Shown here: positions 1 to 64,000 of the stretch, in pieces
Position numbering within the stretch: position 1 is the first letter of the stretch
Layout of the letters: each line of letters opens with the position of its first letter
NCBI RefSeq assembly: GCF_003932715.1
Contig: NZ_CP020700.1
Span: forward strand, 2,006,501 to 2,070,500
Direction of reading: 5' to 3'
Length of the DNA: 64,000 nt
Source of the DNA: Streptomyces tsukubensis
Lineage (GTDB): Bacteria > Actinomycetota > Actinomycetes > Streptomycetales > Streptomycetaceae
Position numbers and translations under genes: made by a program
Notes under the pieces: generated by a model
Told to the model about the DNA's origin: nothing
Database searches by the model: none
Seen by the model: only the letters and a program-made list of their open reading frames with translations

Positions 1-1242
1 CGGATGACCACCGAGGAGACCGACGGGTTCCGTCTCGACCGCGTCGGCCGGTTCCTCAGCACCTCCCACCGGGAGCTGCACCGCCTGCCCGACCTGTCGG
101 CCCTGACCCTGCGTCCGTTCGCGCCGGGAGTGCTGGTCCACGGCGACGGCAGACTGCACCGTACGGGCGAGGTGGTACGCCGCCGGAGCCCGGCGCCCGT
201 GCCGTACCCCCGGGCACACCCCGACGGAGCCGACCCCTCCGGCGCGTACGGCGCCTGGGCGGCCCGGAGGGGCGTGGGGGGAGCACTGACCATGGCGCGC
301 GCCCTCGCGAGCGCCCCCAGACCGCTGGACGAGGCCCGGCTCGGCGCCTCCCTGGCCAGGCTCGCGGGAATGTCGGCGGCACGGCTCGCGGCCCGCCCCG
401 AGCGGTCGGCGGCCGAGGCGATAGCCGCCCGCGGGCTCCCCGCCCGTACCGTCGGCGGCTTTCTGCACCCGCTGCTGTCGGCGCTGCTGTGCGATCCGGA
501 GCTGACGACGTCGAGCCGGTGCGCCGATCTCGTACTGCGCAGCTTCGCCCGGGGCCGTCTCTGCGTGCCCGAAGGCGGTTCGGGGGCGGTGCCCGATCTG
601 CTGGCCGCGGCCCTGCCGCCGGGCACGGTCCTGACCGGCGTCCGGGTCAAGGAGGCGTCGATCAACCGGGTCAGCACGGAGGAGTACGGCGAACTGACCT
701 GCCGGGCCCTGGTCCTCGCCACGGGTGCCCGGGAGGCGGCCGAACTCCTGCCGGGCCTGCGGGTGCCGGACTTCCATCCGGTGACCCTGCTGCACCACAG
801 CGCGCCCGAGGCGCCGCCGACGGGTGCGGCGCTGGTGCTGGACGCGGACCGGACTGGCCCGGTGGCGCACACCGCGGTGATGAGCGCGGTCGACCCGACG
901 CGTGCGCCGGAGGGCCGCGCGCTGATCACCTCGGCGGTGCTGGGCACTCCCCCGGCCGGTCCGGACGCCGTGGTCCGCGCTCAGCTGGCGAGGATGTACG
1001 GGGTGCCGACGGGCGACTGGGAGCTGCTCGCGGTCCACCGGACGCCCGACGCGGTCCCCGCGATGCCCGCCCCGCACGATCCGCGCCGCCGGGTCCGGGT
1101 GCTGTCCGGCCTGTACGTCTGCGGCGACCACCGCGATACGAGTACGGTCCAGGGCGCCCTCCGCTCGGGCCGCCGCGCCGCCCAGGCGGTGCTGCGCGAC
1201 TTCGGCGTCCCCGGCGTCCCGGAGCTGCCGCTGGCGGCGTGA
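1..1242 (+). CDS. FAD-dependent amine-oxidase-like oxidoreductase, 5' end cut by window edge
   Basis: The frame is open from base 1 (CGG then ATG at 4). The first residues, R-M-T-T-E-E-T-D-G-F, look like the inside of the N-terminal FAD domain of flavin amine oxidases/protoporphyrinogen-oxidase-like proteins, where GGRM-T-x-E follows the Rossmann motif. I therefore read the ATG at 4 as internal and the dinucleotide-binding GxGxxG as lying left of the window. The C-terminus carries a typical flavin-closing motif, GLYVCGDHRDTSTVQGALRSG, near residues 370-390, which contacts the flavin and ends in the conserved helix. Substrate is unknown. Gene order oxidoreductase-regulator-lipB matches what I recall of other Streptomyces. 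The gene converges on a regulator across a strong hairpin. Confidence 0.8.
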   Translation, partial: RMTTEETDGFRLDRVGRFLSTSHRELHRLPDLSALTLRPFAPGVLVHGDGRLHRTGEVVRRRSPAPVPYPRAHPDGADPSGAYGAWAARRGVGGALTMARALASAPRPLDEARLGASLARLAGMSAARLAARPERSAAEAIAARGLPARTVGGFLHPLLSALLCDPELTTSSRCADLVLRSFARGRLCVPEGGSGAVPDLLAAALPPGTVLTGVRVKEASINRVSTEEYGELTCRALVLATGAREAAELLPGLRVPDFHPVTLLHHSAPEAPPTGAALVLDADRTGPVAHTAVMSAVDPTRAPEGRALITSAVLGTPPAGPDAVVRAQLARMYGVPTGDWELLAVHRTPDAVPAMPAPHDPRRRVRVLSGLYVCGDHRDTSTVQGALRSGRRAAQAVLRDFGVPGVPELPLAA

Positions 1243-1252
1243 GCCCTCGCTG

Positions 1253-1283
1253 CGGCCGTGCCCCGGGGCCCGGGGCACGGCCG
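1253..1283. terminator. Bidirectional terminator hairpin
   Basis: Perfect 12-bp stem CGGCCGTGCCCC (1253-1264) paired with GGGGCACGGCCG (1272-1283), loop 7 nt, between convergent genes ending at 1242 (+) and 1340 (-). No U-tract, as is common in Streptomyces. Confidence 0.7.
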
Positions 1284-1339
1284 GGTGATGGCGACCACGG
1301 CCCGCCCACCGGGCCCGTGGCCTCCCGCACCGGCGGCGG

Positions 1340-2806
1340 CTAGCCGAGGGCCGCGACCCGCTCCCGGTAGGTGCGTACCGCCGCCGCCTCGCGGTACGGC
1401 TCCAGTCGGCGTTCGAAGTCGCGGACGTACTCCAGCGCCCGGACCGAGCGCATCTCGGAGGCCTGGAGCGCGGCCTCCGCGCCCAGGGCGCACGCCTGGT
1501 CGAGTTCACCGAGGCCGAGGCGGGCGGTGGCGAGGACGACACGGCAGAAGAGCCGGCTGCGGGCCGGTCCGTGCGGGCGGAGCTGGAGGGAGCGCTCCGC
1601 GTGCTGGACGGCGGGGCGGTACTGCTGGAGATCCCGGTAGCAGTGCCCGAACTCGTCCGCGAGCTGTGCCTCGTCGAAGAAGCGCGCCCAGTGCGGCACC
1701 TCGTCGCCCGAGCGGGCCGACTCCAGCGCCCGTTCGGCCCGGACCAGGGACGCGGTGCAGGCGCGGGCCTCCCCGAGGACGCCGTGGCCCCGGGCCTCCA
1801 CCGCGTGCAGCAGCGACTGCACCACGGGCGGGGCGGACGGGCCGAGCCCCTGCTGGGCGACCCGGGTGAGCTGGACGGCCTCGCGCCCGTGGCCCAGATA
1901 GACGGCCTGACGGCTCATGGTGACCAGGACGTACGAGCCGTAGGCCCGATCCCCGGCGGCCTGCGCCAGCCGCAGCGCCTGGACGAAGTAGCGCTGGGCC
2001 AGACCGTGGGCGGCGATATCGTACGAGGTCCACCCGGCGAGCCGGGTGAGATCAGCGACGGCGCCGAACAGCCGACGCCCGGTGACCTCCCCGTACGTAC
2101 CGCGGAGCATCGGTTCGGCCTCGTGCTCCAGATAGCGGACGAGGGCCTGGCGGGCATGGCCGCCGCCGTAGGCGTTGTCGATGGTGCGGAACAGTTCGCC
2201 GACCGAGCGCAGTGCGGCGATGTCACCGCTGGAGACCCGCTGGCCGGGGGCCCGTTCGGTGATCCGGTCGGCGGTGCGCTGCCGGGGGACGCCGCTGCCG
2301 CCCTGGACGGGTACCCGCGGTCCGCCGGGTCCGGTGCCCGGGGTGGGGTCGCCCCGCCCGACGCGTTCGTCGGCCCGTCCGATCAGCCAGTCACGGCTGG
2401 GGACGACGAGCCCGGCGGGGGTGAATGCGATCTTGCGCAGTTCGGCGTGGCTGCCGGAGTCCTTGCGCCAGAGCCCGCCGACGATCTCGACGGCCTCCTC
2501 GGGGGTGGCGGCGAACTCCAGCCCCGCGTAGACGGGGGCGCAGGCGTCGAGCCCCAGGTCCTGTGCCGACAGCCGTCTGCCGAGCCGGCGGGTGAAGACC
2601 TCGGCGATGAGTGCGGGGGTGGTGCCGCGCGGCTGCTGGCCCCGGAGCCAGCGGGTCACGGACGTCTTGTCGTAGCGGAGGTCGAGACCGTGCTCAAGAC
2701 CGAGCTGGTCCACTCTGCGGGCGAGCCCGGCATTGGAGAATCCTGCTTCGGCGATGAGTGCGGCAAGCTGGCGGTTGGGGATGCGCTGCGGGGGTCGTTC
2801 CGTCAT
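1340..2806 (-). CDS. Transcriptional regulator, N-terminal DNA-binding region plus TPR-like C-terminus
   Basis: The protein is 488 aa from ATG at 2806. Residues 1-90 contain N-R-Q-L-A-A-L-I-A-E-A-G-F-S, then a segment ending K-T-S-V-T-R-W-L-R-G, the pattern of the large Streptomyces family of HTH/TPR regulators in which a divergent helix-turn-helix precedes a long helical repeat. The region from about 210 to 480 is a run of helix pairs (for example R-A-L-E-S-A, A-R-L-G-L-G-E-L-D-Q-A, E-R-S-L-Q-L-R-P) consistent with TPRs. The frame stays open upstream to 3031, but that stretch is of low-complexity composition ([11 protein letters not shown]) and covers the lipB upstream region, so I reject the longer start. 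It is divergent from lipB. Target genes and ligand are unknown. Paralogues include developmental repressors such as NsdA, but I cannot assign it to one. Confidence 0.75.
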   Translation of the reverse strand: MTERPPQRIPNRQLAALIAEAGFSNAGLARRVDQLGLEHGLDLRYDKTSVTRWLRGQQPRGTTPALIAEVFTRRLGRRLSAQDLGLDACAPVYAGLEFAATPEEAVEIVGGLWRKDSGSHAELRKIAFTPAGLVVPSRDWLIGRADERVGRGDPTPGTGPGGPRVPVQGGSGVPRQRTADRITERAPGQRVSSGDIAALRSVGELFRTIDNAYGGGHARQALVRYLEHEAEPMLRGTYGEVTGRRLFGAVADLTRLAGWTSYDIAAHGLAQRYFVQALRLAQAAGDRAYGSYVLVTMSRQAVYLGHGREAVQLTRVAQQGLGPSAPPVVQSLLHAVEARGHGVLGEARACTASLVRAERALESARSGDEVPHWARFFDEAQLADEFGHCYRDLQQYRPAVQHAERSLQLRPHGPARSRLFCRVVLATARLGLGELDQACALGAEAALQASEMRSVRALEYVRDFERRLEPYREAAAVRTYRERVAALG

Positions 2807-3001
2807 CAGCCGTGTGGTCTCCTGCCTTCCGGGCCGGTCGCAGCCCTCATGGAACGGCGCGAATTTAGCGGCCCCTCCGGCCCGGCCCACAGGCTTCGAA
2901 GGAGCTTCATCCGAACGTGTGAGGATGGGGGGTGCGCTGACGGGAGAAACCTCCCGCCCGTGGCCGGTACCCCCCGCCGTACAGTGGCAGGGGCCGCGGC
3001 G

Positions 3002-3028
3002 GGCACGACGAGCACGACGGGCACGACG
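3002..3028. repeat. Three 9-bp tandem units before lipB
   Basis: Near-identical GCACGACGN units repeated three times in the 245-bp divergent gap between the regulator (start 2806, -) and lipB (start 3052, +). Probably simple-sequence drift. A regulatory role is possible but unsupported. Confidence 0.5.
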
Positions 3029-3051
3029 CAAGGTTCGAAGGAGGCAGTGCG

Positions 3052-3846
3052 GTGGGTGAGCTGCGGTTCGTCCGACTGGGCTTCGGCGGGGACGCCGTCG
3101 AGTACCAGGAGGCGTGGCAGAAGCAGCGCGAGGTCCACGCCGCGCGGTTCGCGGACGAGATCCCGGACACGTGTCTGCTGCTGGAGCACCAGCCGGTGTA
3201 CACGGCGGGGCGGCGGACCGAGGACAGCGAACGGCCCCTCGACGGCACCCCCGTCGTCGACGTGGACCGCGGCGGCAAGATCACCTGGCACGGCCCGGGG
3301 CAGCTGGTGGGCTATCCGATCCTGAAGCTGCCGCGGCCGGTGGACGTGGTGGCCCATGTCCGCAGGCTGGAGGAGGCGCTGATCAACGCCTGCGCCGAGT
3401 TCGGCCTGGCGACGAGCCGGGTGGAGGGGCGCAGCGGCGTCTGGGTGCTGGGCGATCTGGTGGAGCAGCGGCCGTCCCCGGGCGGGCTCTCCCTGGACTT
3501 CGACCCCCGGCTGCACGACGACGAGTTCGACCCGCGGCTCAACGGCCCCGAGTACGCCCCCTCCAACGCGGGCCAGCGGCGCGAGGACCGCAAGCTGGCC
3601 GCGATCGGGATCCGGATCGCGAAGGGCGTCTCGATGCACGGCTTCGCGCTCAATGTGAACCCGGACAACACCTGGTTCGACCGGATCGTGCCGTGCGGTA
3701 TCCGGGACGCGGGCGTTGCGTCGCTCGCGGGCGAGCTGGGCCGTGACATCACGATCGCGGAGGTGCTGCCGGTGGTGGAGCGGCAGCTGCGGAAGGTGCT
3801 GGAGGGTGCCGATCCGCTTCCGCGGGCGGTCGGGACGACCGCCTGA
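3052..3846 (+). CDS. lipB: Octanoyl-[acyl carrier protein]:protein N-octanoyltransferase LipB
   Basis: LipB moves the octanoyl group from octanoyl-ACP to lipoyl domains of the 2-oxoacid dehydrogenases and glycine cleavage H protein, the first step of de novo protein lipoylation. The 264-aa product has the family signature [12 protein letters not shown] at about residues 73-84, the lysine of the Cys/Lys dyad at K191 ([13 protein letters not shown]) and the acyl-accepting cysteine at C215 (V-P-C-G-I). The GTG start at 3052 is preceded by a strong AAGGAGG-type ribosome site. An insertion near residues 140-180 ([14 protein letters not shown]) lengthens it over E. coli LipB, which is common in actinobacteria as I recall. 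The next gene is lipA, which completes the cofactor. Confidence 0.96.
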
Positions 3847-3980
3847 ACCGCCCCGGGGGCCGTTCGGGGGAATGCGCCTCAGCGTGACCGGGTTGTCACG
3901 AGGCAGGGCCGTACAAAGCACGGGCGTACCCTGGTGTGCGCCGCAGAATCGAATGCCGCGATAGCAGAAAGGGGCGCCAC

Positions 3981-4952
3981 GTGTCCGCTGTCGCACCCGA
4001 CGGACGCAAGATGCTGCGCCTGGAGGTCCGGAACAGCCAGACCCCCATCGAGCGCAAGCCCGAGTGGATCAAGACCCGGGCGAAGATGGGCCCCGAGTAC
4101 ACGAAGATGCAGAGCCTCGTGAAGCGCGAGGATCTGCACACGGTGTGCCAGGAGGCGGGCTGTCCCAATATCTTCGAGTGCTGGGAGGACCGCGAGGCCA
4201 CCTTCCTCATCGGCGGTGACCAGTGCACCCGGCGCTGTGACTTCTGCCAGATCGACACCGGGAAGCCGGAGGCGCTGGACCGCGACGAGCCGCGCCGGGT
4301 CGGCGAATCCGTCGTCACGATGGACCTGAACTACGCGACGATCACCGGTGTCGCCCGGGACGACCTCCCGGACGGCGGCGCCTGGCTGTACGCGGAGACG
4401 GTACGGGAGATCCACCGGCAGACCGCCGCGCGCGCGGACGGCCGGACCAAGGTCGAGCTGCTGGCCCCGGACTTCAACGCGGTGCCGGAGCTGCTGGAGG
4501 AGGTCTTCGCCTCGCGGCCGGAGGTCTTCGCGCACAATGTCGAGACCGTGCCGCGGGTCTTCAAGCGGATCCGCCCCGGCTTCCGCTACGACCGGTCGCT
4601 GGAGGTGATCACCCGGGCCCGCGAGGCCGGTCTGGTCACCAAGTCGAATCTGATCCTGGGGCTGGGCGAGGAGCGGGCCGAGGTCTCCGACGCGCTGCGG
4701 CAGATGCACGACGCGGGCTGCGAGCTGATCACGATCACGCAGTATCTGCGGCCGTCGGTCCGCCACCACCCCGTGGAGCGGTGGGTGAAGCCCGACGAGT
4801 TCGTGGAGCTGAAGGAGGAGGCCGAGCAGATCGGCTACTCCGGAGTGATGTCGGGACCGCTGGTGCGCTCGTCGTACCGGGCGGGGCGGCTCTACCAGCA
4901 GGCGATGGAGAAGCGGCTGGCGGGCGAGCGGACCACGCTGCCCGTCGTGTGA
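3981..4952 (+). CDS. lipA: Lipoyl synthase LipA (radical SAM)
   Basis: LipA inserts two sulfurs into the protein-bound octanoyl chain using two [4Fe-4S] clusters. The 323-aa product shows both cluster motifs: auxiliary-cluster cysteines C56, C61 and C67 ([12 protein letters not shown]) and the radical-SAM CxxxCxxC at C82, C86 and C89 (C-T-R-R-C-D-F-C). The usual C-terminal R-S-S-Y-R-A motif is present (around residue 300). The GTG start at 3981 follows GAAAGGGG. An upstream in-frame ATG at 3936 would add 15 Arg-rich residues and is less likely. The gap of 134 bp from lipB leaves room for its own promoter. The regulator-lipB-lipA arrangement places both lipoylation steps together. Confidence 0.96.
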
Positions 4953-4966
4953 ATTCAAGCACAAGC

Positions 4967-5040
4967 TATTACCCCTCGGTAATACGAGGGTGGGCGCGGC
5001 CCGTATGCTTCCCGCAGGTGGGGACGGCGTACGGGCCGCG
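4967..5040. terminator. Inverted repeats downstream of lipA
   Basis: TATTACC (4967-4973) and GGTAATA (4978-4984) form a 7-bp perfect repeat. CCCTCG/CGAGGG (4973-4978/4985-4990) offers an alternative pairing of the same bases. A second element, CGCGGCCCGTA (4995-5005) with TACGGGCCGCG (5030-5040), is a perfect 11-bp stem with a 24-nt loop. Together they probably end lipA transcription. The AT-rich first repeat could also be a protein-binding site. Confidence 0.45.
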
Positions 5041-5079
5041 TCAGGATTCGGGGGCCGGGCGTCAGGGATTCATCGGCGT

Positions 5080-5108
5080 TTGACCGGTCGGTCACGCCCT
5101 GGTAACAC
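5080..5108 (+). promoter_or_regulatory. Candidate housekeeping promoter
   Basis: TTGACC (5080-5085), 17-bp spacer, TAACAC (5103-5108): a good match to Streptomyces principal sigma promoters, with the start expected near 5115. It would drive the 72-aa gene at 5400 and the DUF4191 gene. An imperfect repeat TGACC-GGTC-GGTCA overlaps the -35 region. The 285 nt up to 5400 hold an open but Pro/Arg/His-biased frame starting with GTG at 5115, which I treat as untranslated leader. Confidence 0.45.
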
Positions 5109-5399
5109 CGAGCAGTGACCCTGGTGTCAGGCCCCGGGGACCGTCCGGCCGAAGGCGATCGGAAACGGTCGGGTACGACCATGTCCGTCCCCCCGGCTGC
5201 GATACGGCACCGGGCTACCGGCACTCCGGAACACCGCGCCGTCCGCGCACCACCCACCGGGTCCCCGCACCGTCGCACGCGCCCGTCGCACCGCCCCGTA
5301 CCACCGCACCACCCCCGTCCGTCCACCGACCGCGACCGGTCTTCCCCCGCCCTCCGGCGGCCCCGGCCGCGGTCACCACTCCCCGAAGGGGGCCCCGCC

Positions 5400-5618
5400 A
5401 TGCAGGCCGCGCAGGCACGTCCGGTACGCGCCACCGCCCTCCCGTCCGTGACCGGCGCGCTGCGCGCCATGGAGTCCCTGCTGCTCGGCAGCGGCCAGCG
5501 CACCGCCCGCCGCAACGCCTGGACGGCCGTCCTGGAGGACCGCCGCCGGGCCAGGGACCGGGTCGAGACGGAGCATGTACTGGAGGCCGTGGCGGAGCGC
5601 GCGCCGCGGGCCACGTAA
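5400..5618 (+). CDS. Small conserved protein of unknown function (72 aa)
   Basis: Starts at ATG 5400 after GAAGGGGG. The product is basic and helical, with a central L-L-L-G-S-G-Q-R-T-A-R-R-N-A-W-T-A-V-L-E-D-R-R-R-A-R-D-R segment. There is no signal peptide or membrane span. I recall a similar short protein between lipA and the DUF4191 gene in other Streptomyces, which supports a real gene, but no function is known to me. It ends 10 bp before the DUF4191 start, so the two are probably cotranscribed from the promoter near 5080. Confidence 0.7.
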   Translation: MQAAQARPVRATALPSVTGALRAMESLLLGSGQRTARRNAWTAVLEDRRRARDRVETEHVLEAVAERAPRAT

Positions 5619-5628
5619 ACTTCGCAGT

Positions 5629-6339
5629 ATGGCGAGGAAGGCAAAAACGGACAGCACTGACGCTGCTGCGAACCCGGGGCGACTGAAGCAGATCGCCCTC
5701 ACCTACAAGATGACCCGCAAAGCCGATCCTGTGGTCGGTCTGGTCATCGCGGCCGTAGGAATCGTCACCTTCGGTGTCTTCCTCGGAATCGGCTTCTGGG
5801 TCGGCTACCCGATCTATCTCGGTATTCTCGGCTTCCTGCTCGCCTTCCTCTCGATGGCGATCGTTTTCGGGCGCCGGGCCGAGCGGGCGGCCTTCGGCCA
5901 GATGGAGGGCCAGCCGGGTGCGGCGGCCGCCGTCCTGCAGAACGTGGGCCGCGGCTGGACGACCACTCCCGCGGTGGCGATGAACCGCAACCAGGACGTG
6001 GTGCACCGCGCGGTCGGCCGGGCGGGCATCGTCCTGGTCGCCGAGGGCAACCCGAACCGGCTGAGGACCCTGCTGGCGGCCGAGAAGAAGAAGATGTCCC
6101 GGGTCGTGATGGACGTACCGGTGCACGACATCATCGTGGGTACGGACGAGGGCCAGGTGCCGCTGAAGAAGGTCCGTACGACCATGCTGAAGCTGCCCCG
6201 CGTGCTCTCCGGCCCCCAGGTGACCGCGACCAACGACCGGCTGCGCGCCCTCGGGGACCTGCTGAGCAATATGCCCCTGCCGAAGGGCCCGATGCCCAAG
6301 GGCATGCGGATGCCGCGCGGCGGCCCGAAGACGCGCTGA
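5629..6339 (+). CDS. DUF4191 family membrane protein
   Basis: The product is 236 aa. The N-terminus is basic and soluble (MARKAKTDS), followed by two close hydrophobic segments at about residues 36-57 and 62-83 ([15 protein letters not shown] and [13 protein letters not shown]). A long cytosolic domain includes [13 protein letters not shown] and [13 protein letters not shown], and the tail is Pro/Gly/Met-rich. This matches the actinobacterial DUF4191 family, whose function is unknown to me. The ATG at 5629 lies 10 bp after the previous gene. It ends in a very strong terminator shared with the convergent RDD gene. Confidence 0.85.
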
Positions 6340-6356
6340 CCGAATCCTGCCTGATA

Positions 6357-6398
6357 CGGAAGGGGCGGCCCGGAGAGTTCTCCGGGCCGCCCCTTCCG
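6357..6398. terminator. Strong bidirectional terminator
   Basis: Perfect 20-bp inverted repeat: 6357-6376 (begins CGGAAGGGGCGG) pairs with 6379-6398 (ends CCGCCCCTTCCG), almost no loop. It separates the DUF4191 gene (+) from the RDD gene (-). Confidence 0.85.
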
Positions 6399-6504
6399 CG
6401 TACCGCGCCCCTTGCGCACCGCCCGGTGGGCGGCGGCTGGTCCTCGCCACCGCGCACCGGCCCTCGGGCGGGCGCCGTCGGCAAAAGCTCAGAGCCTCAG
6501 AGGC

Positions 6505-6972
6505 TCAGAGCCGGACCTGGACGGCCTTGGAGAACCGGTCGTGCAGTCCGCGCCCGTCACGGTCCCAGATCAGGGCCGGAAGCCCGAGGCAGAGCAGTAG
6601 GCTGCGCAGGAGCACCCGGCCGAAGGGGAGCGGGCCGCCCTCGACCGCCACCACCCGGAGGCGGAAGATCCGCTTGCCCGGGGTGAAGCCGACGGTCCCG
6701 AGCGTCAGCACGCTCAGAACGAAGAAGATGCCGAGCGCCCAGTTGCCGCCGGTCTGGCGGTTGCCGTCGGCGAAGAACGCGCTCGCGACCAGGAAGCAGA
6801 GCCCCCAGTCGACGAAGATGGCACCGAGCCGCCGCCCGGTGGGCGCGATGGCGCCGGGCCCCTCCTCCGGCAGCCCGAGCCGCTTGCCCCGGTGCCCGAA
6901 GTCGACGCCCATGTCCTCGGCCGCCGCACGGGGTCCGGAGAGCCACGATCCGATTGCTTGCCTGTTGTCCAC
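6505..6972 (-). CDS. RDD family membrane protein
   Basis: The product is 155 aa from GTG at 6972 ([11 protein letters not shown]). The RDD signature appears as [13 protein letters not shown] (about residues 43-55) at the start of the first hydrophobic segment. A second segment is [14 protein letters not shown], then the conserved [12 protein letters not shown] and near the end [12 protein letters not shown] proteins are small integral membrane proteins, and some are linked to ion or Na+/H+ exchange, but the role here is unknown. It is divergent from glnA, a position I remember as conserved in Streptomyces. Confidence 0.85.
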
Positions 6973-7082
6973 CCGTCCACGGTACTGGGCCCGGGTCGGT
7001 CCTCCGGCAGCCGGGTCGGCCCGGGCGCGGTCGCCGCGGCACGGCCCCGGAGTGACGTACCCGACCCGGGACACCCGCCCGG

Positions 7083-7120
7083 TTAACGCGGCCGAAACAA
7101 TCGGGTCATCCTTGAGAAAT
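7083..7120 (+). promoter_or_regulatory. GlnR box upstream of glnA
   Basis: Four half-sites with exact 6-bp spacing: TTAAC (7083-7087), GAAAC (7094-7098), GTCAT (7105-7109) and GAAAT (7116-7120), fitting the published GlnR pattern gTnAc-n6-GaAAc-n6-gTnAc-n6-GaAAc. It sits 100-137 bp before the glnA start, so nitrogen-dependent activation of glnA by GlnR (encoded elsewhere) is expected. Confidence 0.88.
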
Positions 7121-7219
7121 CCCCTCTGCCTATCGTCGGGCCTGCGTGTGGCCACCGCACTGGCCGTACGGACGAGCTACCAACCCGCCCCCGCCCGGGA
7201 CGGGAGTAGGAGGAGTTGG

Positions 7220-8629
7220 ATGTTCCAGAACGCCGACGACGCGAAGAAGTTCATCGCCGACGAGGACGTCAAGTTCATCGACGTCCGGTTCTGCGACCTG
7301 CCAGGTGTGATGCAGCACTTCACGATCCCGGCGAGCGTCTTCGACCCGTCGGAGGAGCTGGCCTTCGACGGCTCGTCCATCCGCGGCTTCCAGGCGATCC
7401 ACGAGTCCGACATGGCGCTGCGCGCCGATCTGTCCACGGCCCGGGTCGACCCGTTCCGCCGGGACAAGACGGTCAACATCAACTTCTTCATCCACGACCC
7501 GATCACGGGCGAGCAGTACAGCCGTGACCCGCGGAACATCGCCAAGAAGGCGGAGGCGTACCTCGCCTCCACCGGCATCGCGGACACCGCGTACTTCGGT
7601 CCGGAGGCGGAGTTCTACGTCTTCGACTCGGTCCGTTTCAGCACCTCCGCGAACGAGGGCTTCTACCACATCGACTCCGAGGCGGGCGCCTGGAACACCG
7701 GTGCGGTCGAGAACAACCGCGGCTACAAGGTCCGCTACAAGGGCGGCTACTTCCCCGCCCCGCCGGTCGACCACTTCGCCGACCTGCGCGCGGAGATCTC
7801 CCTGGAGCTGGACCGTCAGGGCCTCCAGGTCGAGCGCCAGCACCACGAGGTGGGCACGGCCGGCCAGGCCGAGATCAACTACAAGTTCAACACCCTGCTG
7901 GCCGCCGCCGACGACCTGATGCTCTTCAAGTACATCGTGAAGAACGTCGCCTGGCGCAACGGCAAGACCGCGACCTTCATGCCGAAGCCGATCTTCGGTG
8001 ACAACGGCTCGGGCATGCACGTCCACCAGTCGCTGTGGCAGAACGGCTCCCCGCTCTTCTACGACGAGCAGGGCTACGCCGGTCTCTCCGACACCGCCCG
8101 CTACTACATCGGCGGCATCCTCAAGCACGCCCCGTCGCTGCTGGCGTTCACCAACCCGACGGTGAACTCCTACCACCGCCTGGTGCCCGGCTTCGAGGCC
8201 CCGGTCAACCTGGTCTACTCGCAGCGCAACCGCTCCGCCGCGATGCGCATCCCGATCACGGGCTCCAACCCGAAGGCCAAGCGCGTCGAGTTCCGCGCCC
8301 CGGACCCGTCCTCCAACCCGTACCTGGCCTTCTCGGCCCTCCTCCTCGCGGGCCTCGACGGCGTCAAGAACAAGATCGAGCCGGCCGAGCCGATCGACAA
8401 GGACCTCTACGAGCTGGCCCCCGAGGAGCACGCGGGCGTCCCCCAGGTCCCGACCTCCCTCCCGGCCGTCCTGGAGGCGCTGGAGCAGGACAACGAGTAC
8501 CTCCAGGCCGGCGGTGTCTTCACGTCCGACCTGATCGAAACGTGGATCGACTACAAGCGCACCAACGAGATCGCCCCGATCCAGCTCCGCCCGCACCCGC
8601 ACGAGTTCGAGCTCTACTTCGACCTCTAG
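7220..8629 (+). CDS. glnA: Glutamine synthetase type I (GSI-beta)
   Basis: Dodecameric ATP-dependent ligase making glutamine from glutamate and ammonium. The 469-aa length fits the family. Visible motifs are D-G-S-S-I-R-G-F near residues 50-60, the ATP/metal segment [10 protein letters not shown] near 260, and [10 protein letters not shown] near 340. The adenylylation loop D-L-Y-E-L places its tyrosine exactly at residue 397, as in E. coli, so it should be a substrate of the adenylyltransferase GlnE encoded at 57577-60567. The ATG at 7220 follows TAGGAGGAG. In-frame sequence upstream of 7220 covers the GlnR box and is not coding. Transcription ends at the hairpin at 8677. Confidence 0.98.
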
Positions 8630-8676
8630 GCCGCACCGCACGGGCCGCAGGTCCGCCCGGCTCGCCCGTAGTGCCC

Positions 8677-8716
8677 CCGAGGGCCGCCGTCTCCTTCCTG
8701 GGACGGCGGCCCTCGG
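8677..8716. terminator. Terminator after glnA
   Basis: Perfect 15-bp stem CCGAGGGCCGCCGTC (8677-8691) with GACGGCGGCCCTCGG (8702-8716), 10-nt loop, 48 bp after the glnA stop. It also abuts the end of the antisense hydrolase pseudogene. Confidence 0.85.
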
Positions 8717-8724
8717 CCGTACGG

Positions 8725-9392
8725 TCACGAGTGCGGTACGCCCGCCCGGACATCCGGCCAGACGTGGAGTTCCGCCCGGCCGCCGGAGCGCCGGATCGCA
8801 TCGGCGTAGGCCACGTTCTCGTCCCTGAAGGTTTGGGCCGAGCCGACGTCGATGTAGGCCGGGGGCAGTCCCGAGAGGTCGGTGGCGCGGGCCGGGGCGG
8901 CATAGGGCGGGAGGTCGGCGGTGCCGTGGCGGTCACCCGGCAGCGCCTGCCGGGCGGTGGCGTCGGAGGTACGGTCCCAGGTGTCGTGGCCCGCCATCTG
9001 CTGCCGGGCGGAGAACGGGTCGTTGCGGTCGTCGGGCATCGGGCTCAGCAGCAGTTGGCCGATCGCTATGGGGCCCTTGCGATCGCGGGCGAGCAGGGCG
9101 AGGGCCGCCGCCAGGCGGTAGCTGCGCCCGGGGCCGGGCGGTACTCGGCGGAGACCACGGCCAGTTGGAGCGGTTCGGCCCCTGCGCGGAGCAGGCGCGG
9201 GAGGACCGGCCACGCATTGCCCATGATCATTCCGCCGCCGTGCAGGTAGGACAGGACGGGCAGCGGTCCGGTGGCTCCGGCGGGCCGGGCCCGGCAGGAG
9301 CGCCTGCTGGAGCAGCTGCCTTTCCTGCCGCCCGGCACAGCACGGGAAAGGTCCCGTGGATGAACGGCGGCGCGCATCACGGGCACTGACAT
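8725..9392 (-). pseudogene. Decayed alpha/beta hydrolase (HGGG/HSL-type), broken and internally deleted
   Basis: Two frames on the minus strand encode consecutive parts of one hormone-sensitive-lipase-like hydrolase. The 5' part (about 9392 down to 9120) has the oxyanion motif Y-L-H-G-G-G-M-I-M-G-N and V-V-S-A-E-Y-R-P-A-P. The 3' part (about 9140 to 8725, another frame) has L-A-A-A-L-A-L-L-A-R-D-R and L-S-G-L-P-P-A-Y-I-D-V-G-S-A-Q-T-F-R-D-E-N, the catalytic-Asp region. Joining them leaves no room for the segment that should carry the G-x-S-A-G-G nucleophile, so an internal deletion plus frameshift is likely. The C-terminus also leaves the expected W-P-G-G-F-H-G-F pattern and stops early. I infer a non-functional remnant. 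A sequencing error could explain a frameshift but not the missing nucleophile. Confidence 0.72.
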
Positions 9393-9473
9393 CTCCGTGG
9401 GCGCGGCCGAATTCCCGCGCCGGACCGGGCGCGGTGGAATGACCATGGAGCCGGAACCCCTATGGTGTTCCGC

Positions 9474-10409
9474 ATGTCCGTTCCCGAACTCATCCGTATC
9501 GTCACCCGTTCGTCTCCCATGGCCCTCGCCCAAGTCGAGCGGGTACGGGGCGAACTGGCCGCCCTGTACCCGGGGATCCGGACGGAGGTCGTCCCCGTGA
9601 CGACCTCCGGCGACCGCTGGATGGGTGATCTCGCCAAGCTCGGCGGGAAGGGTGCCTTCACCAAGGAGGTCGACGCGGCGCTGCTCGCCGGGGAGGCCGA
9701 TCTCGCGGTGCACTGCGTCAAGGACATTCCCGCCGACCGGCCCCTTCCCGCGGGGACCACCTTCGCCGCCTTCCTCGCCCGTGACGACATCCGGGACGCG
9801 TTGATCCACCCCGGCGGGCTCACCCTGGACCAACTGCCCCCGGGCACCAGGATCGGCACCTCGTCCGTGCGCAGGATCGCCCAGCTGGCTGCCTCCCACC
9901 CGGAGTTGGAGTGCGTCCCGATGCGGGGCAACGCCAACCGGCGGCTGGAGAAGCTGGCCGCCGGGGAGGCGGATGCCCTACTGCTGGCGGCGGCCGGGCT
10001 GGAACGCATCGGGCGCACCGACGTGATCAGCGAAATCCTCTCCGTCGAGACCATGTGTCCGCCGATCGGCGCGGGCATTCTGGCCCTTCAGTGCCGTGAG
10101 GCGGACACCGCGACCATCGACCTGGTCAGCGCGCTGGGCTCACCGGCCACCCATCGGGAGGCGACGGCCGAGCGGATGCTCCTCCATGTGCTCCAGGGGC
10201 ACTGCAACTCCCCCATCGCCGGCTATGCCCGGGCCGAACGCGGCGGAGAGCTGTCCCTGCGCGCCAAGGTCTTCACTCCCGACGGCAAGCGGGTGCTCAA
10301 CGCCCATGAGTGGGCCGGTCCCCTCGACCCGGCGACGCTGGGCACCTCCGTCGCGGTGGCACTGCTGCGGCAGGGCGCCCGGGAGCTGATCGACGGCATT
10401 CCGCACTGA
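9474..10409 (+). CDS. hemC: Hydroxymethylbilane synthase (porphobilinogen deaminase), second-copy type
   Basis: The enzyme polymerises four porphobilinogens into hydroxymethylbilane for tetrapyrrole synthesis. The 311-aa product keeps [13 protein letters not shown] at the start, K-G-A-F-T-K-E-V and A-V-H-C-V-K-D-I-P near residues 55-90, and G-T-S-S-V-R-R near 128-134. The cofactor-attachment cysteine is in [12 protein letters not shown] at C244, so the dipyrromethane cofactor can still be bound. The canonical site is G-G-C-x-x-P-I-G, so this copy is divergent. It stands alone, away from hemA/hemB, and Streptomyces commonly carry two hemC genes, so this is probably the accessory copy. ATG 9474 is preferred over ATG 9462, which adds only M-V-F-R. 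Confidence 0.88.
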
Positions 10410-10448
10410 GACCGGAACGGCCCGGTGGCGGCCCCGGGGGGTGTCGAG

Positions 10449-10480
10449 CCGGTGTCCCCGCCGCGCTGCGGGGACACCGG
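10449..10480. terminator. Terminator between convergent genes
   Basis: Perfect 12-bp stem CCGGTGTCCCCG (10449-10460) and CGGGGACACCGG (10469-10480), 8-nt loop, between hemC (+) and the 95-aa gene (-). Confidence 0.8.
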
Positions 10481-10515
10481 TTCACCGCGTCCGGACCCGA
10501 CCGGACGCGGTCCGC

Positions 10516-10803
10516 TCAACGGCCGTAACGGATCAGCGCCCTGACCATCCGGCAGGTGGAGTCCGACGGCGGGTGGACACCGATATGGTCCGCTGTCGTC
10601 CGGATCCGGACATTGTCCGCGGTCGCCGGGTGGTAGACGCCCGAGTCCAACAGGGCTATCGCCAGGCGCATCGCCTTGAGCCGGCGGTTGTGCGTCACAT
10701 ACCACTCGCGCGGCCGACCGGCCGGGAGGGGCGTCTTCGTCAGGGGGGCGGACGCCGCGGTATGCCCCGCGGCGGGCTTCCTCATAAGTCTGGATACGGC
10801 CAT
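10516..10803 (-). CDS. Conserved hypothetical protein (95 aa)
   Basis: Starts at ATG 10803 (M-A-V-S-R-L-M-R-K) after a clear CTGGAGG ribosome site. The body has W-Y-V-T-H-N-R-R-L-K-A-M-R-L-A-I-A-L-L-D-S-G-V-Y and ends S-T-C-R-M-V-R-A-L-I-R-Y-G-R. It is basic and helical, with no signal peptide or transmembrane segment. I recognise the N-R-R-L-K-A-M-R-L-A pattern as recurring in Streptomyces proteins of unknown function but can assign no activity. It is divergent from the ArsC-like gene with 109 bp between starts. Confidence 0.7.
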   Translation of the reverse strand: MAVSRLMRKPAAGHTAASAPLTKTPLPAGRPREWYVTHNRRLKAMRLAIALLDSGVYHPATADNVRIRTTADHIGVHPPSDSTCRMVRALIRYGR

Positions 10804-10912
10804 CGACAACCTCCAGTTGCGGTGGCGGGACCATCCCGAACTGATGTCCATTCTACTGGGGGCCACTGACAATCGGCCCTGGCCAGACGGGGTGCACGCT
10901 ACCGTTGAGGCC

Positions 10913-11287
10913 ATGGAGATCTGGATCAATCCCGCCTGTTCCAAATGCCGCGGCGCCCTCGGTCTGCTCGATGCGGAAGGGGCTTCGTACACCGTTCGCC
11001 GCTATCTGGAGGACGTACCGGACGCCGCCGAGATCCGGGAAGTGCTCACACGGCTCGGGCTGGAGCCGTGGGACATCACCCGCACCCAGGAGGCGGCCGC
11101 CAAGGAGCTGGGCCTGAAGGACTGGCCGCGCGACGAGGCCTCGCGCGACCGCTGGGTGGAGGCGCTCGCCGCCCACCCCAAGCTGATCCAGCGGCCGATC
11201 ATCACCGCCGACGACGGGACCGCGGTGATCGGCCGGACGGACGAGGCCGTCCGGGACGCCCTGCAGCGCGGCAGCGGGCGCCCCTGA
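10913..11287 (+). CDS. ArsC/Spx-like glutaredoxin-fold protein (arsenate reductase family)
   Basis: The product is 124 aa. It begins MEIWINPACSKCRGAL with a CxxC at C9/C12, and later has R-P-I-I-T-A-D-D-G-T-A-V-I-G-R near residues 92-106. This is the typical ArsC family pattern P-A-C-S-K-C and R-P-I-x-x. Family members reduce arsenate with glutaredoxin/glutathione, or act as Spx-like regulators. No other ars gene is nearby, and the CSKC pair (rather than CGTS as in plasmid ArsC) suggests a general thiol role. ATG 10913 has only a weak ribosome site (TTGAGGCC). Confidence 0.8.
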   Translation: MEIWINPACSKCRGALGLLDAEGASYTVRRYLEDVPDAAEIREVLTRLGLEPWDITRTQEAAAKELGLKDWPRDEASRDRWVEALAAHPKLIQRPIITADDGTAVIGRTDEAVRDALQRGSGRP

Positions 11288-11336
11288 CGCCGACGGGTCC
11301 CTCCGGAGTCCGGAGCTGTGGCCGCCCGGTCGGCTC

Positions 11337-12314
11337 TCACCGCTTTCCCAGACGCTCCTCGGCCTCCGCCAGGATCTCCGTCAGGCGCAGACCGAAGCGG
11401 ATATCGCAGTCGTCCGGCCGGCCCGTGCGCACGCTCTCCACAAGGGCGTCCACCGCGGCATGGAACGCGGACACGGAACCGGCCCATCGGGGCAGGGTCG
11501 CCGGGCCCTGGTCACCCAGGAGCTCAAGGTGCACACCGGCCGCTTTCGGTGGGGCGCTCAGGCCCAGCGTCGCCGTACTGGAGGCGCCCGAGGCATGGCG
11601 CAGGGCCAGATGGACCGTGTCCTCGGGGCCCCGGAAGGCCGTCACCTCGGTCACCTCGCCCAGGACCGGTATCAGCACGGACAGCACATGCGGACCCAGA
11701 TCCCATAGACCGCCCTTCTCCCGCCGCCAGGGCGAGGCCGCGAACCGATGGTCGGACGCGGGGTCGTACAGCGAGCCCAGCCAGCGGGCCGACGCGGTGA
11801 ACCAGCCGCCCGTCGCGGACTGTTCGGCTGTCCAGGCGCGGGTCGCCGGGGCGAATCGGAGGGTGCAGAAGACCACCGAGGCGACACCCGCGGCGGCCAC
11901 CGCGTCCGCCGCCGCCCGGGCCTCGCGCACACCGGTCGCCACCGGCTTGTCCAGCAGCACATGGCATCCGGCCCGGGCCGCCCGGACCACCAGGGGCGCC
12001 TGCACATCCGGTGGCACCGCGAAGGCGACCGCGTCGCAGGCCGCGAGCAGTTCGCCGAGACCCTCCTCGCCGTCGTACGCAGTGGTGTCCCAGGTGTCGG
12101 CGAGCGCTCGGGCGGCCTCCGGGCGGCGGGCCCATATCCCGGCGAACACCACACCGTCGTGGGACGCGAGGGCGGGCGCCTGGGTCTCCTCGGCCCACGG
12201 CCCCGCGCCGACAAGACCGACCCGGAGCCGCCCCTGCGCCCCGGTCCCCTGCCCCGATGCCCCTTCCGGGGATGCCGCTGGTGCTGATGCCGACGTCTGC
12301 TCTTCTTCCGTCAT
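11337..12314 (-). CDS. Gfo/Idh/MocA family NAD(P)-dependent oxidoreductase
   Basis: The product is 325 aa from ATG 12314. A 30-residue disordered start (T-E-E-E-Q-T-S-A-S-A) precedes the Rossmann motif R-V-G-L-V-G-A-G-P-W-A near residues 31-41. The catalytic E-K-P of the family appears as D-K-P (L-L-D-K-P-V-A-T) near residue 125. The C-terminal half carries the expected mixed-sheet domain (W-R-R-E-K-G-G-L-W-D-L-G-P-H), including the GGxxxDxGxH-type signature. The substrate is likely a sugar or polyol derivative but cannot be told. It converges on the ArsC-like gene and diverges from the vWA gene. Confidence 0.85.
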   Translation of the reverse strand: MTEEEQTSASAPAASPEGASGQGTGAQGRLRVGLVGAGPWAEETQAPALASHDGVVFAGIWARRPEAARALADTWDTTAYDGEEGLGELLAACDAVAFAVPPDVQAPLVVRAARAGCHVLLDKPVATGVREARAAADAVAAAGVASVVFCTLRFAPATRAWTAEQSATGGWFTASARWLGSLYDPASDHRFAASPWRREKGGLWDLGPHVLSVLIPVLGEVTEVTAFRGPEDTVHLALRHASGASSTATLGLSAPPKAAGVHLELLGDQGPATLPRWAGSVSAFHAAVDALVESVRTGRPDDCDIRFGLRLTEILAEAEERLGKR

Positions 12315-12395
12315 GCGCCCAGTCTGCCCATCGCCCGCCGTCCGGGTCCCGTTTTATCCACAGCGCCGGACAATCATGCGATGTTAGTTTGAACC

Positions 12396-12482
12396 GACCG
12401 GCCGCGGGACTCCGGTGCGACTTCCGGAACTTGCCTCTGAAGCACTGTTTGCGCTGATCGCACCCCCATTCCCCGGCCGGTC
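12396..12482 (+). ncRNA. Possible structured RNA or leader upstream of the vWA gene (speculative)
   Basis: GACCGGCCG (12396-12404) pairs perfectly with CGGCCGGTC (12474-12482), closing an 87-nt segment. Inside are smaller hairpins: TCCGG/CCGGA around 12411-12428 and TGCG-CTGAT-CGCA around 12450-12462. The region is less GC-rich than its surroundings and lies in the 230-bp gap between the oxidoreductase (-) and the Ro60-like vWA gene (+). Bacterial Y RNAs have a long terminal stem and lie next to Ro60 genes, so I flag it. In GC-rich DNA such a stem can occur by chance. Confidence 0.25.
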
Positions 12483-12546
12483 TCTTCCTGCCCGGGCGCC
12501 CTCCGGGTGCTGTGGTGTTCGTGGAGTGGAGTGGACGGAGGCCGTG

Positions 12547-14205
12547 GTGTCCGTGGAACCCGCAGAGTCGGTGCAGCCCGCAATGCCGGTGCAGTCCGCA
12601 GGGTCGGTACGGTCCGCCGCGTCCGCAAGGCCCGTGCCGCCGCAGGACCCCACCGAAACCACCTCCACCGGAGAGCTCCGCGCCGGTCTCGTCGCCGCCG
12701 AGGACCTGCTCCTCTTCGTCAACGCGGCGATCACCGCCACCGGTCAGCGCGAGTTCCGCTCCGACGCCGCCGAACAGCAGCTGTCACTCGCCTTTCTCCA
12801 TGAGTACGTGCAGGTCAACCACCGCTCCCTCTACGCCGCGGCACTCGCCCTCGACATCAACGACCACAACGCGGCCCTGATCGTCGAACGACTGCTCCGC
12901 ACCGCGCGCGAGGCCACGGCCGAGCAGAAGCGCACCGAGGGCCGGCTGATCGCGGCGCGGCTCGCGCTGCTCCCGCCGCAGCGCGTCTACCGGCTCTTCC
13001 GGGCACTCCGCACCGCCGGAGTGAACAACCGCCGCACGCGCGCCGTCCAGCGGGACTGGCTGGCGGCCCGGCCGGATCTCGGTCTCGACGCGGTGAAATA
13101 CCGGCGGTGGCTGAAGTCCGCGGTCCGTCACTCCCATCCCCCGGCCCGGGTACTCGACAGCGGGGCGCTCTCCGCCGGCCGCGCGGGCGAGCTGGGCGAC
13201 TTCCTCTTCCGGCCCGGCATCCGGACCCGCTACGGCCATCCCCTCCTCGACGCCTACCGCCGCGCCCACTACGAGCAGCAGGCGGTCTACGAGCTGCCGT
13301 TCACCGTCGCCGAGGGGTTCGCCGCCCGCCACCGCGTTCCACGGGAGCGTTTCCTCGAACGGATCGCGCCCCGGATGACCCGGCTGGAGAAGCTGCGCAC
13401 AACCGAGGCGACCGGAGGCCGTACCGGTGAACGGGAGCTGTCGGAGCTGCCGCTCACCCGGCTCGCGCTGTACGCCCTCTCCCTGCCCCGCGCCGAGCGG
13501 GCGGCCCGCCGGACCGTGCTGACGGCCGCGCTGCGGTCGGCCGCCCGGCGCTCCGCGGGGGCCGGCGCGGGCAGCTGGGGCCGGGTCTCGGCCGTACTGG
13601 ACGACAGCTACTCCTCGTACGGTTCCGGGGTCAAACGGCGCCGTCCCCTCGCGGTGGCGCTGGCCGCGCACTTCCTGCTGGAAGCGCTCGCCGCGACGTA
13701 CCGCCCCCACTGGACGTCGGGTCTGACCGATCCGCTGATGGCGCACCCCGTGGGACCGACGCCGCTCGGCACGCGGATCCTCGACGCCCTGGAGGACTCC
13801 CCCGACCGGCTGGTGATCGTGTCGGACGGCTGGGACAACGCACCGCCCGGGCTGGCGGGCGAGGTGCTGCGGCTGTGGCGCACCGCGCTGGACCCCGGGC
13901 GGGCCACGGCGGTCGTCCATGTGAACCCCGTCTACGACGCGGCGGGGTACGACGTCCGGCGGCTCGCGCCGTCGGTGCCGACGGTGGGGATCCGGGACGC
14001 GGAGGATCTGCCGGCGCTGGTGGAGGTCGGGCAGTTCACCGAGGGCCGTACGGGCCCGGCGGAGCTGCGGGCCTATCTGGACCGCCGCACGGAACGGTTT
14101 CTGCGAAGGTACGAGCGGCACCTGCCGGACGAAGGCAGGGGCAGGGGCGGGGGCAGGAACGGGAGCGGGAGCGGGTACGACGGCGGGAAGGCGGGGCGGG
14201 TATGA
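12547..14205 (+). CDS. Helical-repeat plus von Willebrand A domain protein, Ro60/TROVE-like architecture
   Basis: The product is about 552 aa. The start is uncertain: GTG 12547 lies 5 bp after GGAGG, and GTG 12415 and GTG 12553 are alternatives. Residues 1-50 are a V/S/A-rich low-complexity tail. Residues 60-330 are alpha-helical with Arg-rich stretches (R-T-A-G-V-N-N-R-R-T-R-A-V-Q-R-D-W). From about 345 a vWA fold follows, with MIDAS motif D-D-S-Y-S-S at 352-357 and V-I-V-S-D-G-W-D-N near 423-430. The tail is Gly/Arg-rich. A helical ring followed by a MIDAS-bearing vWA domain is the layout of Ro60 (TROVE) RNA-binding proteins, but I cannot prove homology by eye. The stop overlaps the next start (ATGA), so the two proteins are translationally coupled and probably act together. 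Confidence 0.7.
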   Translation: MSVEPAESVQPAMPVQSAGSVRSAASARPVPPQDPTETTSTGELRAGLVAAEDLLLFVNAAITATGQREFRSDAAEQQLSLAFLHEYVQVNHRSLYAAALALDINDHNAALIVERLLRTAREATAEQKRTEGRLIAARLALLPPQRVYRLFRALRTAGVNNRRTRAVQRDWLAARPDLGLDAVKYRRWLKSAVRHSHPPARVLDSGALSAGRAGELGDFLFRPGIRTRYGHPLLDAYRRAHYEQQAVYELPFTVAEGFAARHRVPRERFLERIAPRMTRLEKLRTTEATGGRTGERELSELPLTRLALYALSLPRAERAARRTVLTAALRSAARRSAGAGAGSWGRVSAVLDDSYSSYGSGVKRRRPLAVALAAHFLLEALAATYRPHWTSGLTDPLMAHPVGPTPLGTRILDALEDSPDRLVIVSDGWDNAPPGLAGEVLRLWRTALDPGRATAVVHVNPVYDAAGYDVRRLAPSVPTVGIRDAEDLPALVEVGQFTEGRTGPAELRAYLDRRTERFLRRYERHLPDEGRGRGGGRNGSGSGYDGGKAGRV

Positions 14206-15350
14206 GCGGGCTGGACATGACCGGGCTGACCACAGGCCCGGCACAGGTGTGGGGCGGTATCCGGCTGGTGCCCCTGCTGCGCGACGCGCCCGTCGCGGGG
14301 CTCAGGCTCCACCGCGACCTCGGCACAGCCGCAGAAGACGACCCCGACGACCCGTGCGACGGCCCCTGGCGTGTCTCGTACGTTCCGCACGCCTTCGTCG
14401 CCGACTGGTCGGGCGACGGGGCTCACGGCGCCGCGTACGGCACCCGGCTCGGCCCCGGCAGCGGTACGGCGGACCCCGTCCGCATCCCGGTCTCCCCCCG
14501 CAGGCATCTGACCCGCCGGGTCCGTGAGCAGGGCCGTCGCGGCCGTGTGCCCCGGGCCACGGACCGGCTGCGGTTCCTGCCGCTCCAACTGGCGCTGGCG
14601 GGCTATCTTTCCCTCCACTTCCGCGGCCCGTCGACCGCCTGGGACGAGTGGTCGCGGTCGGCGCTGCAGCGCGGACTGTCGCCCCGGGAGGAAGCGGCGT
14701 ACGCCGGAGCGTCCGTACCCGGGCTCGGTGAGGCACTGCGGGTCTTCGAGATCCACCCGCGGCAGTGCGGCGTGCTGCTGTACGCGGCCGATGCCCTCGC
14801 CGCCGCCTTCGTGGTCCCGCACCCCGCCGACTACCGCGCCCTGCACGGCACGCTGGTGGAGGATCTGTACGGGGAGCTGGTGTACCAGTACGCGTACTAC
14901 GCCCGTCCGCTGCCCGCGTTCGAGGCCCGGCTCGGCGACGGGCGGAGCGTACGGACCACGGCGGATCTGCGGGCCGCGGCCCGCCGGGCCGAGACCGAGT
15001 GGCGCCGCGACCACGACTCGATACTGGCCGCGGGGCTGCTCACCGACGGCTACCGCTTCGAGCGGGTGTACGCCATGGACGGGTTCACCCTCCAGCGGTT
15101 CCTGCCGGGGTTCGTACCAGGGCGGGAGCAGCACATCGGGGAGCTGATCCGGGACCACAAGGGACGGACTGCCTATCTGAAGACGTTCCGGCTCTCGGAG
15201 GTCCAGGTGCGGCGGGGGCATCTGCTGGACGCCCTGCACCGGGAGGACTGGCATCCGGGGCGGACCGCGGAGGCTCTGGGGACGTCCGTCGAGGAGCTGG
15301 CGCGGCGGATCCGGAGCGCGGGATTCGGATCGCTGCTGAAGCACGGCTGA
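14202..15350 (+). CDS. Partner of the vWA protein, unknown domain with C-terminal HTH-like tail
   Basis: The product is 382 aa. ATG 14202 overlaps the preceding stop by 4 bp. The N-terminal 200 residues contain G-G-I-R-L-V-P-L-L-R-D, S-Y-V-P-H-A-F-V-A-D-W and R-L-R-F-L-P-L-Q-L-A-L-A-G-Y-L-S. The middle has F-E-I-H-P-R-Q-C-G-V-L-L-Y-A-A-D. The end, H-R-E-D-W-H-P-G-R-T-A-E-A-L-G-T-S-V-E-E-L-A-R-R-I, reads like a Fis/HTH_8 helix-turn-helix. I suspect relation to the ARPP-2 family, which was described from predicted RNA-repair and conflict operons containing TROVE/vWA proteins, but this is from memory and unverified. There are no membrane segments. The downstream neighbour is glnII, which has its own GlnR-controlled promoter. 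Confidence 0.65.
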   Translation: MSGLDMTGLTTGPAQVWGGIRLVPLLRDAPVAGLRLHRDLGTAAEDDPDDPCDGPWRVSYVPHAFVADWSGDGAHGAAYGTRLGPGSGTADPVRIPVSPRRHLTRRVREQGRRGRVPRATDRLRFLPLQLALAGYLSLHFRGPSTAWDEWSRSALQRGLSPREEAAYAGASVPGLGEALRVFEIHPRQCGVLLYAADALAAAFVVPHPADYRALHGTLVEDLYGELVYQYAYYARPLPAFEARLGDGRSVRTTADLRAAARRAETEWRRDHDSILAAGLLTDGYRFERVYAMDGFTLQRFLPGFVPGREQHIGELIRDHKGRTAYLKTFRLSEVQVRRGHLLDALHREDWHPGRTAEALGTSVEELARRIRSAGFGSLLKHG

Positions 15351-15392
15351 AGCACGGGGCCCACAAGAAGGAGGGGCGGGCCGTCCACGGGC

Positions 15393-15430
15393 GTAACACG
15401 GGGTTCACAACCGGGCAACGGGTGGGAAAT
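15393..15430 (+). promoter_or_regulatory. GlnR box upstream of glnII
   Basis: GTAAC (15393-15397), TTCAC (15404-15408), GCAAC (15415-15419) and GAAAT (15426-15430) with three 6-bp spacers match gTnAc-n6-GaAAc repeated. The box ends 54 bp before the glnII start and lies within 80 bp of the upstream stop. The arrangement closely resembles the glnII site I recall from S. coelicolor. Confidence 0.88.
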
Positions 15431-15484
15431 CGCCCGTTGACAAGCTGCTGAGCGACCCTGCTGCACCCGCAAAGGATGAGGCCC

Positions 15485-16504
15485 GTGACCATCAAGGCTG
15501 AGTACATCTGGATCGACGGCACCGAGCCGACGGCCAAGCTGCGTTCCAAGACCCGGATCCTTCCGGCCGGCGCGGAGCTTCCCATCTGGGGTTTCGACGG
15601 GTCCAGCACCAACCAGGCCGAGGGCCACGCCTCGGACCGCGTACTGAAGCCGGTGTACTCCTGCCCGGACCCGATCCGCGGCGGCGACCACCTCCTCGTC
15701 CTGTGCGAGGTCCTCAACACGGATATGACGCCGCACTCCTCCAACACCCGGGCCGGGCTGGTGGAGATCGCCGAGCAGTTCGCCGGGCAGGAGCCGATCT
15801 TCGGCATCGAGCAGGAGTACACCTTCTTCGACGGTGACCGTCCGCTCGGCTTCCCCGTCGGCGGTTTCCCGGCGCCCCAGGGCGGCTACTACTGCGGTGT
15901 CGGCGTGGACGAGATCCACGGGCGGGATGTGGTCGAGGCCCATCTGGAGAACTGTCTGACCGCCGGTCTCGGTATCTCGGGCATCAACGCCGAGGTGATG
16001 CCGGGCCAGTGGGAGTTCCAGGTCGGCCCGCTCCCGCCGGTCGAGGTGGCGGACCAGCTGTGGATCGCCCGCTGGCTGCTCTACCGCACCGCCGAGGACT
16101 TCAAGGTGGCCGCGACCCTGGACCCGAAGCCGGTGAAGGGCGACTGGAACGGCGCGGGGGCGCACACCAACTTCTCGACGAAGGCGATGCGGGAGTCGTA
16201 CGACGCGATCATCACCGCCTGCGAGTCGCTGGGCGAGGGCTCCAGGCCGCTGGACCACGTCAAGAACTACGGCGCGGGCATCGACGACCGGCTCACCGGT
16301 CTGCACGAGACGGCGCCGTGGAACGAGTACAGCTACGGCGTTTCGGACCGGGGCGCCTCGGTCCGTATCCCGTGGCAGGTCGAGAAGGACGGCAAGGGGT
16401 ACATCGAGGACCGCCGGCCGAACGCGAACGTCGACCCGTACGTCGTCACCCGGCTGCTCGTGGAGACGTGCTGCACGGCTCTGGAGAAGGCCGGGCAGGT
16501 CTGA
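15485..16504 (+). CDS. glnII: Glutamine synthetase type II
   Basis: Eukaryotic-type decameric GS, 339 aa. The start M-T-I-K-A-E-Y-I-W-I-D-G-T-E-P is the standard GSII N-terminus, which is why I take GTG 15485 rather than ATG 15476. Later motifs are W-G-F-D-G-S-S-T-N-Q-A near residue 38, E-Q-E-Y-T-F near 111, M-P-G-Q-W-E-F-Q-V-G near 170, and N-G-A-G-A-H-T-N-F-S-T near 220. It has no adenylylation loop, so GlnE does not act on it and control is transcriptional through the GlnR box. It complements GlnA under nitrogen limitation. Confidence 0.97.
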   Translation: MTIKAEYIWIDGTEPTAKLRSKTRILPAGAELPIWGFDGSSTNQAEGHASDRVLKPVYSCPDPIRGGDHLLVLCEVLNTDMTPHSSNTRAGLVEIAEQFAGQEPIFGIEQEYTFFDGDRPLGFPVGGFPAPQGGYYCGVGVDEIHGRDVVEAHLENCLTAGLGISGINAEVMPGQWEFQVGPLPPVEVADQLWIARWLLYRTAEDFKVAATLDPKPVKGDWNGAGAHTNFSTKAMRESYDAIITACESLGEGSRPLDHVKNYGAGIDDRLTGLHETAPWNEYSYGVSDRGASVRIPWQVEKDGKGYIEDRRPNANVDPYVVTRLLVETCCTALEKAGQV

Positions 16505-16526
16505 CGTACCGTCGGCAGATCATGGA

Positions 16527-16556
16527 GGGGCGCACGCCGGGGACGGCGTGCGCCCC
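16527..16556 (+). terminator. Terminator after glnII
   Basis: GGGGCGCACGCC (16527-16538) pairs with GGCGTGCGCCCC (16545-16556), loop GGGGAC, followed by TTCT. Perfect 12-bp stem 23 bp after the stop. Confidence 0.88.
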
Positions 16557-16680
16557 TTCTGCCGTCCGCTCCTCCGCCCTCTCCCGGCGGCCCAAACCTC
16601 CCGCCGGTGTGATGAGACAGGCATCTCGATGGGTGAGAGGAGCCCTCCTTCACGGGGAGTTCATCTGGTTCAATGAGCAC

Positions 16681-16800
16681 ATGACCGGCTTCCAGAACTC
16701 CGTGACGGGTCCCAGCGACCTCGAACCGTTCTGGCCTTCCCGGCAGCACCACGACTTCGACCGGGTGTGTTGCCGCGCGATGAACGCGCGGGCCCTCTAA
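16681..16800 (+). CDS. Candidate small ORF upstream of the glnRII-like gene (39 aa)
   Basis: ATG 16681 opens a 39-codon frame beginning M-T-G-F-Q-N-S-V-T-G-P-S-D-L-E-P-F-W-P-S and ending R-V-C-C-R-A-M-N-A-R-A-L. The frame is open upstream to an ATG at 16611, so the start is unsure, and the ribosome site is weak. The tandem cysteines near the end, with the short hairpins CCGG-TCTT-CCGG and GGCC-TTC-GGCC shortly after the stop, resemble actinobacterial Cys-type leader peptides. It ends 91 bp before the regulator. It may instead be non-coding upstream sequence. Confidence 0.4.
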   Translation: MTGFQNSVTGPSDLEPFWPSRQHHDFDRVCCRAMNARAL

Positions 16801-16891
16801 AACCGGTCTTCCGGCCTTCGGCCAGCGCGCACGACGTACGTCCGTACCACCGACTCGTCGAACCCTCCGCGCGAAAGAGAGCTGACCTCTC

Positions 16892-17593
16892 ATGGCGAAT
16901 ATCGTCAACTCCCGTACCCGTACGTTCTCGCCCGCCCCGGCGGTGGCCGCGGCCCGGGCCGGCGCCGCCTCCGCGGTACCGGGCCGGGCCGGGGGCCGGC
17001 CGCCCGCCGCCCGCCCGGAGCGTCACCGGCTGCGGGCCGTCGCCCCCGACGAGGTCGTACCGCCCGGTGCCCTGCGGACGCTGACGGATCTGCTGCCGCC
17101 CGGTGCCACCTGGCTGCCCGCACCCCAGCACCAGGTCCCGGCCCTGCCGGGGCGGCCGCCGATGGTGGGCTATCTGGTGCTCGTCCCCGCGGACCAGCTG
17201 CCGTCCGCTCCGGCCCCGGCCGGTGTGCCGGCCGCATCCGCCGCTCCGGTCGCCCGGGCAGCGGCGGCCCCCGCAGCGATGGGCCGCGGCGCCGCGGCGT
17301 CCGGGTACGGGGAGGGGCCGGTGGCGATCGACCCGGCCGAGCGCGTGGCCCGGGTCGGCGGCCGGGCCCTCGACCTGACGTATCTGGAATTCGAGCTGCT
17401 GGCCCATCTGGTGGCCCGGCCGCAGCGGGTGCACACCCGTGACCATCTGGTGTCGACGGTCTGGGGGTACGGGCACGTGGGCGACGGCCGGACGGTCGAC
17501 GTCCATATCGCCCGGCTGCGGCGGAAGCTGGGCGCCGAGCACCGTCACACCATCCAGACGGTACGGCGCGTGGGGTACAAGTACGCGCCCTGA
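16892..17593 (+). CDS. glnRII: Winged-helix regulator without receiver domain, GlnRII candidate
   Basis: The product is 233 aa. The C-terminal 95 residues form an OmpR/PhoB winged helix: L-T-Y-L-E-F-E-L-L-A-H-L, then V-H-T-R-D-H-L-V-S-T-V-W-G-Y and D-V-H-I-A-R-L-R-R-K-L-G, ending V-R-R-V-G-Y-K-Y-A-P. The first 140 residues are Ala/Pro/Arg-rich with no phospho-acceptor receiver, so control must be by another route. S. coelicolor GlnRII is a GlnR-like winged-helix protein encoded close to glnII and reported to bind the same promoters, and position and fold here fit. Assignment is by context and fold only. Many Streptomyces carry similar stand-alone winged helices. Confidence 0.6.
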   Translation: MANIVNSRTRTFSPAPAVAAARAGAASAVPGRAGGRPPAARPERHRLRAVAPDEVVPPGALRTLTDLLPPGATWLPAPQHQVPALPGRPPMVGYLVLVPADQLPSAPAPAGVPAASAAPVARAAAAPAAMGRGAAASGYGEGPVAIDPAERVARVGGRALDLTYLEFELLAHLVARPQRVHTRDHLVSTVWGYGHVGDGRTVDVHIARLRRKLGAEHRHTIQTVRRVGYKYAP

Positions 17594-17612
17594 CAAGGGA
17601 CTCCGGGAGCCG

Positions 17613-17716
17613 GGGCAGGGAACCCGGCCCCCGGTCCCGGGCAGGGAACCCGGGGCCGGGGCCCGGGCAGGGAACCCAGGGCCGGGGCCCGGGCAGGGAA
17701 CCCGGGGCCGGGGCCC
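17613..17716. repeat. Four 26-bp tandem repeats
   Basis: Units starting with GGGCAGGGAACCC begin at 17613, 17639, 17665 and 17691 (exactly 26-bp period), with small differences in the GC-rich remainder. They fill the convergent gap between the winged-helix gene (+, ends 17593) and the PepSY gene (-, ends 17790). There is no coding sign. They probably arose by slippage, and the array may help termination. Confidence 0.85.
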
Positions 17717-17789
17717 GGAGCCGTCATCCGGACCGGGTACGGCCCCGGGGGCTGGAGCCGTACCCGGGCCCCGGGGCCGTACCGCCTGC

Positions 17790-19226
17790 TCAGACCGCGG
17801 TGCGGCGGGCCCGGATCCTCGTCACGGCGGCGAGCGCGAGGTCCACGGCGAGGAACACCAGCAGGCTGATCCCGAGCAGTGGTACGAACCAGCCGATCAC
17901 GACGGTCGCGGCGGCCAGCACCAGCAGGGCGAGCGGCGGAACCTTTCGCCAGGCGCCGCGCGGCACCGGGCGGCCGACCGGGGAGCGCCCCTTGGTGGGC
18001 CGCCGCAGCCACCACATCCGGTAGCCCCAGAAGATCACCAGGATCAGGGCGAGCGCCAGGGCGGCCAGCACCAGCTGGTTGACCAGTCCGAACAGCACAC
18101 CCATATGGGCGTCGATCCCGAACCTGGTCAGCTTCGCGAGCAGCGGGTAGTCGGAGAAGCGGAGTTCGTCCATCACCTTGCCGTCGGCCGGGTTCACGGA
18201 GACGGAGTCCAGGTGGACGGGAAAAGTGGCGTCGGTCTCCTTGATCAGATAGCCGGTGCCTTCGCCGGGCAGGGTGATCGACAGCTGTCCGTCGATCCCG
18301 GCCGCGCGGGCGGACTCCAGGGCCCGGTCGATGCCGACGTCGGTGCCCTGGTGGGCGCCGCCGGTCCCGCCGCCGCCGTGGTTCGCGTGCTCACCGCCGC
18401 CGGAGGAGCCGTCGAGGCTCGCCGAGACGGAGGGGGTCGCGCCGCCCAGCTGGTCCTGGACGGCGCCGATGTTCTCACCGGCGTAGCGGGACCAGGTCAG
18501 TCCGGTCGCGGAGAGGGCGACGAGCCCGACGACGGCCCAGAGTCCGACGGTGCCGTGCCAGGACAGGGTTCGCCGGCGGCCCTTCGCGCCGCGTTCGGGC
18601 ACGATCAGGGCGCGCCGGGAGGCCCGCCTGCGGCCGAGCCACAGCGCGAGTCCGCCGAGGGCGACGACCCAGAGCCAGCTGGCGGCCAGTTCGCTGTAGT
18701 TGCGGCCGAACTCGCCCAGGCGCAGATCGCGGTGGAGCCCGTCCAGCCAGGTCCGCAGGGGAAGGGCGCCAGAGCTGCCGTAGGAGGGCAGCTCGCCGCG
18801 TATCTCGCCGGTGTGGGGATTGACGAAGACCGCGAGTGAGGTGCCCTCGGGGGTGCCGGGGGCGTCCATCAGGACGCGGGTGGTGTCGCGGTCGCCGGTC
18901 GCGGGCCAGACGGCGGTGACGGTGCCGTCCGGACGGACGTTGCGGGCGGCCGCGATCTGATCGGCGAGGGGCATGGGGCCCTCGTAGCGGTCACCGGCGG
19001 GGACGGTCAGCTCCTGCCGGTAGACGATCTTCTCGGCCGGATAGGCGAGCGCGTACAGCAGTCCGCTGACGGCGGCGATCAGCAGCAGGGGGGCGATGAG
19101 CAGCCCGGCGTAGAAGTGGATCCGGAGGACGAGGGGGCGCAGCCTGCTCCAGAGGGAGCCGGTCACCGCCTCCTGTTCGGTCTCGGTTCTGCCGTGGGCA
19201 GGCGTGGCAGGAGTGTCGATTGACAT
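17790..19226 (-). CDS. PepSY-domain transmembrane protein (PiuB-like)
   Basis: The product is 478 aa from ATG 19226. It has four hydrophobic blocks: about 35-60 (F-Y-A-G-L-L-I-A-P-L-L-L-I-A-A-V-S-G), 180-200, 225-250 and 375-405, plus a final pair near 435-470. Two PepSY-like extracellular repeats carry F-V-N-P-H-T-G-E-I-R-G and V-N-P-A-D-G-K-V. The conserved W-L-D-G-L-H-R-D-L and W-H-G-T-V-G-L-W histidines are those that in PiuB/PepSY-TM proteins sit beside or in the membrane. A loop near 290-310 is Gly/His-rich (E-H-A-N-H-G-G-G-G). Such proteins are linked to siderophore or metal (Fe/Cu) handling. The upstream partner gene ends 48 bp before this start, so they probably form an operon. Confidence 0.82.
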   Translation of the reverse strand: MSIDTPATPAHGRTETEQEAVTGSLWSRLRPLVLRIHFYAGLLIAPLLLIAAVSGLLYALAYPAEKIVYRQELTVPAGDRYEGPMPLADQIAAARNVRPDGTVTAVWPATGDRDTTRVLMDAPGTPEGTSLAVFVNPHTGEIRGELPSYGSSGALPLRTWLDGLHRDLRLGEFGRNYSELAASWLWVVALGGLALWLGRRRASRRALIVPERGAKGRRRTLSWHGTVGLWAVVGLVALSATGLTWSRYAGENIGAVQDQLGGATPSVSASLDGSSGGGEHANHGGGGTGGAHQGTDVGIDRALESARAAGIDGQLSITLPGEGTGYLIKETDATFPVHLDSVSVNPADGKVMDELRFSDYPLLAKLTRFGIDAHMGVLFGLVNQLVLAALALALILVIFWGYRMWWLRRPTKGRSPVGRPVPRGAWRKVPPLALLVLAAATVVIGWFVPLLGISLLVFLAVDLALAAVTRIRARRTAV

Positions 19227-19274
19227 GGTGTTCCTGGAGGTGAGTGTGTCGACATGGGGGGATACGGCCCCCGG

Positions 19275-19898
19275 TCAGACGGCGGCTCCAGGGGCCGTGG
19301 CGCGGATACCGGCGAACGGCGGCGGGCCGCGGCGCACCAGGGTGTGGCCGAGCAGGACGGCGGTGCCGGAGCGCGCGGGCCCGGTGGTTCGGGGAAGGGC
19401 CCGGCGGCGCGGGGCGTGGTGGGCGTCCGGGGACGCGAGCAGCAGCCTCAGCGGGGTGAAGGCGAGGGCGGCGACGGCACGCGCCAGCCGGAAGAACGAT
19501 TCTTCACCCCGGGCCAGCCAGAGCCCGCAGACCGCGGCGGCGAGGACATGGGCCAGGAGCATGCCCGGGCCACCGGTCGGCAGCCAGTCGACGGCGGTGG
19601 TACCGGCGGCGGTGCCGGTGCCCCGGTGGTGGCCGCCGGCGTTGCCCTGGGCGCCGGCGTAGAGGAAATGGAGGGCACCCTGGGCCGTGAGCAGACCGGT
19701 ACCGATCGCGAGCGGGCCGCGGCGGCGGGCTGCGGCAAGCCAGCCGGTGGCGGCGGCCACCGCGAAGGCGGGCAGCAGCACGGCGAGAGGGAGGACATGC
19801 CCGGACATCAACATATGCCCCGTCGCCGACAAAGCGGTGCAGACCGCCGCGAAGAGTGCGGCCCGCAGGGCGCGCATCGGCGGCCGGGGTCCTGTCAT
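19275..19898 (-). CDS. Membrane protein of unknown function, partner of PepSY gene
   Basis: The product is 207 aa from ATG 19898. About five hydrophobic segments are visible (A-L-F-A-A-V-C-T-A-L-S-A-T-G; L-P-L-A-V-L-L-P-A-F-A-V-A-A-A-T-G; G-P-L-A-I-G-T-G-L-L-T-A; M-L-L-A-H-V-L-A-A-A-V-C-G-L; A-R-A-V-A-A-L-A-F). An H-M-L-M-S-G-H stretch near the first helix and G-G-H-H-R-G in a loop offer His/Met metal ligands. The C-terminal 45 residues are Arg/Pro-rich. It lies 48 bp before the PepSY gene in the same direction. I infer a joint role in metal or redox handling at the membrane, but no family is certain. Confidence 0.7.
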   Translation of the reverse strand: MTGPRPPMRALRAALFAAVCTALSATGHMLMSGHVLPLAVLLPAFAVAAATGWLAAARRRGPLAIGTGLLTAQGALHFLYAGAQGNAGGHHRGTGTAAGTTAVDWLPTGGPGMLLAHVLAAAVCGLWLARGEESFFRLARAVAALAFTPLRLLLASPDAHHAPRRRALPRTTGPARSGTAVLLGHTLVRRGPPPFAGIRATAPGAAV

Positions 19899-20044
19899 GG
19901 TCCCCACATGCTGCCATCGCAGGTCGGGAAGCGGGAGAGCCCGGTCGGAAATTGCCCCGTGACGGATGAGACGGATGGGGCACGGGATTACTCCGTCGGC
20001 GGAAGTCCTGTTCCCCCGGGAAGGGTTGGGGGCAGGGTCGGTGC

Positions 20045-21055
20045 ATGAGAGTTCTGATACTGGGTGGTACGGAGTTCGCCGGGCGGGCGGTCGTGGCCGC
20101 CGCCCTGGCACGGGGCTGGGACGTCACGGTCTTCAACCGGGGTACGCGCCCGGTGCCCGAGGGGGTCACCGCGCTGACCGGGGACCGGACCCGGCCGTCC
20201 GACCTGGCGGTCCTCGCGGACGGCTCCTGGGACGTGGTGGTCGACACCTGGGCGGCCGCGCCCACGGCCGTACGGGATGCGGCGCGGCTGCTCGCGGACC
20301 GCGCCGGGCGGTATGTGTACGTGTCGAGCTGTTCCGTCTACACCTGGCCCGCGCCGCCGGATTCGGACGAGTCGGCGCCGCTGGTGACCGCTTCGGCGGA
20401 CGGCGAGGACGGGCCGTACGCCGAAGCCAAGCGGGGCGGCGAGCTGGCGGCGGCCGAGGCCTTCGGCACGGACCGTTCGCTGCTGGTACGGGCAGGGCTG
20501 CTGCTGGGGCCCTGGGAGAACATCGGTCGGCTGCCGTGGTGGCTTTCGCGGATCGCCCGGGGCGGGACGGTGCTCGCGCCGGGGCCCGCGGACGCTCCCG
20601 TGCAGTACATCGACGTACGGGATATGGCCGAGTGGATCCTGTCGGCGGCCGCGGCCGGGCTGAGCGGACCGTACAACATGGTCGGGGAGCAGCGCGGGAC
20701 GACGTTCGGGGACGTGCTCGCGGAGTGCGTCCGGGTGGTGTCGGAGAGCGCGCCGCCGAAGGCCGTTTCCCGGGAGCCCGTGGAGCTGCGGTGGACGCCC
20801 GCCGAGCGGATCCTGGCGGCGGGGGTCTCCCCGTGGACGGATCTGCCGATCTGGGTGCCGCCGCAGGCGGCGGATCTGATGGGCGCGCTGTACACGCTGA
20901 ACGTGGGCCGGGCGGAGGCCGCGGGGCTGCGGTGCCGGCCGCTCGCGGAGACGGTGGCGGACACCTGGGAGTGGCTGCGCGGGGTCGGCGGCGAGCTGTC
21001 CGTGGCGGGAGTGGGGATCTCCCCGGAGACGGAGGCGCGGCTGCTGGCGGGGTGA
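20045..21055 (+). CDS. NAD(P)-dependent epimerase/dehydratase-like (extended SDR) protein
   Basis: The product is 336 aa. The N-terminal Rossmann motif M-R-V-L-I-L-G-G-T-E-F-A-G-R replaces the classical GxxGxxG with G-G-T-x-F-x-G, as in the isoflavone-reductase/RNA-binding (CSP41-like) branch of extended SDRs. An S-S-C-S-V-Y stretch and the Y-A-E-A-K motif (Y-x-x-x-K) near residues 96-135 supply the active site. The substrate is unknown. It diverges from the PepSY pair with 146 bp between starts and is followed by a GC-rich 205-bp gap. Confidence 0.83.
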   Translation: MRVLILGGTEFAGRAVVAAALARGWDVTVFNRGTRPVPEGVTALTGDRTRPSDLAVLADGSWDVVVDTWAAAPTAVRDAARLLADRAGRYVYVSSCSVYTWPAPPDSDESAPLVTASADGEDGPYAEAKRGGELAAAEAFGTDRSLLVRAGLLLGPWENIGRLPWWLSRIARGGTVLAPGPADAPVQYIDVRDMAEWILSAAAAGLSGPYNMVGEQRGTTFGDVLAECVRVVSESAPPKAVSREPVELRWTPAERILAAGVSPWTDLPIWVPPQAADLMGALYTLNVGRAEAAGLRCRPLAETVADTWEWLRGVGGELSVAGVGISPETEARLLAG

Positions 21056-21093
21056 GCCGGGGTGAAGCAGGGGGCCGGGTGGCTGCGTGGGTA

Positions 21094-21112
21094 CGCCCCC
21101 GGCCCGGGGGCG
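21094..21112. terminator. Possible terminator hairpin in the 21056-21260 gap
   Basis: CGCCCCC (21094-21100) pairs with GGGGGCG (21106-21112). The rest of this 205-bp convergent gap is G/C-rich inverted and direct short repeats, with no credible gene. Confidence 0.45.
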
Positions 21113-21260
21113 GTTCCCGGTGGTACGGCTCCCCGGCGCCGGGGCGCTTGCCGAGCGCGCCCGGTCCGGTTCGTACCACCGGAGCCGGGGCACGGGCCGC
21201 CGGGTACGGGGCCCGGATCGGCGCCCGGGCCCGGGGTTCGGCACCCGCCCCCGGCCCGCG

Positions 21261-23414
21261 TCAGGCGGAGGTCGCGTGGCGGCGGCGGAGCGGGGCTTCG
21301 GCCTCCGCCGACTCGCCGTGCTCCAGGGCGGGGAGCCTGCGGAGCAGCCTCGGTGTGTGCCAGTTGCGCTCTCCGAGCAGCGCCATCACCGACGGCAGCA
21401 GGATCATCCGTACCACCGTCGCGTCCAGCAGGACGGCCACCGCCAGACCGACGCCCATCTGCTTCATGGACTGCATGGTCAGGGTGCCGAAGACCGCGAA
21501 CACCGCCACCATGATCACCGCGGCGCCGGTGACCGCGCCCGCGGTGCGGCGGATGCCTTCGGCGATCGCCGCGCGGTTGTCCGCGCCCCGGTCACGGGCC
21601 TCGCGGATCCGGGAGACCACGAACACGTGGTAGTCCATCGACAGTCCGAAGAGGACGACGAGGACGAAGAGCGGCAGCCAGCTCTCGATGGCGCCCACGG
21701 ACTCCGTGCCCAGCAGTGAGGCGCCCCAGCCGTGCTGGAAGACCGCGACCATCACCCCGTAGGCCGCCGCGACCGAGAGCAGGTTCAGCAGCACGGATGT
21801 GACGGCGACGACGTAGGACCGGAAGCAGAGGAGCATCACCAGGAAGGTCACGGCCGTGATGAACGCGAAGACCGGGGCGATGCCGTCCTTCAGCTGTGCG
21901 GTGAAGTCGACCGACTCGGCCAGTTCGCCGGTGACATAGGCGCGGGCGCCGCTGCCTTCGAAGGCCTCCGGGACGGTCCGCTCGCGGAGTTCGGTGAGCG
22001 CCTCGCGGGAGCGGCTGTCACTGCCGTCGCCCGGCAGCGGGACTTCGATCTCGGCGACGTTCTCACCGCGGTGGACGGTGACCCGGTCCCGGTCGAAGGC
22101 GGCCAGGGCCTTGCGGACGGGTGCCGCTTCGATGTCGTCGGCCTCGACCACGATCCGGGCCGGGTCGGGTCCGCCGGGGAAGCTGCCGGTGATCTTCTCG
22201 TACGCCACGGTGAGCGCGGAATCGGAGCCGAACTGCTTCTCCATGCCGAGCTGCTCGGTCTTCATGCCGACCGCAGGTGCGGCCAGGGCGAGCATCAGGA
22301 CGGTCCCCACCACGGCGAAGATTCCGGGCCTGGCGAGTACGGGCCGCAGGACGGTACCCGCGAATCCGCCGCCCTCGGGGTCCTTGGTCCGGCGGCGGTG
22401 GAGGAAGGGGAGGCGTCCGGCGTCGACGCGGTCACCGAGCCACGACAGGAGTGCGGGCAGCACGGTCACCGAACCGATCATGGCAACCAGCACCACGATG
22501 ATCGTGGCGAGCGCGAAGCCTTCGAAGAGCATCAGTCCGGACAGGAACATTCCGGCCATGGCGAGCATGACGGTGATACCGGAGACCAGGACGGCCCGGC
22601 CGCTGGTGGCCGCGGCGATCCGCAGGGCGGTGTCGGCGTCCCGGCCCGCGGCCCGCTCGTCCCGCTCGCGCCGCAGGTAGAAGAGGCAGTAGTCGACCCC
22701 GACCGCCAGCCCCATCAGGAACATCACGGAGTAGGTGGTCGGGAAGAGGTGCAGCTGGTGGCTGGCGAGGGCGAGCAGTCCGTAGGCCGCCGCGCAGGCG
22801 GTCAGCGCCAGGGCGACGGGGAGCAGGGCCGCGACGACCGCACCGAAGGCGACCAGCAGAATGCCCAGCGCCAGCGGTACGGCGGTGAACTCCGCCTTGG
22901 TGAAGTCGTCGGCGAGCAGGTCGTTCAGCCATCGGTCGGCGCTGGCCTCGCCGAACTGGTGGACCTCGACCCCTTCCCGGCCCTCCGCCGCCGCCCGGAC
23001 GGCCTTGAGCACCGGTTCGACCCGGTCGTCCGCTTCGTCCGCGGGGCCCTTCATCTCGAAGCGGATCAGGGCCTCCTTGCCATCCGCCGACGGCAGCGGC
23101 GGATCGACCTCCGCGGTTTCGCCGGTCGCCTCGACGGCCCGGATCAGCTCGGTCGCCGTGGCCTTCCAGCCGCCCTGCGAACCGCTGCTGACCAGCACCA
23201 GCTCAACCGCGGGCGGATCCAGCTCCGCTTCCTCCAGGATCTTCAGGGCCCGGGCGGAATCGCCCGCGCCGTTCTCCGCATCACTCATCTCGACCATTCC
23301 GGCCGATCCGCCCGCGACGGTGGCGAGCACGACGAACAACAACCAGCCGAAGATTGCCGTTTTACGGTGGTACGCACTCCATATACCGATGCGTGCGGCG
23401 AGATTGCGCCTCAT
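21261..23414 (-). CDS. MMPL family RND-type transporter
   Basis: The product is 717 aa from ATG 23414 (M-R-R-N-L-A-A-R-I-G). The layout is an N-terminal helix (about 15-40), a large extracellular loop, five helices (about 180-350), a second extracellular loop and a second set of five helices (about 500-690), as in MmpL and actinorhodin-exporter-like (ActII-3) proteins. Signature pieces are G-V-D-Y-C-L-F-Y-L-R-R-E-R near 240 and L-S-M-D-Y-H-V-F-V-V-S-R-I near 590, the proton-relay D-Y pairs. The cargo is likely a lipid or hydrophobic metabolite. It is transcribed away from the adjacent two-component system, which is the natural candidate regulator. Confidence 0.9.
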   Translation of the reverse strand: MRRNLAARIGIWSAYHRKTAIFGWLLFVVLATVAGGSAGMVEMSDAENGAGDSARALKILEEAELDPPAVELVLVSSGSQGGWKATATELIRAVEATGETAEVDPPLPSADGKEALIRFEMKGPADEADDRVEPVLKAVRAAAEGREGVEVHQFGEASADRWLNDLLADDFTKAEFTAVPLALGILLVAFGAVVAALLPVALALTACAAAYGLLALASHQLHLFPTTYSVMFLMGLAVGVDYCLFYLRRERDERAAGRDADTALRIAAATSGRAVLVSGITVMLAMAGMFLSGLMLFEGFALATIIVVLVAMIGSVTVLPALLSWLGDRVDAGRLPFLHRRRTKDPEGGGFAGTVLRPVLARPGIFAVVGTVLMLALAAPAVGMKTEQLGMEKQFGSDSALTVAYEKITGSFPGGPDPARIVVEADDIEAAPVRKALAAFDRDRVTVHRGENVAEIEVPLPGDGSDSRSREALTELRERTVPEAFEGSGARAYVTGELAESVDFTAQLKDGIAPVFAFITAVTFLVMLLCFRSYVVAVTSVLLNLLSVAAAYGVMVAVFQHGWGASLLGTESVGAIESWLPLFVLVVLFGLSMDYHVFVVSRIREARDRGADNRAAIAEGIRRTAGAVTGAAVIMVAVFAVFGTLTMQSMKQMGVGLAVAVLLDATVVRMILLPSVMALLGERNWHTPRLLRRLPALEHGESAEAEAPLRRRHATSA

Positions 23415-23532
23415 GATGGTGCAGGCCCCCAAGGTCGGAACGCGGGTTTCAGGTCGTCTCCGACGTTAGGAAGCGGCGCCCGGTCGTCCCAGCCGTCAGA
23501 GCCCCCTGTGCAGAGCCGTAAGGCGAGGTCCG

Positions 23533-23556
23533 GGGGGTGGTGCCAGCACCACCCCC
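23533..23556. promoter_or_regulatory. Palindrome in the MMPL / two-component divergent gap
   Basis: Perfect 11-bp arms GGGGGTGGTGC (23533-23543) and GCACCACCCCC (23546-23556) with a 2-bp centre, about 115 bp before the kinase start and 120 bp before the MMPL start. A near-perfect dyad placed centrally in a 255-bp divergent region is more likely an operator than a terminator. I infer binding by the adjacent NarL-type response regulator. Confidence 0.5.
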
Positions 23557-23669
23557 ACTCGGGTGCGGGGCCCAGTGACCGGCCGGGCCGCGGCGGCCGA
23601 GACTGGTACGGGGGCGGCGGGTCGCCGCGCACCGGGGACCACAGCCGGGTCGACAGCGAGGAGAGGGCC

Positions 23670-25001
23670 ATGAGTACGACGCCGACGGGCTCGGCAGCGA
23701 GTGCGGCGGAAGCGGGCGGTTCCCCGCGCGCGGCGGGCGGCGGTGCCGTACGCGAACTGCTGGTGGCACCGGTACGCGCCCTGGTCCTGGCGCTCCTCGC
23801 GCTGACCGGCTCCATCGTCCTCTTCGTGGTGGTCGCGGTCTCCCTCGCGCTGATCCCGGTGGGGATCGGGGTGTTCACCACACCGCCCCTGATCCACCTG
23901 GTCCGCGTCTGGTCCGGTCACCGCCGGCTGCTCGCCGCGGACTGGGCCGGGATCCGGATCCCCGCCTCGTACCGCCCCTTCCCCCGCGATCTCCGTTCCG
24001 GTGTCACCGGGCAGGTCGAGCGGTGCAGCCTGCTGCTGAAGGACCCGGCGACCTGGCGGGATCTGCTCTGGCTGCTGGTGGACATGACGGCGGGCGCGCT
24101 GATCGTGCTGCTGGCCGCCGGGCTGGTGCTGCACGGCCTGTTCGGGCTGCTGATCGGCGCGGGGCTGTGGAAGCCGGTGACCGCGCTGGACGATCCGTAC
24201 TGGTACGGATTCGTCCCCGTCGGCGGCTGGGGTACGGCCCTGCTCGCAGCGCTCTTGGGCCTGGTGCTGCTGGCCGCCGGGCTGAAGTTCGGGCCCGGGC
24301 TGGTCCGGGTGCACTTCCAGCTGGTGGGCGCGGTCCTTACACCCGACCGGCAGCAGCAGCTGGAGCAGCGCATCGACCGGCTCACCGAGACCCGGCACGA
24401 CGCGCTGGACTCGTCGGCGGCGGAGCTGCGCCGGATAGAACGGGATCTGCACGACGGGGCGCAGGCCAGGCTGGTGGCGATGGGTATGAATCTGGGCACC
24501 ATCGAGGCGCTGGTGGAGAAGGATCCGGCGAAGGCGAAGGAACTGCTCTCCAAGGCACGGGAATCGTCGGCGGAGGCCCTGACCGAGCTGCGGGACCTGG
24601 TCCGGGGCATCCATCCGCCGGTGCTCGCGGAGCGCGGCCTCGGGGACGCGGTGAAGGCGCTCGCGCTGCGGCTGCCGGTGGCCACGGAGGTCGACGCCGA
24701 ACTCCCGGGCCGGATGGAGGCGCCGGTGGAGTCCGCGGCGTACTTCGCGGTCAGCGAGACTCTCACCAACGCGGTCAAGCACGCGGGCGCCGACCGGATC
24801 TGGGTGGACATCTCCTACGAGTCGGGCTCGCTGCGGATCGCCGTCACCGACGACGGCCGGGGCGGGGCGGTCGTGGGCCGGGGCTCCGGGCTGAGCGGGG
24901 TGGAACGGCGCCTGGGTACATTCGACGGCGTCCTCGCCGTCAGCTCACCCGCCGGCGGTCCCACCATGGTCACCATGGAGATTCCTTGCGCGTTGTCCTA
25001 G
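23670..25001 (+). CDS. NarL-type sensor histidine kinase
   Basis: The product is 443 aa from ATG 23670 after GAGGAGAGG. It has an N-terminal sensor with hydrophobic segments at about 35-70 and 140-215, then the HisKA_3 dimerisation box R-I-E-R-D-L-H-D-G-A-Q-A-R-L with phospho-acceptor His261. The C-terminal HATPase_c domain shows N-A-V-K-H-A-G-A (N box) and D-D-G-R-G-G and G-S-G-L-S-G-V (G boxes). The short extracellular part suggests sensing within or at the membrane. It overlaps the response regulator gene by 16 bp and is divergent from the MMPL transporter. Confidence 0.93.
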   Translation: MSTTPTGSAASAAEAGGSPRAAGGGAVRELLVAPVRALVLALLALTGSIVLFVVVAVSLALIPVGIGVFTTPPLIHLVRVWSGHRRLLAADWAGIRIPASYRPFPRDLRSGVTGQVERCSLLLKDPATWRDLLWLLVDMTAGALIVLLAAGLVLHGLFGLLIGAGLWKPVTALDDPYWYGFVPVGGWGTALLAALLGLVLLAAGLKFGPGLVRVHFQLVGAVLTPDRQQQLEQRIDRLTETRHDALDSSAAELRRIERDLHDGAQARLVAMGMNLGTIEALVEKDPAKAKELLSKARESSAEALTELRDLVRGIHPPVLAERGLGDAVKALALRLPVATEVDAELPGRMEAPVESAAYFAVSETLTNAVKHAGADRIWVDISYESGSLRIAVTDDGRGGAVVGRGSGLSGVERRLGTFDGVLAVSSPAGGPTMVTMEIPCALS

Positions 25002-25645
25002 CCGAAGACCTGTTCCTGCTGCGCGACGGCCTGGTCCGGCTGCTGGAGGCCTACGATTTCGAGATCCTCGCGGCCGTGGAGAGCGGGCCCGAGCTGAGCC
25101 GGGCGCTCGCGGAGCTGGAGCCCGACGTCGCGGTCGTCGACGTCCGGCTGCCGCCGTCCCACACCGACGAGGGCCTGCAGTGCGCGCTGGCCGCCCGCCG
25201 GGCGCGGCCCGGGCTGCCGGTGCTGGTGCTCTCGCAGCATGTGGAGCAGTTGTACGCCCGGGAGTTGCTGGCCGACGGGAACGGCGGCATCGGCTATCTG
25301 CTCAAGGACCGGGTCTTCGACGCGGAGCAGTTCGTCGACGCGGTGCGCCGGGTGGCCGGGGGCGGTACGGCGATGGACCCGCAGGTCATCTCCCAGCTGC
25401 TGACGCGCCGCTCCCAGGACCGGCCGATGGGCGGACTGACACCGCGCGAACTGGAGGTGATGGAGCTGATGGCCCAGGGCCGTTCGAACGCGGCGATCGC
25501 GGCACAGCTCGGGGTGACCGAGCGGGCGGTGGCCAAACACACCTCCAATATCTTCGCCAAACTCGGCCTGCCCGTCTCGGACGACGACAACCGCCGGGTG
25601 CTCGCGGTGCTGGCGTATCTGGACCGGGGGGCGGGGCAGGGATAG
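24986..25645 (+). CDS. NarL/LuxR-type response regulator
   Basis: The product is 219 aa. The only sensible start is TTG 24986 (R-V-V-L-A-E-D), inside the end of the kinase gene, so translation is coupled. The receiver has E7-D8, phospho-acceptor D52 (V-A-V-V-D-V-R-L-P-P) and K103-type lysine in Y-L-L-K-D-R. The LuxR HTH at about 150-210 reads L-T-P-R-E-L-E-V-M-E-L-M-A-Q-G-R-S-N-A-A-I-A, then K-H-T-S-N-I-F-A-K-L. Likely targets are its own operon and the divergent MMPL gene through the palindrome at 23533. Confidence 0.92.
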   Translation: MRVVLAEDLFLLRDGLVRLLEAYDFEILAAVESGPELSRALAELEPDVAVVDVRLPPSHTDEGLQCALAARRARPGLPVLVLSQHVEQLYARELLADGNGGIGYLLKDRVFDAEQFVDAVRRVAGGGTAMDPQVISQLLTRRSQDRPMGGLTPRELEVMELMAQGRSNAAIAAQLGVTERAVAKHTSNIFAKLGLPVSDDDNRRVLAVLAYLDRGAGQG

Positions 25646-25803
25646 CCCCTCCGCCCGGCGCGGGCTCGGGTACGGGGAGGGTGCGGGATGAACACCGCGG
25701 CCTCCCCGTCCGTATGGAACGGCGCGCTTCCCCCTCTGCCGGGGCCGGCAGCAGAAGACCTGCATCCGGCTCTTCCCCGGCGACGAAGCAGCGGAGGAGT
25801 TCC

Positions 25804-27255
25804 ATGCGACGCAACAGAAGGAAACGTTCCCGTCCGGCGGTCCGCGCGGTCGTCGCCGTGGCCGCTCTGGTGCTGGGCGGAGGCGGGGTGGTGCTCGTCG
25901 ACGTCTATGCCTCCGCGGGCCAGGACGGTGTGAACCGTCGCGGTCCGGGGCAGGCGGCCGACGCGGCTCCGGTGGCGTCGACCATCGACTGCCCCGAGGT
26001 CGCCGACGGTCTGCCCGGCACGCTGCCCCCGGCGGCCCGTCCCGCTGTGGACCGGGAGCTGGCCGCGATGGACACCCGGATCACCGAGGCGTACCGGCAG
26101 TTCGCGGAGCGCAGGGAGCGTTACGGGCAGGATGCCGGGCTGGCGCAGAAGGAGCTGCTCGGCCCGCTCCAGGAGCAGCGCCGGGCCGGTATCGAGCGGA
26201 TCGTCACCGCGGTGAACCGGGGCGGGCTCCGCTTCGACGGTATGCGGGATCTCGCCGCGTGCACCCTGCGCGCGGACGACGGGAACGACCGCGGCACGGA
26301 CGGGCGGCCCGGGAACAGCAACGGCAACGGTAACGAGAGCGGGAACGGGGGCGGCGGTGGGCAGGCGGGGAACGGGCCGGTGCGGTCCGACTTCACCGAC
26401 ATCCGCTCCGTACGCCCCAACGCGCAACTCCCCCCGAACCGCCGGGGCGCCTCGCGCGGCGTCTTCACCACCGACTGCGGGGTCAACGCAAACGGCCTGT
26501 TCAACTCCGACAATGTGATCGTCGCCCCGGGCGTCTCCAACGGCGCCCACCATATGCACGACTACATCGGCAACCAGGCCAACAACGCCTTCGCGAGCGA
26601 CCGGGACCTGGCGAACGGCGCCACCACCTGCCGCAACCGCGGCGACCGCTCCTCGTACTACTGGCCCGTGCTGCGGCTGCAGAACGGCCGGTCCGAGAGC
26701 GACGCCGACGCGGACGGCGGCGGCCGGGACAAGAACGTCGGGGAGATTCAGACCCCCGCGCAGGTGACGCTGGACTTCGTCGGGAATCCGAACGGCCCGG
26801 TGACGGCCATGCCCCGGCTGCTGCGGATCATCACCGGCGATGCCAAGGCCTTCGTCAACGGCCCGGCCAACGCCAATGCCTCCTGGAGCTGCACCGGCTT
26901 CGAGGACCGGCAGTTGAAGGAGAAGTATCCGCTCTGCCCCCGCGGCAGCCGGGTCGTCCGCACCTTCCGCTTCCAGAGCTGCTGGGACGGCCGGAACACC
27001 GACAGCGCCAACCACCGTACGCACGTCGCCTTCACCGACCGCGCCGGGCGCTGCCCCCGGGGCTTCCGGCCCGTTCCGCAGTTGGTGCAGCGGATCGTCT
27101 ACAGCCTGCCGCCCGGGCCCGGTTTCGCCGTCGACTCCTTCCCCGAACAACTCCACAAGCCGGTCACGGACCACGGTGACTTCATCAATGTGTTCGACGA
27201 CGGGCTGATGCGGCGGATGGTCGCCTGCATCAACGAAGGCAGGCGCTGCCGGTAA
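25804..27255 (+). CDS. Secreted DUF1996 domain protein
   Basis: The product is 483 aa from ATG 25804 after GGAGGAG. Signal sequence: R-R-N-R-R-K-R-S-R-P then V-V-A-V-A-A-L-V-L-G-G-G-G-V-V-L-V. A helical region (about 70-150) precedes a Gly/Asn-rich linker near 165-190. The DUF1996 domain follows (about 205-470), with D-N-V-I-V-A-P-G-V-S-N-G-A-H-H-M-H-D-Y and R-S-S-Y-Y-W-P-V-L. Cysteines are spread in pairs (C-G-V-N, C-R-N, C-T-G-F, C-P-R-G, C-W-D-G, C-I-N-E-G-R-R-C) typical of an exported disulfide-bonded protein. The domain is frequent in fungi and actinobacteria and its activity is not known to me. Confidence 0.88.
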   Translation: MRRNRRKRSRPAVRAVVAVAALVLGGGGVVLVDVYASAGQDGVNRRGPGQAADAAPVASTIDCPEVADGLPGTLPPAARPAVDRELAAMDTRITEAYRQFAERRERYGQDAGLAQKELLGPLQEQRRAGIERIVTAVNRGGLRFDGMRDLAACTLRADDGNDRGTDGRPGNSNGNGNESGNGGGGGQAGNGPVRSDFTDIRSVRPNAQLPPNRRGASRGVFTTDCGVNANGLFNSDNVIVAPGVSNGAHHMHDYIGNQANNAFASDRDLANGATTCRNRGDRSSYYWPVLRLQNGRSESDADADGGGRDKNVGEIQTPAQVTLDFVGNPNGPVTAMPRLLRIITGDAKAFVNGPANANASWSCTGFEDRQLKEKYPLCPRGSRVVRTFRFQSCWDGRNTDSANHRTHVAFTDRAGRCPRGFRPVPQLVQRIVYSLPPGPGFAVDSFPEQLHKPVTDHGDFINVFDDGLMRRMVACINEGRRCR

Positions 27256-27274
27256 GCAGTTGAGCATCTGAGCC

Positions 27275-27311
27275 GCCGGGTCCGGCCCGCCCCCATGGGG
27301 CCGGACCCGGC
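27275..27311. terminator. Bidirectional terminator
   Basis: 14-bp perfect stem GCCGGGTCCGGCCC (27275-27288) with GGGCCGGACCCGGC (27298-27311), between the convergent DUF1996 (+) and lipoprotein (-) genes. Confidence 0.82.
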
Positions 27312-27322
27312 TTCCGCCTGCC

Positions 27323-27844
27323 TCAGCCCCCGTGGCCCCCATGAACCCCGTGACTGCCGGGACTCCCGGGGCTGCTGTGCCCCTCCCCCGGGCCCGGCCG
27401 GACCGTCCCTGACCCATGGTCCGCGCCCCGCTCCAGCTCCCCGCCGAGGCGGGCCCGGAGGGCCGTGATCGTCCCCTCGCCGCCTGCGACGACCCAGCGG
27501 CGGCCCAGCAGATACGTACCGCCGTAGTCGTTGGCCGCGTTGATCCACTCGCGCTGGCCGCGGTCGGTCGCAAAGGTGACCAGGGTGTACGTCCCGTCCT
27601 CGGTCGCACAGCGGGCCTGGCGCAGTTCCTCGGCGCCCGCCCGGATCTCCGGGGCGCACCCCGCCCGGGCGGCGAGCTGCTCCAGCGTGCCCGTCGCCAC
27701 CGGCGGGGGTGTCGGGCTCCCGCCCCGCCCGCCACGCCCATCACCGTCGTCACCCGGCCCGCAGGCCGTGAGCGGCCCGAGCGCCACAACTGCCAGTACC
27801 ACCAGGGCCTTCGGGACCGCGCCCGTCGTCTTCGGCGTCCGCAT
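27323..27844 (-). CDS. Lipoprotein of unknown function
   Basis: The product is 173 aa from ATG 27844. The signal peptide R-T-P-K-T-T-G-A-V-P-K-A-L-V-V-L-A-V-V ends in the lipobox L-T-A-C, with the lipidated cysteine near residue 28. The mature protein has a C-A-P-E-I and R-C-A-T-E-D-G-T-Y-T-L-V-T-F-A-T pair of cysteines, as in Streptomyces lipoproteins that probably fold as small mixed domains, and a Gly/Ser/His/Pro-rich C-terminus. Function is unknown. It is divergent from the GH89 gene with a 110-bp gap. Confidence 0.82.
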   Translation of the reverse strand: MRTPKTTGAVPKALVVLAVVALGPLTACGPGDDGDGRGGRGGSPTPPPVATGTLEQLAARAGCAPEIRAGAEELRQARCATEDGTYTLVTFATDRGQREWINAANDYGGTYLLGRRWVVAGGEGTITALRARLGGELERGADHGSGTVRPGPGEGHSSPGSPGSHGVHGGHGG

Positions 27845-27954
27845 CCGGCCATCGTGCCCCGTGGCGACCCGTGCGGGAGGCCGAACGCCCGGTAACCTGC
27901 GCCCGGACTGTACCGCTGTGACGTGAGTTACACCGTTTCGCACGGAGGAGCCTG

Positions 27955-30900
27955 ATGTTCGAGCTGTCGAGACGTGCCGTTCTGGGCACCGCGGGGGCGA
28001 TCGGCGCGACGGCTGCCCTCGACGGCACCGGTGCCGTCGCCGCCCCCCGTACCGGAGCACCGGCCGGGAAGCCGGAAGGGGCGCCGACGGCGGACGCAGC
28101 CCGGGCCGCGCTGCTGCGGCTGCTGCCCCGGCACGCGGGCCAGTTCCAACTGGCCCTGGTCGACGGGCCGGAACGTTTCGCGGTGACCGGCGAAGCCGGC
28201 CGTATCGCGGTCGAAGGCACCTCGCCCGCGGTCCTCCTCACCGGCGTCCACTGGTATCTGAAGTACGTCTGCCGGGCGCACATCTCGTGGTCGGGCAGCC
28301 GGGTCGACCTGCCGGACGTGCTGCCCCCGCCCCGTCCGGGCCTGGAGCGGTCGGCGACCGTACCGCACCGGTTCGCGTACAACGACACCCACGACGGCTA
28401 CACCGCCCCCTACGCCGACTGGGCCCGCTGGGAGCGGCTGATCGACGTCCTCGCCCTGCACGGCTGCAACGAAGTCCTGGTGACCCCGGGCCAGGAGGCC
28501 GTCTACCACCGGCTGCTGAAAGACTTCGGCTACTCCGACACCGAGGCCCGCACCTGGCTGCCCGCCCCCTCCCACCAGGCGTGGTGGCTGCTCCAGAACA
28601 TGAGCGAATACGGCGGCCCGCTCTCGAAGACCCTGCTGGACGCCCGTGCCGAACTGGGCCGGAAGATCACCGCACGGCTGCGGGAGCTGGGCATGCGGCC
28701 GGTGCTGCCCGGCTACTTCGGTACGGTCCCCGACGGTTTCGCGGACCGCAATCCGGGCGCCCGGGTGGTCGCCCAGGGCCTGTGGAACGGGCTCCGCCGC
28801 CCCGACTGGCTGGACCCGCGGACCACTGTCTTCCCCAAGGTGGCCGCCGCGTTCTACCGCCACCAGACCAAGCTGTTCGGCGCCTGCGACCTGTTCAAGA
28901 TGGACCTGCTGCACGAGGGCGGCAACGCCGGGGACGTACCGGTGCCGGACGCGGCGCGCGCGGTCGAGAAGGCGCTGCGGACCGCCCGCCCGAACGCGGT
29001 CTGGGTGATCCTCGGCTGGCAGTCCAACCCGCGCAGGGCGCTCCTCGACGCCGTCGACAAACGCCGGATGCTGATCGTCGACGGACTCTCCGACCTGGAC
29101 ACCACGGGCGACCGGGAATCCGAGTGGGGCGGCACGCCGTACGCCTTCGGCACCATCCCGAACTTCGGCGGACGCACCACTCTCGGCGCCAACACCGACC
29201 GCTGGACGGACCGGTTCACCGTCTGGCGCGACCGGCCGGGCAGCGCCCTGGTGGGCACCGCGTACATGCCGGAAGCGGCCGAGCGGGACCCGGCGGCCTT
29301 CGAGCTCTTCAGCGAGCTGGCGTGGCGGCGGGAGCGGATCGACCGGGAGGCCTGGTTCACGGAGTACGCGCAGATCCGCTACGGCTCCGACGACGCCTCG
29401 GCGGCGGCCGCGTTCGGCGCGCTCGCGGCCACCGCGTACCGGCTGGCCAGCACCGACGGCCGGCCCTACGATTCGCACTTCCTCCGCAGGCCGTCGCTGA
29501 CCTCGTCGATCGGGACCGCCTTCGACCCGGCGGGCTTCGACACCGCCTTCGCCGCGCTCCTCGCGGCCGGTCCGGAGCTGCGGGATTCCGACACCTACCG
29601 CCATGATCTGACGGAGCTGGCCCGGCAGGCGCTGGCGAACCGGTCGCGTACGCTCCAGTTCGCGCTGCGCGCCGCCCGCGCAAGCAAGGACGTGGCGGCC
29701 TTCCGGGGGGTGTCCGCGCTCTGGCTGAAGCTGATGCGGCTCGCGGACACCATGGCGGGCTGTCACCGATCCTTCCTCCTCGGGCCGTGGCTGGAGGACG
29801 CCAAACGGCTGGCGACGAGCCCGGCGGAGGCGGTGGAGCTGGAGCGGACCGCCCGGGCGCTGATCACCACCTGGGCGGACCGTCCGGCGGCCAACGCCCT
29901 CTCCAACTACGCCAACCGGGACTGGAACGGGCTGATCGCCGATGTCCACGTACCGCAGTGGGACGCCTTCCTGACCGAGGTCGCGGATGCGCTGGAGGCG
30001 GGCCGGGCGCCGAAGTCCTTCGACTGGTATCCGCAGGAGGAGGCGTGGACGAAGGACCGCCGGGTCTATCCGTCCGCGCCGACCGGCGACCCGTACGCCA
30101 CGGCGCTCCGGGTCCGGGACGCCCTGGCGGCCGCGCCGTACCAGGGTGTGACGGCGGTGACCGTGGACCCGCCCGCCTTCCGCCCCGGCAGCGCGGCCAC
30201 GCTGACGGCGACCTTCCGGAACCTCAGCGGGCTGCGCGCCACCGGCCCGGTCGAACTCACCCTGTCCGGTGCCGAGCTGTCCCCCGAGGCCCCGGCGGCC
30301 CGCACCCTGCCCCGGGTGGCGGCGGGCGCTTCGGGCGCGGTGTCCTGGCGGGTCGCGGCACCGGGCGACGCGCTGACCGAACCGCTGCGGGCGCTGCCGT
30401 ACCGGCTGACCGTGCGGTACGGGCCCGAGGGCGAGTCCCCGGTCTCCGTCGCCCAGACCGGCGAGGTCCATATGGCCGCGCCCCTGGCCGCCGGCTGGCG
30501 GACGTACAGCAACAACGCGGCCGTCTTCGGGCAGCTCGGCGACCGCTACGCCGTCAACGGCGCCGGGAACGACCTGTGGCGGGGTACCGCCCACTTCGGT
30601 ACGGCCTACCGGGCGGGCGCGCTGCGGCCGGGCACGAGCGTCACCGTCCGCGTCGACGCACAGGCCAACACGGCGAGCTGGGCCAGGGCCGGGATCGTCG
30701 CCCGCAACGGCCTGGACCGGCCGGGGGCGCCCGGTTTCGTCAATCTGGCGGTCACTCCGGCGCAGGGCGTGGCCCTCTCGTACGACTCCAACGGCGACGG
30801 CTCCCTCGACACCTACCGGCGGATCACCGGCGTCAAGGCGCCGGTGCTGCTGCGGCTCTCCCGGGGGACGGGCGGCGCGAGCGGCTCGTACACGGGAGCG

Positions 30901-31056
30901 CTCTCCACGGACGCGGGCTCGACCTGGCGCACGGTGGGCACGGTGACCGTGCCGCGGGCAGTGGACGCGCAGGACGTGGGCTTCTTCATGACGGCGATGA
31001 ACGGCGGCAGCGGGGCCCGCGGAACGGTCCGATTCAGCGGGTGGTCGGTCCGCTGA
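27955..31056 (+). CDS. Secreted alpha-N-acetylglucosaminidase (GH89)
   Basis: The product is 1,033 aa. The Tat signal L-S-R-R-A-V-L-G-T-A-G-A-I-G-A-T-A starts after GGAGGAG and ATG 27955. The NAGLU layout is visible: a small N-terminal domain (about 45-115), the TIM barrel from about 120 (R-F-A-Y-N-D-T-H-D-G-Y, where most family members have N-V-C-T-x-S-Y), W-W-L-L-Q-N-M-S-E-Y-G-G-P-L near 205-220, and a helical C-terminal domain to about 690. A further 340 residues contain a CARDB/NPCBM-like beta segment and a final laminin-G-like region (A-G-W-R-T-Y-S-N-N-A-A-V-F-G). It should cleave terminal alpha-linked GlcNAc from glycans outside the cell. Catalytic residues were not assigned by eye. Confidence 0.87.
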   Translation: MFELSRRAVLGTAGAIGATAALDGTGAVAAPRTGAPAGKPEGAPTADAARAALLRLLPRHAGQFQLALVDGPERFAVTGEAGRIAVEGTSPAVLLTGVHWYLKYVCRAHISWSGSRVDLPDVLPPPRPGLERSATVPHRFAYNDTHDGYTAPYADWARWERLIDVLALHGCNEVLVTPGQEAVYHRLLKDFGYSDTEARTWLPAPSHQAWWLLQNMSEYGGPLSKTLLDARAELGRKITARLRELGMRPVLPGYFGTVPDGFADRNPGARVVAQGLWNGLRRPDWLDPRTTVFPKVAAAFYRHQTKLFGACDLFKMDLLHEGGNAGDVPVPDAARAVEKALRTARPNAVWVILGWQSNPRRALLDAVDKRRMLIVDGLSDLDTTGDRESEWGGTPYAFGTIPNFGGRTTLGANTDRWTDRFTVWRDRPGSALVGTAYMPEAAERDPAAFELFSELAWRRERIDREAWFTEYAQIRYGSDDASAAAAFGALAATAYRLASTDGRPYDSHFLRRPSLTSSIGTAFDPAGFDTAFAALLAAGPELRDSDTYRHDLTELARQALANRSRTLQFALRAARASKDVAAFRGVSALWLKLMRLADTMAGCHRSFLLGPWLEDAKRLATSPAEAVELERTARALITTWADRPAANALSNYANRDWNGLIADVHVPQWDAFLTEVADALEAGRAPKSFDWYPQEEAWTKDRRVYPSAPTGDPYATALRVRDALAAAPYQGVTAVTVDPPAFRPGSAATLTATFRNLSGLRATGPVELTLSGAELSPEAPAARTLPRVAAGASGAVSWRVAAPGDALTEPLRALPYRLTVRYGPEGESPVSVAQTGEVHMAAPLAAGWRTYSNNAAVFGQLGDRYAVNGAGNDLWRGTAHFGTAYRAGALRPGTSVTVRVDAQANTASWARAGIVARNGLDRPGAPGFVNLAVTPAQGVALSYDSNGDGSLDTYRRITGVKAPVLLRLSRGTGGASGSYTGALSTDAGSTWRTVGTVTVPRAVDAQDVGFFMTAMNGGSGARGTVRFSGWSVR

Positions 31057-31154
31057 ACCGGGGAGGGCCGCGTGGCGGACCCGGGAGGCCGGGCCCGCAC
31101 CGACGCCCGGCCTGGGGAACGGGTGAACGGATGCCAGTGGGTACGCTGGTGGCC

Positions 31155-31865
31155 ATGACGACCGGGGTACGCCGCAGAATGGGCGTCGAGGAGCGCAGAC
31201 AGCAGTTGATCGGCGTGGCGCTGGAACTCTTCAGCGTCCGCTCCCCCGACGAGGTGTCCATCGACGAGATCGCGGCGGCCGCCGGGATCTCCCGGCCGCT
31301 GGTGTACCACTACTTCCCCGGTAAGCAGAGCCTGTACGAGGCTGCGCTGCGCCGGGCTGCGGACGATCTGGCGCTCCGTTTCCGGGAGCCGCCCGAGGGG
31401 CCGCTGGGGGCCCGGCTGCTGCGGGTGATGCGGCGGTACTTCGACTTCGTCGACGAGCACGGGCCGGGTTTCTCCGCGCTGATGCGCGGTGGTCCGGCCG
31501 CCGGTTCGACCACCACCAACGCGATGATCGACGAGGTGCGGCAGGCCGCGTACGAGCAGATCCTGGCCCATCTGCGGATCGGTGAGCCGCCGGTGCGACT
31601 GGCGCTGGTGATCCGCTCCTGGGTGTCGCTGGCGGAGTCCACGGCGCTCCAGTGGCTGGACGGGCGGCGGATCCCGCGCGCCGAGCTGGAGTTGCAGCTG
31701 GTGCACGATTTCGCGGCGCTGTGCGCGGTGAGCGCGGCGTACGACGACGAGATGGCGGCGATCGTCGCCCGGATGCTGGCGGACGAGCCGGTGGAGGGGC
31801 CGATCTCGGAGCTGCTGGGCCGGCTGGTGCGGCTGGCGCCCGCCGCCGTACCCCCGCCTCGGTGA
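31155..31865 (+). CDS. TetR family transcriptional regulator
   Basis: The product is 236 aa. The start M-T-T-G-V-R-R-R-M-G-V-E-E-R-R at ATG 31155 is preferred over upstream frames that belong to the previous gene's shadow. The HTH is clear: D-E-V-S-I-D-E-I-A-A-A-A-G-I-S-R-P-L-V-Y-H-Y-F-P-G-K. The C-terminal domain (about 85-220) is helical and variable, so no ligand can be inferred. It is 98 bp after the GH89 gene in the same direction. Whether it controls that gene or acts elsewhere is open. Confidence 0.88.
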   Translation: MTTGVRRRMGVEERRQQLIGVALELFSVRSPDEVSIDEIAAAAGISRPLVYHYFPGKQSLYEAALRRAADDLALRFREPPEGPLGARLLRVMRRYFDFVDEHGPGFSALMRGGPAAGSTTTNAMIDEVRQAAYEQILAHLRIGEPPVRLALVIRSWVSLAESTALQWLDGRRIPRAELELQLVHDFAALCAVSAAYDDEMAAIVARMLADEPVEGPISELLGRLVRLAPAAVPPPR

Positions 31866-31880
31866 GCGGCGGTGTTAAGA

Positions 31881-31916
31881 AAGAGGCCCGGCCCCCGAGT
31901 GGGGTCCGGGCCTCTT
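31881..31916. terminator. Bidirectional terminator
   Basis: AAGAGGCCCGG (31881-31891) pairs with CCGGGCCTCTT (31906-31916), extended by CCCC/GGGG with a one-base bulge. It lies between convergent tetR (+) and the pullulanase gene (-). Confidence 0.85.
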
Positions 31917-31940
31917 CCGGTCGTGCGTCCGCCGCCGGGT

Positions 31941-37340
<5,400 letters not shown>

Positions 37341-37404
37341 GTCTCATCTCCTCGGGTTCGTCGGCGGCCGGGCCGCCGGGGCTCGTGCGCGCACCGGGAC
37401 CCGG

Positions 37405-37433
37405 TACTGAAACCCGTACGCAGGTTGCTGCAA
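37405..37433 (-). promoter_or_regulatory. Candidate promoter of the amylase-pullulanase gene
   Basis: On the minus strand TTGCAG (37433-37428) and TCAGTA (37410-37405) are 17 bp apart. The -35 lies inside the left arm of the operator-like repeat, so a bound repressor would block polymerase. Confidence 0.4.
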
Positions 37434-37457
37434 GGAGTTGAGGGATCTTGCAGCAAC
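37424..37457. promoter_or_regulatory. Candidate MalR operator 1 (pullulanase side)
   Basis: Perfect 11-bp inverted repeat GTTGCTGCAAG (37424-37434) and CTTGCAGCAAC (37447-37457), 12-bp spacer, 84-117 bp upstream of the pullulanase start. It shares the core CTGCAAG/CTTGCAG with operator 2. In Streptomyces the LacI-type MalR/Reg1 represses malE and amylase genes through TTGCAG-type sites. Confidence 0.72.
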
Positions 37458-37590
37458 TCCGGTTCGCACGGCGGCCGACGCTAGGAGATGGCCGGAACTG
37501 CGGTCAAGCCCTTGGGGCTTGATCCCGCCTCCACCACGAAATCCGTAGGACACGAGGAGGTCACAACCTGGAAATCTGGCTGTTTTCTTT

Positions 37591-37618
37591 CTGCAAGACC
37601 TTTCGCAAGGTCTTGCAG
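37591..37618. promoter_or_regulatory. Candidate MalR operator 2 (malE side)
   Basis: Perfect 11-bp inverted repeat CTGCAAGACCT (37591-37601) and AGGTCTTGCAG (37608-37618), 6-bp spacer, 73-100 bp before malE. TTAGCT at 37624-37629 could be the malE -10, so the repeat would overlap the -35 region. Same core as operator 1. Confidence 0.75.
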
Positions 37619-37690
37619 GACTGTTAGCTTCACGCCGCAGCAGCCCGGCCCGTTGAGGACTGGCGGGGCCTTGACCTCAATGAGGAGTTC

Positions 37691-38995
37691 ATGATGCGCA
37701 AGGGCATGACGGCCGCCGCGATCGCGGGCGTACTGGCTCTGACGGCGACCGCCTGCGGCGGCGACGGCGGCGGGTCGGGCGACAGCAGCGGCCGGAAGGC
37801 GGCCGAGGACCCGAAGAGCGTCTCGGGTTCGATCACCTGGTGGGACACGTCGAACGAGGCCGAGGGGCCGACGTACGACAAGCTCGTCGCGGCCTTCCAG
37901 AAGGAGTACCCGAAGATCAAGGTGAACCGCACCTCGGTCTCCTTCGACCAGGCGGAGCAGAAGTTCAAGACCGCCGCCCAGAGCGGCAAGGGCGCACCGG
38001 ATGTGATCCGTACCGATGTCGGCTGGTCGGCCGGGTTCGCCAATCTCGGCTATCTCCAGCCGCTGGACGGCACCCCCGCCCTCGACAACGCCGCCGACTT
38101 CCTGCCCGGACCGATGTCCACGGCGAAGTGGAAGGGCGAGACAGTCGGCGTACCGCAGGTCACCGACACCCTCGCGCTCCTCTACAACAAGGAGATCTTC
38201 GCCAAGGCGGGCATCGCGAAGCCGCCGGCGACCTGGGACGAGTTCATCGCCACCGCGAAGACCGTCAAGGCGAAGACCGGTGTCACCGGCACCCAGCTCA
38301 ACCCCGAGGGCTACTTCTCGCTGCCGTTCCTCTACGGCGAGGGCGCCGACATGCTCGACGTCGACGGCAAGAAGATCACCGTGAACTCGGCGGGCGCCGT
38401 CAAGGGCATGGAGACCGCCCTGAAGCTGGCGCAGTCCGATGTGGCCCTCAAGCCCGCCTCCACCGACGGCTATGTCGCGGCCCAGACGTCCTTCAAGGAC
38501 GGGAAGATCGCGATGGTGATCAACGGCCCGTGGTCGGTCTCCGACGACTACAGCGGCAAGGCGTTCCAGAACAAGGACAACCTGGGCATCGCCACTATCC
38601 CCGCCGGTCCCTCCGGGACGGCCGCGGCTCCGATCGGCGGCCACAACTACTCGGTCTACCGGGGCTCGAAGAACAAGGACGCGTCGTATCTCTTCGTGAA
38701 GTTCATGGCCTCCGCCCAGAGCCAGGAGCTGACCGCGAAGGAGATCAACACCCTGCCGACGCGGAAGTCCGCCTACACCCCGGCGGTCACCGCCGACCCG
38801 GCGAAGAAGGCGTTCCAGCAGGCGCTGTCCGTCGCGAAGTCGCGTCCGGTGATCCCGGGCGTCGGTGACCTCTTCGTCGCCTTCGACCAGCACTACGTGA
38901 AGGTCCTGCGCGGCGACGCCTCGCCGAAGGAGGGCCTCGACGCCCTCGCGAAGGAGTGGAACAGCAAGCTCCTGAAGGACTACAGCATCGGCTGA
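37691..38995 (+). CDS. malE: Maltose/maltodextrin ABC transporter solute-binding lipoprotein
   Basis: The product is 434 aa from ATG 37691 with TGAGGAG before it. The lipoprotein signal A-A-A-I-A-G-V-L-A-L-T-A-T-A-C puts the lipidated cysteine near residue 22, followed by a Gly/Ser linker. The body is a type-1 solute-binding fold with G-S-I-T-W-W-D-T-S, G-V-P-Q-V-T-D-T-L-A-L-L-Y-N-K-E-I-F and M-V-I-N-G-P-W-S-V-S, characteristic of sugar-binding cluster members. Position before two permeases, divergent from an amylase-pullulanase and followed by aglA and malR, identifies it as MalE. Expression should be maltodextrin-inducible through operator 2. Confidence 0.95.
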   Translation: MMRKGMTAAAIAGVLALTATACGGDGGGSGDSSGRKAAEDPKSVSGSITWWDTSNEAEGPTYDKLVAAFQKEYPKIKVNRTSVSFDQAEQKFKTAAQSGKGAPDVIRTDVGWSAGFANLGYLQPLDGTPALDNAADFLPGPMSTAKWKGETVGVPQVTDTLALLYNKEIFAKAGIAKPPATWDEFIATAKTVKAKTGVTGTQLNPEGYFSLPFLYGEGADMLDVDGKKITVNSAGAVKGMETALKLAQSDVALKPASTDGYVAAQTSFKDGKIAMVINGPWSVSDDYSGKAFQNKDNLGIATIPAGPSGTAAAPIGGHNYSVYRGSKNKDASYLFVKFMASAQSQELTAKEINTLPTRKSAYTPAVTADPAKKAFQQALSVAKSRPVIPGVGDLFVAFDQHYVKVLRGDASPKEGLDALAKEWNSKLLKDYSIG

Positions 38996-39001
38996 CCGCC
39001 T

Positions 39002-39032
39002 GCCGTCGGGCCCCCGCGCGGGGCCCGACGGC
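39002..39032 (+). terminator. Intercistronic hairpin between malE and malF
   Basis: GCCGTCGGGCCCC (39002-39014) pairs with GGGGCCCGACGGC (39020-39032): 13-bp perfect stem, 5-nt loop, 7 bp after malE. In ABC operons such a hairpin usually stabilises the abundant binding-protein mRNA and limits read-through to the permeases. Confidence 0.75.
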
Positions 39033-39068
39033 GCGCCCCGGGCCCGCAGGGACGACGTACGGAGAGAG

Positions 39069-40010
39069 ATGAGCAGTCTGATACTCAGGACCCGAAGGTC
39101 CTTCAGCACCCACTGGTACGCCTGGGCCATGGTCCTGCCCGTGGTCGTCGTCCTCGGCGTGCTCATCGGCTATCCGCTGGGCCGGGGCATCTACCTCTCC
39201 TTCACGGACGCCAACGAAGCCAATATGGGCCGGACCATCGGCGACTTCTCCGTCCCCTCGACGTACACCTTCGTCGGCCTGGAGAACTACTGGAACATCC
39301 TCTCCGGCCGGGAGGGGTCGTTCTACCCCCGGCTGACCTGGACGATCCTGTGGACCGTGAGCTGTGTGGTGCTCCACTACGGCATCGGGCTCGGCCTGGC
39401 GATGCTGCTCAACCGGCGGATGCGCGGCCGGTCCCTCTACCGGGTGCTGCTGGTGCTGCCGTGGGCGGTGCCCGCGTTCGTCGCCGCGTTCGCCTGGAAG
39501 CTGATGTACAACACCGACAACGGGGTGCTGAACGCGCTGCTGGGGAAGGTGGGCGTCGCGCCCGTGGACTGGCTGGGCGATCCCTTCATCCAGAAGCTGT
39601 CGGTGATCGCGGTCAACACCTGGCTGGGCGTGCCGTTCATGATGGTCGCCATCCTGGGCGGGCTCCAGTCCATCCCGCGCGAACTGCACGAGGCCGCCGA
39701 GATGGACGGTGCCACGCCCTGGCAGCGGTTCGTCCACATCACCCTCCCCGGGCTGCGGCCGGTCAGCTCCACGATCGTGCTGCTGGGGACCATCTGGACC
39801 TTCAACATGTTCCCGATCATCTATCTGGTGATCGGACAGGCCGGTGGGACCGAGAGCGAGATCCTCGTGACGTACGCCTACCGGCTGGCCTTCCAGGGCG
39901 TGCGGGACTACGCGGGTTCCGCCGCGTACGGCATCGTGATCCTCTCGCTGCTCCTGGTGTTCTCCGTCTTCTACCGCGGCATGCTCAACCGTCAGGAGGC
40001 CGCCAAGTGA
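39069..40010 (+). CDS. malF: Maltose/maltodextrin ABC transporter permease
   Basis: The product is 313 aa with six membrane segments (first Y-A-W-A-M-V-L-P-V-V-V-V-L-G-V-L-I-G). The ATPase-contact EAA motif E-L-H-E-A-A-E-M-D-G-A-T-P-W-Q-R-F is near residues 212-228. It lacks the extra N-terminal region of enterobacterial MalF, as is normal in actinobacteria. ATG 39069 follows GGAGAGAG. Its end overlaps malG (GTGA), so the two permeases are translationally coupled. No ATPase gene is in the window; the shared MsiK is the expected energiser. Confidence 0.94.
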   Translation: MSSLILRTRRSFSTHWYAWAMVLPVVVVLGVLIGYPLGRGIYLSFTDANEANMGRTIGDFSVPSTYTFVGLENYWNILSGREGSFYPRLTWTILWTVSCVVLHYGIGLGLAMLLNRRMRGRSLYRVLLVLPWAVPAFVAAFAWKLMYNTDNGVLNALLGKVGVAPVDWLGDPFIQKLSVIAVNTWLGVPFMMVAILGGLQSIPRELHEAAEMDGATPWQRFVHITLPGLRPVSSTIVLLGTIWTFNMFPIIYLVIGQAGGTESEILVTYAYRLAFQGVRDYAGSAAYGIVILSLLLVFSVFYRGMLNRQEAAK

Positions 40011-40930
40011 CCAGCAGCACCGTGACCGGAACCGGGCGCGCCGAAGCCGCGGCAGGGTCGGCAGGGGTACGGGCCGACGGGGCTCCGCGGCCTGCGGTAC
40101 GGAGGCGGGGCGAGCGTTCGCGCCTGGCATCGGCCGCCCTGCACACCACCCTGGTCTGCGCGTCCCTGGTGGCACTCTTCCCCGTCGTGTTCATCGTGCT
40201 GGTGTCGCTGCGCGGGGAGAACGGCTGGACGCATCCGATGGAGCTGGAGGGCTTCACCCTCTCCAACTACACCCATCTGCTGGGGAAGACCGAGTTCACC
40301 ACGTGGTTCCTGAACTCGGTGGTGATCGCGGGCGGCACGATGCTGGTGGGCGTGCTGATCGCGGCCAGCGCCGGCTACGCGGTCTCCCGGATGCGGTTCC
40401 CCGGCCATAAATCGCTGATGTGGACGTTCCTGATCTGCCAGATGTTCCCGGTGGCGGTGCTGATCGTGCCGCTCTACAACATCCTGGGCGAGCTGCGGCT
40501 GCTGGACAGCTACGGCGGGCTGATCATCACCTACTGCTCGGTGTCCGTGCCGTTCTGCGCCTGGATGCTGAAGGGGTACTTCGACACCATCCCGGTGGAG
40601 ATCGACGAATCGGGGCGGGTGGACGGGCTCACCCCGTTCGGGACCTTCTGGCGGCTGATCGTTCCGCTCGCCAGGCCGGGCCTCGCGGTGACCATGTTCT
40701 ACACGTTCCTGACCGCCTGGAGCGAGGTCGCCTTCGCCACCTCCTTCCTGAGCAGTGAGGGGAAGTACACGCTGGCGGTCGGCCTGCAGACCTTCGTGGG
40801 ACCGCACCGGGCGGAGTGGGGTCTGATGACCGCCGCCTCCGTGCTGATCATGGTCCCGGCGGGGCTGCTGTTCTTCTTCGCGCAGAGACATCTGGTGGCC
40901 GGTCTGACGGCGGGCGGCACCAAGGGCTGA
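40007..40930 (+). CDS. malG: Maltose/maltodextrin ABC transporter permease
   Basis: The product is 307 aa starting at GTG 40007 within the malF stop (GTGA). The first 40 residues are a soluble Ala/Arg-rich tail, then membrane segments such as L-V-C-A-S-L-V-A-L-F-P-V-V-F-I-V-L-V-S-L. The EAA loop is modified: E-I-D-E-S-G-R-V-D-G-L-T-P-F-G-T-F, where most MalG have E-A-A-x-x-D-G-A. It ends just before a very strong terminator. It forms the membrane channel with MalF. Confidence 0.94.
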   Translation: MTSSTVTGTGRAEAAAGSAGVRADGAPRPAVRRRGERSRLASAALHTTLVCASLVALFPVVFIVLVSLRGENGWTHPMELEGFTLSNYTHLLGKTEFTTWFLNSVVIAGGTMLVGVLIAASAGYAVSRMRFPGHKSLMWTFLICQMFPVAVLIVPLYNILGELRLLDSYGGLIITYCSVSVPFCAWMLKGYFDTIPVEIDESGRVDGLTPFGTFWRLIVPLARPGLAVTMFYTFLTAWSEVAFATSFLSSEGKYTLAVGLQTFVGPHRAEWGLMTAASVLIMVPAGLLFFFAQRHLVAGLTAGGTKG

Positions 40931-40946
40931 CGGCCCCGGGCGCCCC

Positions 40947-40985
40947 GGGCCGTGGTTCCGGCGGAGCCCGCCGGAACCACGGCCC
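40947..40985 (+). terminator. Terminator after malEFG
   Basis: Perfect 18-bp stem GGGCCGTGGTTCCGGCGG (40947-40964) with CCGCCGGAACCACGGCCC (40968-40985), loop AGC. It ends the malEFG transcript, so aglA needs its own promoter in the 226-bp gap 40986-41211, which is comparatively AT-rich and contains TTGACC at 41018-41023. Confidence 0.9.
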
Positions 40986-41211
40986 GAAGTGGCGTATCCA
41001 CGCCACGAGGATGCGCGTTGACCATCGACATACGGGGCAGAACATCCCTATACATGCCGCAGATACCTCCATATCACCACAGATCACTACCGGCTCCGGC
41101 CGTTCACTCCCGACCGTCCACCCCCCGACCGTCCACCCCGCGGCCGGGCGGACCGCCCGGCCGCACCGGCCCCCGCACGACACTCCCCGTGACGACCTTC
41201 AAGGGAACGAC

Positions 41212-42822
41212 ATGACCCAGGAGCTTGCTCCCACCCTTCGCGACCGGTCCGCCGCATCCCCGGCGGGCTGGTGGCGGGACGCCGTCATCTACCAGGTGTA
41301 CGTGCGCTCGTTCGCCGACAGCGACGGCGACGGCATCGGCGATCTGCGGGGCATCCGCGAGCGCCTCCCCCACCTCGCCGGTCTCGGCGTCGACGCCGTC
41401 TGGCTGACCCCCTTCTACGCCTCCCCCCAGGCCGACGGCGGATACGACGTCGCGGACTACCGCACCGTCGACCCGCTCTTCGGTGAGCTGCGGGACGCCG
41501 ACGACCTGGTGCGCGAGGCCCACCGGCTCGGGCTGCGGGTGATCGTCGACATCGTGCCCAACCACACCTCCGACCGGCACGCCTGGTTCCGGGCGGCCGT
41601 CGACGGCGGCCCCGGGGCCCCGGAGCGGGACCTCTACCACTTCCGCCCCGGCAAGGGGCCGCAGGGCGAGCTGCCGCCGAACGACTGGGAGTCCGTCTTC
41701 GGCGGGCCCGCCTGGACCCGGACCGCGGACGGCGACTGGTATCTGCATCTCTTCGCCCCCGAGCAGCCCGATCTGAACTGGGACCACCCCACCGTGCGGG
41801 AGGAGTTCGAGTCGATCCTCCGCTTCTGGCTGGACCTGGGAGTCGACGGCTTCCGGATCGACGTCGCGCACGGCATGGTCAAGGCCGAGGGGCTCCCGGA
41901 CATCGGCCTGCGGGAGCAGGCGAAGATGATCGGCGCCCAGGTGCTGCCCTTCTTCGACCAGGACGGGGTCCACGAGATCCACCGCTCCTGGCGGCGGCTC
42001 CTCGACGGGTACGAAGGGGAGCGCATCGGGGTCGCCGAGGCCTGGGCGCCCACCGCCGAGCGCCTCGCGCTCTACGTCCGCCCCGACGAACTGCACCAGG
42101 CGTTCAACTTCCAGTTCCTCACCTGCGACTGGGACGCGGCCGCGATGCGGGAGGTCATCGACGACTCCCTCGCGGCCACCGGATCCGTGGGCGCCCCGAC
42201 GACCTGGGTGCTCTCCAACCACGACGTCGTCCGCCACACCACGCGGTACGGCGGCGGGGAACGGGGCCTGCGGCGGGCCCGGGCCGCGGCGCTGCTGACC
42301 CTGGCACTGCCGGGTTCCGCCTATGTCTACCAGGGCGAGGAGCTGGGACTCCCGGAGGTGACGGAGCTGCCGGACACCGCCCGCCAGGACCCGGCGTTCT
42401 TCCGCGGCGACGGCCAGGACGGGCTGCGGGACGGCTGCCGGGTGCCGATCCCCTGGTCGGGCACCACCGCTCCGTACGGCTTCGGACCCGGCGGCAGCTG
42501 GCTGCCGCAGCCCGCGGAGTGGGCCGGCCTCTCGGTCGCGGCCCAGACCGGCGACCCCGGTTCGACGCTGGAGCTGTACCGCACGGCACTCGCCCACCGC
42601 CGGGAGCTGCCCGGACTCGGCGACGGCGCGATGGAGTGGCAGGACGCCCCCGAAGGTGTGCTGGCCTTCACCCGCCCGGGCTTCGTCTGCACCCTGAACA
42701 CCCTCGGGCAGAGCGTCGAGCTGCCCGCGCCGGGCCGTCCGCTGCTGTCGTCGGCACCGCTGGAGACCTCCGGCGGGACGGTGCGCGTCCCGGCCGAGGC
42801 CTGCGTGTGGTGGGAAGTCTGA
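41212..42822 (+). CDS. aglA: Intracellular alpha-glucosidase (GH13)
   Basis: The product is 536 aa from ATG 41212 after AAGGGAACG. It has no signal peptide. GH13 residues are in place: V-D-I-V-P-N-H-T near 105, nucleophile D217 in G-F-R-I-D-V-A-H, acid/base E276 in G-V-A-E-A-W, and D338 in L-S-N-H-D-V-V. The oligo-alpha-glucosidase type start W-W-R-D-A-V-I-Y-Q-V-Y-V-R-S-F-A-D is present. It should release glucose from imported maltose and maltodextrins. An in-frame extension to 40816 crosses malG and the terminator and is not real. The next gene is malR, 25 bp away. Confidence 0.94.
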   Translation: MTQELAPTLRDRSAASPAGWWRDAVIYQVYVRSFADSDGDGIGDLRGIRERLPHLAGLGVDAVWLTPFYASPQADGGYDVADYRTVDPLFGELRDADDLVREAHRLGLRVIVDIVPNHTSDRHAWFRAAVDGGPGAPERDLYHFRPGKGPQGELPPNDWESVFGGPAWTRTADGDWYLHLFAPEQPDLNWDHPTVREEFESILRFWLDLGVDGFRIDVAHGMVKAEGLPDIGLREQAKMIGAQVLPFFDQDGVHEIHRSWRRLLDGYEGERIGVAEAWAPTAERLALYVRPDELHQAFNFQFLTCDWDAAAMREVIDDSLAATGSVGAPTTWVLSNHDVVRHTTRYGGGERGLRRARAAALLTLALPGSAYVYQGEELGLPEVTELPDTARQDPAFFRGDGQDGLRDGCRVPIPWSGTTAPYGFGPGGSWLPQPAEWAGLSVAAQTGDPGSTLELYRTALAHRRELPGLGDGAMEWQDAPEGVLAFTRPGFVCTLNTLGQSVELPAPGRPLLSSAPLETSGGTVRVPAEACVWWEV

Positions 42823-42847
42823 GATGCGCCCGGTACAGTCCCATCCC

Positions 42848-43915
42848 GTGACCGCACCCGCACGACTGGCAGACATAGCGGCCCAGGCGGGGGTCAGCGA
42901 AGCAACGGTGAGCCGGGTTCTCAACGGAAAACCCGGTGTCGCCGCGACCACCCGCCAGGCCGTCCTCGCCGCACTGGACGTCCTCGGCTACGAGCGTCCC
43001 GTGCGCCTGCGCCAGCGCAGCGCGGGCCTGGTCGGGCTGATCACCCCCGAGCTGGAGAACCCGATCTTCCCGGCGCTGGCCCAGGTGATCGGGCAGGCGC
43101 TGACCCGCCAGGGCTACACCCCGGTCCTCGCCACCCAGACCCCCGGCGGGTCCACCGAGGACGAGCTTACGGAGATGCTGGTGGACCGGGGGGTCGCGGG
43201 CATCATCTACGTCTCCGGTCTGCACGCGGACACCACCGCCGACACCCAGCGCTATGAACAACTGCGCGCCCAGGGGGTGCCCTTCGTCCTGGTCGACGGA
43301 TACTCCCCGAAGGTGCGGGCACCGTTCATCTCGCCCGACGACCGGGCGGCGATGCGCCTCGCGGTCACCCATCTCGTATCACTGGGCCACAGCAGGATCG
43401 GGCTGGCGCTCGGGCCGCTGCGCTTCGTACCCGTGCTGCGGAAGATCGAAGGCTTCGTCGAGGCCGTACGCGATCAGCTGGGCCTCGACGAGCAGACGGT
43501 CACCGCGGAGCTGATCCAGCACTCCCTGTACACCCTGGAGGGCGGCCAGGCCGCCGCCTCGGCCCTGCTGGACCGGGGCTGCACGGCGGTGGTGTGCGCC
43601 AGCGACATGATGGCGCTGGGCGCGATCAGGGCCGCCCGCAGACGGGGCCTGGAGGTGCCGGACGACGTCTCCGTCGTCGGCTTCGACGACTCCCCGCTGA
43701 TCGCCTTCACCGACCCCCCGCTGACCACGGTCCGCAAACCGGTCCCGGCGATGGGGCAGGCCGCGGTCCGTACCCTGCTGGAGGAGATCTCCGGGAACCT
43801 GCCCCCCAGCTCTCCGGGTTCCGCTTCCGCCGCGTACAGTGAGTTCGTCTTCATGCCTGAGCTGGTCGTACGGGGCTCGACGGCCTCCGTACCGGGGTCC
43901 GGCGGGCGTTCCTGA
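42848..43915 (+). CDS. malR: LacI-family maltose regulator MalR
   Basis: The product is 355 aa from GTG 42848 (T-A-P-A-R-L-A-D-I-A). An ATG at 42824 would add eight residues before the HTH and is less likely. The HTH reads L-A-D-I-A-A-Q-A-G-V-S-E-A-T-V-S-R-V-L-N. The effector-binding domain follows with V-G-L-I-T-P-E-L-E-N-P-I-F-P-A-L-A-Q and D-D-V-S-V-V-G-F-D-D-S-P-L. The sequence is very close to what I remember of S. coelicolor MalR, the repressor of malEFG, but here the gene lies after aglA rather than divergent from malE. It probably acts on the two TTGCAG repeats at 37424 and 37591. Confidence 0.92.
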   Translation: MTAPARLADIAAQAGVSEATVSRVLNGKPGVAATTRQAVLAALDVLGYERPVRLRQRSAGLVGLITPELENPIFPALAQVIGQALTRQGYTPVLATQTPGGSTEDELTEMLVDRGVAGIIYVSGLHADTTADTQRYEQLRAQGVPFVLVDGYSPKVRAPFISPDDRAAMRLAVTHLVSLGHSRIGLALGPLRFVPVLRKIEGFVEAVRDQLGLDEQTVTAELIQHSLYTLEGGQAAASALLDRGCTAVVCASDMMALGAIRAARRRGLEVPDDVSVVGFDDSPLIAFTDPPLTTVRKPVPAMGQAAVRTLLEEISGNLPPSSPGSASAAYSEFVFMPELVVRGSTASVPGSGGRS

Positions 43916-44035
43916 CCAGGGCGATCCCCACCGGGATACGCTCCGTGGTCTCGTCCGCAGGGTGGAGAGCATGCGCCCCGAACGGGACCGAGGGATGATC
44001 GGTCGGTGGGCGCGTATCTGGCAGACTCTCGTCCC

Positions 44036-44911
44036 ATGGGTGAAACGACCGTGAAGACACTGGAAGGCCGGACGGCCACCCCGTCACCCATGGCGGAAGA
44101 GCCCGCCGAGCCCGCGCTTTCGCGCTTCGCGCGGTTCAGGGAACTGCGGTCGCCCCGGCGCCCGCGCATCTGGTTCGAGATCCTGCTGATCGCGGTGAGT
44201 TACTGGACGTACTCGCTGGTCCGCAACGCCGTACCGGAGCAGAAGGCCCAGGCCCTCAAGAACGCCGACTGGATCCTGGACGTCGAGAAGGCCATCGGGC
44301 TGGACTTCGAGCATGCGGTCAATCACGCGGCGAACTCCGTGACATGGCTCATCGTGACGATGAACTACTACTACGCCACCCTGCACTTCGTCGTGACCAT
44401 CGGAGTGCTGGTGTGGCTGTACCGCCGGCATCCCGGGCGGTACGCGGCGGCCCGGCTGGTGCTCTTCGCCACCACCGCCGTCGCCCTGGTCGGCTACTAC
44501 CTGTATCCGCTCGCACCCCCTCGGTTGATGGAGGGGCAGAACTACATCGACACCGTCCTGGTGCACGAGACCTGGGGCTCGATGGCCTCGGGCGATCTGA
44601 AGAACATGTCCAACCAGTACGCGGCGATGCCGTCCATGCACATCGGCTGGTCGCTCTGGTGCGGGCTGATCATTTTCGCGGTGGCCAAGGCGCCCTGGGC
44701 GAAGATCCTCGGCCTGCTCTACCCCGCCGCGACACTGGTCGTGATCGTGGCGACCGCCAATCACTTCTGGCTGGATGCGGTGGGCGGGGTGATCTGCCTC
44801 GGCTTCGGCTTCCTCGTCTCGTACCTCTGGTACCAGGCGCTGCCGCACCGGCTGCCGCGGCAGCCGGTGCGGGACCCGCAGCGGCGACGGCTGCGCCCGG
44901 CGCGGGCCTGA
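44036..44911 (+). CDS. PAP2-superfamily (Aur1-like) membrane phosphatase/phosphotransferase
   Basis: The product is 291 aa from ATG 44036 (M-G-E-T-T-V-K-T-L-E-G). There are six membrane segments from about residue 55. The active-site pieces are P-S-M-H-I-G-W-S with H202, and N-H-F-W-L-D with H243 and D247 (HxxxD), as in the PAP2_3 branch that includes inositol phosphotransferases. The R-x-x-x-x-x-P first motif is represented around Y-P-L-A-P-P-R-L. It probably dephosphorylates or transfers lipid-linked phosphates on the outer membrane face. Upstream 120 bp may hold its promoter, and the terminator at 44934 ends it. Confidence 0.83.
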   Translation: MGETTVKTLEGRTATPSPMAEEPAEPALSRFARFRELRSPRRPRIWFEILLIAVSYWTYSLVRNAVPEQKAQALKNADWILDVEKAIGLDFEHAVNHAANSVTWLIVTMNYYYATLHFVVTIGVLVWLYRRHPGRYAAARLVLFATTAVALVGYYLYPLAPPRLMEGQNYIDTVLVHETWGSMASGDLKNMSNQYAAMPSMHIGWSLWCGLIIFAVAKAPWAKILGLLYPAATLVVIVATANHFWLDAVGGVICLGFGFLVSYLWYQALPHRLPRQPVRDPQRRRLRPARA

Positions 44912-44933
44912 GCCCGAGCCGTACGACAGCGGG

Positions 44934-44965
44934 GCGGGGCCGGATCCTCCGGGGTCCGGCCCCGC
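44934..44965. terminator. Terminator between PAP2 gene and MFS gene
   Basis: 14-bp stem from GCGGGGCCGGATCC (44934-44947) with its partner 44952-44965 (one G-U pair), 4-nt loop. Confidence 0.82.
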
Positions 44966-45090
44966 GGCATTTCCGGCCGCGGGTGTCACTCCGGGTACGG
45001 CTCCGGGGACTCCCCGCAGCCGTACGGGTGCCGGAAGTCCCGGCAGCGGGCGGGGTACGGGCCGGTGAGCCATCGGACTCCGGCCGCGGC

Positions 45091-46779
45091 TCAGGCGCGG
45101 GTCGGCGTGCCCCCGGGCTCCGGCTGCCGCTCCGGCTCCGAATCCGAATCCGAATCCGGCTCCGACTGCGACTCCGGCTGCGACTCCGGCTCCGGCTCCG
45201 ACTGCGACTCCGACCGGGGGTCTGCGGCGGGCTCCGGCGCCGAGGGGCCCGGCCGTGCGCCGGCCGCCCGGCGCAGCGCGGTACCGGCGACCGCGGCGGT
45301 GACCACGGCCAGTACGGCACAGACCGCGCCGACCGTGTTCAGCCCCCCGACATACGCCTCCCGGGCCGCCGCCAGCACCGCATCGGCCGAACCGCCCGGC
45401 AGATCCGCCGCGACGGCCAGCGCCCCCTCCACACTGCCGCGGACCGCCTCCGCCTGCTCACCGGTCAGCCCGTCGGGCACCGTGACACCGCTGCTGTACA
45501 GCGCGCCGCCGAGACTGCCGAAGGCCGCGAGGCCGAAGGCGACCCCGAACTCGCCGCTGGTCTCGTTGAGGGACGCGGCCGAACCGCTCTTCTCGGGCGG
45601 GGCGGAGCCGACCGCCAGATTCGCCCCGAGCGCCCCGATCGGCCCCGTACCGAAGAAGCTGATCACAAAGCCGGTGATCAGCAGCGGAAGCCCGCCGACC
45701 GGATCGACGAAGGCCAGCAGCAGATAGCCCACGGCGGTCAGCGCGAGACCGCCCGCGACGACGGTGCCGAGCGGCAGCCTCCTGGCGAGGGTCGGGGCGA
45801 GCGTCGCGGAGACGATGGAGACCAGTGCGGACGGCACCATCCACAGCCCGGCTTCGAACGGCGACAGGCCCTCCACCATCTGCAGGAAGCCGGTGATGAA
45901 GAGGTACGCACCGCTCATCCCGGCCATGGTCAGCAGCAGCACCAGCAGGGCGAGAGTGAAGGCGCGGTGCCGGAACAGCCCCAGGTCCAGCAGCGGATGG
46001 GAGAGCCTGCGCTGCCGGGCCGTGAAGAGCGCGCCGAAGGCGAGTCCGGCCGCGATCGCCGCCGCGGCGCCCGGCTCCCAGCCCTCCCGGGCGCTCTCCT
46101 TGAGCCCGTAGATCACCGGCAGGATGGCGGCGAGGGACATCAGCACGCTCGGCAGGTCGATCCGCCCGCCGTCCGGGGCCTTGTACTCGGGCAGTACCAG
46201 GGGGGCGGCGACCAGCAGGATCAGCATCACGGGGACCCCGAGGAGAAAGACCGAACCCCACCAGAAGTACTCCAGCATGACGCCGCCGACGACCGGGCCG
46301 AGCGCGGTGCCGCCCATGAAGCAGCAGGCCCAGACGGCGAACGCCCGGCCGCGCTGGACCGGATCCCGGAACATGTTGCCGATCAGGGAGAGCGTCGAGG
46401 GCATCAGGGTCGCGGCCGCGACACCGAGCAGTGCCCGGGAGGCGATCAGCAGCTCCGCGCTGGTCGAGAAGGCCGCCATCAGGGATGTCGCGCCGACGGC
46501 TACGGCACCGATCATCAGCAGTCTGCGGCGGCCGATGCGGTCCCCGAGGGTGCCCATCGTCACCAGGAAGCCCGCGATCATAAAGCCGTAGATGTCCATG
46601 ATCCAGAGCATCTGGCTGCCGTTGGGGGTGAGGGAGTCGGCCAGGTGCGGCAGGGCGAGGAAGAGCACGCTCTGGTCGAGGGAGATCAGCAGGGTGGGGA
46701 GGGCGAGAACAGCGAGCCCGGCCCATTCTCGGGCACCGGCCTTCCCGGCTGCGGTACTCGGGGACGGGGTGGAGGACAT
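45091..46779 (-). CDS. MFS drug-efflux transporter (DHA2, 14-helix type)
   Basis: The product is 562 aa from ATG 46779 (M-S-S-T-P-S-P-S-T-A-A-G). Fourteen membrane segments can be counted. The motif A loop reads G-T-L-G-D-R-I-G-R-R-R near residue 85 and the first helix contains L-D-Q-S-V-L-F-L-A-L-P, both typical of DHA2 exporters (SmvA/LfrA-like). The C-terminal 40 residues are a Ser/Glu/Pro-rich acidic tail (S-E-S-Q-S-E-P-E-P-E-S-Q-P) encoded by CTCCGA-type hexanucleotide repeats. The minus frame is open up to 49950 only because it is a shadow of the opposite gene. It is divergent from the SARP regulator, which probably controls it. Confidence 0.9.
   Translation of the reverse strand: MSSTPSPSTAAGKAGAREWAGLAVLALPTLLISLDQSVLFLALPHLADSLTPNGSQMLWIMDIYGFMIAGFLVTMGTLGDRIGRRRLLMIGAVAVGATSLMAAFSTSAELLIASRALLGVAAATLMPSTLSLIGNMFRDPVQRGRAFAVWACCFMGGTALGPVVGGVMLEYFWWGSVFLLGVPVMLILLVAAPLVLPEYKAPDGGRIDLPSVLMSLAAILPVIYGLKESAREGWEPGAAAAIAAGLAFGALFTARQRRLSHPLLDLGLFRHRAFTLALLVLLLTMAGMSGAYLFITGFLQMVEGLSPFEAGLWMVPSALVSIVSATLAPTLARRLPLGTVVAGGLALTAVGYLLLAFVDPVGGLPLLITGFVISFFGTGPIGALGANLAVGSAPPEKSGSAASLNETSGEFGVAFGLAAFGSLGGALYSSGVTVPDGLTGEQAEAVRGSVEGALAVAADLPGGSADAVLAAAREAYVGGLNTVGAVCAVLAVVTAAVAGTALRRAAGARPGPSAPEPAADPRSESQSEPEPESQPESQSEPDSDSDSEPERQPEPGGTPTRA
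45123..45220. repeat. Hexanucleotide microsatellite in the MFS tail
   Basis: Imperfect repeats of TCCGAA/TCCGGC/TCCGAC type encode the Ser/Glu/Asp/Pro tail of the exporter. The period is a multiple of three, so slippage would change tail length without frameshift. Confidence 0.7.
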
Positions 46780-47010
46780 GGGTGCCTTCCGGTCGGTGTC
46801 GGCGGTACGGGACCGTCGAGGGAACTGGTGGTCGAGGCGGGCGGAAGGTGCCTGGTGCGGCTGCCCGGTCCGGCCAGCGTGCGCGGTCGTGCTCTTGGTT
46901 CTCTCCCGGTCCGCTCTCGGTCCGCTCCCGCTCCCGGTCCCCGGGGCCCCGGCACCTTCGCCGCCCGAACGCCCGTGCGGTGGGCGTCGTTGCTCGGCTA
47001 GCGTGATCAC

Positions 47011-50000
47011 ATGCGTTTCGGAGTGCTCGGCCCCCTGACCGTATGGGCGGCGGACGGGCGGACGGTGAGCGTGCCCGAGCTGAAGGTGCGCGCCCTGCTC
47101 GCATGCCTGCTGGCCCACCGCGGCCGCCCGGTGTCCGCGGACCGGCTGGTCGCCGACCTCTGGGGCGAACGGCCCCCGGCCCGCCCCGCCGCCGCGCTCC
47201 AGAACAAGGTCTGGCAGCTGCGCCGGGCGCTGGAGGCCGCGGCGCCCGGCGCCCGGGACCTCGTGGTCTCCCGGGCCCCGGGCTACGAGCTGCGTACCGC
47301 CCCCGGCTCCGTCGACGCCGACCGCTTCGGGCAGTTGACCGCCCGGGCCCGGGCCGCCGCAGAACCCCATGCGCGCGCCGCACTGCTCGCGGACGCCCTG
47401 GCCCAGTGGCGGGGCCCGGCCTTCGCGGACTTCGCGGACGAGGAGTTCGCCCGACGGGCCGCGGCGGGCCTGGAGGAGCAGCGGCTCACCGCGCTGGAGG
47501 AGCAGGCGGAGGCCCGGCTGGAGCTGGGCGAACACGCCTTGGTCGCTGATGAGCTGGGCGATCTCGTGGCGGCGCAGCCCCTGCGGGAGAGACTGCGCAC
47601 GGCCCATATGCGGGCCCTGTATCTGGCCGGGCGGCAGGCCGACGCCCTGCACGGCTTCACCGAGCTGCGGCAGCGGCTCGTCGATGAACTGGGGGTCGAT
47701 CCGGGGCCGGAGCCGACCGCCGTGTACCGGGCGATCCTGGCGCAGGACGCGCCGCCCGCCGCCGTACCGCCACCGGCGACGACCGTGGCCCGGCCGCCGA
47801 CGAACATCCCGGGGCCCGGGGCCGCGGACGGGCTGATCGGCCGGGACCCGGATATCGCCGCGCTCCGGTCGGATCTGCTCCGGCACCGGCTGGTGACGCT
47901 CATCGGCCCGGGCGGGGTCGGCAAGACGCAGTTGGCGCTGGCGGTCGCGGCCGGGGCGGCGGCCGACTTCCCGGGCGGGGTACGGCTGGTGGAGCTGGCC
48001 GCGCTGCCGCCGGCCCGGGACCGCCGCGGTACGGAACCGGCGGAGCTGGTCGCCGGGGTGCTGGGGGTACGGGACGATATCGCGCCCCCGCCGCGGACCG
48101 CGGCGGGCCCGCAGTCGCTGACGGACCGGATCGTGCAGGCCCTGGGCGAGGGTCCGGCGCTGCTGGTGCTCGACAACTGCGAGCACGTGGTGGACTCGGT
48201 GGCGGAGCTGGTGGCCGCACTGCTGGCAGCGGCGCCCGGGCTCACCGTGCTGGCGACCGGTCAGGTGCCGCTGCAGGTAAGGGGGGAGCGGCTCCACGAG
48301 GTGGGGCCGCTGACCGAGACCGACGCGGTGGCGCTGTTCACGGCCCGGGCGCGGGCGTCCGCCCCGCATATCGCGGTCGACGGGGAGAACGCGGCGACGG
48401 TGGCGGCGATCTGCCGTCGGCTGGACGGGCTGCCGCTGGCCCTGGAGATGGCCGCGACCCGGGTCCGGGTGCTGGGGGTGGCCGAGCTGGCGGCCCGGCT
48501 CGACGACCGGTTCCACGTCCTGGCGTCGGGGCTGCGGGACGCTCCCGCCCGGCAGCGGACCCTCCGGGCGGTGATCGACTGGAGCTGGGAGCTGCTCGGG
48601 GAGCGGGAGCGCACGGTGCTGCGACGGCTCGCCGTGCACGCCTGCGGCTGCGGTCTGGACGCCGCCGAGACGCTCTGTCCGGCGGACGGGGTGGACCGGT
48701 CCGAGGTGCTGGACCTGCTGGCCAGGCTGGTGGACGCGTCGCTGGTGGTGGTCGCGGACACCCCGGACGGCCCGCGGTACCGGCTGCTGGAGTCGGTATC
48801 GGCGTACGCCGTCGAACAGTTGCGGGACCGCGGTGAGCTGGACGCCCTGCGGGTGGCGCACCGGGACTACTACACCGGTTTCGCCGAGCGTGCGGAGCCG
48901 CAGCTGAGGGGGCACGAGCAGCGGCGGTGGCTGCGGCTGCTGGACACCGAGGGCGCCAATCTGCGGGCGGCCCTGGACAGTGCGGCCGAAGCCGGGGACA
49001 CGGACCGGTCGCTGCGCCTGGTCAACGCGTTGACCTGGTACTGGCGGCTGCGGGGGCGGTACGAGGAGGCGGCGCGCCGGCTCGGTACGGCCCTGTCGCT
49101 CGCCGGGGCGCGCAGCGGTGCGGCCGGGCCGCGGGAGCATGCGCGGGGGACCGCGGGCGCGACGGCGCGGCTGGGCGGGATGAAGCTGGCGCTGGGCGGT
49201 ACGCAGGATCCCGCGGCCGAGTACCGTACGGCGCTCGCCTCGTACGAGGGTGTGGACGATCCGGCCGGGCTGGCCTGGTCCCGCTGGTATCTGAGCGCGC
49301 ATCTGTACGGGATCGCGGACAGCGGCCCCGGCGAGGAGCTGCTGATGCTGGCGCTGGCCGGGTTCGAGTCCCTCGGGGACCGGTGGGGTACGGCAGCGGC
49401 ACTGGCGGGCCTGGCGTTCCGGGCGAAGCTGCGCGGCGACTTCACGGGCGTACGGGAGTACGGCGAGCGGAGTCTGGCGCTCTTCCGTGAGCTGGGCGAC
49501 ACCTGGGGGCAGTTGCAGTCGATGATCGCCCTCCAGACCCGGGCCGAGGCCCTGGGCCGGTACACCGTCGCGGGGCGGCTCCACCGCGAGGGGCTGCGGA
49601 TGGCGGAGGATCTGGGGCTGTGGCCCGAGGTGTCCTACCAGTTGTCGGGGCTCGGCCGGATCGCGCTGCTGACCGGGGAGCCGGTGCGGGCCCGGGAGTT
49701 CCACGAGCGGGCCCGGCGGCTCTCGGCCGAGCAGGCCGATGTCTTCGGCGAGCTGTACGCGGAGACGGGGCTGGCGCTGGGGGCCCGTCGCGAGGGCAGG
49801 CTGGATGCGGCCGAGGAGCACTGGGAGCGGGTGCTGGAGCTGCATGTCCGGATGGGGTACGAGCCGGTCGCGCCGCCGCTGGTCCTGGCCGAACTGGGCT
49901 TTGTGGCCGAGGCGCGGGGACGGGTGCGGGAGGCGCTGCGGCTGCAGCACGAGGGGCTGGCGGCGGCGCGGGCCACGGGCGATCCGCGGGCGCTGGCCCT

Positions 50001-50379
50001 GGCGCTGGAGGGGCTGGCCGGGGCGGAGTTGCTGTCCGGCGACGCGGCACGGGCGGCCGGGCTGCTGGGAGCGGCGGCCGGGGCCAGGGAGTCGGTGGGG
50101 GTGCCGCTGCCGACGGGTGAGCGGGGCGATGTGGAACGGATCGGCGCCGGGGCGCGGGCGGTTCTGGGCGCGGTGGGGTACGAGGAGGAGTTCGCGCGCG
50201 GGCGGGATCGGGGGCCGGAGGCCGTGGCTGCCCTGTCCGGCGCCGGGTCCGGTGAGGGGTCCGCTGAAGAGTCCCGTGCGGGCTCCGGTGCCGGGTCCGA
50301 GTCCGGTGAGGGGCCCGGCACCGGGGTCCGCGGGGGCGGTCCGGTGCCGGGCGGACTTCTGGACCCGTCACACAACTGA
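47011..50379 (+). CDS. SARP-type regulator with NB-ARC ATPase and TPR domains
   Basis: The product is 1,122 aa. The N-terminal OmpR-type DNA-binding domain (about 1-90; M-R-F-G-V-L-G-P-L-T-V-W-A, V-S-A-D-R-L-V-A-D-L-W-G) and BTAD domain (about 95-245) are typical of AfsR/DnrI regulators. The STAND ATPase follows with Walker A G-P-G-G-V-G-K-T near 300, L-L-V-L-D-N-C-E-H as Walker B near 390, and C-R-R-L-D-G-L-P-L-A-L-E. A long TPR region (about 600-1060) and a Gly/Ser-rich tail end it. Proteins with this order are pathway or pleiotropic activators needing a signal on the TPR part. The 231-bp divergent gap to the MFS exporter suggests local control. No biosynthetic cluster is seen around it. 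Confidence 0.92.
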   Translation: MRFGVLGPLTVWAADGRTVSVPELKVRALLACLLAHRGRPVSADRLVADLWGERPPARPAAALQNKVWQLRRALEAAAPGARDLVVSRAPGYELRTAPGSVDADRFGQLTARARAAAEPHARAALLADALAQWRGPAFADFADEEFARRAAAGLEEQRLTALEEQAEARLELGEHALVADELGDLVAAQPLRERLRTAHMRALYLAGRQADALHGFTELRQRLVDELGVDPGPEPTAVYRAILAQDAPPAAVPPPATTVARPPTNIPGPGAADGLIGRDPDIAALRSDLLRHRLVTLIGPGGVGKTQLALAVAAGAAADFPGGVRLVELAALPPARDRRGTEPAELVAGVLGVRDDIAPPPRTAAGPQSLTDRIVQALGEGPALLVLDNCEHVVDSVAELVAALLAAAPGLTVLATGQVPLQVRGERLHEVGPLTETDAVALFTARARASAPHIAVDGENAATVAAICRRLDGLPLALEMAATRVRVLGVAELAARLDDRFHVLASGLRDAPARQRTLRAVIDWSWELLGERERTVLRRLAVHACGCGLDAAETLCPADGVDRSEVLDLLARLVDASLVVVADTPDGPRYRLLESVSAYAVEQLRDRGELDALRVAHRDYYTGFAERAEPQLRGHEQRRWLRLLDTEGANLRAALDSAAEAGDTDRSLRLVNALTWYWRLRGRYEEAARRLGTALSLAGARSGAAGPREHARGTAGATARLGGMKLALGGTQDPAAEYRTALASYEGVDDPAGLAWSRWYLSAHLYGIADSGPGEELLMLALAGFESLGDRWGTAAALAGLAFRAKLRGDFTGVREYGERSLALFRELGDTWGQLQSMIALQTRAEALGRYTVAGRLHREGLRMAEDLGLWPEVSYQLSGLGRIALLTGEPVRAREFHERARRLSAEQADVFGELYAETGLALGARREGRLDAAEEHWERVLELHVRMGYEPVAPPLVLAELGFVAEARGRVREALRLQHEGLAAARATGDPRALALALEGLAGAELLSGDAARAAGLLGAAAGARESVGVPLPTGERGDVERIGAGARAVLGAVGYEEEFARGRDRGPEAVAALSGAGSGEGSAEESRAGSGAGSESGEGPGTGVRGGGPVPGGLLDPSHN

Positions 50380-50476
50380 GCTGGTTCGCCGGTGTCCGCC
50401 CGTCATCCACAGGGGGGCGCGGAGGCCGGGCGGACACGGCGGGCGTGCCGGATACGCGCGGGGGTCGCGCGCGGGG

Positions 50477-50710
50477 TCAGTTGTAGCGGACCCGCAGCTC
50501 CACCACGCCGGGCGCGATCTGGTTACAGTAGAAGATCGGGCTCCACAGGCCCTGAGCGGCACCGGCACGGCCGGCGTCCTGGCACGCCGCCGTGGTGGGG
50601 TGGTGGCTGCGGGGGACCCACCAGCTCGCCTCGGCGGTGCCGGCGGTGCCGAGGACGAGACCCGCGGACGCGGCAACGGAAGCGACGGCGATACCCAGAC
50701 GTTTCACCAT
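50477..50710 (-). CDS. Small secreted protein (77 aa)
   Basis: Starts at ATG 50710 (M-V-K-R-L-G-I-A-V-A-S-V-A-A-S-A-G-L-V-L-G) after AGAGGAG, with signal cleavage likely after T-A-E-A-S. The mature peptide is about 48 aa with two cysteines (A-A-C-Q-D and F-Y-C-N-Q) that can form one disulfide, four Trp (W-W-V-P, L-W-S-P) and a C-terminal V-E-L-R-V-R-Y-N. I do not recognise the family; it resembles other tiny exported Streptomyces proteins. A longer in-frame start at 50803 would precede the signal and is rejected. Confidence 0.75.
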   Translation of the reverse strand: MVKRLGIAVASVAASAGLVLGTAGTAEASWWVPRSHHPTTAACQDAGRAGAAQGLWSPIFYCNQIAPGVVELRVRYN

Positions 50711-50810
50711 TGGGCACAACTCCTCTGTTCGAGCGAAGAAGTGACGTTTCCCCGGGGGACGGGCGCGGCGCGGGAGCAACATAACCGTGTAACCGGAAGC
50801 CACACAAGAG

Positions 50811-50826
50811 GTCTACACCAGTAGAC
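50811..50826. promoter_or_regulatory. Short palindrome upstream of the secreted protein
   Basis: GTCTAC-ACCA-GTAGAC, perfect 6-bp arms, 100 bp before the start at 50710 (-) in an AT-richer stretch shared with the carbonic anhydrase gene (+). Possible operator. Confidence 0.35.
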
Positions 50827-50914
50827 TTTTACCTTTCCATGACGGTATGCAACGGACACCCGCTCGGGTCTCTTCGGTGGCGAACACTCGCCATTTGCTT
50901 TTGTGTTCGATTTT

Positions 50915-50959
50915 CGGATGGGTACGTTCTCCCAGCAGGACGGAGAACGTACCCATCCG
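50915..50959 (+). promoter_or_regulatory. Long perfect hairpin in the carbonic anhydrase 5' region
   Basis: CGGATGGGTACGTTCTCC (50915-50932) and GGAGAACGTACCCATCCG (50942-50959) form an 18-bp perfect stem with a 9-nt loop, ending 34 bp before the ATG at 50994. It is too close to the start for a normal terminator and has no U-tract. It could be an mRNA structure affecting translation or stability, an attenuator, or a large operator. Confidence 0.6.
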
Positions 50960-50993
50960 GGCCTTGTGCCCCCTTCCGATCATCGAGGAATTC

Positions 50994-51545
50994 ATGTCGG
51001 ACACATCAGAGTTCGCCTCGGGCGCCGCGGCCGCGGCCGCGGCTTCGGGCCCCGAGATCGACGAGTACGTCAACAACAACACCGCCTACGCCGCGGCGTT
51101 CGGCGGCCCGCTCGCGCTGCCGCCCGCACGGAAGCTGGCGGTGGTCGCCTGCATGGACGCCCGGCTGAACATCTTCGCGATGCTGGGCCTGAAGGAGGGC
51201 GACGCGCACATCATCCGCAATGCGGGCGGCGCGGTGACGGAGGACGCGATCCGGTCGGTGGTTATCAGCCAACGCCTGCTCGGCACCCGCCGCATCATGC
51301 TCATCCACCACACGGACTGCGGCATGCAGACCTTCAAGGACGATGAATTCAAGGCCGAGCTCCACACCGACACAGGAATTCGACCGCCGTGGTCGCCGGA
51401 GGCCTTCACCGATCTGGAGGATGACGTCCGGCAGTCGATCCGCCGTATCGAGGCCGACCCCTTTGTGCCCTACAAGCACTCCATCCGCGGTTTTGTCTTC
51501 GATGTGGAGACGGGGAAGTTGAACGAGGTGGGATATGTGAGGTGA
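50994..51545 (+). CDS. Beta-class carbonic anhydrase
   Basis: The product is 183 aa from ATG 50994 with CGAGGAATTC before it. It interconverts CO2 and bicarbonate. Zinc ligands are C53, H106 and C109 (V-A-C-M-D-A-R and H-H-T-D-C-G), and the catalytic dyad D55-R57 is present. The N-terminal 30 residues are Ala-rich and probably disordered. The length fits the short actinobacterial beta-CA type (Rv1284-like). The unusual hairpin just upstream may regulate it. The upstream in-frame codon at 50847 belongs to the leader, not the protein. Confidence 0.92.
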   Translation: MSDTSEFASGAAAAAAASGPEIDEYVNNNTAYAAAFGGPLALPPARKLAVVACMDARLNIFAMLGLKEGDAHIIRNAGGAVTEDAIRSVVISQRLLGTRRIMLIHHTDCGMQTFKDDEFKAELHTDTGIRPPWSPEAFTDLEDDVRQSIRRIEADPFVPYKHSIRGFVFDVETGKLNEVGYVR

Positions 51546-51700
51546 ATGGGGCTGGGTGGGAATGATGTGACTCCAGTGAAAGGAGAGGCACCGCATCGTC
51601 CGCCGACTGGATGCGGTGCTCCTCCTTCCGCCACGCGGGCCCGTCGGGGTGCTGACGGCGCTCGACGGGGCCGTCGGGGCTGGCCGGGCAGGCGGTTCCG

Positions 51701-52483
51701 TCAGTTGCGCCGGAGCGCGTGGAGCCCGGCCCACTGTTCGGCGGTGAGGTGCTTGGGCAGGGCGGTCGGTGCGATGCGGTGGGCGCGCAGCCAGTCGTCG
51801 ATCCGCCGCCGGGACAGTTCGGGGGCGGCGACGGCGACGATCCGGGCGAGTCCGCGGCCCTTGCCGTTGAACACCCGGGCGACCAGGTCCTGGTAGTCGG
51901 CCCGGTCACGTTCGGCGACCAGCGGCCGGTCGCGGCGGACCATGGTCAGCACTCCCCCGTCGACGGTGGGCCGGGGCCGGAAGGCGGTCGCGGGCACCCG
52001 GCCGACCAGGCGGAACGCGTACCAGGGCCACCACTGGGCGGTCATCAGGGTGGCACCGCCGACCCCGGCCCGGCGCCGGGCGACCTCCCACTGCACCAGC
52101 AGCACGGCATCGGTCCAGTCCGGGGAGCGCAGGATCCGGCGGAGCATCGCCGTCGTCTGGTGGAAGGGGAGGTTGCCGACCAGTACATGGGGACCGGCCG
52201 GGGCCCGGTAGCGGAGGAAGTCCGCCGTGACGACGGTGGTCGGCCGTCGCGTCCGGCGGCGCAGTTCGGCGGCGCGGCGTCCGTCGATCTCCACGGCCGT
52301 CAGCTCCCGGCCGAGCCGCTGGAGCGGCAGAGTCAGGGCGCCGCCGCCGGGGCCGATTTCGAGGATCGGGCCGTGGGTGCCGGCCACGAGCCGGGTCATG
52401 GTGTCGATCGTGGACCGGTCGACGAGGAAGTTCTGGCCGAGCTCGTGCCGACCGGGATGGGGATGGGGGTGGTGCGAGTGCAA
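51701..52483 (-). CDS. Erm-family 23S rRNA (adenine-N6) methyltransferase
   Basis: Methylates A2058-type adenine in 23S rRNA, giving macrolide-lincosamide-streptogramin B resistance in characterised members. The product is 260 aa. The start appears to be TTG 52483 (H-S-H-H-P-H-P-H-P-G-R-H-E-L-G-Q-N-F-L-V), with GGAG 10 nt upstream. SAM motif E-I-G-P-G-G-G-A-L-T is near residue 43, the Erm catalytic motif N-L-P-F-H near 104, and V-Q-W-E-V-A-R-R-R-A-G-V-G-G near 130. N-L-P-F-H rather than N-L-P-Y-N separates it from KsgA, and the sequence resembles corynebacterial ErmX in several blocks. A 15-codon leader peptide lies 108 bp upstream, so inducible expression is likely. Confidence 0.9.
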   Translation of the reverse strand: MHSHHPHPHPGRHELGQNFLVDRSTIDTMTRLVAGTHGPILEIGPGGGALTLPLQRLGRELTAVEIDGRRAAELRRRTRRPTTVVTADFLRYRAPAGPHVLVGNLPFHQTTAMLRRILRSPDWTDAVLLVQWEVARRRAGVGGATLMTAQWWPWYAFRLVGRVPATAFRPRPTVDGGVLTMVRRDRPLVAERDRADYQDLVARVFNGKGRGLARIVAVAAPELSRRRIDDWLRAHRIAPTALPKHLTAEQWAGLHALRRN

Positions 52484-52493
52484 GGGACTGTGT

Positions 52494-52606
52494 CTCCGCG
52501 GCTTCGAGGTGAGCCGGGCAGCACGAGGAGGCCGCCCGGCGCGTACGCGCTGAAGCGGCGAAAGCCCTGGAAGAAGGGAGGGGATCCGCCGCTAGACGCG
52601 GCGGAG
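52494..52606 (-). promoter_or_regulatory. Translational attenuator of the erm gene
   Basis: On the mRNA (minus strand) TCCGCCGC (52605-52598) pairs with GCGGCGGA (52592-52585) around the leader stop. The leader codons CTC-CGC (CTCCGC, 52606-52601) can also pair with GCGGAG (52499-52494), which contains the erm ribosome site. A further stem is GCCGGGC/GCCCGGC (52540-52534/52519-52513). A ribosome stalled at MRLR would cover the CTCCGC and free the ribosome site. Mechanism inferred from known Erm leaders. Confidence 0.6.
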
Positions 52607-52639
52607 GCGCATCGCTGCGATACCTGCTACTCCACACAT
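52592..52639 (-). CDS. Erm leader peptide MCGVAGIAAMRLRRV
   Basis: A 15-codon ORF (ATG 52639, TAG at 52594-52592) reads M-C-G-V-A-G-I-A-A-M-R-L-R-R-V. The MRLR motif is that of the ErmDL-type leaders, in which the Arg-x-Arg element stalls the macrolide-bound ribosome. Its stop lies 108 bp before the erm start. A promoter just upstream would make the mRNA almost leaderless at this ATG. Too short for standard gene calling. Confidence 0.75.
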   Translation of the reverse strand: MCGVAGIAAMRLRRV

Positions 52640-52647
52640 GGGACGGC

Positions 52648-52685
52648 ACGTTACCGCCGGCCGCTCGACCCGGCCAACGGGTTTT
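52648..52685 (-). promoter_or_regulatory. Candidate erm promoter, WblC/WhiB7-like
   Basis: Minus strand: AAAA (52685-52682), then TTGGCC (52677-52672) as -35 and GTAACG/TAACGT (54-49/53-48) as -10, spacing 17-18 bp, start near 52641. An A-rich stretch a few bases before the -35 is the mark of WhiB7/WblC-dependent antibiotic-response promoters. The remaining gap, 52690-53139, shows G/C-rich sequence only, with no credible gene. Confidence 0.45.
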
Positions 52686-53139
52686 CCCGCGAGCGCCCTG
52701 GGCTGGTGCCGGCCCCGGGGCACGGACACCTGCGAGCCGGGCTCGGAGCGAACACCGTCCCCGCAGGGCCCGCCTGCCAGAAACCGGGGGCGGGATACCC
52801 GGGGCTGCCCGGTGGGGCTCGTCCCGCCCGGACAGGAGGGGCGGAATGCCGCTGTCCGGGCCGGGGAGCGGCGGGCGGCGGATGCCCGGGGCTCCCGCAG
52901 GGGAGCAGCCCGGCGCGGAAGCAGGGCCGCGTGCGACCGGGCCGGCCGTGCGGTCCGGGGTGAGGTGCCGCTGCCGGGAACGGCGTCCGTGGTCCCGGCC
53001 CCCAAGCACCCGGGGCGGGGCCGGTGCTCCGGGTCGGCGTCGTACGGTCGCGGGGGCAGGGTGCCCGGGGCCCGCCGCGGCCGGGTGCGGGGCACCGGGG
53101 ACCGGCGCGGCGGGTCGGGGCCGTACGCGTGGGGGCGGG

Positions 53140-54720
53140 TCAGGCGCGGTGGGTGATGCGGCCCGAGCTGAGCGTCAGCGGTACCGGTGCGTCCGCGATC
53201 TCGTCGGCCGAGGCGCGTACCGGGTCGACACCGAGAGCGGTGAGGTCGGCGCGGTAGCCGACCGCGATCCGGCCCGCGGTGGTGGATTCGCCCGCCGCGA
53301 GGGCCGCGTGGGTGGTGCAGCCCTCCAGCGCCATCAGGCCCGTCAGTCCGCCGTGTCCGGCCGCCGCGCCCCGGGGGGCGAGCGCGGTCGCCAGTACCCG
53401 GCGGGCGTCGTAGGACGCGATGGGCCAGTCGGAGCCCAGCGCCAGTACCGCACCCGCGTCCCGCAGATCGCGGCAGCGCCAGGCGCGGGCGGCCCGTTCG
53501 GGGCCGAGCCGCTTCGACCATTCGTCGCTGTGGTCGGCGCGGGTGTAAGCGGTGTGCGGCGGCTGCATCGACGCGGCCACTCCGAGCCGGGCGAACCGCC
53601 CGAGTTGGTCGTCGGGGGCGGTCTCGATGTGCTCGATGCGGTGGACCGGCGCCCCGGCCCCGCGCGCGCCGAGCGCCTCGACGGTGTCCAGGACATGCCG
53701 TACGGCGGCGTCACCGATGGCATGGGTCGCGGTGCCGACCCCCGCATGGTGCAGCCGGTGCACGGCGGCGCTGTAGGCCGCCGGGTCCGGCCAGAAGGCG
53801 TCCGTACCGGTGCCGTGGCAGTCGGCGTGCTCCAGCCACGCCGTACCGCCCTCGACGGTGCCGTCCATGAAGAACTTCACCCCGCCGACCCGCCAGTCAC
53901 GCCCGTGCTCCCGCTGGACGGCGATCAGCCACTCCAGTTCCTCGTCCCCGGCGCCGGGCATGCACCAGGGCGCGAGCCGGAGCCGTACCGGCAGATCCGC
54001 CGTCTCCTCGACGGACGCCAGCAGTTCCAGGGCGTCCCCGCCGAGGTCCATCACATGCGCCGAGGCGATACCGGTCGCCGCCATCCCGGACAGCAGCTCC
54101 AGCAGCCTGGCGCCGCGCTCCGTGAAGGAGGCGCGCGGCAGCACCCCGGTCATCAGGTCCATGGCGGCGTGTTCGATCAGATGCCCGGTCGGCCGGCCTT
54201 CGGCGTCGCAGACCACGCTCGCGCGCTGGACGAACTCCCGGGGCCCGTGGATCCCGGCCGCCCGCAGCCCGGCCGCGCTGACCAGCGCGGAGTGGCCGTC
54301 GTAGAGGCGGATGAAGGCGGGCGCCCCGTCGAGCGCCTCCTCGATGAGGGCGTGGTGCGGCTCCCGCCCGCCGAAGGCGTTGTGGTCGAGACCCCAGGCC
54401 AGTACCCAGCCCTCGCGGCGCTCGGCACCCCGCAGCGCGACGCGAAGGGCCGCCAGGTCGGTGACCGCCGACAGATCGGTGCCCGAGGCCAGCTCAAGGC
54501 CCCAGACGGGGTGGCTGTGGGCGTCGGTCAGGCCGGGGACCAGGGTGGCCCCGCCCAGATCGGCCGTCTCGGTGCGCGGCCCCTGCCACTCCCGTACGTC
54601 CGCGGCGTCGCCGACCGCGACGATCAGACCGTCCTTGACGGCGACCGCCTCCGCGGACGGCCGGGCCGGGTCCAGGGTGCGGACCGCCGCTCCGGTCAGG
54701 ACGATGTCAGCTGCTGCCAC
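53140..54720 (-). CDS. Metal-dependent amidohydrolase (YtcJ-like)
   Basis: The product is 526 aa from ATG 54720. The N-terminal beta sandwich D-I-V-L-T-G-A-A-V-R-T-L-D leads to the metal motif G-L-T-D-A-H-S-H-P near residues 63-71. Later ligands are in V-G-G-V-K-F-F-M-D-G-T (Lys of the site), T-H-A-I-G-D near 325, and R-I-E-H-I-E near 353; the final Asp is in L-G-S-D-W-P-I. This is the amidohydrolase_3/YtcJ group, usually acting on N-acyl or amide compounds. The start overlaps the end of the upstream permease gene by 14 bp, so import and hydrolysis are likely linked. The substrate is unknown. Confidence 0.9.
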   Translation of the reverse strand: MAAADIVLTGAAVRTLDPARPSAEAVAVKDGLIVAVGDAADVREWQGPRTETADLGGATLVPGLTDAHSHPVWGLELASGTDLSAVTDLAALRVALRGAERREGWVLAWGLDHNAFGGREPHHALIEEALDGAPAFIRLYDGHSALVSAAGLRAAGIHGPREFVQRASVVCDAEGRPTGHLIEHAAMDLMTGVLPRASFTERGARLLELLSGMAATGIASAHVMDLGGDALELLASVEETADLPVRLRLAPWCMPGAGDEELEWLIAVQREHGRDWRVGGVKFFMDGTVEGGTAWLEHADCHGTGTDAFWPDPAAYSAAVHRLHHAGVGTATHAIGDAAVRHVLDTVEALGARGAGAPVHRIEHIETAPDDQLGRFARLGVAASMQPPHTAYTRADHSDEWSKRLGPERAARAWRCRDLRDAGAVLALGSDWPIASYDARRVLATALAPRGAAAGHGGLTGLMALEGCTTHAALAAGESTTAGRIAVGYRADLTALGVDPVRASADEIADAPVPLTLSSGRITHRA

Positions 54721-56260
54721 GGTGTGCTGCCTCCTCGGTGGTGGGGGTCCCCTCGGGCCCCTCGGGTACTGCTGCTTCGGCCGCTTTCCGCGCTCCGGGC
54801 ACCTCCGGCACCCCGGGTGCCTCAGGCGCCTCAGGCAGCTCAGGCGGCTCGGCTGCGAAGTTCGCGTAGACCTCCGGCCGGCGCCGCTTCAGCTGGTACG
54901 CCAGGCCGACACCGATCACGAAGACCGCCGGGACCAGCGCCAGCAGTACGGTGTTGACCAGCGTCGACGCCCCGGTGAACAGCTCGACCTTGGTCCCGAT
55001 CAGATAGATCGCCACGGCCAGCAGTACGGCGGCGGCCACGGGCGCGACCACCGTGCGCAGCACGCCCTCGTCGTGCCGGATCCGCCGGAAGTAGCAGGGG
55101 ATCGCGATCGCGGTCAGCAGCATCAGGGCCATCAGCCCGATCATGCCAGGGGTGTTCACCCAGAGGAGGAGCTGGGTGTACGGATCGGCTCCGGCGGCCG
55201 CGAAGCCGAGCACGACCACCGCGCCGAGCACGGTCTGGGCGATCCCGGCGACGTACGGCGAACGGTGCCGGGGGTGGATCCGTCCGAAGGACTTCGGCAG
55301 GACGCCCTCCTCCGCCAGGGCCAGGGCATAGCGGTTGATCGCGTTGTGGAAGGCGAGGAGCGAAGCGATGATGCTGGTCACGATGAAGACGTGCATCAGA
55401 TCGGCGGCCCAGGGGCCGACGTAGGTGGTGATGGCGGCGAAGAAGAGGCCGCCGGGGTCGTCGGTGGCGGCCTTGACGACCTGCTCGCTGCCGAAGGCCT
55501 GGACGACGGTCCAGACGATGAAGGCGTAGAAGGTGCCGAGGAAGGCGACGGCGGCGTAGGTGGCGCGCGGGACCGTGCGGTCGGGGTCGCGGGCCTCGCG
55601 CCGGTAGATCACCGTCGACTCGAAGCCTGTGAACGCGGCGAAGGCGAAGGCGAGTACGGCGGCGGTGCCGGGGACCAGGACCTGGGAGGGCGCGAAGGAG
55701 GAGAATTCGAGCCCGTCGGCCCCGCCGTCGAGGAGCACCCCGCCCGCGAGCAGCAGCAGGATGCCGGTCTCGGCGACGAGCAGCACCCCGAGGACCTTGG
55801 CGCCGAAGTCGATGGAGCGGTAGCCGCCGTACCAGATGATCAGCAGCCCGGCGAGGGAGACCGGGAGCCAGGGGATGTCGACGCCCCAGAGCGCGGCGCC
55901 GGTGTCGGCGGTGGCGGAGCCGAGGAGGCCGAAGACCCCGATCTCCATGCCGTTGTAGCCGATCATCGCCAGCAGGGCGGCACCGATTCCGGCGGCCGGG
56001 CCGAGACCGCGGGTGATGTACGCGTAGAACGCCCCGCCGCTGCGGACATGGCGGCTCATGGTGGTGAAGCCGACGGCGAAGATCGCCAGGGTCAGTCCGG
56101 CGAGGAGGTAGCCGGCCGGTGCGCCGATGCCGCCGAGGGTGAGGGCGATGGGGGCGACCCCGGCCATCACGGTGAGCGGGGCGGCTGCGGAGATCACGAA
56201 GAAGGCGATGTCGGACGTGCCGAGGCTGCCTTTTCTGAGCCCTGGGGAGGATGCGGACAT
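54707..56260 (-). CDS. APC-family amino acid/amine permease
   Basis: The product is 517 aa from ATG 56260 (M-S-A-S-S-P-G-L-R-K-G-S-L-G) with AGGAAGG upstream. Twelve or more membrane segments are visible. The first has the APC unwound motif (V-I-S-A-A-A-P-L-T-V-M-A-G) and the eighth region carries A-F-H-N-A-I-N-R-Y-A-L-A-L-A-E-E-G-V-L-P. The C-terminal 45 residues are Pro/Glu-rich. It probably imports the compound processed by the coupled amidohydrolase. A frame extension to 56701 overlaps the TetR gene and is not real. It is divergent from that TetR gene. Confidence 0.9.
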   Translation of the reverse strand: MSASSPGLRKGSLGTSDIAFFVISAAAPLTVMAGVAPIALTLGGIGAPAGYLLAGLTLAIFAVGFTTMSRHVRSGGAFYAYITRGLGPAAGIGAALLAMIGYNGMEIGVFGLLGSATADTGAALWGVDIPWLPVSLAGLLIIWYGGYRSIDFGAKVLGVLLVAETGILLLLAGGVLLDGGADGLEFSSFAPSQVLVPGTAAVLAFAFAAFTGFESTVIYRREARDPDRTVPRATYAAVAFLGTFYAFIVWTVVQAFGSEQVVKAATDDPGGLFFAAITTYVGPWAADLMHVFIVTSIIASLLAFHNAINRYALALAEEGVLPKSFGRIHPRHRSPYVAGIAQTVLGAVVVLGFAAAGADPYTQLLLWVNTPGMIGLMALMLLTAIAIPCYFRRIRHDEGVLRTVVAPVAAAVLLAVAIYLIGTKVELFTGASTLVNTVLLALVPAVFVIGVGLAYQLKRRRPEVYANFAAEPPELPEAPEAPGVPEVPGARKAAEAAVPEGPEGTPTTEEAAHRGSS

Positions 56261-56341
56261 ACGGATGGGGCCTTCCTGGTGCTGCTGGGGGGAACTGGAC
56301 CTGCGGACGCCCTTTCGCGGCGGCGAGCGGTGGGGGAACGG

Positions 56342-56362
56342 AAACCTAAAGGCTTTCGGTTT
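56342..56362. promoter_or_regulatory. Candidate TetR operator
   Basis: Palindrome AAACCnAAAGnCTTTnGGTTT (21 bp, only the symmetric n positions differ), centrally placed in the 159-bp gap between the permease (-) and tetR (+) starts. The AT-rich dyad is a classic TetR-family site controlling both genes. Confidence 0.65.
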
Positions 56363-56419
56363 TGCGCAATGTAGCCTCCGGCTGGGGATCGGGGAAGAGC
56401 CTGAGGAGAGAACGGATAT

Positions 56420-57037
56420 ATGGGACGGCCGCGGACAGCACTGATCGACCGGGAGCGCATCGCGACGATCGCGCTGGAACTCGTCGACGGGGAGGGCGAG
56501 TTCAGCGTGGTGGAGATCGCCCGGCGGCTCGGGGTCCGGACGGCGTCGCTGTACCACCATGTGGACGGGCGGGACGGAATCGTCGAGCTGCTGCGGGAAC
56601 GGGTCTGCGCGGATATCGACGCGACGGCGCTGGGGGCGGCGGACTGGCAGGAGGCGCTGGCGGGCTGGGCCCGCTCCTACCGTGCCGCGTTCGCGGCCCA
56701 TCCCCGGGCGATCCCCCTGCTGATGGCCTCGCCGGTGCGGGCGCCGCGGGTGCTGTCGCAGTACGAGCGGGCGGTGGGGGTGCTGCTGGCGGCGGGGTTC
56801 CCGCAGGGCGAGGTGATGAAGGTGATCATCGCCCTGGAGAACCTGATCCTGGGCTCGGCGCTGGACCTGGCGGCGCCGCAGCCGATGTGGGTGCTCGCGG
56901 ACGAGTCGAAGACGCCGAAGCTGGCGGGCGCGCTGGCTGCGAGCCCTGCGGCGGGGCGGGCGGACGCGGCGTTCGAGCTGGCGCTCGGGGGCTGCCTGGT
57001 CCGCCTGGCGGCGTTGCGGGATACTGCGGGCGCGTGA
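56420..57037 (+). CDS. TetR family regulator of the permease/amidohydrolase cluster
   Basis: The product is 205 aa from ATG 56420. The N-terminal HTH is I-A-T-I-A-L-E-L-V then F-S-V-V-E-I-A-R-R-L-G-V-R-T-A-S-L-Y-H-H-V-D-G-R, followed by a helical ligand domain of the TetR_C (TetR_C_1-like) kind with R-A-I-P-L-L-M-A-S-P-V-R. Y-H-H rather than Y-R-H/Y-Y-H is common in this group. It probably represses the divergent permease-amidohydrolase operon and itself through the 56342-56362 palindrome, with the transported compound as inducer. Confidence 0.88.
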   Translation: MGRPRTALIDRERIATIALELVDGEGEFSVVEIARRLGVRTASLYHHVDGRDGIVELLRERVCADIDATALGAADWQEALAGWARSYRAAFAAHPRAIPLLMASPVRAPRVLSQYERAVGVLLAAGFPQGEVMKVIIALENLILGSALDLAAPQPMWVLADESKTPKLAGALAASPAAGRADAAFELALGGCLVRLAALRDTAGA

Positions 57038-57181
57038 TCTAGGAGGGCCTCAGGCCCTCGCCCCGTCGCGCATGGCCCCGCCGCGGCGGAGACCGTTTCC
57101 GCATGGGCCCAAGCCCCGGGGGGGGGCGTTGCGGGATTCGCCCTGCGCGGCGGGGGTTCTTTCCCGACTGCGGCCCGCGAT

Positions 57182-57485
57182 CGCTTCTCGCGCAGTTCCT
57201 CGCGCCCCCAAAACCCTCCCCCTGACCGCCCTGGTCAGGACTGGCCCCGTCAGGGCGCCAGGGGTCACCCCCCGCCGAGGGCATGCGGCGCCCCCAAACC
57301 CCTCCCCCTGACCGCCCTGGTCAGGACTGGCCCCGTCAGGGCGCCAGGGGTCACCCCCCGCCGAGGGCATGCGGCGCCCCCAAACCCCTCCCCCTGACCG
57401 CCTTGGTCAGGAAGAGCCCCGTCATGGGCGCTGGGGGTCCCCCCCCATGGCCGAAGGCATAGGGGGAGGAACTGCGCGAGAAGCG
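57182..57485. repeat. 86-bp tandem repeat array flanked by 20-bp inverted repeats
   Basis: In the 539-bp convergent gap between tetR and glnE. Units of 86 bp begin at 57202, 57288 and 57374. The first two differ at one base and the third is degenerate after about 45 bp. Each contains CTGACC-GCCCT-GGTCAG (6-bp stem) and CTGGC...GCCAG. The array is bracketed by CGCTTCTCGCGCAGTTCCTC (57182-57201) and its exact reverse complement (57466-57485). The core GCGCAGTTCC recurs in intergenic DNA of many Streptomyces, from memory. There is no coding sequence, and the short frames here are repeat artefacts. Confidence 0.88.
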
Positions 57486-57576
57486 GCCACGGCGCGCGGC
57501 CCGGGAAATGGCCCCGCAGCGCCGGGCGCATCCCGCATCCCCGCGCGGGCGCGGCCCCGCGCCCCCTCGCACGGGG

Positions 57577-60567
57577 TTACGACTCGTAGAAGAGCGTGTC
57601 CACGACCGCCCGCGCCCGCCGGGTCACCCGGCGGTAGGTGTCCAGCATGTCCCCCGCGTGGCCCGGGCCGAAGCCCAGATAGCGGGCGACGGCGGCCAGT
57701 TCCCTCGTCTCGGAGGGGAAGGTGTCGCCCGGGCGGCCGCGGACCAGCATCACCGCGTTCCGCACCCGGGTGGCCAGCACCCACGCCTCGTCGAGGATCT
57801 GCGCGTCCTCGGTGGCGATCAGGCCGGCCGCGTGCGCCGCGGCGAGCGCCTCGCGGGTGCGGGTGGTGCGCAGGCCGGGCTCGGACCAGCCGTGGCGCAT
57901 CTGCATCAGCTGGACGGTCCACTCGACGTCGCTGAGCCCGCCGCGCCCGAGTTTGGTGTGGAGCGTGGGGTCGGCGCCGCGCGGCAGCCGTTCGGACTCC
58001 ATCCGGGCCTTGAGCCGGCGGATCTCGCGTACGGCGTCCTCCCCCAGGCCCTCGGCCGGATACCGCAGCGGGTCGACCAGCTCCATGAAGCGCGCGCCCA
58101 GCTCGGGGTCGCCCGCCACGGGTTCGGCGCGCAGCAGCGCCTGCGCCTCCCAGACCAGGGACCAGCGGCGGTAGTAGGCCTCGTAGGAGGCGAGGGTACG
58201 GACCAGGGGGCCGCTCTTGCCCTCGGGGCGCAGATCGGCGTCGATGAGGAGCGGCGGATCGGCGGTGGGCAGCTGGAGGAGCCGTCGCATCTCTTCGACG
58301 ACGAGCCCCGCGGCCCGCGCGGCCTCCTGGTCGTCGACGCCTTCGCGCGGTTCGTGGACGAAGAGGACGTCCGCGTCGGAGCCGTAGGACAGCTCCTGGC
58401 CGCCGAAGCGGCCCATGCCGATGACGGCGAAGCGGGTGGGGAGTTCGTCGCCCCAGCGTTCGCGTACGGCGGCCCGCAGGGCGCCCGCGAGGGTCGCGGC
58501 GGTCAGATCGGTGAGCGCGGTGCCGATCTGGTCGACAAGGGCGCCGGTGTCGGTCTCGGCGGGGCTGTCCTCGGTGCCGTACGAGCCGATGAGGTCGGCC
58601 GCGGCAGTACGGAACAGCTCCCGGCGCCTGACCCCGCGCGCCGCGGCGACGGCGGCCTCCGCGCTGGCGGCACGGCCGACGGCGGCGAGGATCTCCGGCT
58701 GGAGGTGGTCGCGGCGGCGGGGCCGCAGCCCGTCCGGGTCCCCGAGGATGGCGACCGCTTCGGGGGCGCGCAGCAGCAGATCGGGGGCGAGCCGCCCGGC
58801 GGACAGCACCCGGGCGAGGTTCTCGGCCGCGGCGCCCTCGTCCCGGAGCAGCCGCAGATACCAGGGGGTCTTGCCGAGCGCGTCGGAGACCTTGCGGAAA
58901 CCGAGGAGTCCGGCGTCGGGGTCGGCGGAGTCTGCGAACCAGTTGAGGAGGACGGGCAGCAGGGTCCGCTGGATCGCTGCCTTGCGGCTGACGCCGGAGG
59001 CGAGGGCCTCGATATGCCGGAGGGCGGCGGCGGGGTCGGCGTAGCCGAGGGCTTCCAGGCGCTGTCCGGCGGCCTTGGCGCTGAGCCGGGCCTCGCCGGG
59101 CGCCAGCTGGGCAACGGCGTCGAGGAGGGGCCGGTAGAAGAGCTTCTCGTGGAGCCGCCGGACCACGGAGGCGTGCCGCCGCCACTCGCGGTGGAGTTCG
59201 GTGACGGGGTCGGTGCGGAAGCCGAGGGAGCGGCCGAGGCGGCGCAGATCGGTGGGGTCCTCGGGCACGAGGTGGGTGCGCCGGAGCCGGAACAGCTGGA
59301 TCCGGTGCTCCATGGCGCGCAGGAAGCGGTAGGCGTCGTCGAGCTGGGCGGCGTCGACCCGGCCGACGTACCCTCCGGCGGCCAGCGCCTGGAGCGCGGC
59401 GAGGGTGCTGCCGCTGCGGAGGCCGGCGTCGCTGCGGCCGTGGACGAGCTGGAGCAGCTGGACGGCGAACTCGACGTCCCGCAGCCCGCCGGGCCCGAGT
59501 TTCAGTTCGCGGTCGACTTCGGCGGCGGGGATGTTGTCGATGACGCGGCGGCGCATCTTCTGGACGTCGGTGACGAAGTTCTCGCGTTCGGCGGCCTGCC
59601 AGACCAGGGGTGAGAGGGCTTCGATGTACTCCTCGCCGAGCAGCGGGTCGCCGGCCACCGCCCGGGCCTTGAGGAGCGCCTGGAACTCCCAGGTCTTGGC
59701 CCAGCGCTGGTAGTACGCCAGATGGCTGGAGAGGGTCCGGACGAGCGGCCCGTTGCGGCCCTCGGGCCGGAGGTTGGCGTCGACGGGCCAGATGGCGCCC
59801 TCGACGGTGGTCTCGGAGCAGATCCGCATCAGATGGGAGGCGAGACGGGTGGCGGCCTGGATTCCGGTGTTCTCGTCGGCGCCCCCGGCGGGCTCGCCGA
59901 CGAAGACGACGTCGACGTCGGAGACGTAGTTGAGCTCCTGGCCGCCGCATTTGCCGAGGGCGATGACGGCGAGCCGGCAGCGGGCGGCGTCCTCGGGCGC
60001 GGCGGCGCGGGCGATGGCGAGGGCGGCCCGCAGGGTCGCGATGGCGAGGTCCGCGAGTTCACCGGCGGTCTGGGCGACGTCGGTGGTGGCGCAGACGTCG
60101 CGGGCGGCGATGGAGAGCAGACAGCGCCGGTAGGCGATGCGCAGGGCGACCGGATCTCCCGCGTCGGCGAGGCACTCCTCGAATTCGGCGACGCCGGGGT
60201 GCAGATCGGAGGCTTCGTACGTGGCGAGGGCCCGCCAGTCGCCGGGGTGGCGGGCCAGGTGGTCACCGAGCGCCTCGGAGGCGCCGAGCACCCCGAGGAG
60301 CCGGTCGCGCAGGGGCTTCGAGGTGGTGAGGGTGTCGAGGAGGACCCGGTCGTCGCCGTCGGGCTGGGCCTCCGCCAGCCGCACCAGGCCGGTCAGCGCG
60401 AGATCGGGGTCGGCGGTGGCGCCCAGCGCGTCGAGGAGGAGGGGGTCCTCGCGGACGGAGGCCAGGGCGGGCAGCGCGAGGAGCCGCTCCGCGGTGGCCG
60501 GGTCGGTGAATCCGTGCCGCAGCAGTCGGGTGAAGGTACTGCTTCTGCGTCCCGGCACCGTCGTCAT
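57577..60567 (-). CDS. glnE: Bifunctional glutamine synthetase adenylyltransferase/deadenylase
   Basis: Adds and removes AMP on Tyr397 of GlnA in response to nitrogen state. The 996-aa length is normal for actinobacteria. Two nucleotidyltransferase domains are seen: the N-terminal adenylyl-removing domain with I-A-L-G-K-C-G-G-Q-E-L-N-Y-V-S-D-V-D-V (about 203-222) and the C-terminal adenylylating domain with I-G-M-G-R-F-G-G-Q-E-L-S-Y-G-S-D-A-D-V (about 718-737), each followed by its helical domain with L-G-x-G-G-L-x-D-V-E. The start ATG 60567 faces a 300-bp divergent region. It lies 49 kb from its substrate gene glnA within this window. Confidence 0.97.
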   Translation of the reverse strand: MTTVPGRRSSTFTRLLRHGFTDPATAERLLALPALASVREDPLLLDALGATADPDLALTGLVRLAEAQPDGDDRVLLDTLTTSKPLRDRLLGVLGASEALGDHLARHPGDWRALATYEASDLHPGVAEFEECLADAGDPVALRIAYRRCLLSIAARDVCATTDVAQTAGELADLAIATLRAALAIARAAAPEDAARCRLAVIALGKCGGQELNYVSDVDVVFVGEPAGGADENTGIQAATRLASHLMRICSETTVEGAIWPVDANLRPEGRNGPLVRTLSSHLAYYQRWAKTWEFQALLKARAVAGDPLLGEEYIEALSPLVWQAAERENFVTDVQKMRRRVIDNIPAAEVDRELKLGPGGLRDVEFAVQLLQLVHGRSDAGLRSGSTLAALQALAAGGYVGRVDAAQLDDAYRFLRAMEHRIQLFRLRRTHLVPEDPTDLRRLGRSLGFRTDPVTELHREWRRHASVVRRLHEKLFYRPLLDAVAQLAPGEARLSAKAAGQRLEALGYADPAAALRHIEALASGVSRKAAIQRTLLPVLLNWFADSADPDAGLLGFRKVSDALGKTPWYLRLLRDEGAAAENLARVLSAGRLAPDLLLRAPEAVAILGDPDGLRPRRRDHLQPEILAAVGRAASAEAAVAAARGVRRRELFRTAAADLIGSYGTEDSPAETDTGALVDQIGTALTDLTAATLAGALRAAVRERWGDELPTRFAVIGMGRFGGQELSYGSDADVLFVHEPREGVDDQEAARAAGLVVEEMRRLLQLPTADPPLLIDADLRPEGKSGPLVRTLASYEAYYRRWSLVWEAQALLRAEPVAGDPELGARFMELVDPLRYPAEGLGEDAVREIRRLKARMESERLPRGADPTLHTKLGRGGLSDVEWTVQLMQMRHGWSEPGLRTTRTREALAAAHAAGLIATEDAQILDEAWVLATRVRNAVMLVRGRPGDTFPSETRELAAVARYLGFGPGHAGDMLDTYRRVTRRARAVVDTLFYES

Positions 60568-60866
60568 TCCGCCGCTCCGTCCACGGTCGAGGTCACAGAC
60601 ATCGAGCCTAAGGCCTGTTCAGTGGCCCGGGCTCCGTGCGGCGCCCGGCGGACCTGCCGGAACACCCGGGCGTACGGGCCGGCGTACGGGCCGGTTTCGG
60701 GCGCACCATCCACCAGAAATTCGAACAAGTGAGTGAATTTTCTGTGTGCATGGATGAGTTGGCCGACGGTTTGCGGTCAGTACCGGCAACGTATCCGACG
60801 ACCGCGCGCACCACGACAGCCACCGGACGGACGGGGACCCGGTCCCCGGAGGAGAAACAGCACGCC
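60568..60866. other. Divergent intergenic region between glnE and the PPOX gene
   Basis: No gene seen. It contains an AT-rich patch with AAATTC (60717-60722) and GAATTT (60735-60740) as 6-bp inverted arms 12 bp apart, a possible operator, and the strong ribosome site GGAGGAG before 60867. No GlnR-type box was recognised next to glnE. Confidence 0.4.
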
Positions 60867-61385
60867 ATGACCGCACACACCCCCCGCGGCGAGCTCGCCG
60901 CCGCCTTCAGCGACCCGGCGGCCGAAGCCCTCGACTGGGCGACGGCCGAACGCCTGCTCACCGACGCCGAGATCTTCTGGCTGTCGAGCGTCCGGCCGGA
61001 CGGCCGCCCGCATGTCACACCGCTGCTGACGCTCTGGATCGACGGGGCCCTGCACTTCTGCACCGGCGCCGGGGAACGCAAGGCCAGGAACCTCCGGGAG
61101 AACCCGGAGGTGGTCCTCACCACCGGCACCAACTCCCTGGACCGGGGCTGTGACCTGGTCGTGGAGGGGACGGCCGAGCGGGTGGCGGACGGGGCGGCGC
61201 TCCGGACCGTCGCGGACGCCTACGTCGCCAAGTACGGCGCCGACTGGACGTTCGAAGTGGGCGACGGCGTCCTCGACGGGGAGGGCGGCCCGGCGCTGGT
61301 CTACCGGGTCGGGCCGCGGACCGTCTTCGGCTTCGCCAAGGACCCGTACGCGCAGACCCGGTTCCGCTTCCCGCCCGCCGACTGA
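60867..61385 (+). CDS. Pyridoxamine 5'-phosphate oxidase-related (PPOX/FDOR) flavin-binding protein
   Basis: The product is 172 aa from ATG 60867 with GGAGGAG 13-19 bp upstream. The split-barrel motif I-F-W-L-S-S-V-R-P-D-G-R-P-H-V-T-P-L is followed by K-A-R-N-L-R-E-N-P-E-V-V-L-T-T-G. Such proteins bind FMN or F420 and reduce varied substrates. The C-terminus has T-R-F-R-F. It is the first gene of a small run (PPOX, VOC, OsmC) of stress or detoxification-like proteins with 65-70 bp gaps. Confidence 0.85.
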   Translation: MTAHTPRGELAAAFSDPAAEALDWATAERLLTDAEIFWLSSVRPDGRPHVTPLLTLWIDGALHFCTGAGERKARNLRENPEVVLTTGTNSLDRGCDLVVEGTAERVADGAALRTVADAYVAKYGADWTFEVGDGVLDGEGGPALVYRVGPRTVFGFAKDPYAQTRFRFPPAD

Positions 61386-61449
61386 CGGCCCGGCACCCCC
61401 CTGCCCGATCCACACCCCACAGCGCCCACAGCACCCGAAGGGAATCCCG

Positions 61450-61881
61450 ATGGAACTCACCCTCGAAGTCGTCAATCTGCAGGTGTCCGATCTCGACCGG
61501 GCCAAGCGGTTCTACACGGAGGGCTGCGGCTTCCGTGCCGATCTCGACCAGGAGGTCGCGCCGGGGGTACGCATCATCCAGCTGACGCCCCCGGGCTCGC
61601 GCTGTTCGGTCGCCCTGGCCGCCGGGCTCCCCGCGGTCCCCGGTCTGACGAAGCCCGCCCCCGGCACGGCCTACGGACTCCAGCTCTGCTCCACCGATAT
61701 CACCGCCACCAGGGAGGCGTTGGCGGCGGGCGGTGTTGACGTGTCGGCCGTGATGCATCTGGGCGAGGGCGGCTGGGCCGAGGGCAAGGGCGGGGTGTGG
61801 AACTCCTTCTTGTTCTTCGCTGACCCCGACGGCAACAGCTGGACGGTCCAGGAGGCCCCGGCGCCGCTCTCCGAGCGCTGA
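61450..61881 (+). CDS. VOC superfamily (glyoxalase/dioxygenase-like) protein
   Basis: The product is 143 aa from ATG 61450 after GAAGGGAATCCCG. The start M-E-L-T-L-E-V-V-N-L-Q-V-S-D-L-D-R-A-K-R-F-Y is typical of VOC proteins, with the second half ending F-F-A-D-P-D-G-N-S-W-T-V-Q-E. The D-P-D-G-N-x-W-x-x-Q-E signature and a V-M-H metal-ligand-like histidine support the fold. The substrate is unknown. It lies in a row with the PPOX and OsmC genes. Confidence 0.87.
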   Translation: MELTLEVVNLQVSDLDRAKRFYTEGCGFRADLDQEVAPGVRIIQLTPPGSRCSVALAAGLPAVPGLTKPAPGTAYGLQLCSTDITATREALAAGGVDVSAVMHLGEGGWAEGKGGVWNSFLFFADPDGNSWTVQEAPAPLSER

Positions 61882-61949
61882 TCCGGCGGTGTCCCGGCGG
61901 CCGCGGAAACAGCTCGCGGGCCGCCGGGGCGCCGTGCCACCCTGCGCAT

Positions 61950-62447
61950 ATGTCTGCAACTCACACCTATGACGTGGCCGTCCGCTGGACGGGGAACCTC
62001 GGTACGGGGACGGAGAACTACCGCTCCTACAGCCGCGCGCACAACGTCGTCGGGGAGGGCAAGCCGACCATCGCCGCCTCCGCGGATCCCGCGTTCCGGG
62101 GCGACCGGGACCGCTGGAACCCGGAGGAGCTGCTCGTCGCCTCCGTCGCCCAGTGCCACATGCTGTGGTACCTGCACTTCTGCTCGACCGAGGGAGTGAC
62201 GGTGCTGGCCTACGAGGATCTGGCGCACGCCGTGATGACGATGGACGAAAGCGGCGGCGGAGGCCGGATCACCGAGGTCGTGCTCCGCCCGGAGGTGACC
62301 GTCGCCGACGCCGCCACGGCGGAGAAGGCCCGGGCCCTGCACGGGAAGGTCCCGGCGGTCTGCTTCATCGCCCGTTCGGTGAACTTCCCGGTCCGCCACG
62401 AACCGGTGATCCGGACCGGCGGCGCCCCGGCACCGGCACCGCGATAG
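61950..62447 (+). CDS. OsmC/Ohr-family peroxiredoxin-like protein
   Basis: The product is 165 aa from ATG 61950. The two conserved cysteines are in V-A-S-V-A-Q-C-H-M-L-W-Y-L and K-V-P-A-V-C-F-I-A-R-S-V, the thiol pair that reduces organic hydroperoxides in OsmC/Ohr proteins. The N-terminal strand R-W-T-G-N-L-G-T-G-T matches the family. It is the third of the PPOX-VOC-OsmC run, suggesting a redox or detoxification role. Confidence 0.88.
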   Translation: MSATHTYDVAVRWTGNLGTGTENYRSYSRAHNVVGEGKPTIAASADPAFRGDRDRWNPEELLVASVAQCHMLWYLHFCSTEGVTVLAYEDLAHAVMTMDESGGGGRITEVVLRPEVTVADAATAEKARALHGKVPAVCFIARSVNFPVRHEPVIRTGGAPAPAPR

Positions 62448-62501
62448 GGCGGACCCGCGCGGGGCGCGATGCGGCGCGGCCCGCGCGGGCTCCGGCGACG
62501 A

Positions 62502-62532
62502 CCGCAGCCCCGAAGGGGCGTCAGGGCTGCGG
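62502..62532. terminator. Convergent terminator, moderately strong
   Basis: CCGCAGCCC (62502-62510) pairs with GGGCTGCGG (62524-62532); the right arm overlaps the last codons of the antitoxin-like gene on the minus strand. Confidence 0.5.
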
Positions 62533-62721
62533 CGGCCGGTCCGTCCCGCCGCCCTGGCCTCCGCCGTACTGGCCCTTCAGCTTGTCCTGCGCCTGGTCGA
62601 CCTGGCCGCTGTACTTGCCCTGCGTCTTGGCGTCGACGGCGTCTCCCGCCTTGTCGACACCCTTGTCCGCCTGGGACTCGTGGCCCTTGAGCATCTGCTT
62701 GAGCTTGTCCAACACGGACAT
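62521..62721 (-). CDS. Antitoxin-like small protein (MT0933/Rv0909 family), 66 aa
   Basis: ATG 62721 gives M-S-V-L-D-K-L-K-Q-M-L-K-G-H-E-S-Q-A-D-K-G-V-D-K-A-G-D-A-V-D, a highly charged helix with K-T-Q-G-K-Y-S-G-Q-V-D-Q-A-Q-D-K-L-K and a Gly/Gln-rich tail. It resembles the actinobacterial family annotated as antitoxin of a Rv0910-type toxin, also like CsbD stress proteins. No toxin gene is adjacent, so the antitoxin label is a family name only. A stress-related role is just as likely. Confidence 0.78.
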   Translation of the reverse strand: MSVLDKLKQMLKGHESQADKGVDKAGDAVDAKTQGKYSGQVDQAQDKLKGQYGGGQGGGTDRPPQP

Positions 62722-62822
62722 GGGGTCACCCTTTCGGCTCGCTGCTCCCCCGCAGTTCCAGGGTCACAGCGCCGGTCCGGTTCCGCATGTCGGCGGGCCC
62801 GGGGGCCGGCCCCCGCGGCCGC

Positions 62823-64000
62823 TCACCGCTGGTGGCGGACCTCGGGGAAGTCGCGCGACGGCCCGTCGAGCAGTCTGCCCCGTCCGCGCAGATGCAGATC
62901 GAAGAAGGCCCGCGGATAGGCGCGCTGGAACGCCTGCGCCCGGTGGGTCGGGATCGTCCCCACCTCTCCTTCCAGGGTCGCCCGGTCCATGCCGAGGAGG
63001 GGCGCGACCTGCGGGAGGATCAGCGCCTCGTCGCCGAACGACTGGTGCGCGGCCCCCGCGACGGTGAGGCGCCGCCGCCAGCCGCGCAGCTTCGACCAGA
63101 AGGTGCGCAGGGCCGGATTGGTCTCCATACCGCCCTTCCCATAGGTGTCCACGACCAGGAACGGGCGGTCCAGACCGGCGTCCACGACGGGTCCCGCCGC
63201 ACCGCCGTCCAGGCTTGCGCCCGCCGCGATCCGCCCGTCGGTGTGCATCGCGGCGGCAGTGGCGGCGCCGCCCAGGGAGTGCCCGATCATTCCGATACGC
63301 CGCAGGTCGAGCGCCTCCCGCAGCCCTGCGGGCAGCGGCCCGCCGGGCAGGTCCGTACCGTCGCCCGCCCTGATCGCGGCGAGCCGGTCGAGGACGAAAC
63401 GCAGATCGTCGGTGCGGACCGCGAGACCCTTGGCGTAGTCGCGCATACCGCCCGGGGGTGTGGTCTCCACCCGGCCGCCGGGGAACTCGACCGCCGCCGC
63501 GTCGTAGGGGTGGTCGACGGTGACGACCACGTATCCGTGCCCGGCGAGGTCTTCGACGATGCCGGTGCCGAAGGAGCGGGAGGCGTTGGAGCCGGGCGAG
63601 TAGACCACCACCGGAAGCGGGCCCCCGGCGCAGCGGAACGGGGCACGTTCACGGCCGTGGGCGTTCCCCAGCAGGACCGCCCCCGGCGGCAGGCCGAGGG
63701 AGCCCAGATAGCTGTCGGCGGCCCGGGGAGGCATCCAGGGGACGACGGGGGCCGGGGGTCCGCCGGCGGCCGGGTACCAGATGCTGATCATCAGTTCGCG
63801 GCAGGGCCGGCCGGTGGTCCACGGGTCGGGGCGGGAGGTGTCGCGCAGATGGAGCGCGACCGTACCGATCGGGTACGGGCCGGACGGGGCGGGCAGATCG
63901 AACCGTACGGGCGCCGCCGCCCGCCGGGGCACGGCGGCGGCCGCGGGCGACAGCGGTCCCGGGGCCGTGACGGCGGTGGCGAGCAGCGCGGCGGACCCGG
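62823..64000 (-). CDS. Secreted alpha/beta hydrolase (PAF-acetylhydrolase-like), 5' end beyond window
   Basis: At least 392 aa. The frame runs off the right edge. Upstream of the GTG at 63932, the coding continues as A-A-L-L-A-T-A-V-T-A-P-G-P-L-S-P-A-A-A-A, the end of a signal peptide, so 63932 is not the true start. The hydrolase core has oxyanion-side V-V-V-Y-S-P-G-S-N-A-S near residue 125 of the visible part, nucleophile S in G-H-S-L-G-G-A-A, and the catalytic His in G-A-A-H-Q-S-F-G-D. It resembles PAF-AH/lipase-like Streptomyces esterases. The substrate is unknown. Confidence 0.85.
   Translation of the reverse strand, partial: GSAALLATAVTAPGPLSPAAAAVPRRAAAPVRFDLPAPSGPYPIGTVALHLRDTSRPDPWTTGRPCRELMISIWYPAAGGPPAPVVPWMPPRAADSYLGSLGLPPGAVLLGNAHGRERAPFRCAGGPLPVVVYSPGSNASRSFGTGIVEDLAGHGYVVVTVDHPYDAAAVEFPGGRVETTPPGGMRDYAKGLAVRTDDLRFVLDRLAAIRAGDGTDLPGGPLPAGLREALDLRRIGMIGHSLGGAATAAAMHTDGRIAAGASLDGGAAGPVVDAGLDRPFLVVDTYGKGGMETNPALRTFWSKLRGWRRRLTVAGAAHQSFGDEALILPQVAPLLGMDRATLEGEVGTIPTHRAQAFQRAYPRAFFDLHLRGRGRLLDGPSRDFPEVRHQR

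Follow-up and report, generated by a model that had tools for sequence, protein, structure and literature searches.

The window, by which we mean the whole 64,000-nucleotide stretch of Streptomyces tsukubensis DNA analysed here, carries on its minus strand an erm gene preceded by a 15-codon open reading frame, with 108 nt between the leader stop and the TTG start of erm. The gene product was identified as an Erm by the NCBIfam profile NF000499 (269 bits against a cut-off of 212) and also scored 114 bits against Pfam RrnaAD PF00398 (cut-off 24), in agreement with a preliminary description of this DNA that had placed a short leader ahead of an Erm methyltransferase gene. The genes and codons concerned are:

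51701..52483, minus strand: erm, 23S rRNA A2058 methyltransferase, 260 codons, TTG start at 52483
52592..52639, minus strand: leader ORF, MCGVAGIAAMRLRRV and stop, 15 codons plus TAG, ATG at 52639-52637 and TAG at 52594-52592
52601..52609, minus strand: basic-X-basic codons CGC CTC CGC (Arg-Leu-Arg, codons 11-13), assigned by analogy with ErmDL

The Shine-Dalgarno sequence (SD) of erm is GCGGAG at 52499-52494 on the minus strand. The source genome is 8.02 Mb and contains, besides erm, one distant relative with 33% identity that is probably the housekeeping 16S enzyme. Close Erm homologs (E ≤ 1e-60) were present in 4 of 199 genomes of the genus, its own counted, and are accessory within it. On the same contig, the closest KR domain within a frame of more than 1,000 residues is about 1.4 Mb away from erm. 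This agrees with the absence of a macrolide cluster from view noted at the outset, and macrolide self-resistance tied to a cluster is not supported. The leader contains MRLR, recognised earlier as the stalling motif of ErmDL, with Arg-Leu-Arg at codons 11-13. In ErmDL the stall is reported to fall on Arg6-Leu7-Arg8 as Arg8 enters the A site (PMC8298421), and by analogy we predict a stall with Leu12 in the P site. The start of the leader (52622-52639) is also complementary to the start of erm (52463-52486) at −15.6 kcal/mol; across 78 loci this pairing was only mildly better for a locus's own partners (−11.2, against −9.4 over all pairs, mean rank 0.36).

Complementarity and folding divide the RNA from the leader to erm into four segments and an internal hairpin:

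52598..52605, minus strand: segment 1 (TCCGCCGC), within the leader
52585..52592, minus strand: segment 2 (GCGGCGGA), beginning at the last base of the stop codon, able to pair with segment 1 or 3
52552..52564, minus strand: segment 3 (CTTTCGCCGCTTC), able to pair with segment 2 or 4
52513..52540, minus strand: internal hairpin between segments 3 and 4, arms 52531-52540 and 52513-52522
52494..52505, minus strand: segment 4 (GAAGCCGCGGAG), holding the erm SD core GGAG at 52494-52497

The hairpin across the leader stop that had been pointed out previously proved to be the 1:2 pairing, a perfect 8-bp match between TCCGCCGC (52605-52598) and GCGGCGGA (52592-52585). The unconstrained minimum free energy (MFE) structure of the window RNA contains 1:2, the internal hairpin and 3:4, with the SD inside 3:4. 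When the footprint of a stalled ribosome was blocked, 2:3 formed instead and the SD left 3:4, keeping only short, weak local pairs; its unpaired probability rose from 0.037 to 0.272. Folding with and without a ribosome, proposed as a check in the preliminary description, thus gave the exchange of 1:2 and 3:4 for 2:3 and a cheaper opening of the four SD bases (3.49 kcal/mol free, 2.13 stalled), but opening the whole ribosome site became harder, from 6.79 free to 7.94 with the P site four codons before the stop (−4). The window's SD opening cost was 0.8–0.9 with the P site at −6 and 2.1–2.5 at −4, and at −3 it was 1.14, 3.73 and 5.37 for footprint edges of +13, +15 and +17, respectively.

We compared the upstream regions of the best 80 of 165 Erm relatives, four loci from genome searches (L085, L106, L108 and L112) and the window, 85 in all. 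An open frame followed by a stop and CGGCG or CGGTG was found in 81 of the 85 (79 unique leaders), and CGGCGG stands immediately 3′ of the stop in 67 of the 79. The remaining four are L053, which is degenerate, L054, in which the element is absent and the leader runs into erm, and L067 and L069, which carry leaders ending in RLRSR and IRLRRA at the stop but a variant segment 2. At L053, L054 and L079, all single actinobacterial loci, the leader or attenuator before erm appears to have decayed or been lost naturally. Of the 79 unique leaders, 73 kept a basic residue at each of positions −5 and −3 relative to the stop, which answers the proposed comparison with other erm leaders; the fixed triplet is missing in L004, L039, L048, L073, L078 and L079, although L073 and L078 have RLR one codon closer to the stop. 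The fixed spacing between triplet and stop fits a stalled footprint that ends at about the stop codon. Within the 73 triplet leaders, X is any of nine residues and the first basic codon may be AGG, CGG, CGC, CGT, CGA or AAG, so that it is the charge pattern, not the DNA, that is conserved. The exact MRLR occurs in seven of 81 leaders, or eight if L074 is counted. As read from these sequences, the conserved candidate stalling signal is basic-X-basic and not exact MRLR. The rare codon AGG makes up 39 of the 70 first Arg codons, against 4.2% of 2,941 Arg codons in the 81 erm genes, with loci treated as independent.

Family-wide, the stretch between start and motif is nearly free of charge and consists of 33% Ala and 15% Cys. 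In ErmDL, large residues right before the motif are reported to impair erythromycin stalling or possibly cause drop-off (PMC8298421), and this intolerance may explain the composition of the stretch here. Cys occupies position 2 in 37 of 79 leaders, and six loci (L017, L023, L027, L031, L036 and L042) have very long Ala/Cys/Ser-rich leaders, such as MSACSCACAACACAACAAMTRIRRP. The first basic position is Glu in the leader of plasmid erm(46) and Asp in that of L004. Since the ErmDL triplet is reported to be dispensable with erythromycin (PMC8298421), an acidic first position need not mean lost function. At L006 the promoter, leader and start of the attenuator are tandemly duplicated, with Glu taking the first basic position of the second leader. 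Judged by these sequence features, the window leader is one copy of what appears to be a widespread actinobacterial attenuator.

Immediately upstream of the leader lies a promoter of the WblC/WhiB7 type:

52681..52686, minus strand: AT-rich box GAAAAC, 3 bp ahead of the −35 element (regular-expression match and published consensus)
52672..52677, minus strand: −35 element TTGGCC (regular-expression match)
52648..52653, minus strand: −10 element TAACGT, after a spacer of 18 and 8 nt from the leader ATG

The WblC consensus is given as GAAAWY, 3 bp, TKGMNN, 16–19 bp, TANNNT (PMC7157823). GAAAAC-CCG-TTGGCC-18-TAACGT, 8 nt before the ATG, fits it save for one −35 base (G at the M position), which bears out the WblC-like promoter proposed earlier; a plain sigma-70 scan found no promoter at this site. 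In Streptomyces coelicolor, transcription from WblC promoters is reported to start 7–8 bp after the −10 element (PMC7157823), and the window transcript is accordingly predicted to start at the leader ATG or 1 nt before it. With the first box base and the M position of the −35 freed, a WblC-type promoter was recognisable at 40 of 81 loci; with GAAAWY kept and only M freed, it was found at 27 of 81, and each search gave none in 20 shuffles. The −10 element sits 7 nt before the start codon in 36 of the 40 loci, and in 39 of 40 the start codon placed by the promoter shares its reading frame with the leader stop. Because of this spacing, the start distance known from S. coelicolor and the in-frame starts, the leader is probably leaderless at promoter-bearing loci; this covers the promoter-matched loci, and about half of all loci are without such a match. 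The near-leaderless start suggested for the window is supported, but the design is typical of the family and not, as had been thought, unusual. The same genome encodes a WblC homolog (L121) with EPWGVWGGE and an RGRP AT-hook, and the promoter match suggests that the window promoter may be under WblC control.

We next consider the RNA across the family. The mean unpaired probability of the SD hardly changed with the stalled footprint (0.195 to 0.216); this measure being too blunt, SD opening energies were used. The mean opening cost in 78 loci was 6.45 kcal/mol without a ribosome and 5.05 with the P site on X (−4) (Wilcoxon 4e-8, loci treated as independent); in 42 of 78 loci it dropped by more than 1 relative to the free state, and in six it rose by more than 1. 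For a footprint edge of +15, the mean was 4.3–4.5 when codons −7 to −5 occupied the P site, 6.25 at −3 and 6.8 at −1, while the −4 and −3 costs were 4.6 and 5.4 with the edge at +13, and 5.6 and 6.8 at +17. In these models there is a step in opening cost, and its place depends on the footprint edge assumed.

The two alternative pairings differed in how far they stood out from shuffled sequence. The 2:3 duplex averaged −21.1 against −17.4 for shuffles, and in 30 of 77 loci no more than 1 of 30 shuffles equalled it, whereas the 3:4 duplex was weak by this test (−14.8 against −14.0; 6 of 77 loci). A second test of 3:4 gave a moderate signal (own −17.6, distant partners −15.3, shuffled −14.0), and the SD was paired within 3:4 in 64 of 78 own combinations against a fraction of 0.85 in cross-locus ones. 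A cross-locus test of 2:3 (own −22.6, distant −19.0) was discounted as evidence, because segment 3 had been picked as segment 2's own best partner. The mutual overlap of the two best partners carried no signal (0.49, against 0.47 shuffled). The GC-rich 1:2 stem hardly varies in sequence. The same is true of the part of segment 3, in the leader-erm interval, that pairs with the SD core CGGAG, and these 3:4 core pairs (columns 57-132 and 58-131) equal 1:2 in invariance. RNAalifold recovered 1:2, the internal hairpin and the CCG:CGG core of 3:4 unaided. Covariation was not above shuffles (the score was reached in 276 of 500 and both-side changes in 432 of 500), and the conservation of this RNA is one of invariance, not covariation. 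Segments 2, 3 and 4 have other sequences in the erm(X)-like and mycobacterial representatives examined, and still fit both ways.

To scan genomes we used a 24-nt pattern built from the erm leaders. Across 392 genomes of the genus, 24 contained a match, with 27 sites in total. A short leader was present at every one of the 14 sites before erm; at the other 13 we found no Erm and no convincing combination of leader and segment 3. The class, searched in 246 genomes, yielded 11 sites, five before erm (its own counted), four that looked like chance and two before MFS genes. Our assumption that the non-erm pattern sites were all chance was wrong in part: L125 and L130 have short leaders (MPKSDRLRRS and MPASDRLRRP) before an MFS efflux gene and are apparently MFS attenuators. 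Among the non-erm sites, L103, L104 and L111 have an in-frame ATG; L111, with MCGDPPARVRRE before an ABC-transporter-like ATPase, no visible segment 3 and E = 0.018 in the erm-only model described below, was taken as chance.

In the family of that MFS host, MFS homologs (E ≤ 1e-100) occur in 12 of 120 genomes, and 10 of the 12 have the element with leaders of 10 codons, such as MPESDRLRRP, VPESNDLRRL, VPESDRVCRP and MPLTEEQAAL. We distinguish 14 MFS-A loci (L125, L130, L133–L141, L157, L160 and L163) from two LmrA-like MFS-B loci (L161 and L164). The MFS-A protein is DHA2/EfpA-like and reached no curated efflux-subfamily cut-off; L161 scored 455 bits against the LmrA model, below its exception cut-off of 850. 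MFS-A leaders have Pro2 (14 of 14), Ser4 (11 of 14) and Asp or Asn5 (10 of 14), with the basic triplet in 6 of 14, and the MFS-B leaders are MSAASCAAACAAVTRTLR and MCSASAAAAAAVTRTPR (pattern VTRTxR towards the end). The mean SD cost of the 16 elements was 6.61 kcal/mol free, 5.52, 4.63, 4.56 and 5.34 with the P site at −7, −6, −5 and −4, and 7.62 at −3, and so was low only at −7 to −4; it fell more than 1 below free in 9 of 16 elements at −6, 10 of 16 at −4 and 1 of 16 at −3. In 12 of 16 the start is preceded at 6–8 nt by a −10 element, and 5 of 16 show the WblC-type pattern. Within the stall window, the MPxS[D/N] residues would occupy the early positions, and these may be where another drug acts.

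Covariance models supported a shared element. One built from 16 related elements, with the window excluded, scored 52490-52611 at 94.7 bits (E = 2.6e-17), with the next-best site in the window at E = 0.042. Rfam gave no match at gathering score in 52400-52900, its only hit being PtaRNA1 with 18 bits against 47. An erm-only model (R2) gave 52 matches in 51 of 62 further erm loci at E ≤ 0.01, and found the 14 MFS-A and two MFS-B elements with E from 1.7e-10 to 0.006. Among 16 chance-pattern controls, whose selection already guarantees segments 1 and 2, the best E was 0.018, and at two MFS genes lacking the element R2 had no match up to E = 1. A joint model of erm and MFS elements (R1) had 21 matches in 20 of 394 class genomes under strict search filters that may miss weak matches. 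All 21 precede erm (13) or MFS genes (8), and at least three (its own, L147 and L148) are or repeat sequences used to build the model.

Several known systems resemble parts of this architecture. The ErmC attenuator follows a four-segment scheme. Its stalled ribosome is reported to remodel the mRNA and expose the erm SD (PMC10219788, PMC13410324), and we propose by analogy that the SD of the window would be exposed likewise; the window differs in that segment 1 falls within the last part of the leader, a further conserved hairpin stands between segments 3 and 4, and the peptide is another one. With ErmDL/ErmD the window leader has the MRLR stall motif in common, at codons 10-13 and not 5-8, and its residue before Met, Ala9, belongs to the Ser, Ala or Gly reported as the only ones tolerated there (PMC8298421). 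Its probable leaderless start, its WblC-type promoter and the family-wide Ala/Cys/Ser-rich run before the motif set it apart. Five loci that we take to be erm(X)-like (L066, L070, L077, L080 and L082) have RLR[S/T]R before the stop followed by CGGCGG, as in the window family, but are without a good WblC-type promoter match and differ in segment sequences, with 2:3 and 3:4 pairings made from other sequences in L066, L070 and L077. For erm(X) of corynebacteria it has been proposed that a short leader gene might give erythromycin-inducible attenuation (PMC3350403). The promoter type is common to erm genes of the WblC/WhiB7 regulon (lrm, erm(37) and erm41), for which the portions of the reports consulted mention no comparable leader (PMC7157823, PMC10727445); erm(37) of Mycobacterium tuberculosis has been called an exception to uORF control (PMC4128351). 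A 2024 survey of erm uORFs is reported to have found divergent leader peptides and no universal pattern (PMC11264731). In the literature searched, with subscription papers largely outside it, we found no description of the actinobacterial leader family or its MFS branch, and we do not claim that none is in print. The single locus is a further member of the known erm attenuators, and the new part would be a family with apparently exchangeable peptides on one RNA.

Taken together, these features make it probable that the locus is a drug-operated translational attenuator, ErmC-like with an ErmDL-like sensor, probably leaderless and WblC-driven. That the stalled MFE keeps the SD in weak local pairs counts slightly against it. 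The leader, the complementarities and the conservation of the family all speak for the inducible-looking attenuator of the preliminary description, and it is from such sequence features that we infer stalling, induction, the transcription start and WblC dependence. WblC, itself induced by ribosome inhibition, would drive a transcript whose first base is that of the leader AUG or an adjacent one. A ribosome unhindered by drug would translate the leader through to its stop, 1:2 and 3:4 would form and the erm SD would be buried. A macrolide bound in the exit tunnel would make the ribosome stall: Leu12 would occupy the P site, Arg13 would fail to react, and the ribosome would cover segment 1 and end at about the stop codon. 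Segment 2, left free, would then pair with segment 3, releasing the SD from 3:4 so that Erm could be made.

Control might instead be transcriptional, with the 1:2 or 3:4 stem halting RNA polymerase unless the leader ribosome stalls, as in Bacillus subtilis and whiB7 leaders. Two observations speak against this: there are no terminator-like sites (stem plus T run) in 52470-52720, although an actinobacterial terminator without a U-tract may yet be present, and the 3:4 SD core pairs are as invariant as the 1:2 stem, which suits control at the SD. The GC-rich, nearly invariant 1:2 stem is itself what such a mechanism would want, and both WblC (PMC12421871) and mycobacterial whiB7 (PMC10727445) are said to use uORF-coupled attenuation, yet overall we judge transcriptional attenuation unlikely.

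The conservation of the leader bears on a second possibility, that erm is simply WblC-driven and the leader a relic without stalling function. WblC is reported to raise the mRNA of an Erm(O)-type gene of S. coelicolor (PMC7157823), and the triplet or element has been lost at L048, L053, L054 and L079. However, the charge triplet stands at its fixed place in 73 of 79 leaders, and at 39 of 40 loci the start set by the promoter and the leader stop belong to one reading frame; neutral drift would not preserve place and frame in this way, and we give a relic only a slight chance. A similarly slight chance is left to a direct 1:4 pairing, in which the leader itself hides the SD and its translation alone opens erm. 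The preliminary description had the leader codons CTC-CGC pairing with GCGGAG of erm, and in the window this is possible: the match of CTCCGC to GCGGAG is perfect and the 20-nt arms are 75% complementary. It is not a conserved switch, however, as only 7 of 80 loci have CTCCGC among their last six leader codons, the X codon is free to vary and the MFE structure takes 3:4 instead.

For the wider family, the translational attenuator may be an interchangeable chassis, one RNA switch in which the segments (and the WblC-type promoter, where recognisable) stay while the sensor peptide is swapped with the gene: basic-X-basic peptides with erm, MPxS[D/N] with EfpA/EmrB-like pumps and Ala/Cys-VTRTxR with LmrA-like pumps. 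Different ribosome drugs would trip it at different codons within the permitted stall window (P site −7 to −4). On this proposal we are evenly divided; that the basic triplet is present in 6 of 14 MFS-A leaders as well counts slightly against it. What the comparison brings out is one architecture, conserved across many actinobacterial genera and common to erm and efflux pumps, that joins WblC-type transcription control with putative drug sensing on a probably leaderless ORF. The co-evolution of sensor peptide and RNA switch, and macrolide sensing by a leaderless ORF, can be tested on it, and the element model may be used as a search tool for unannotated inducible resistance.
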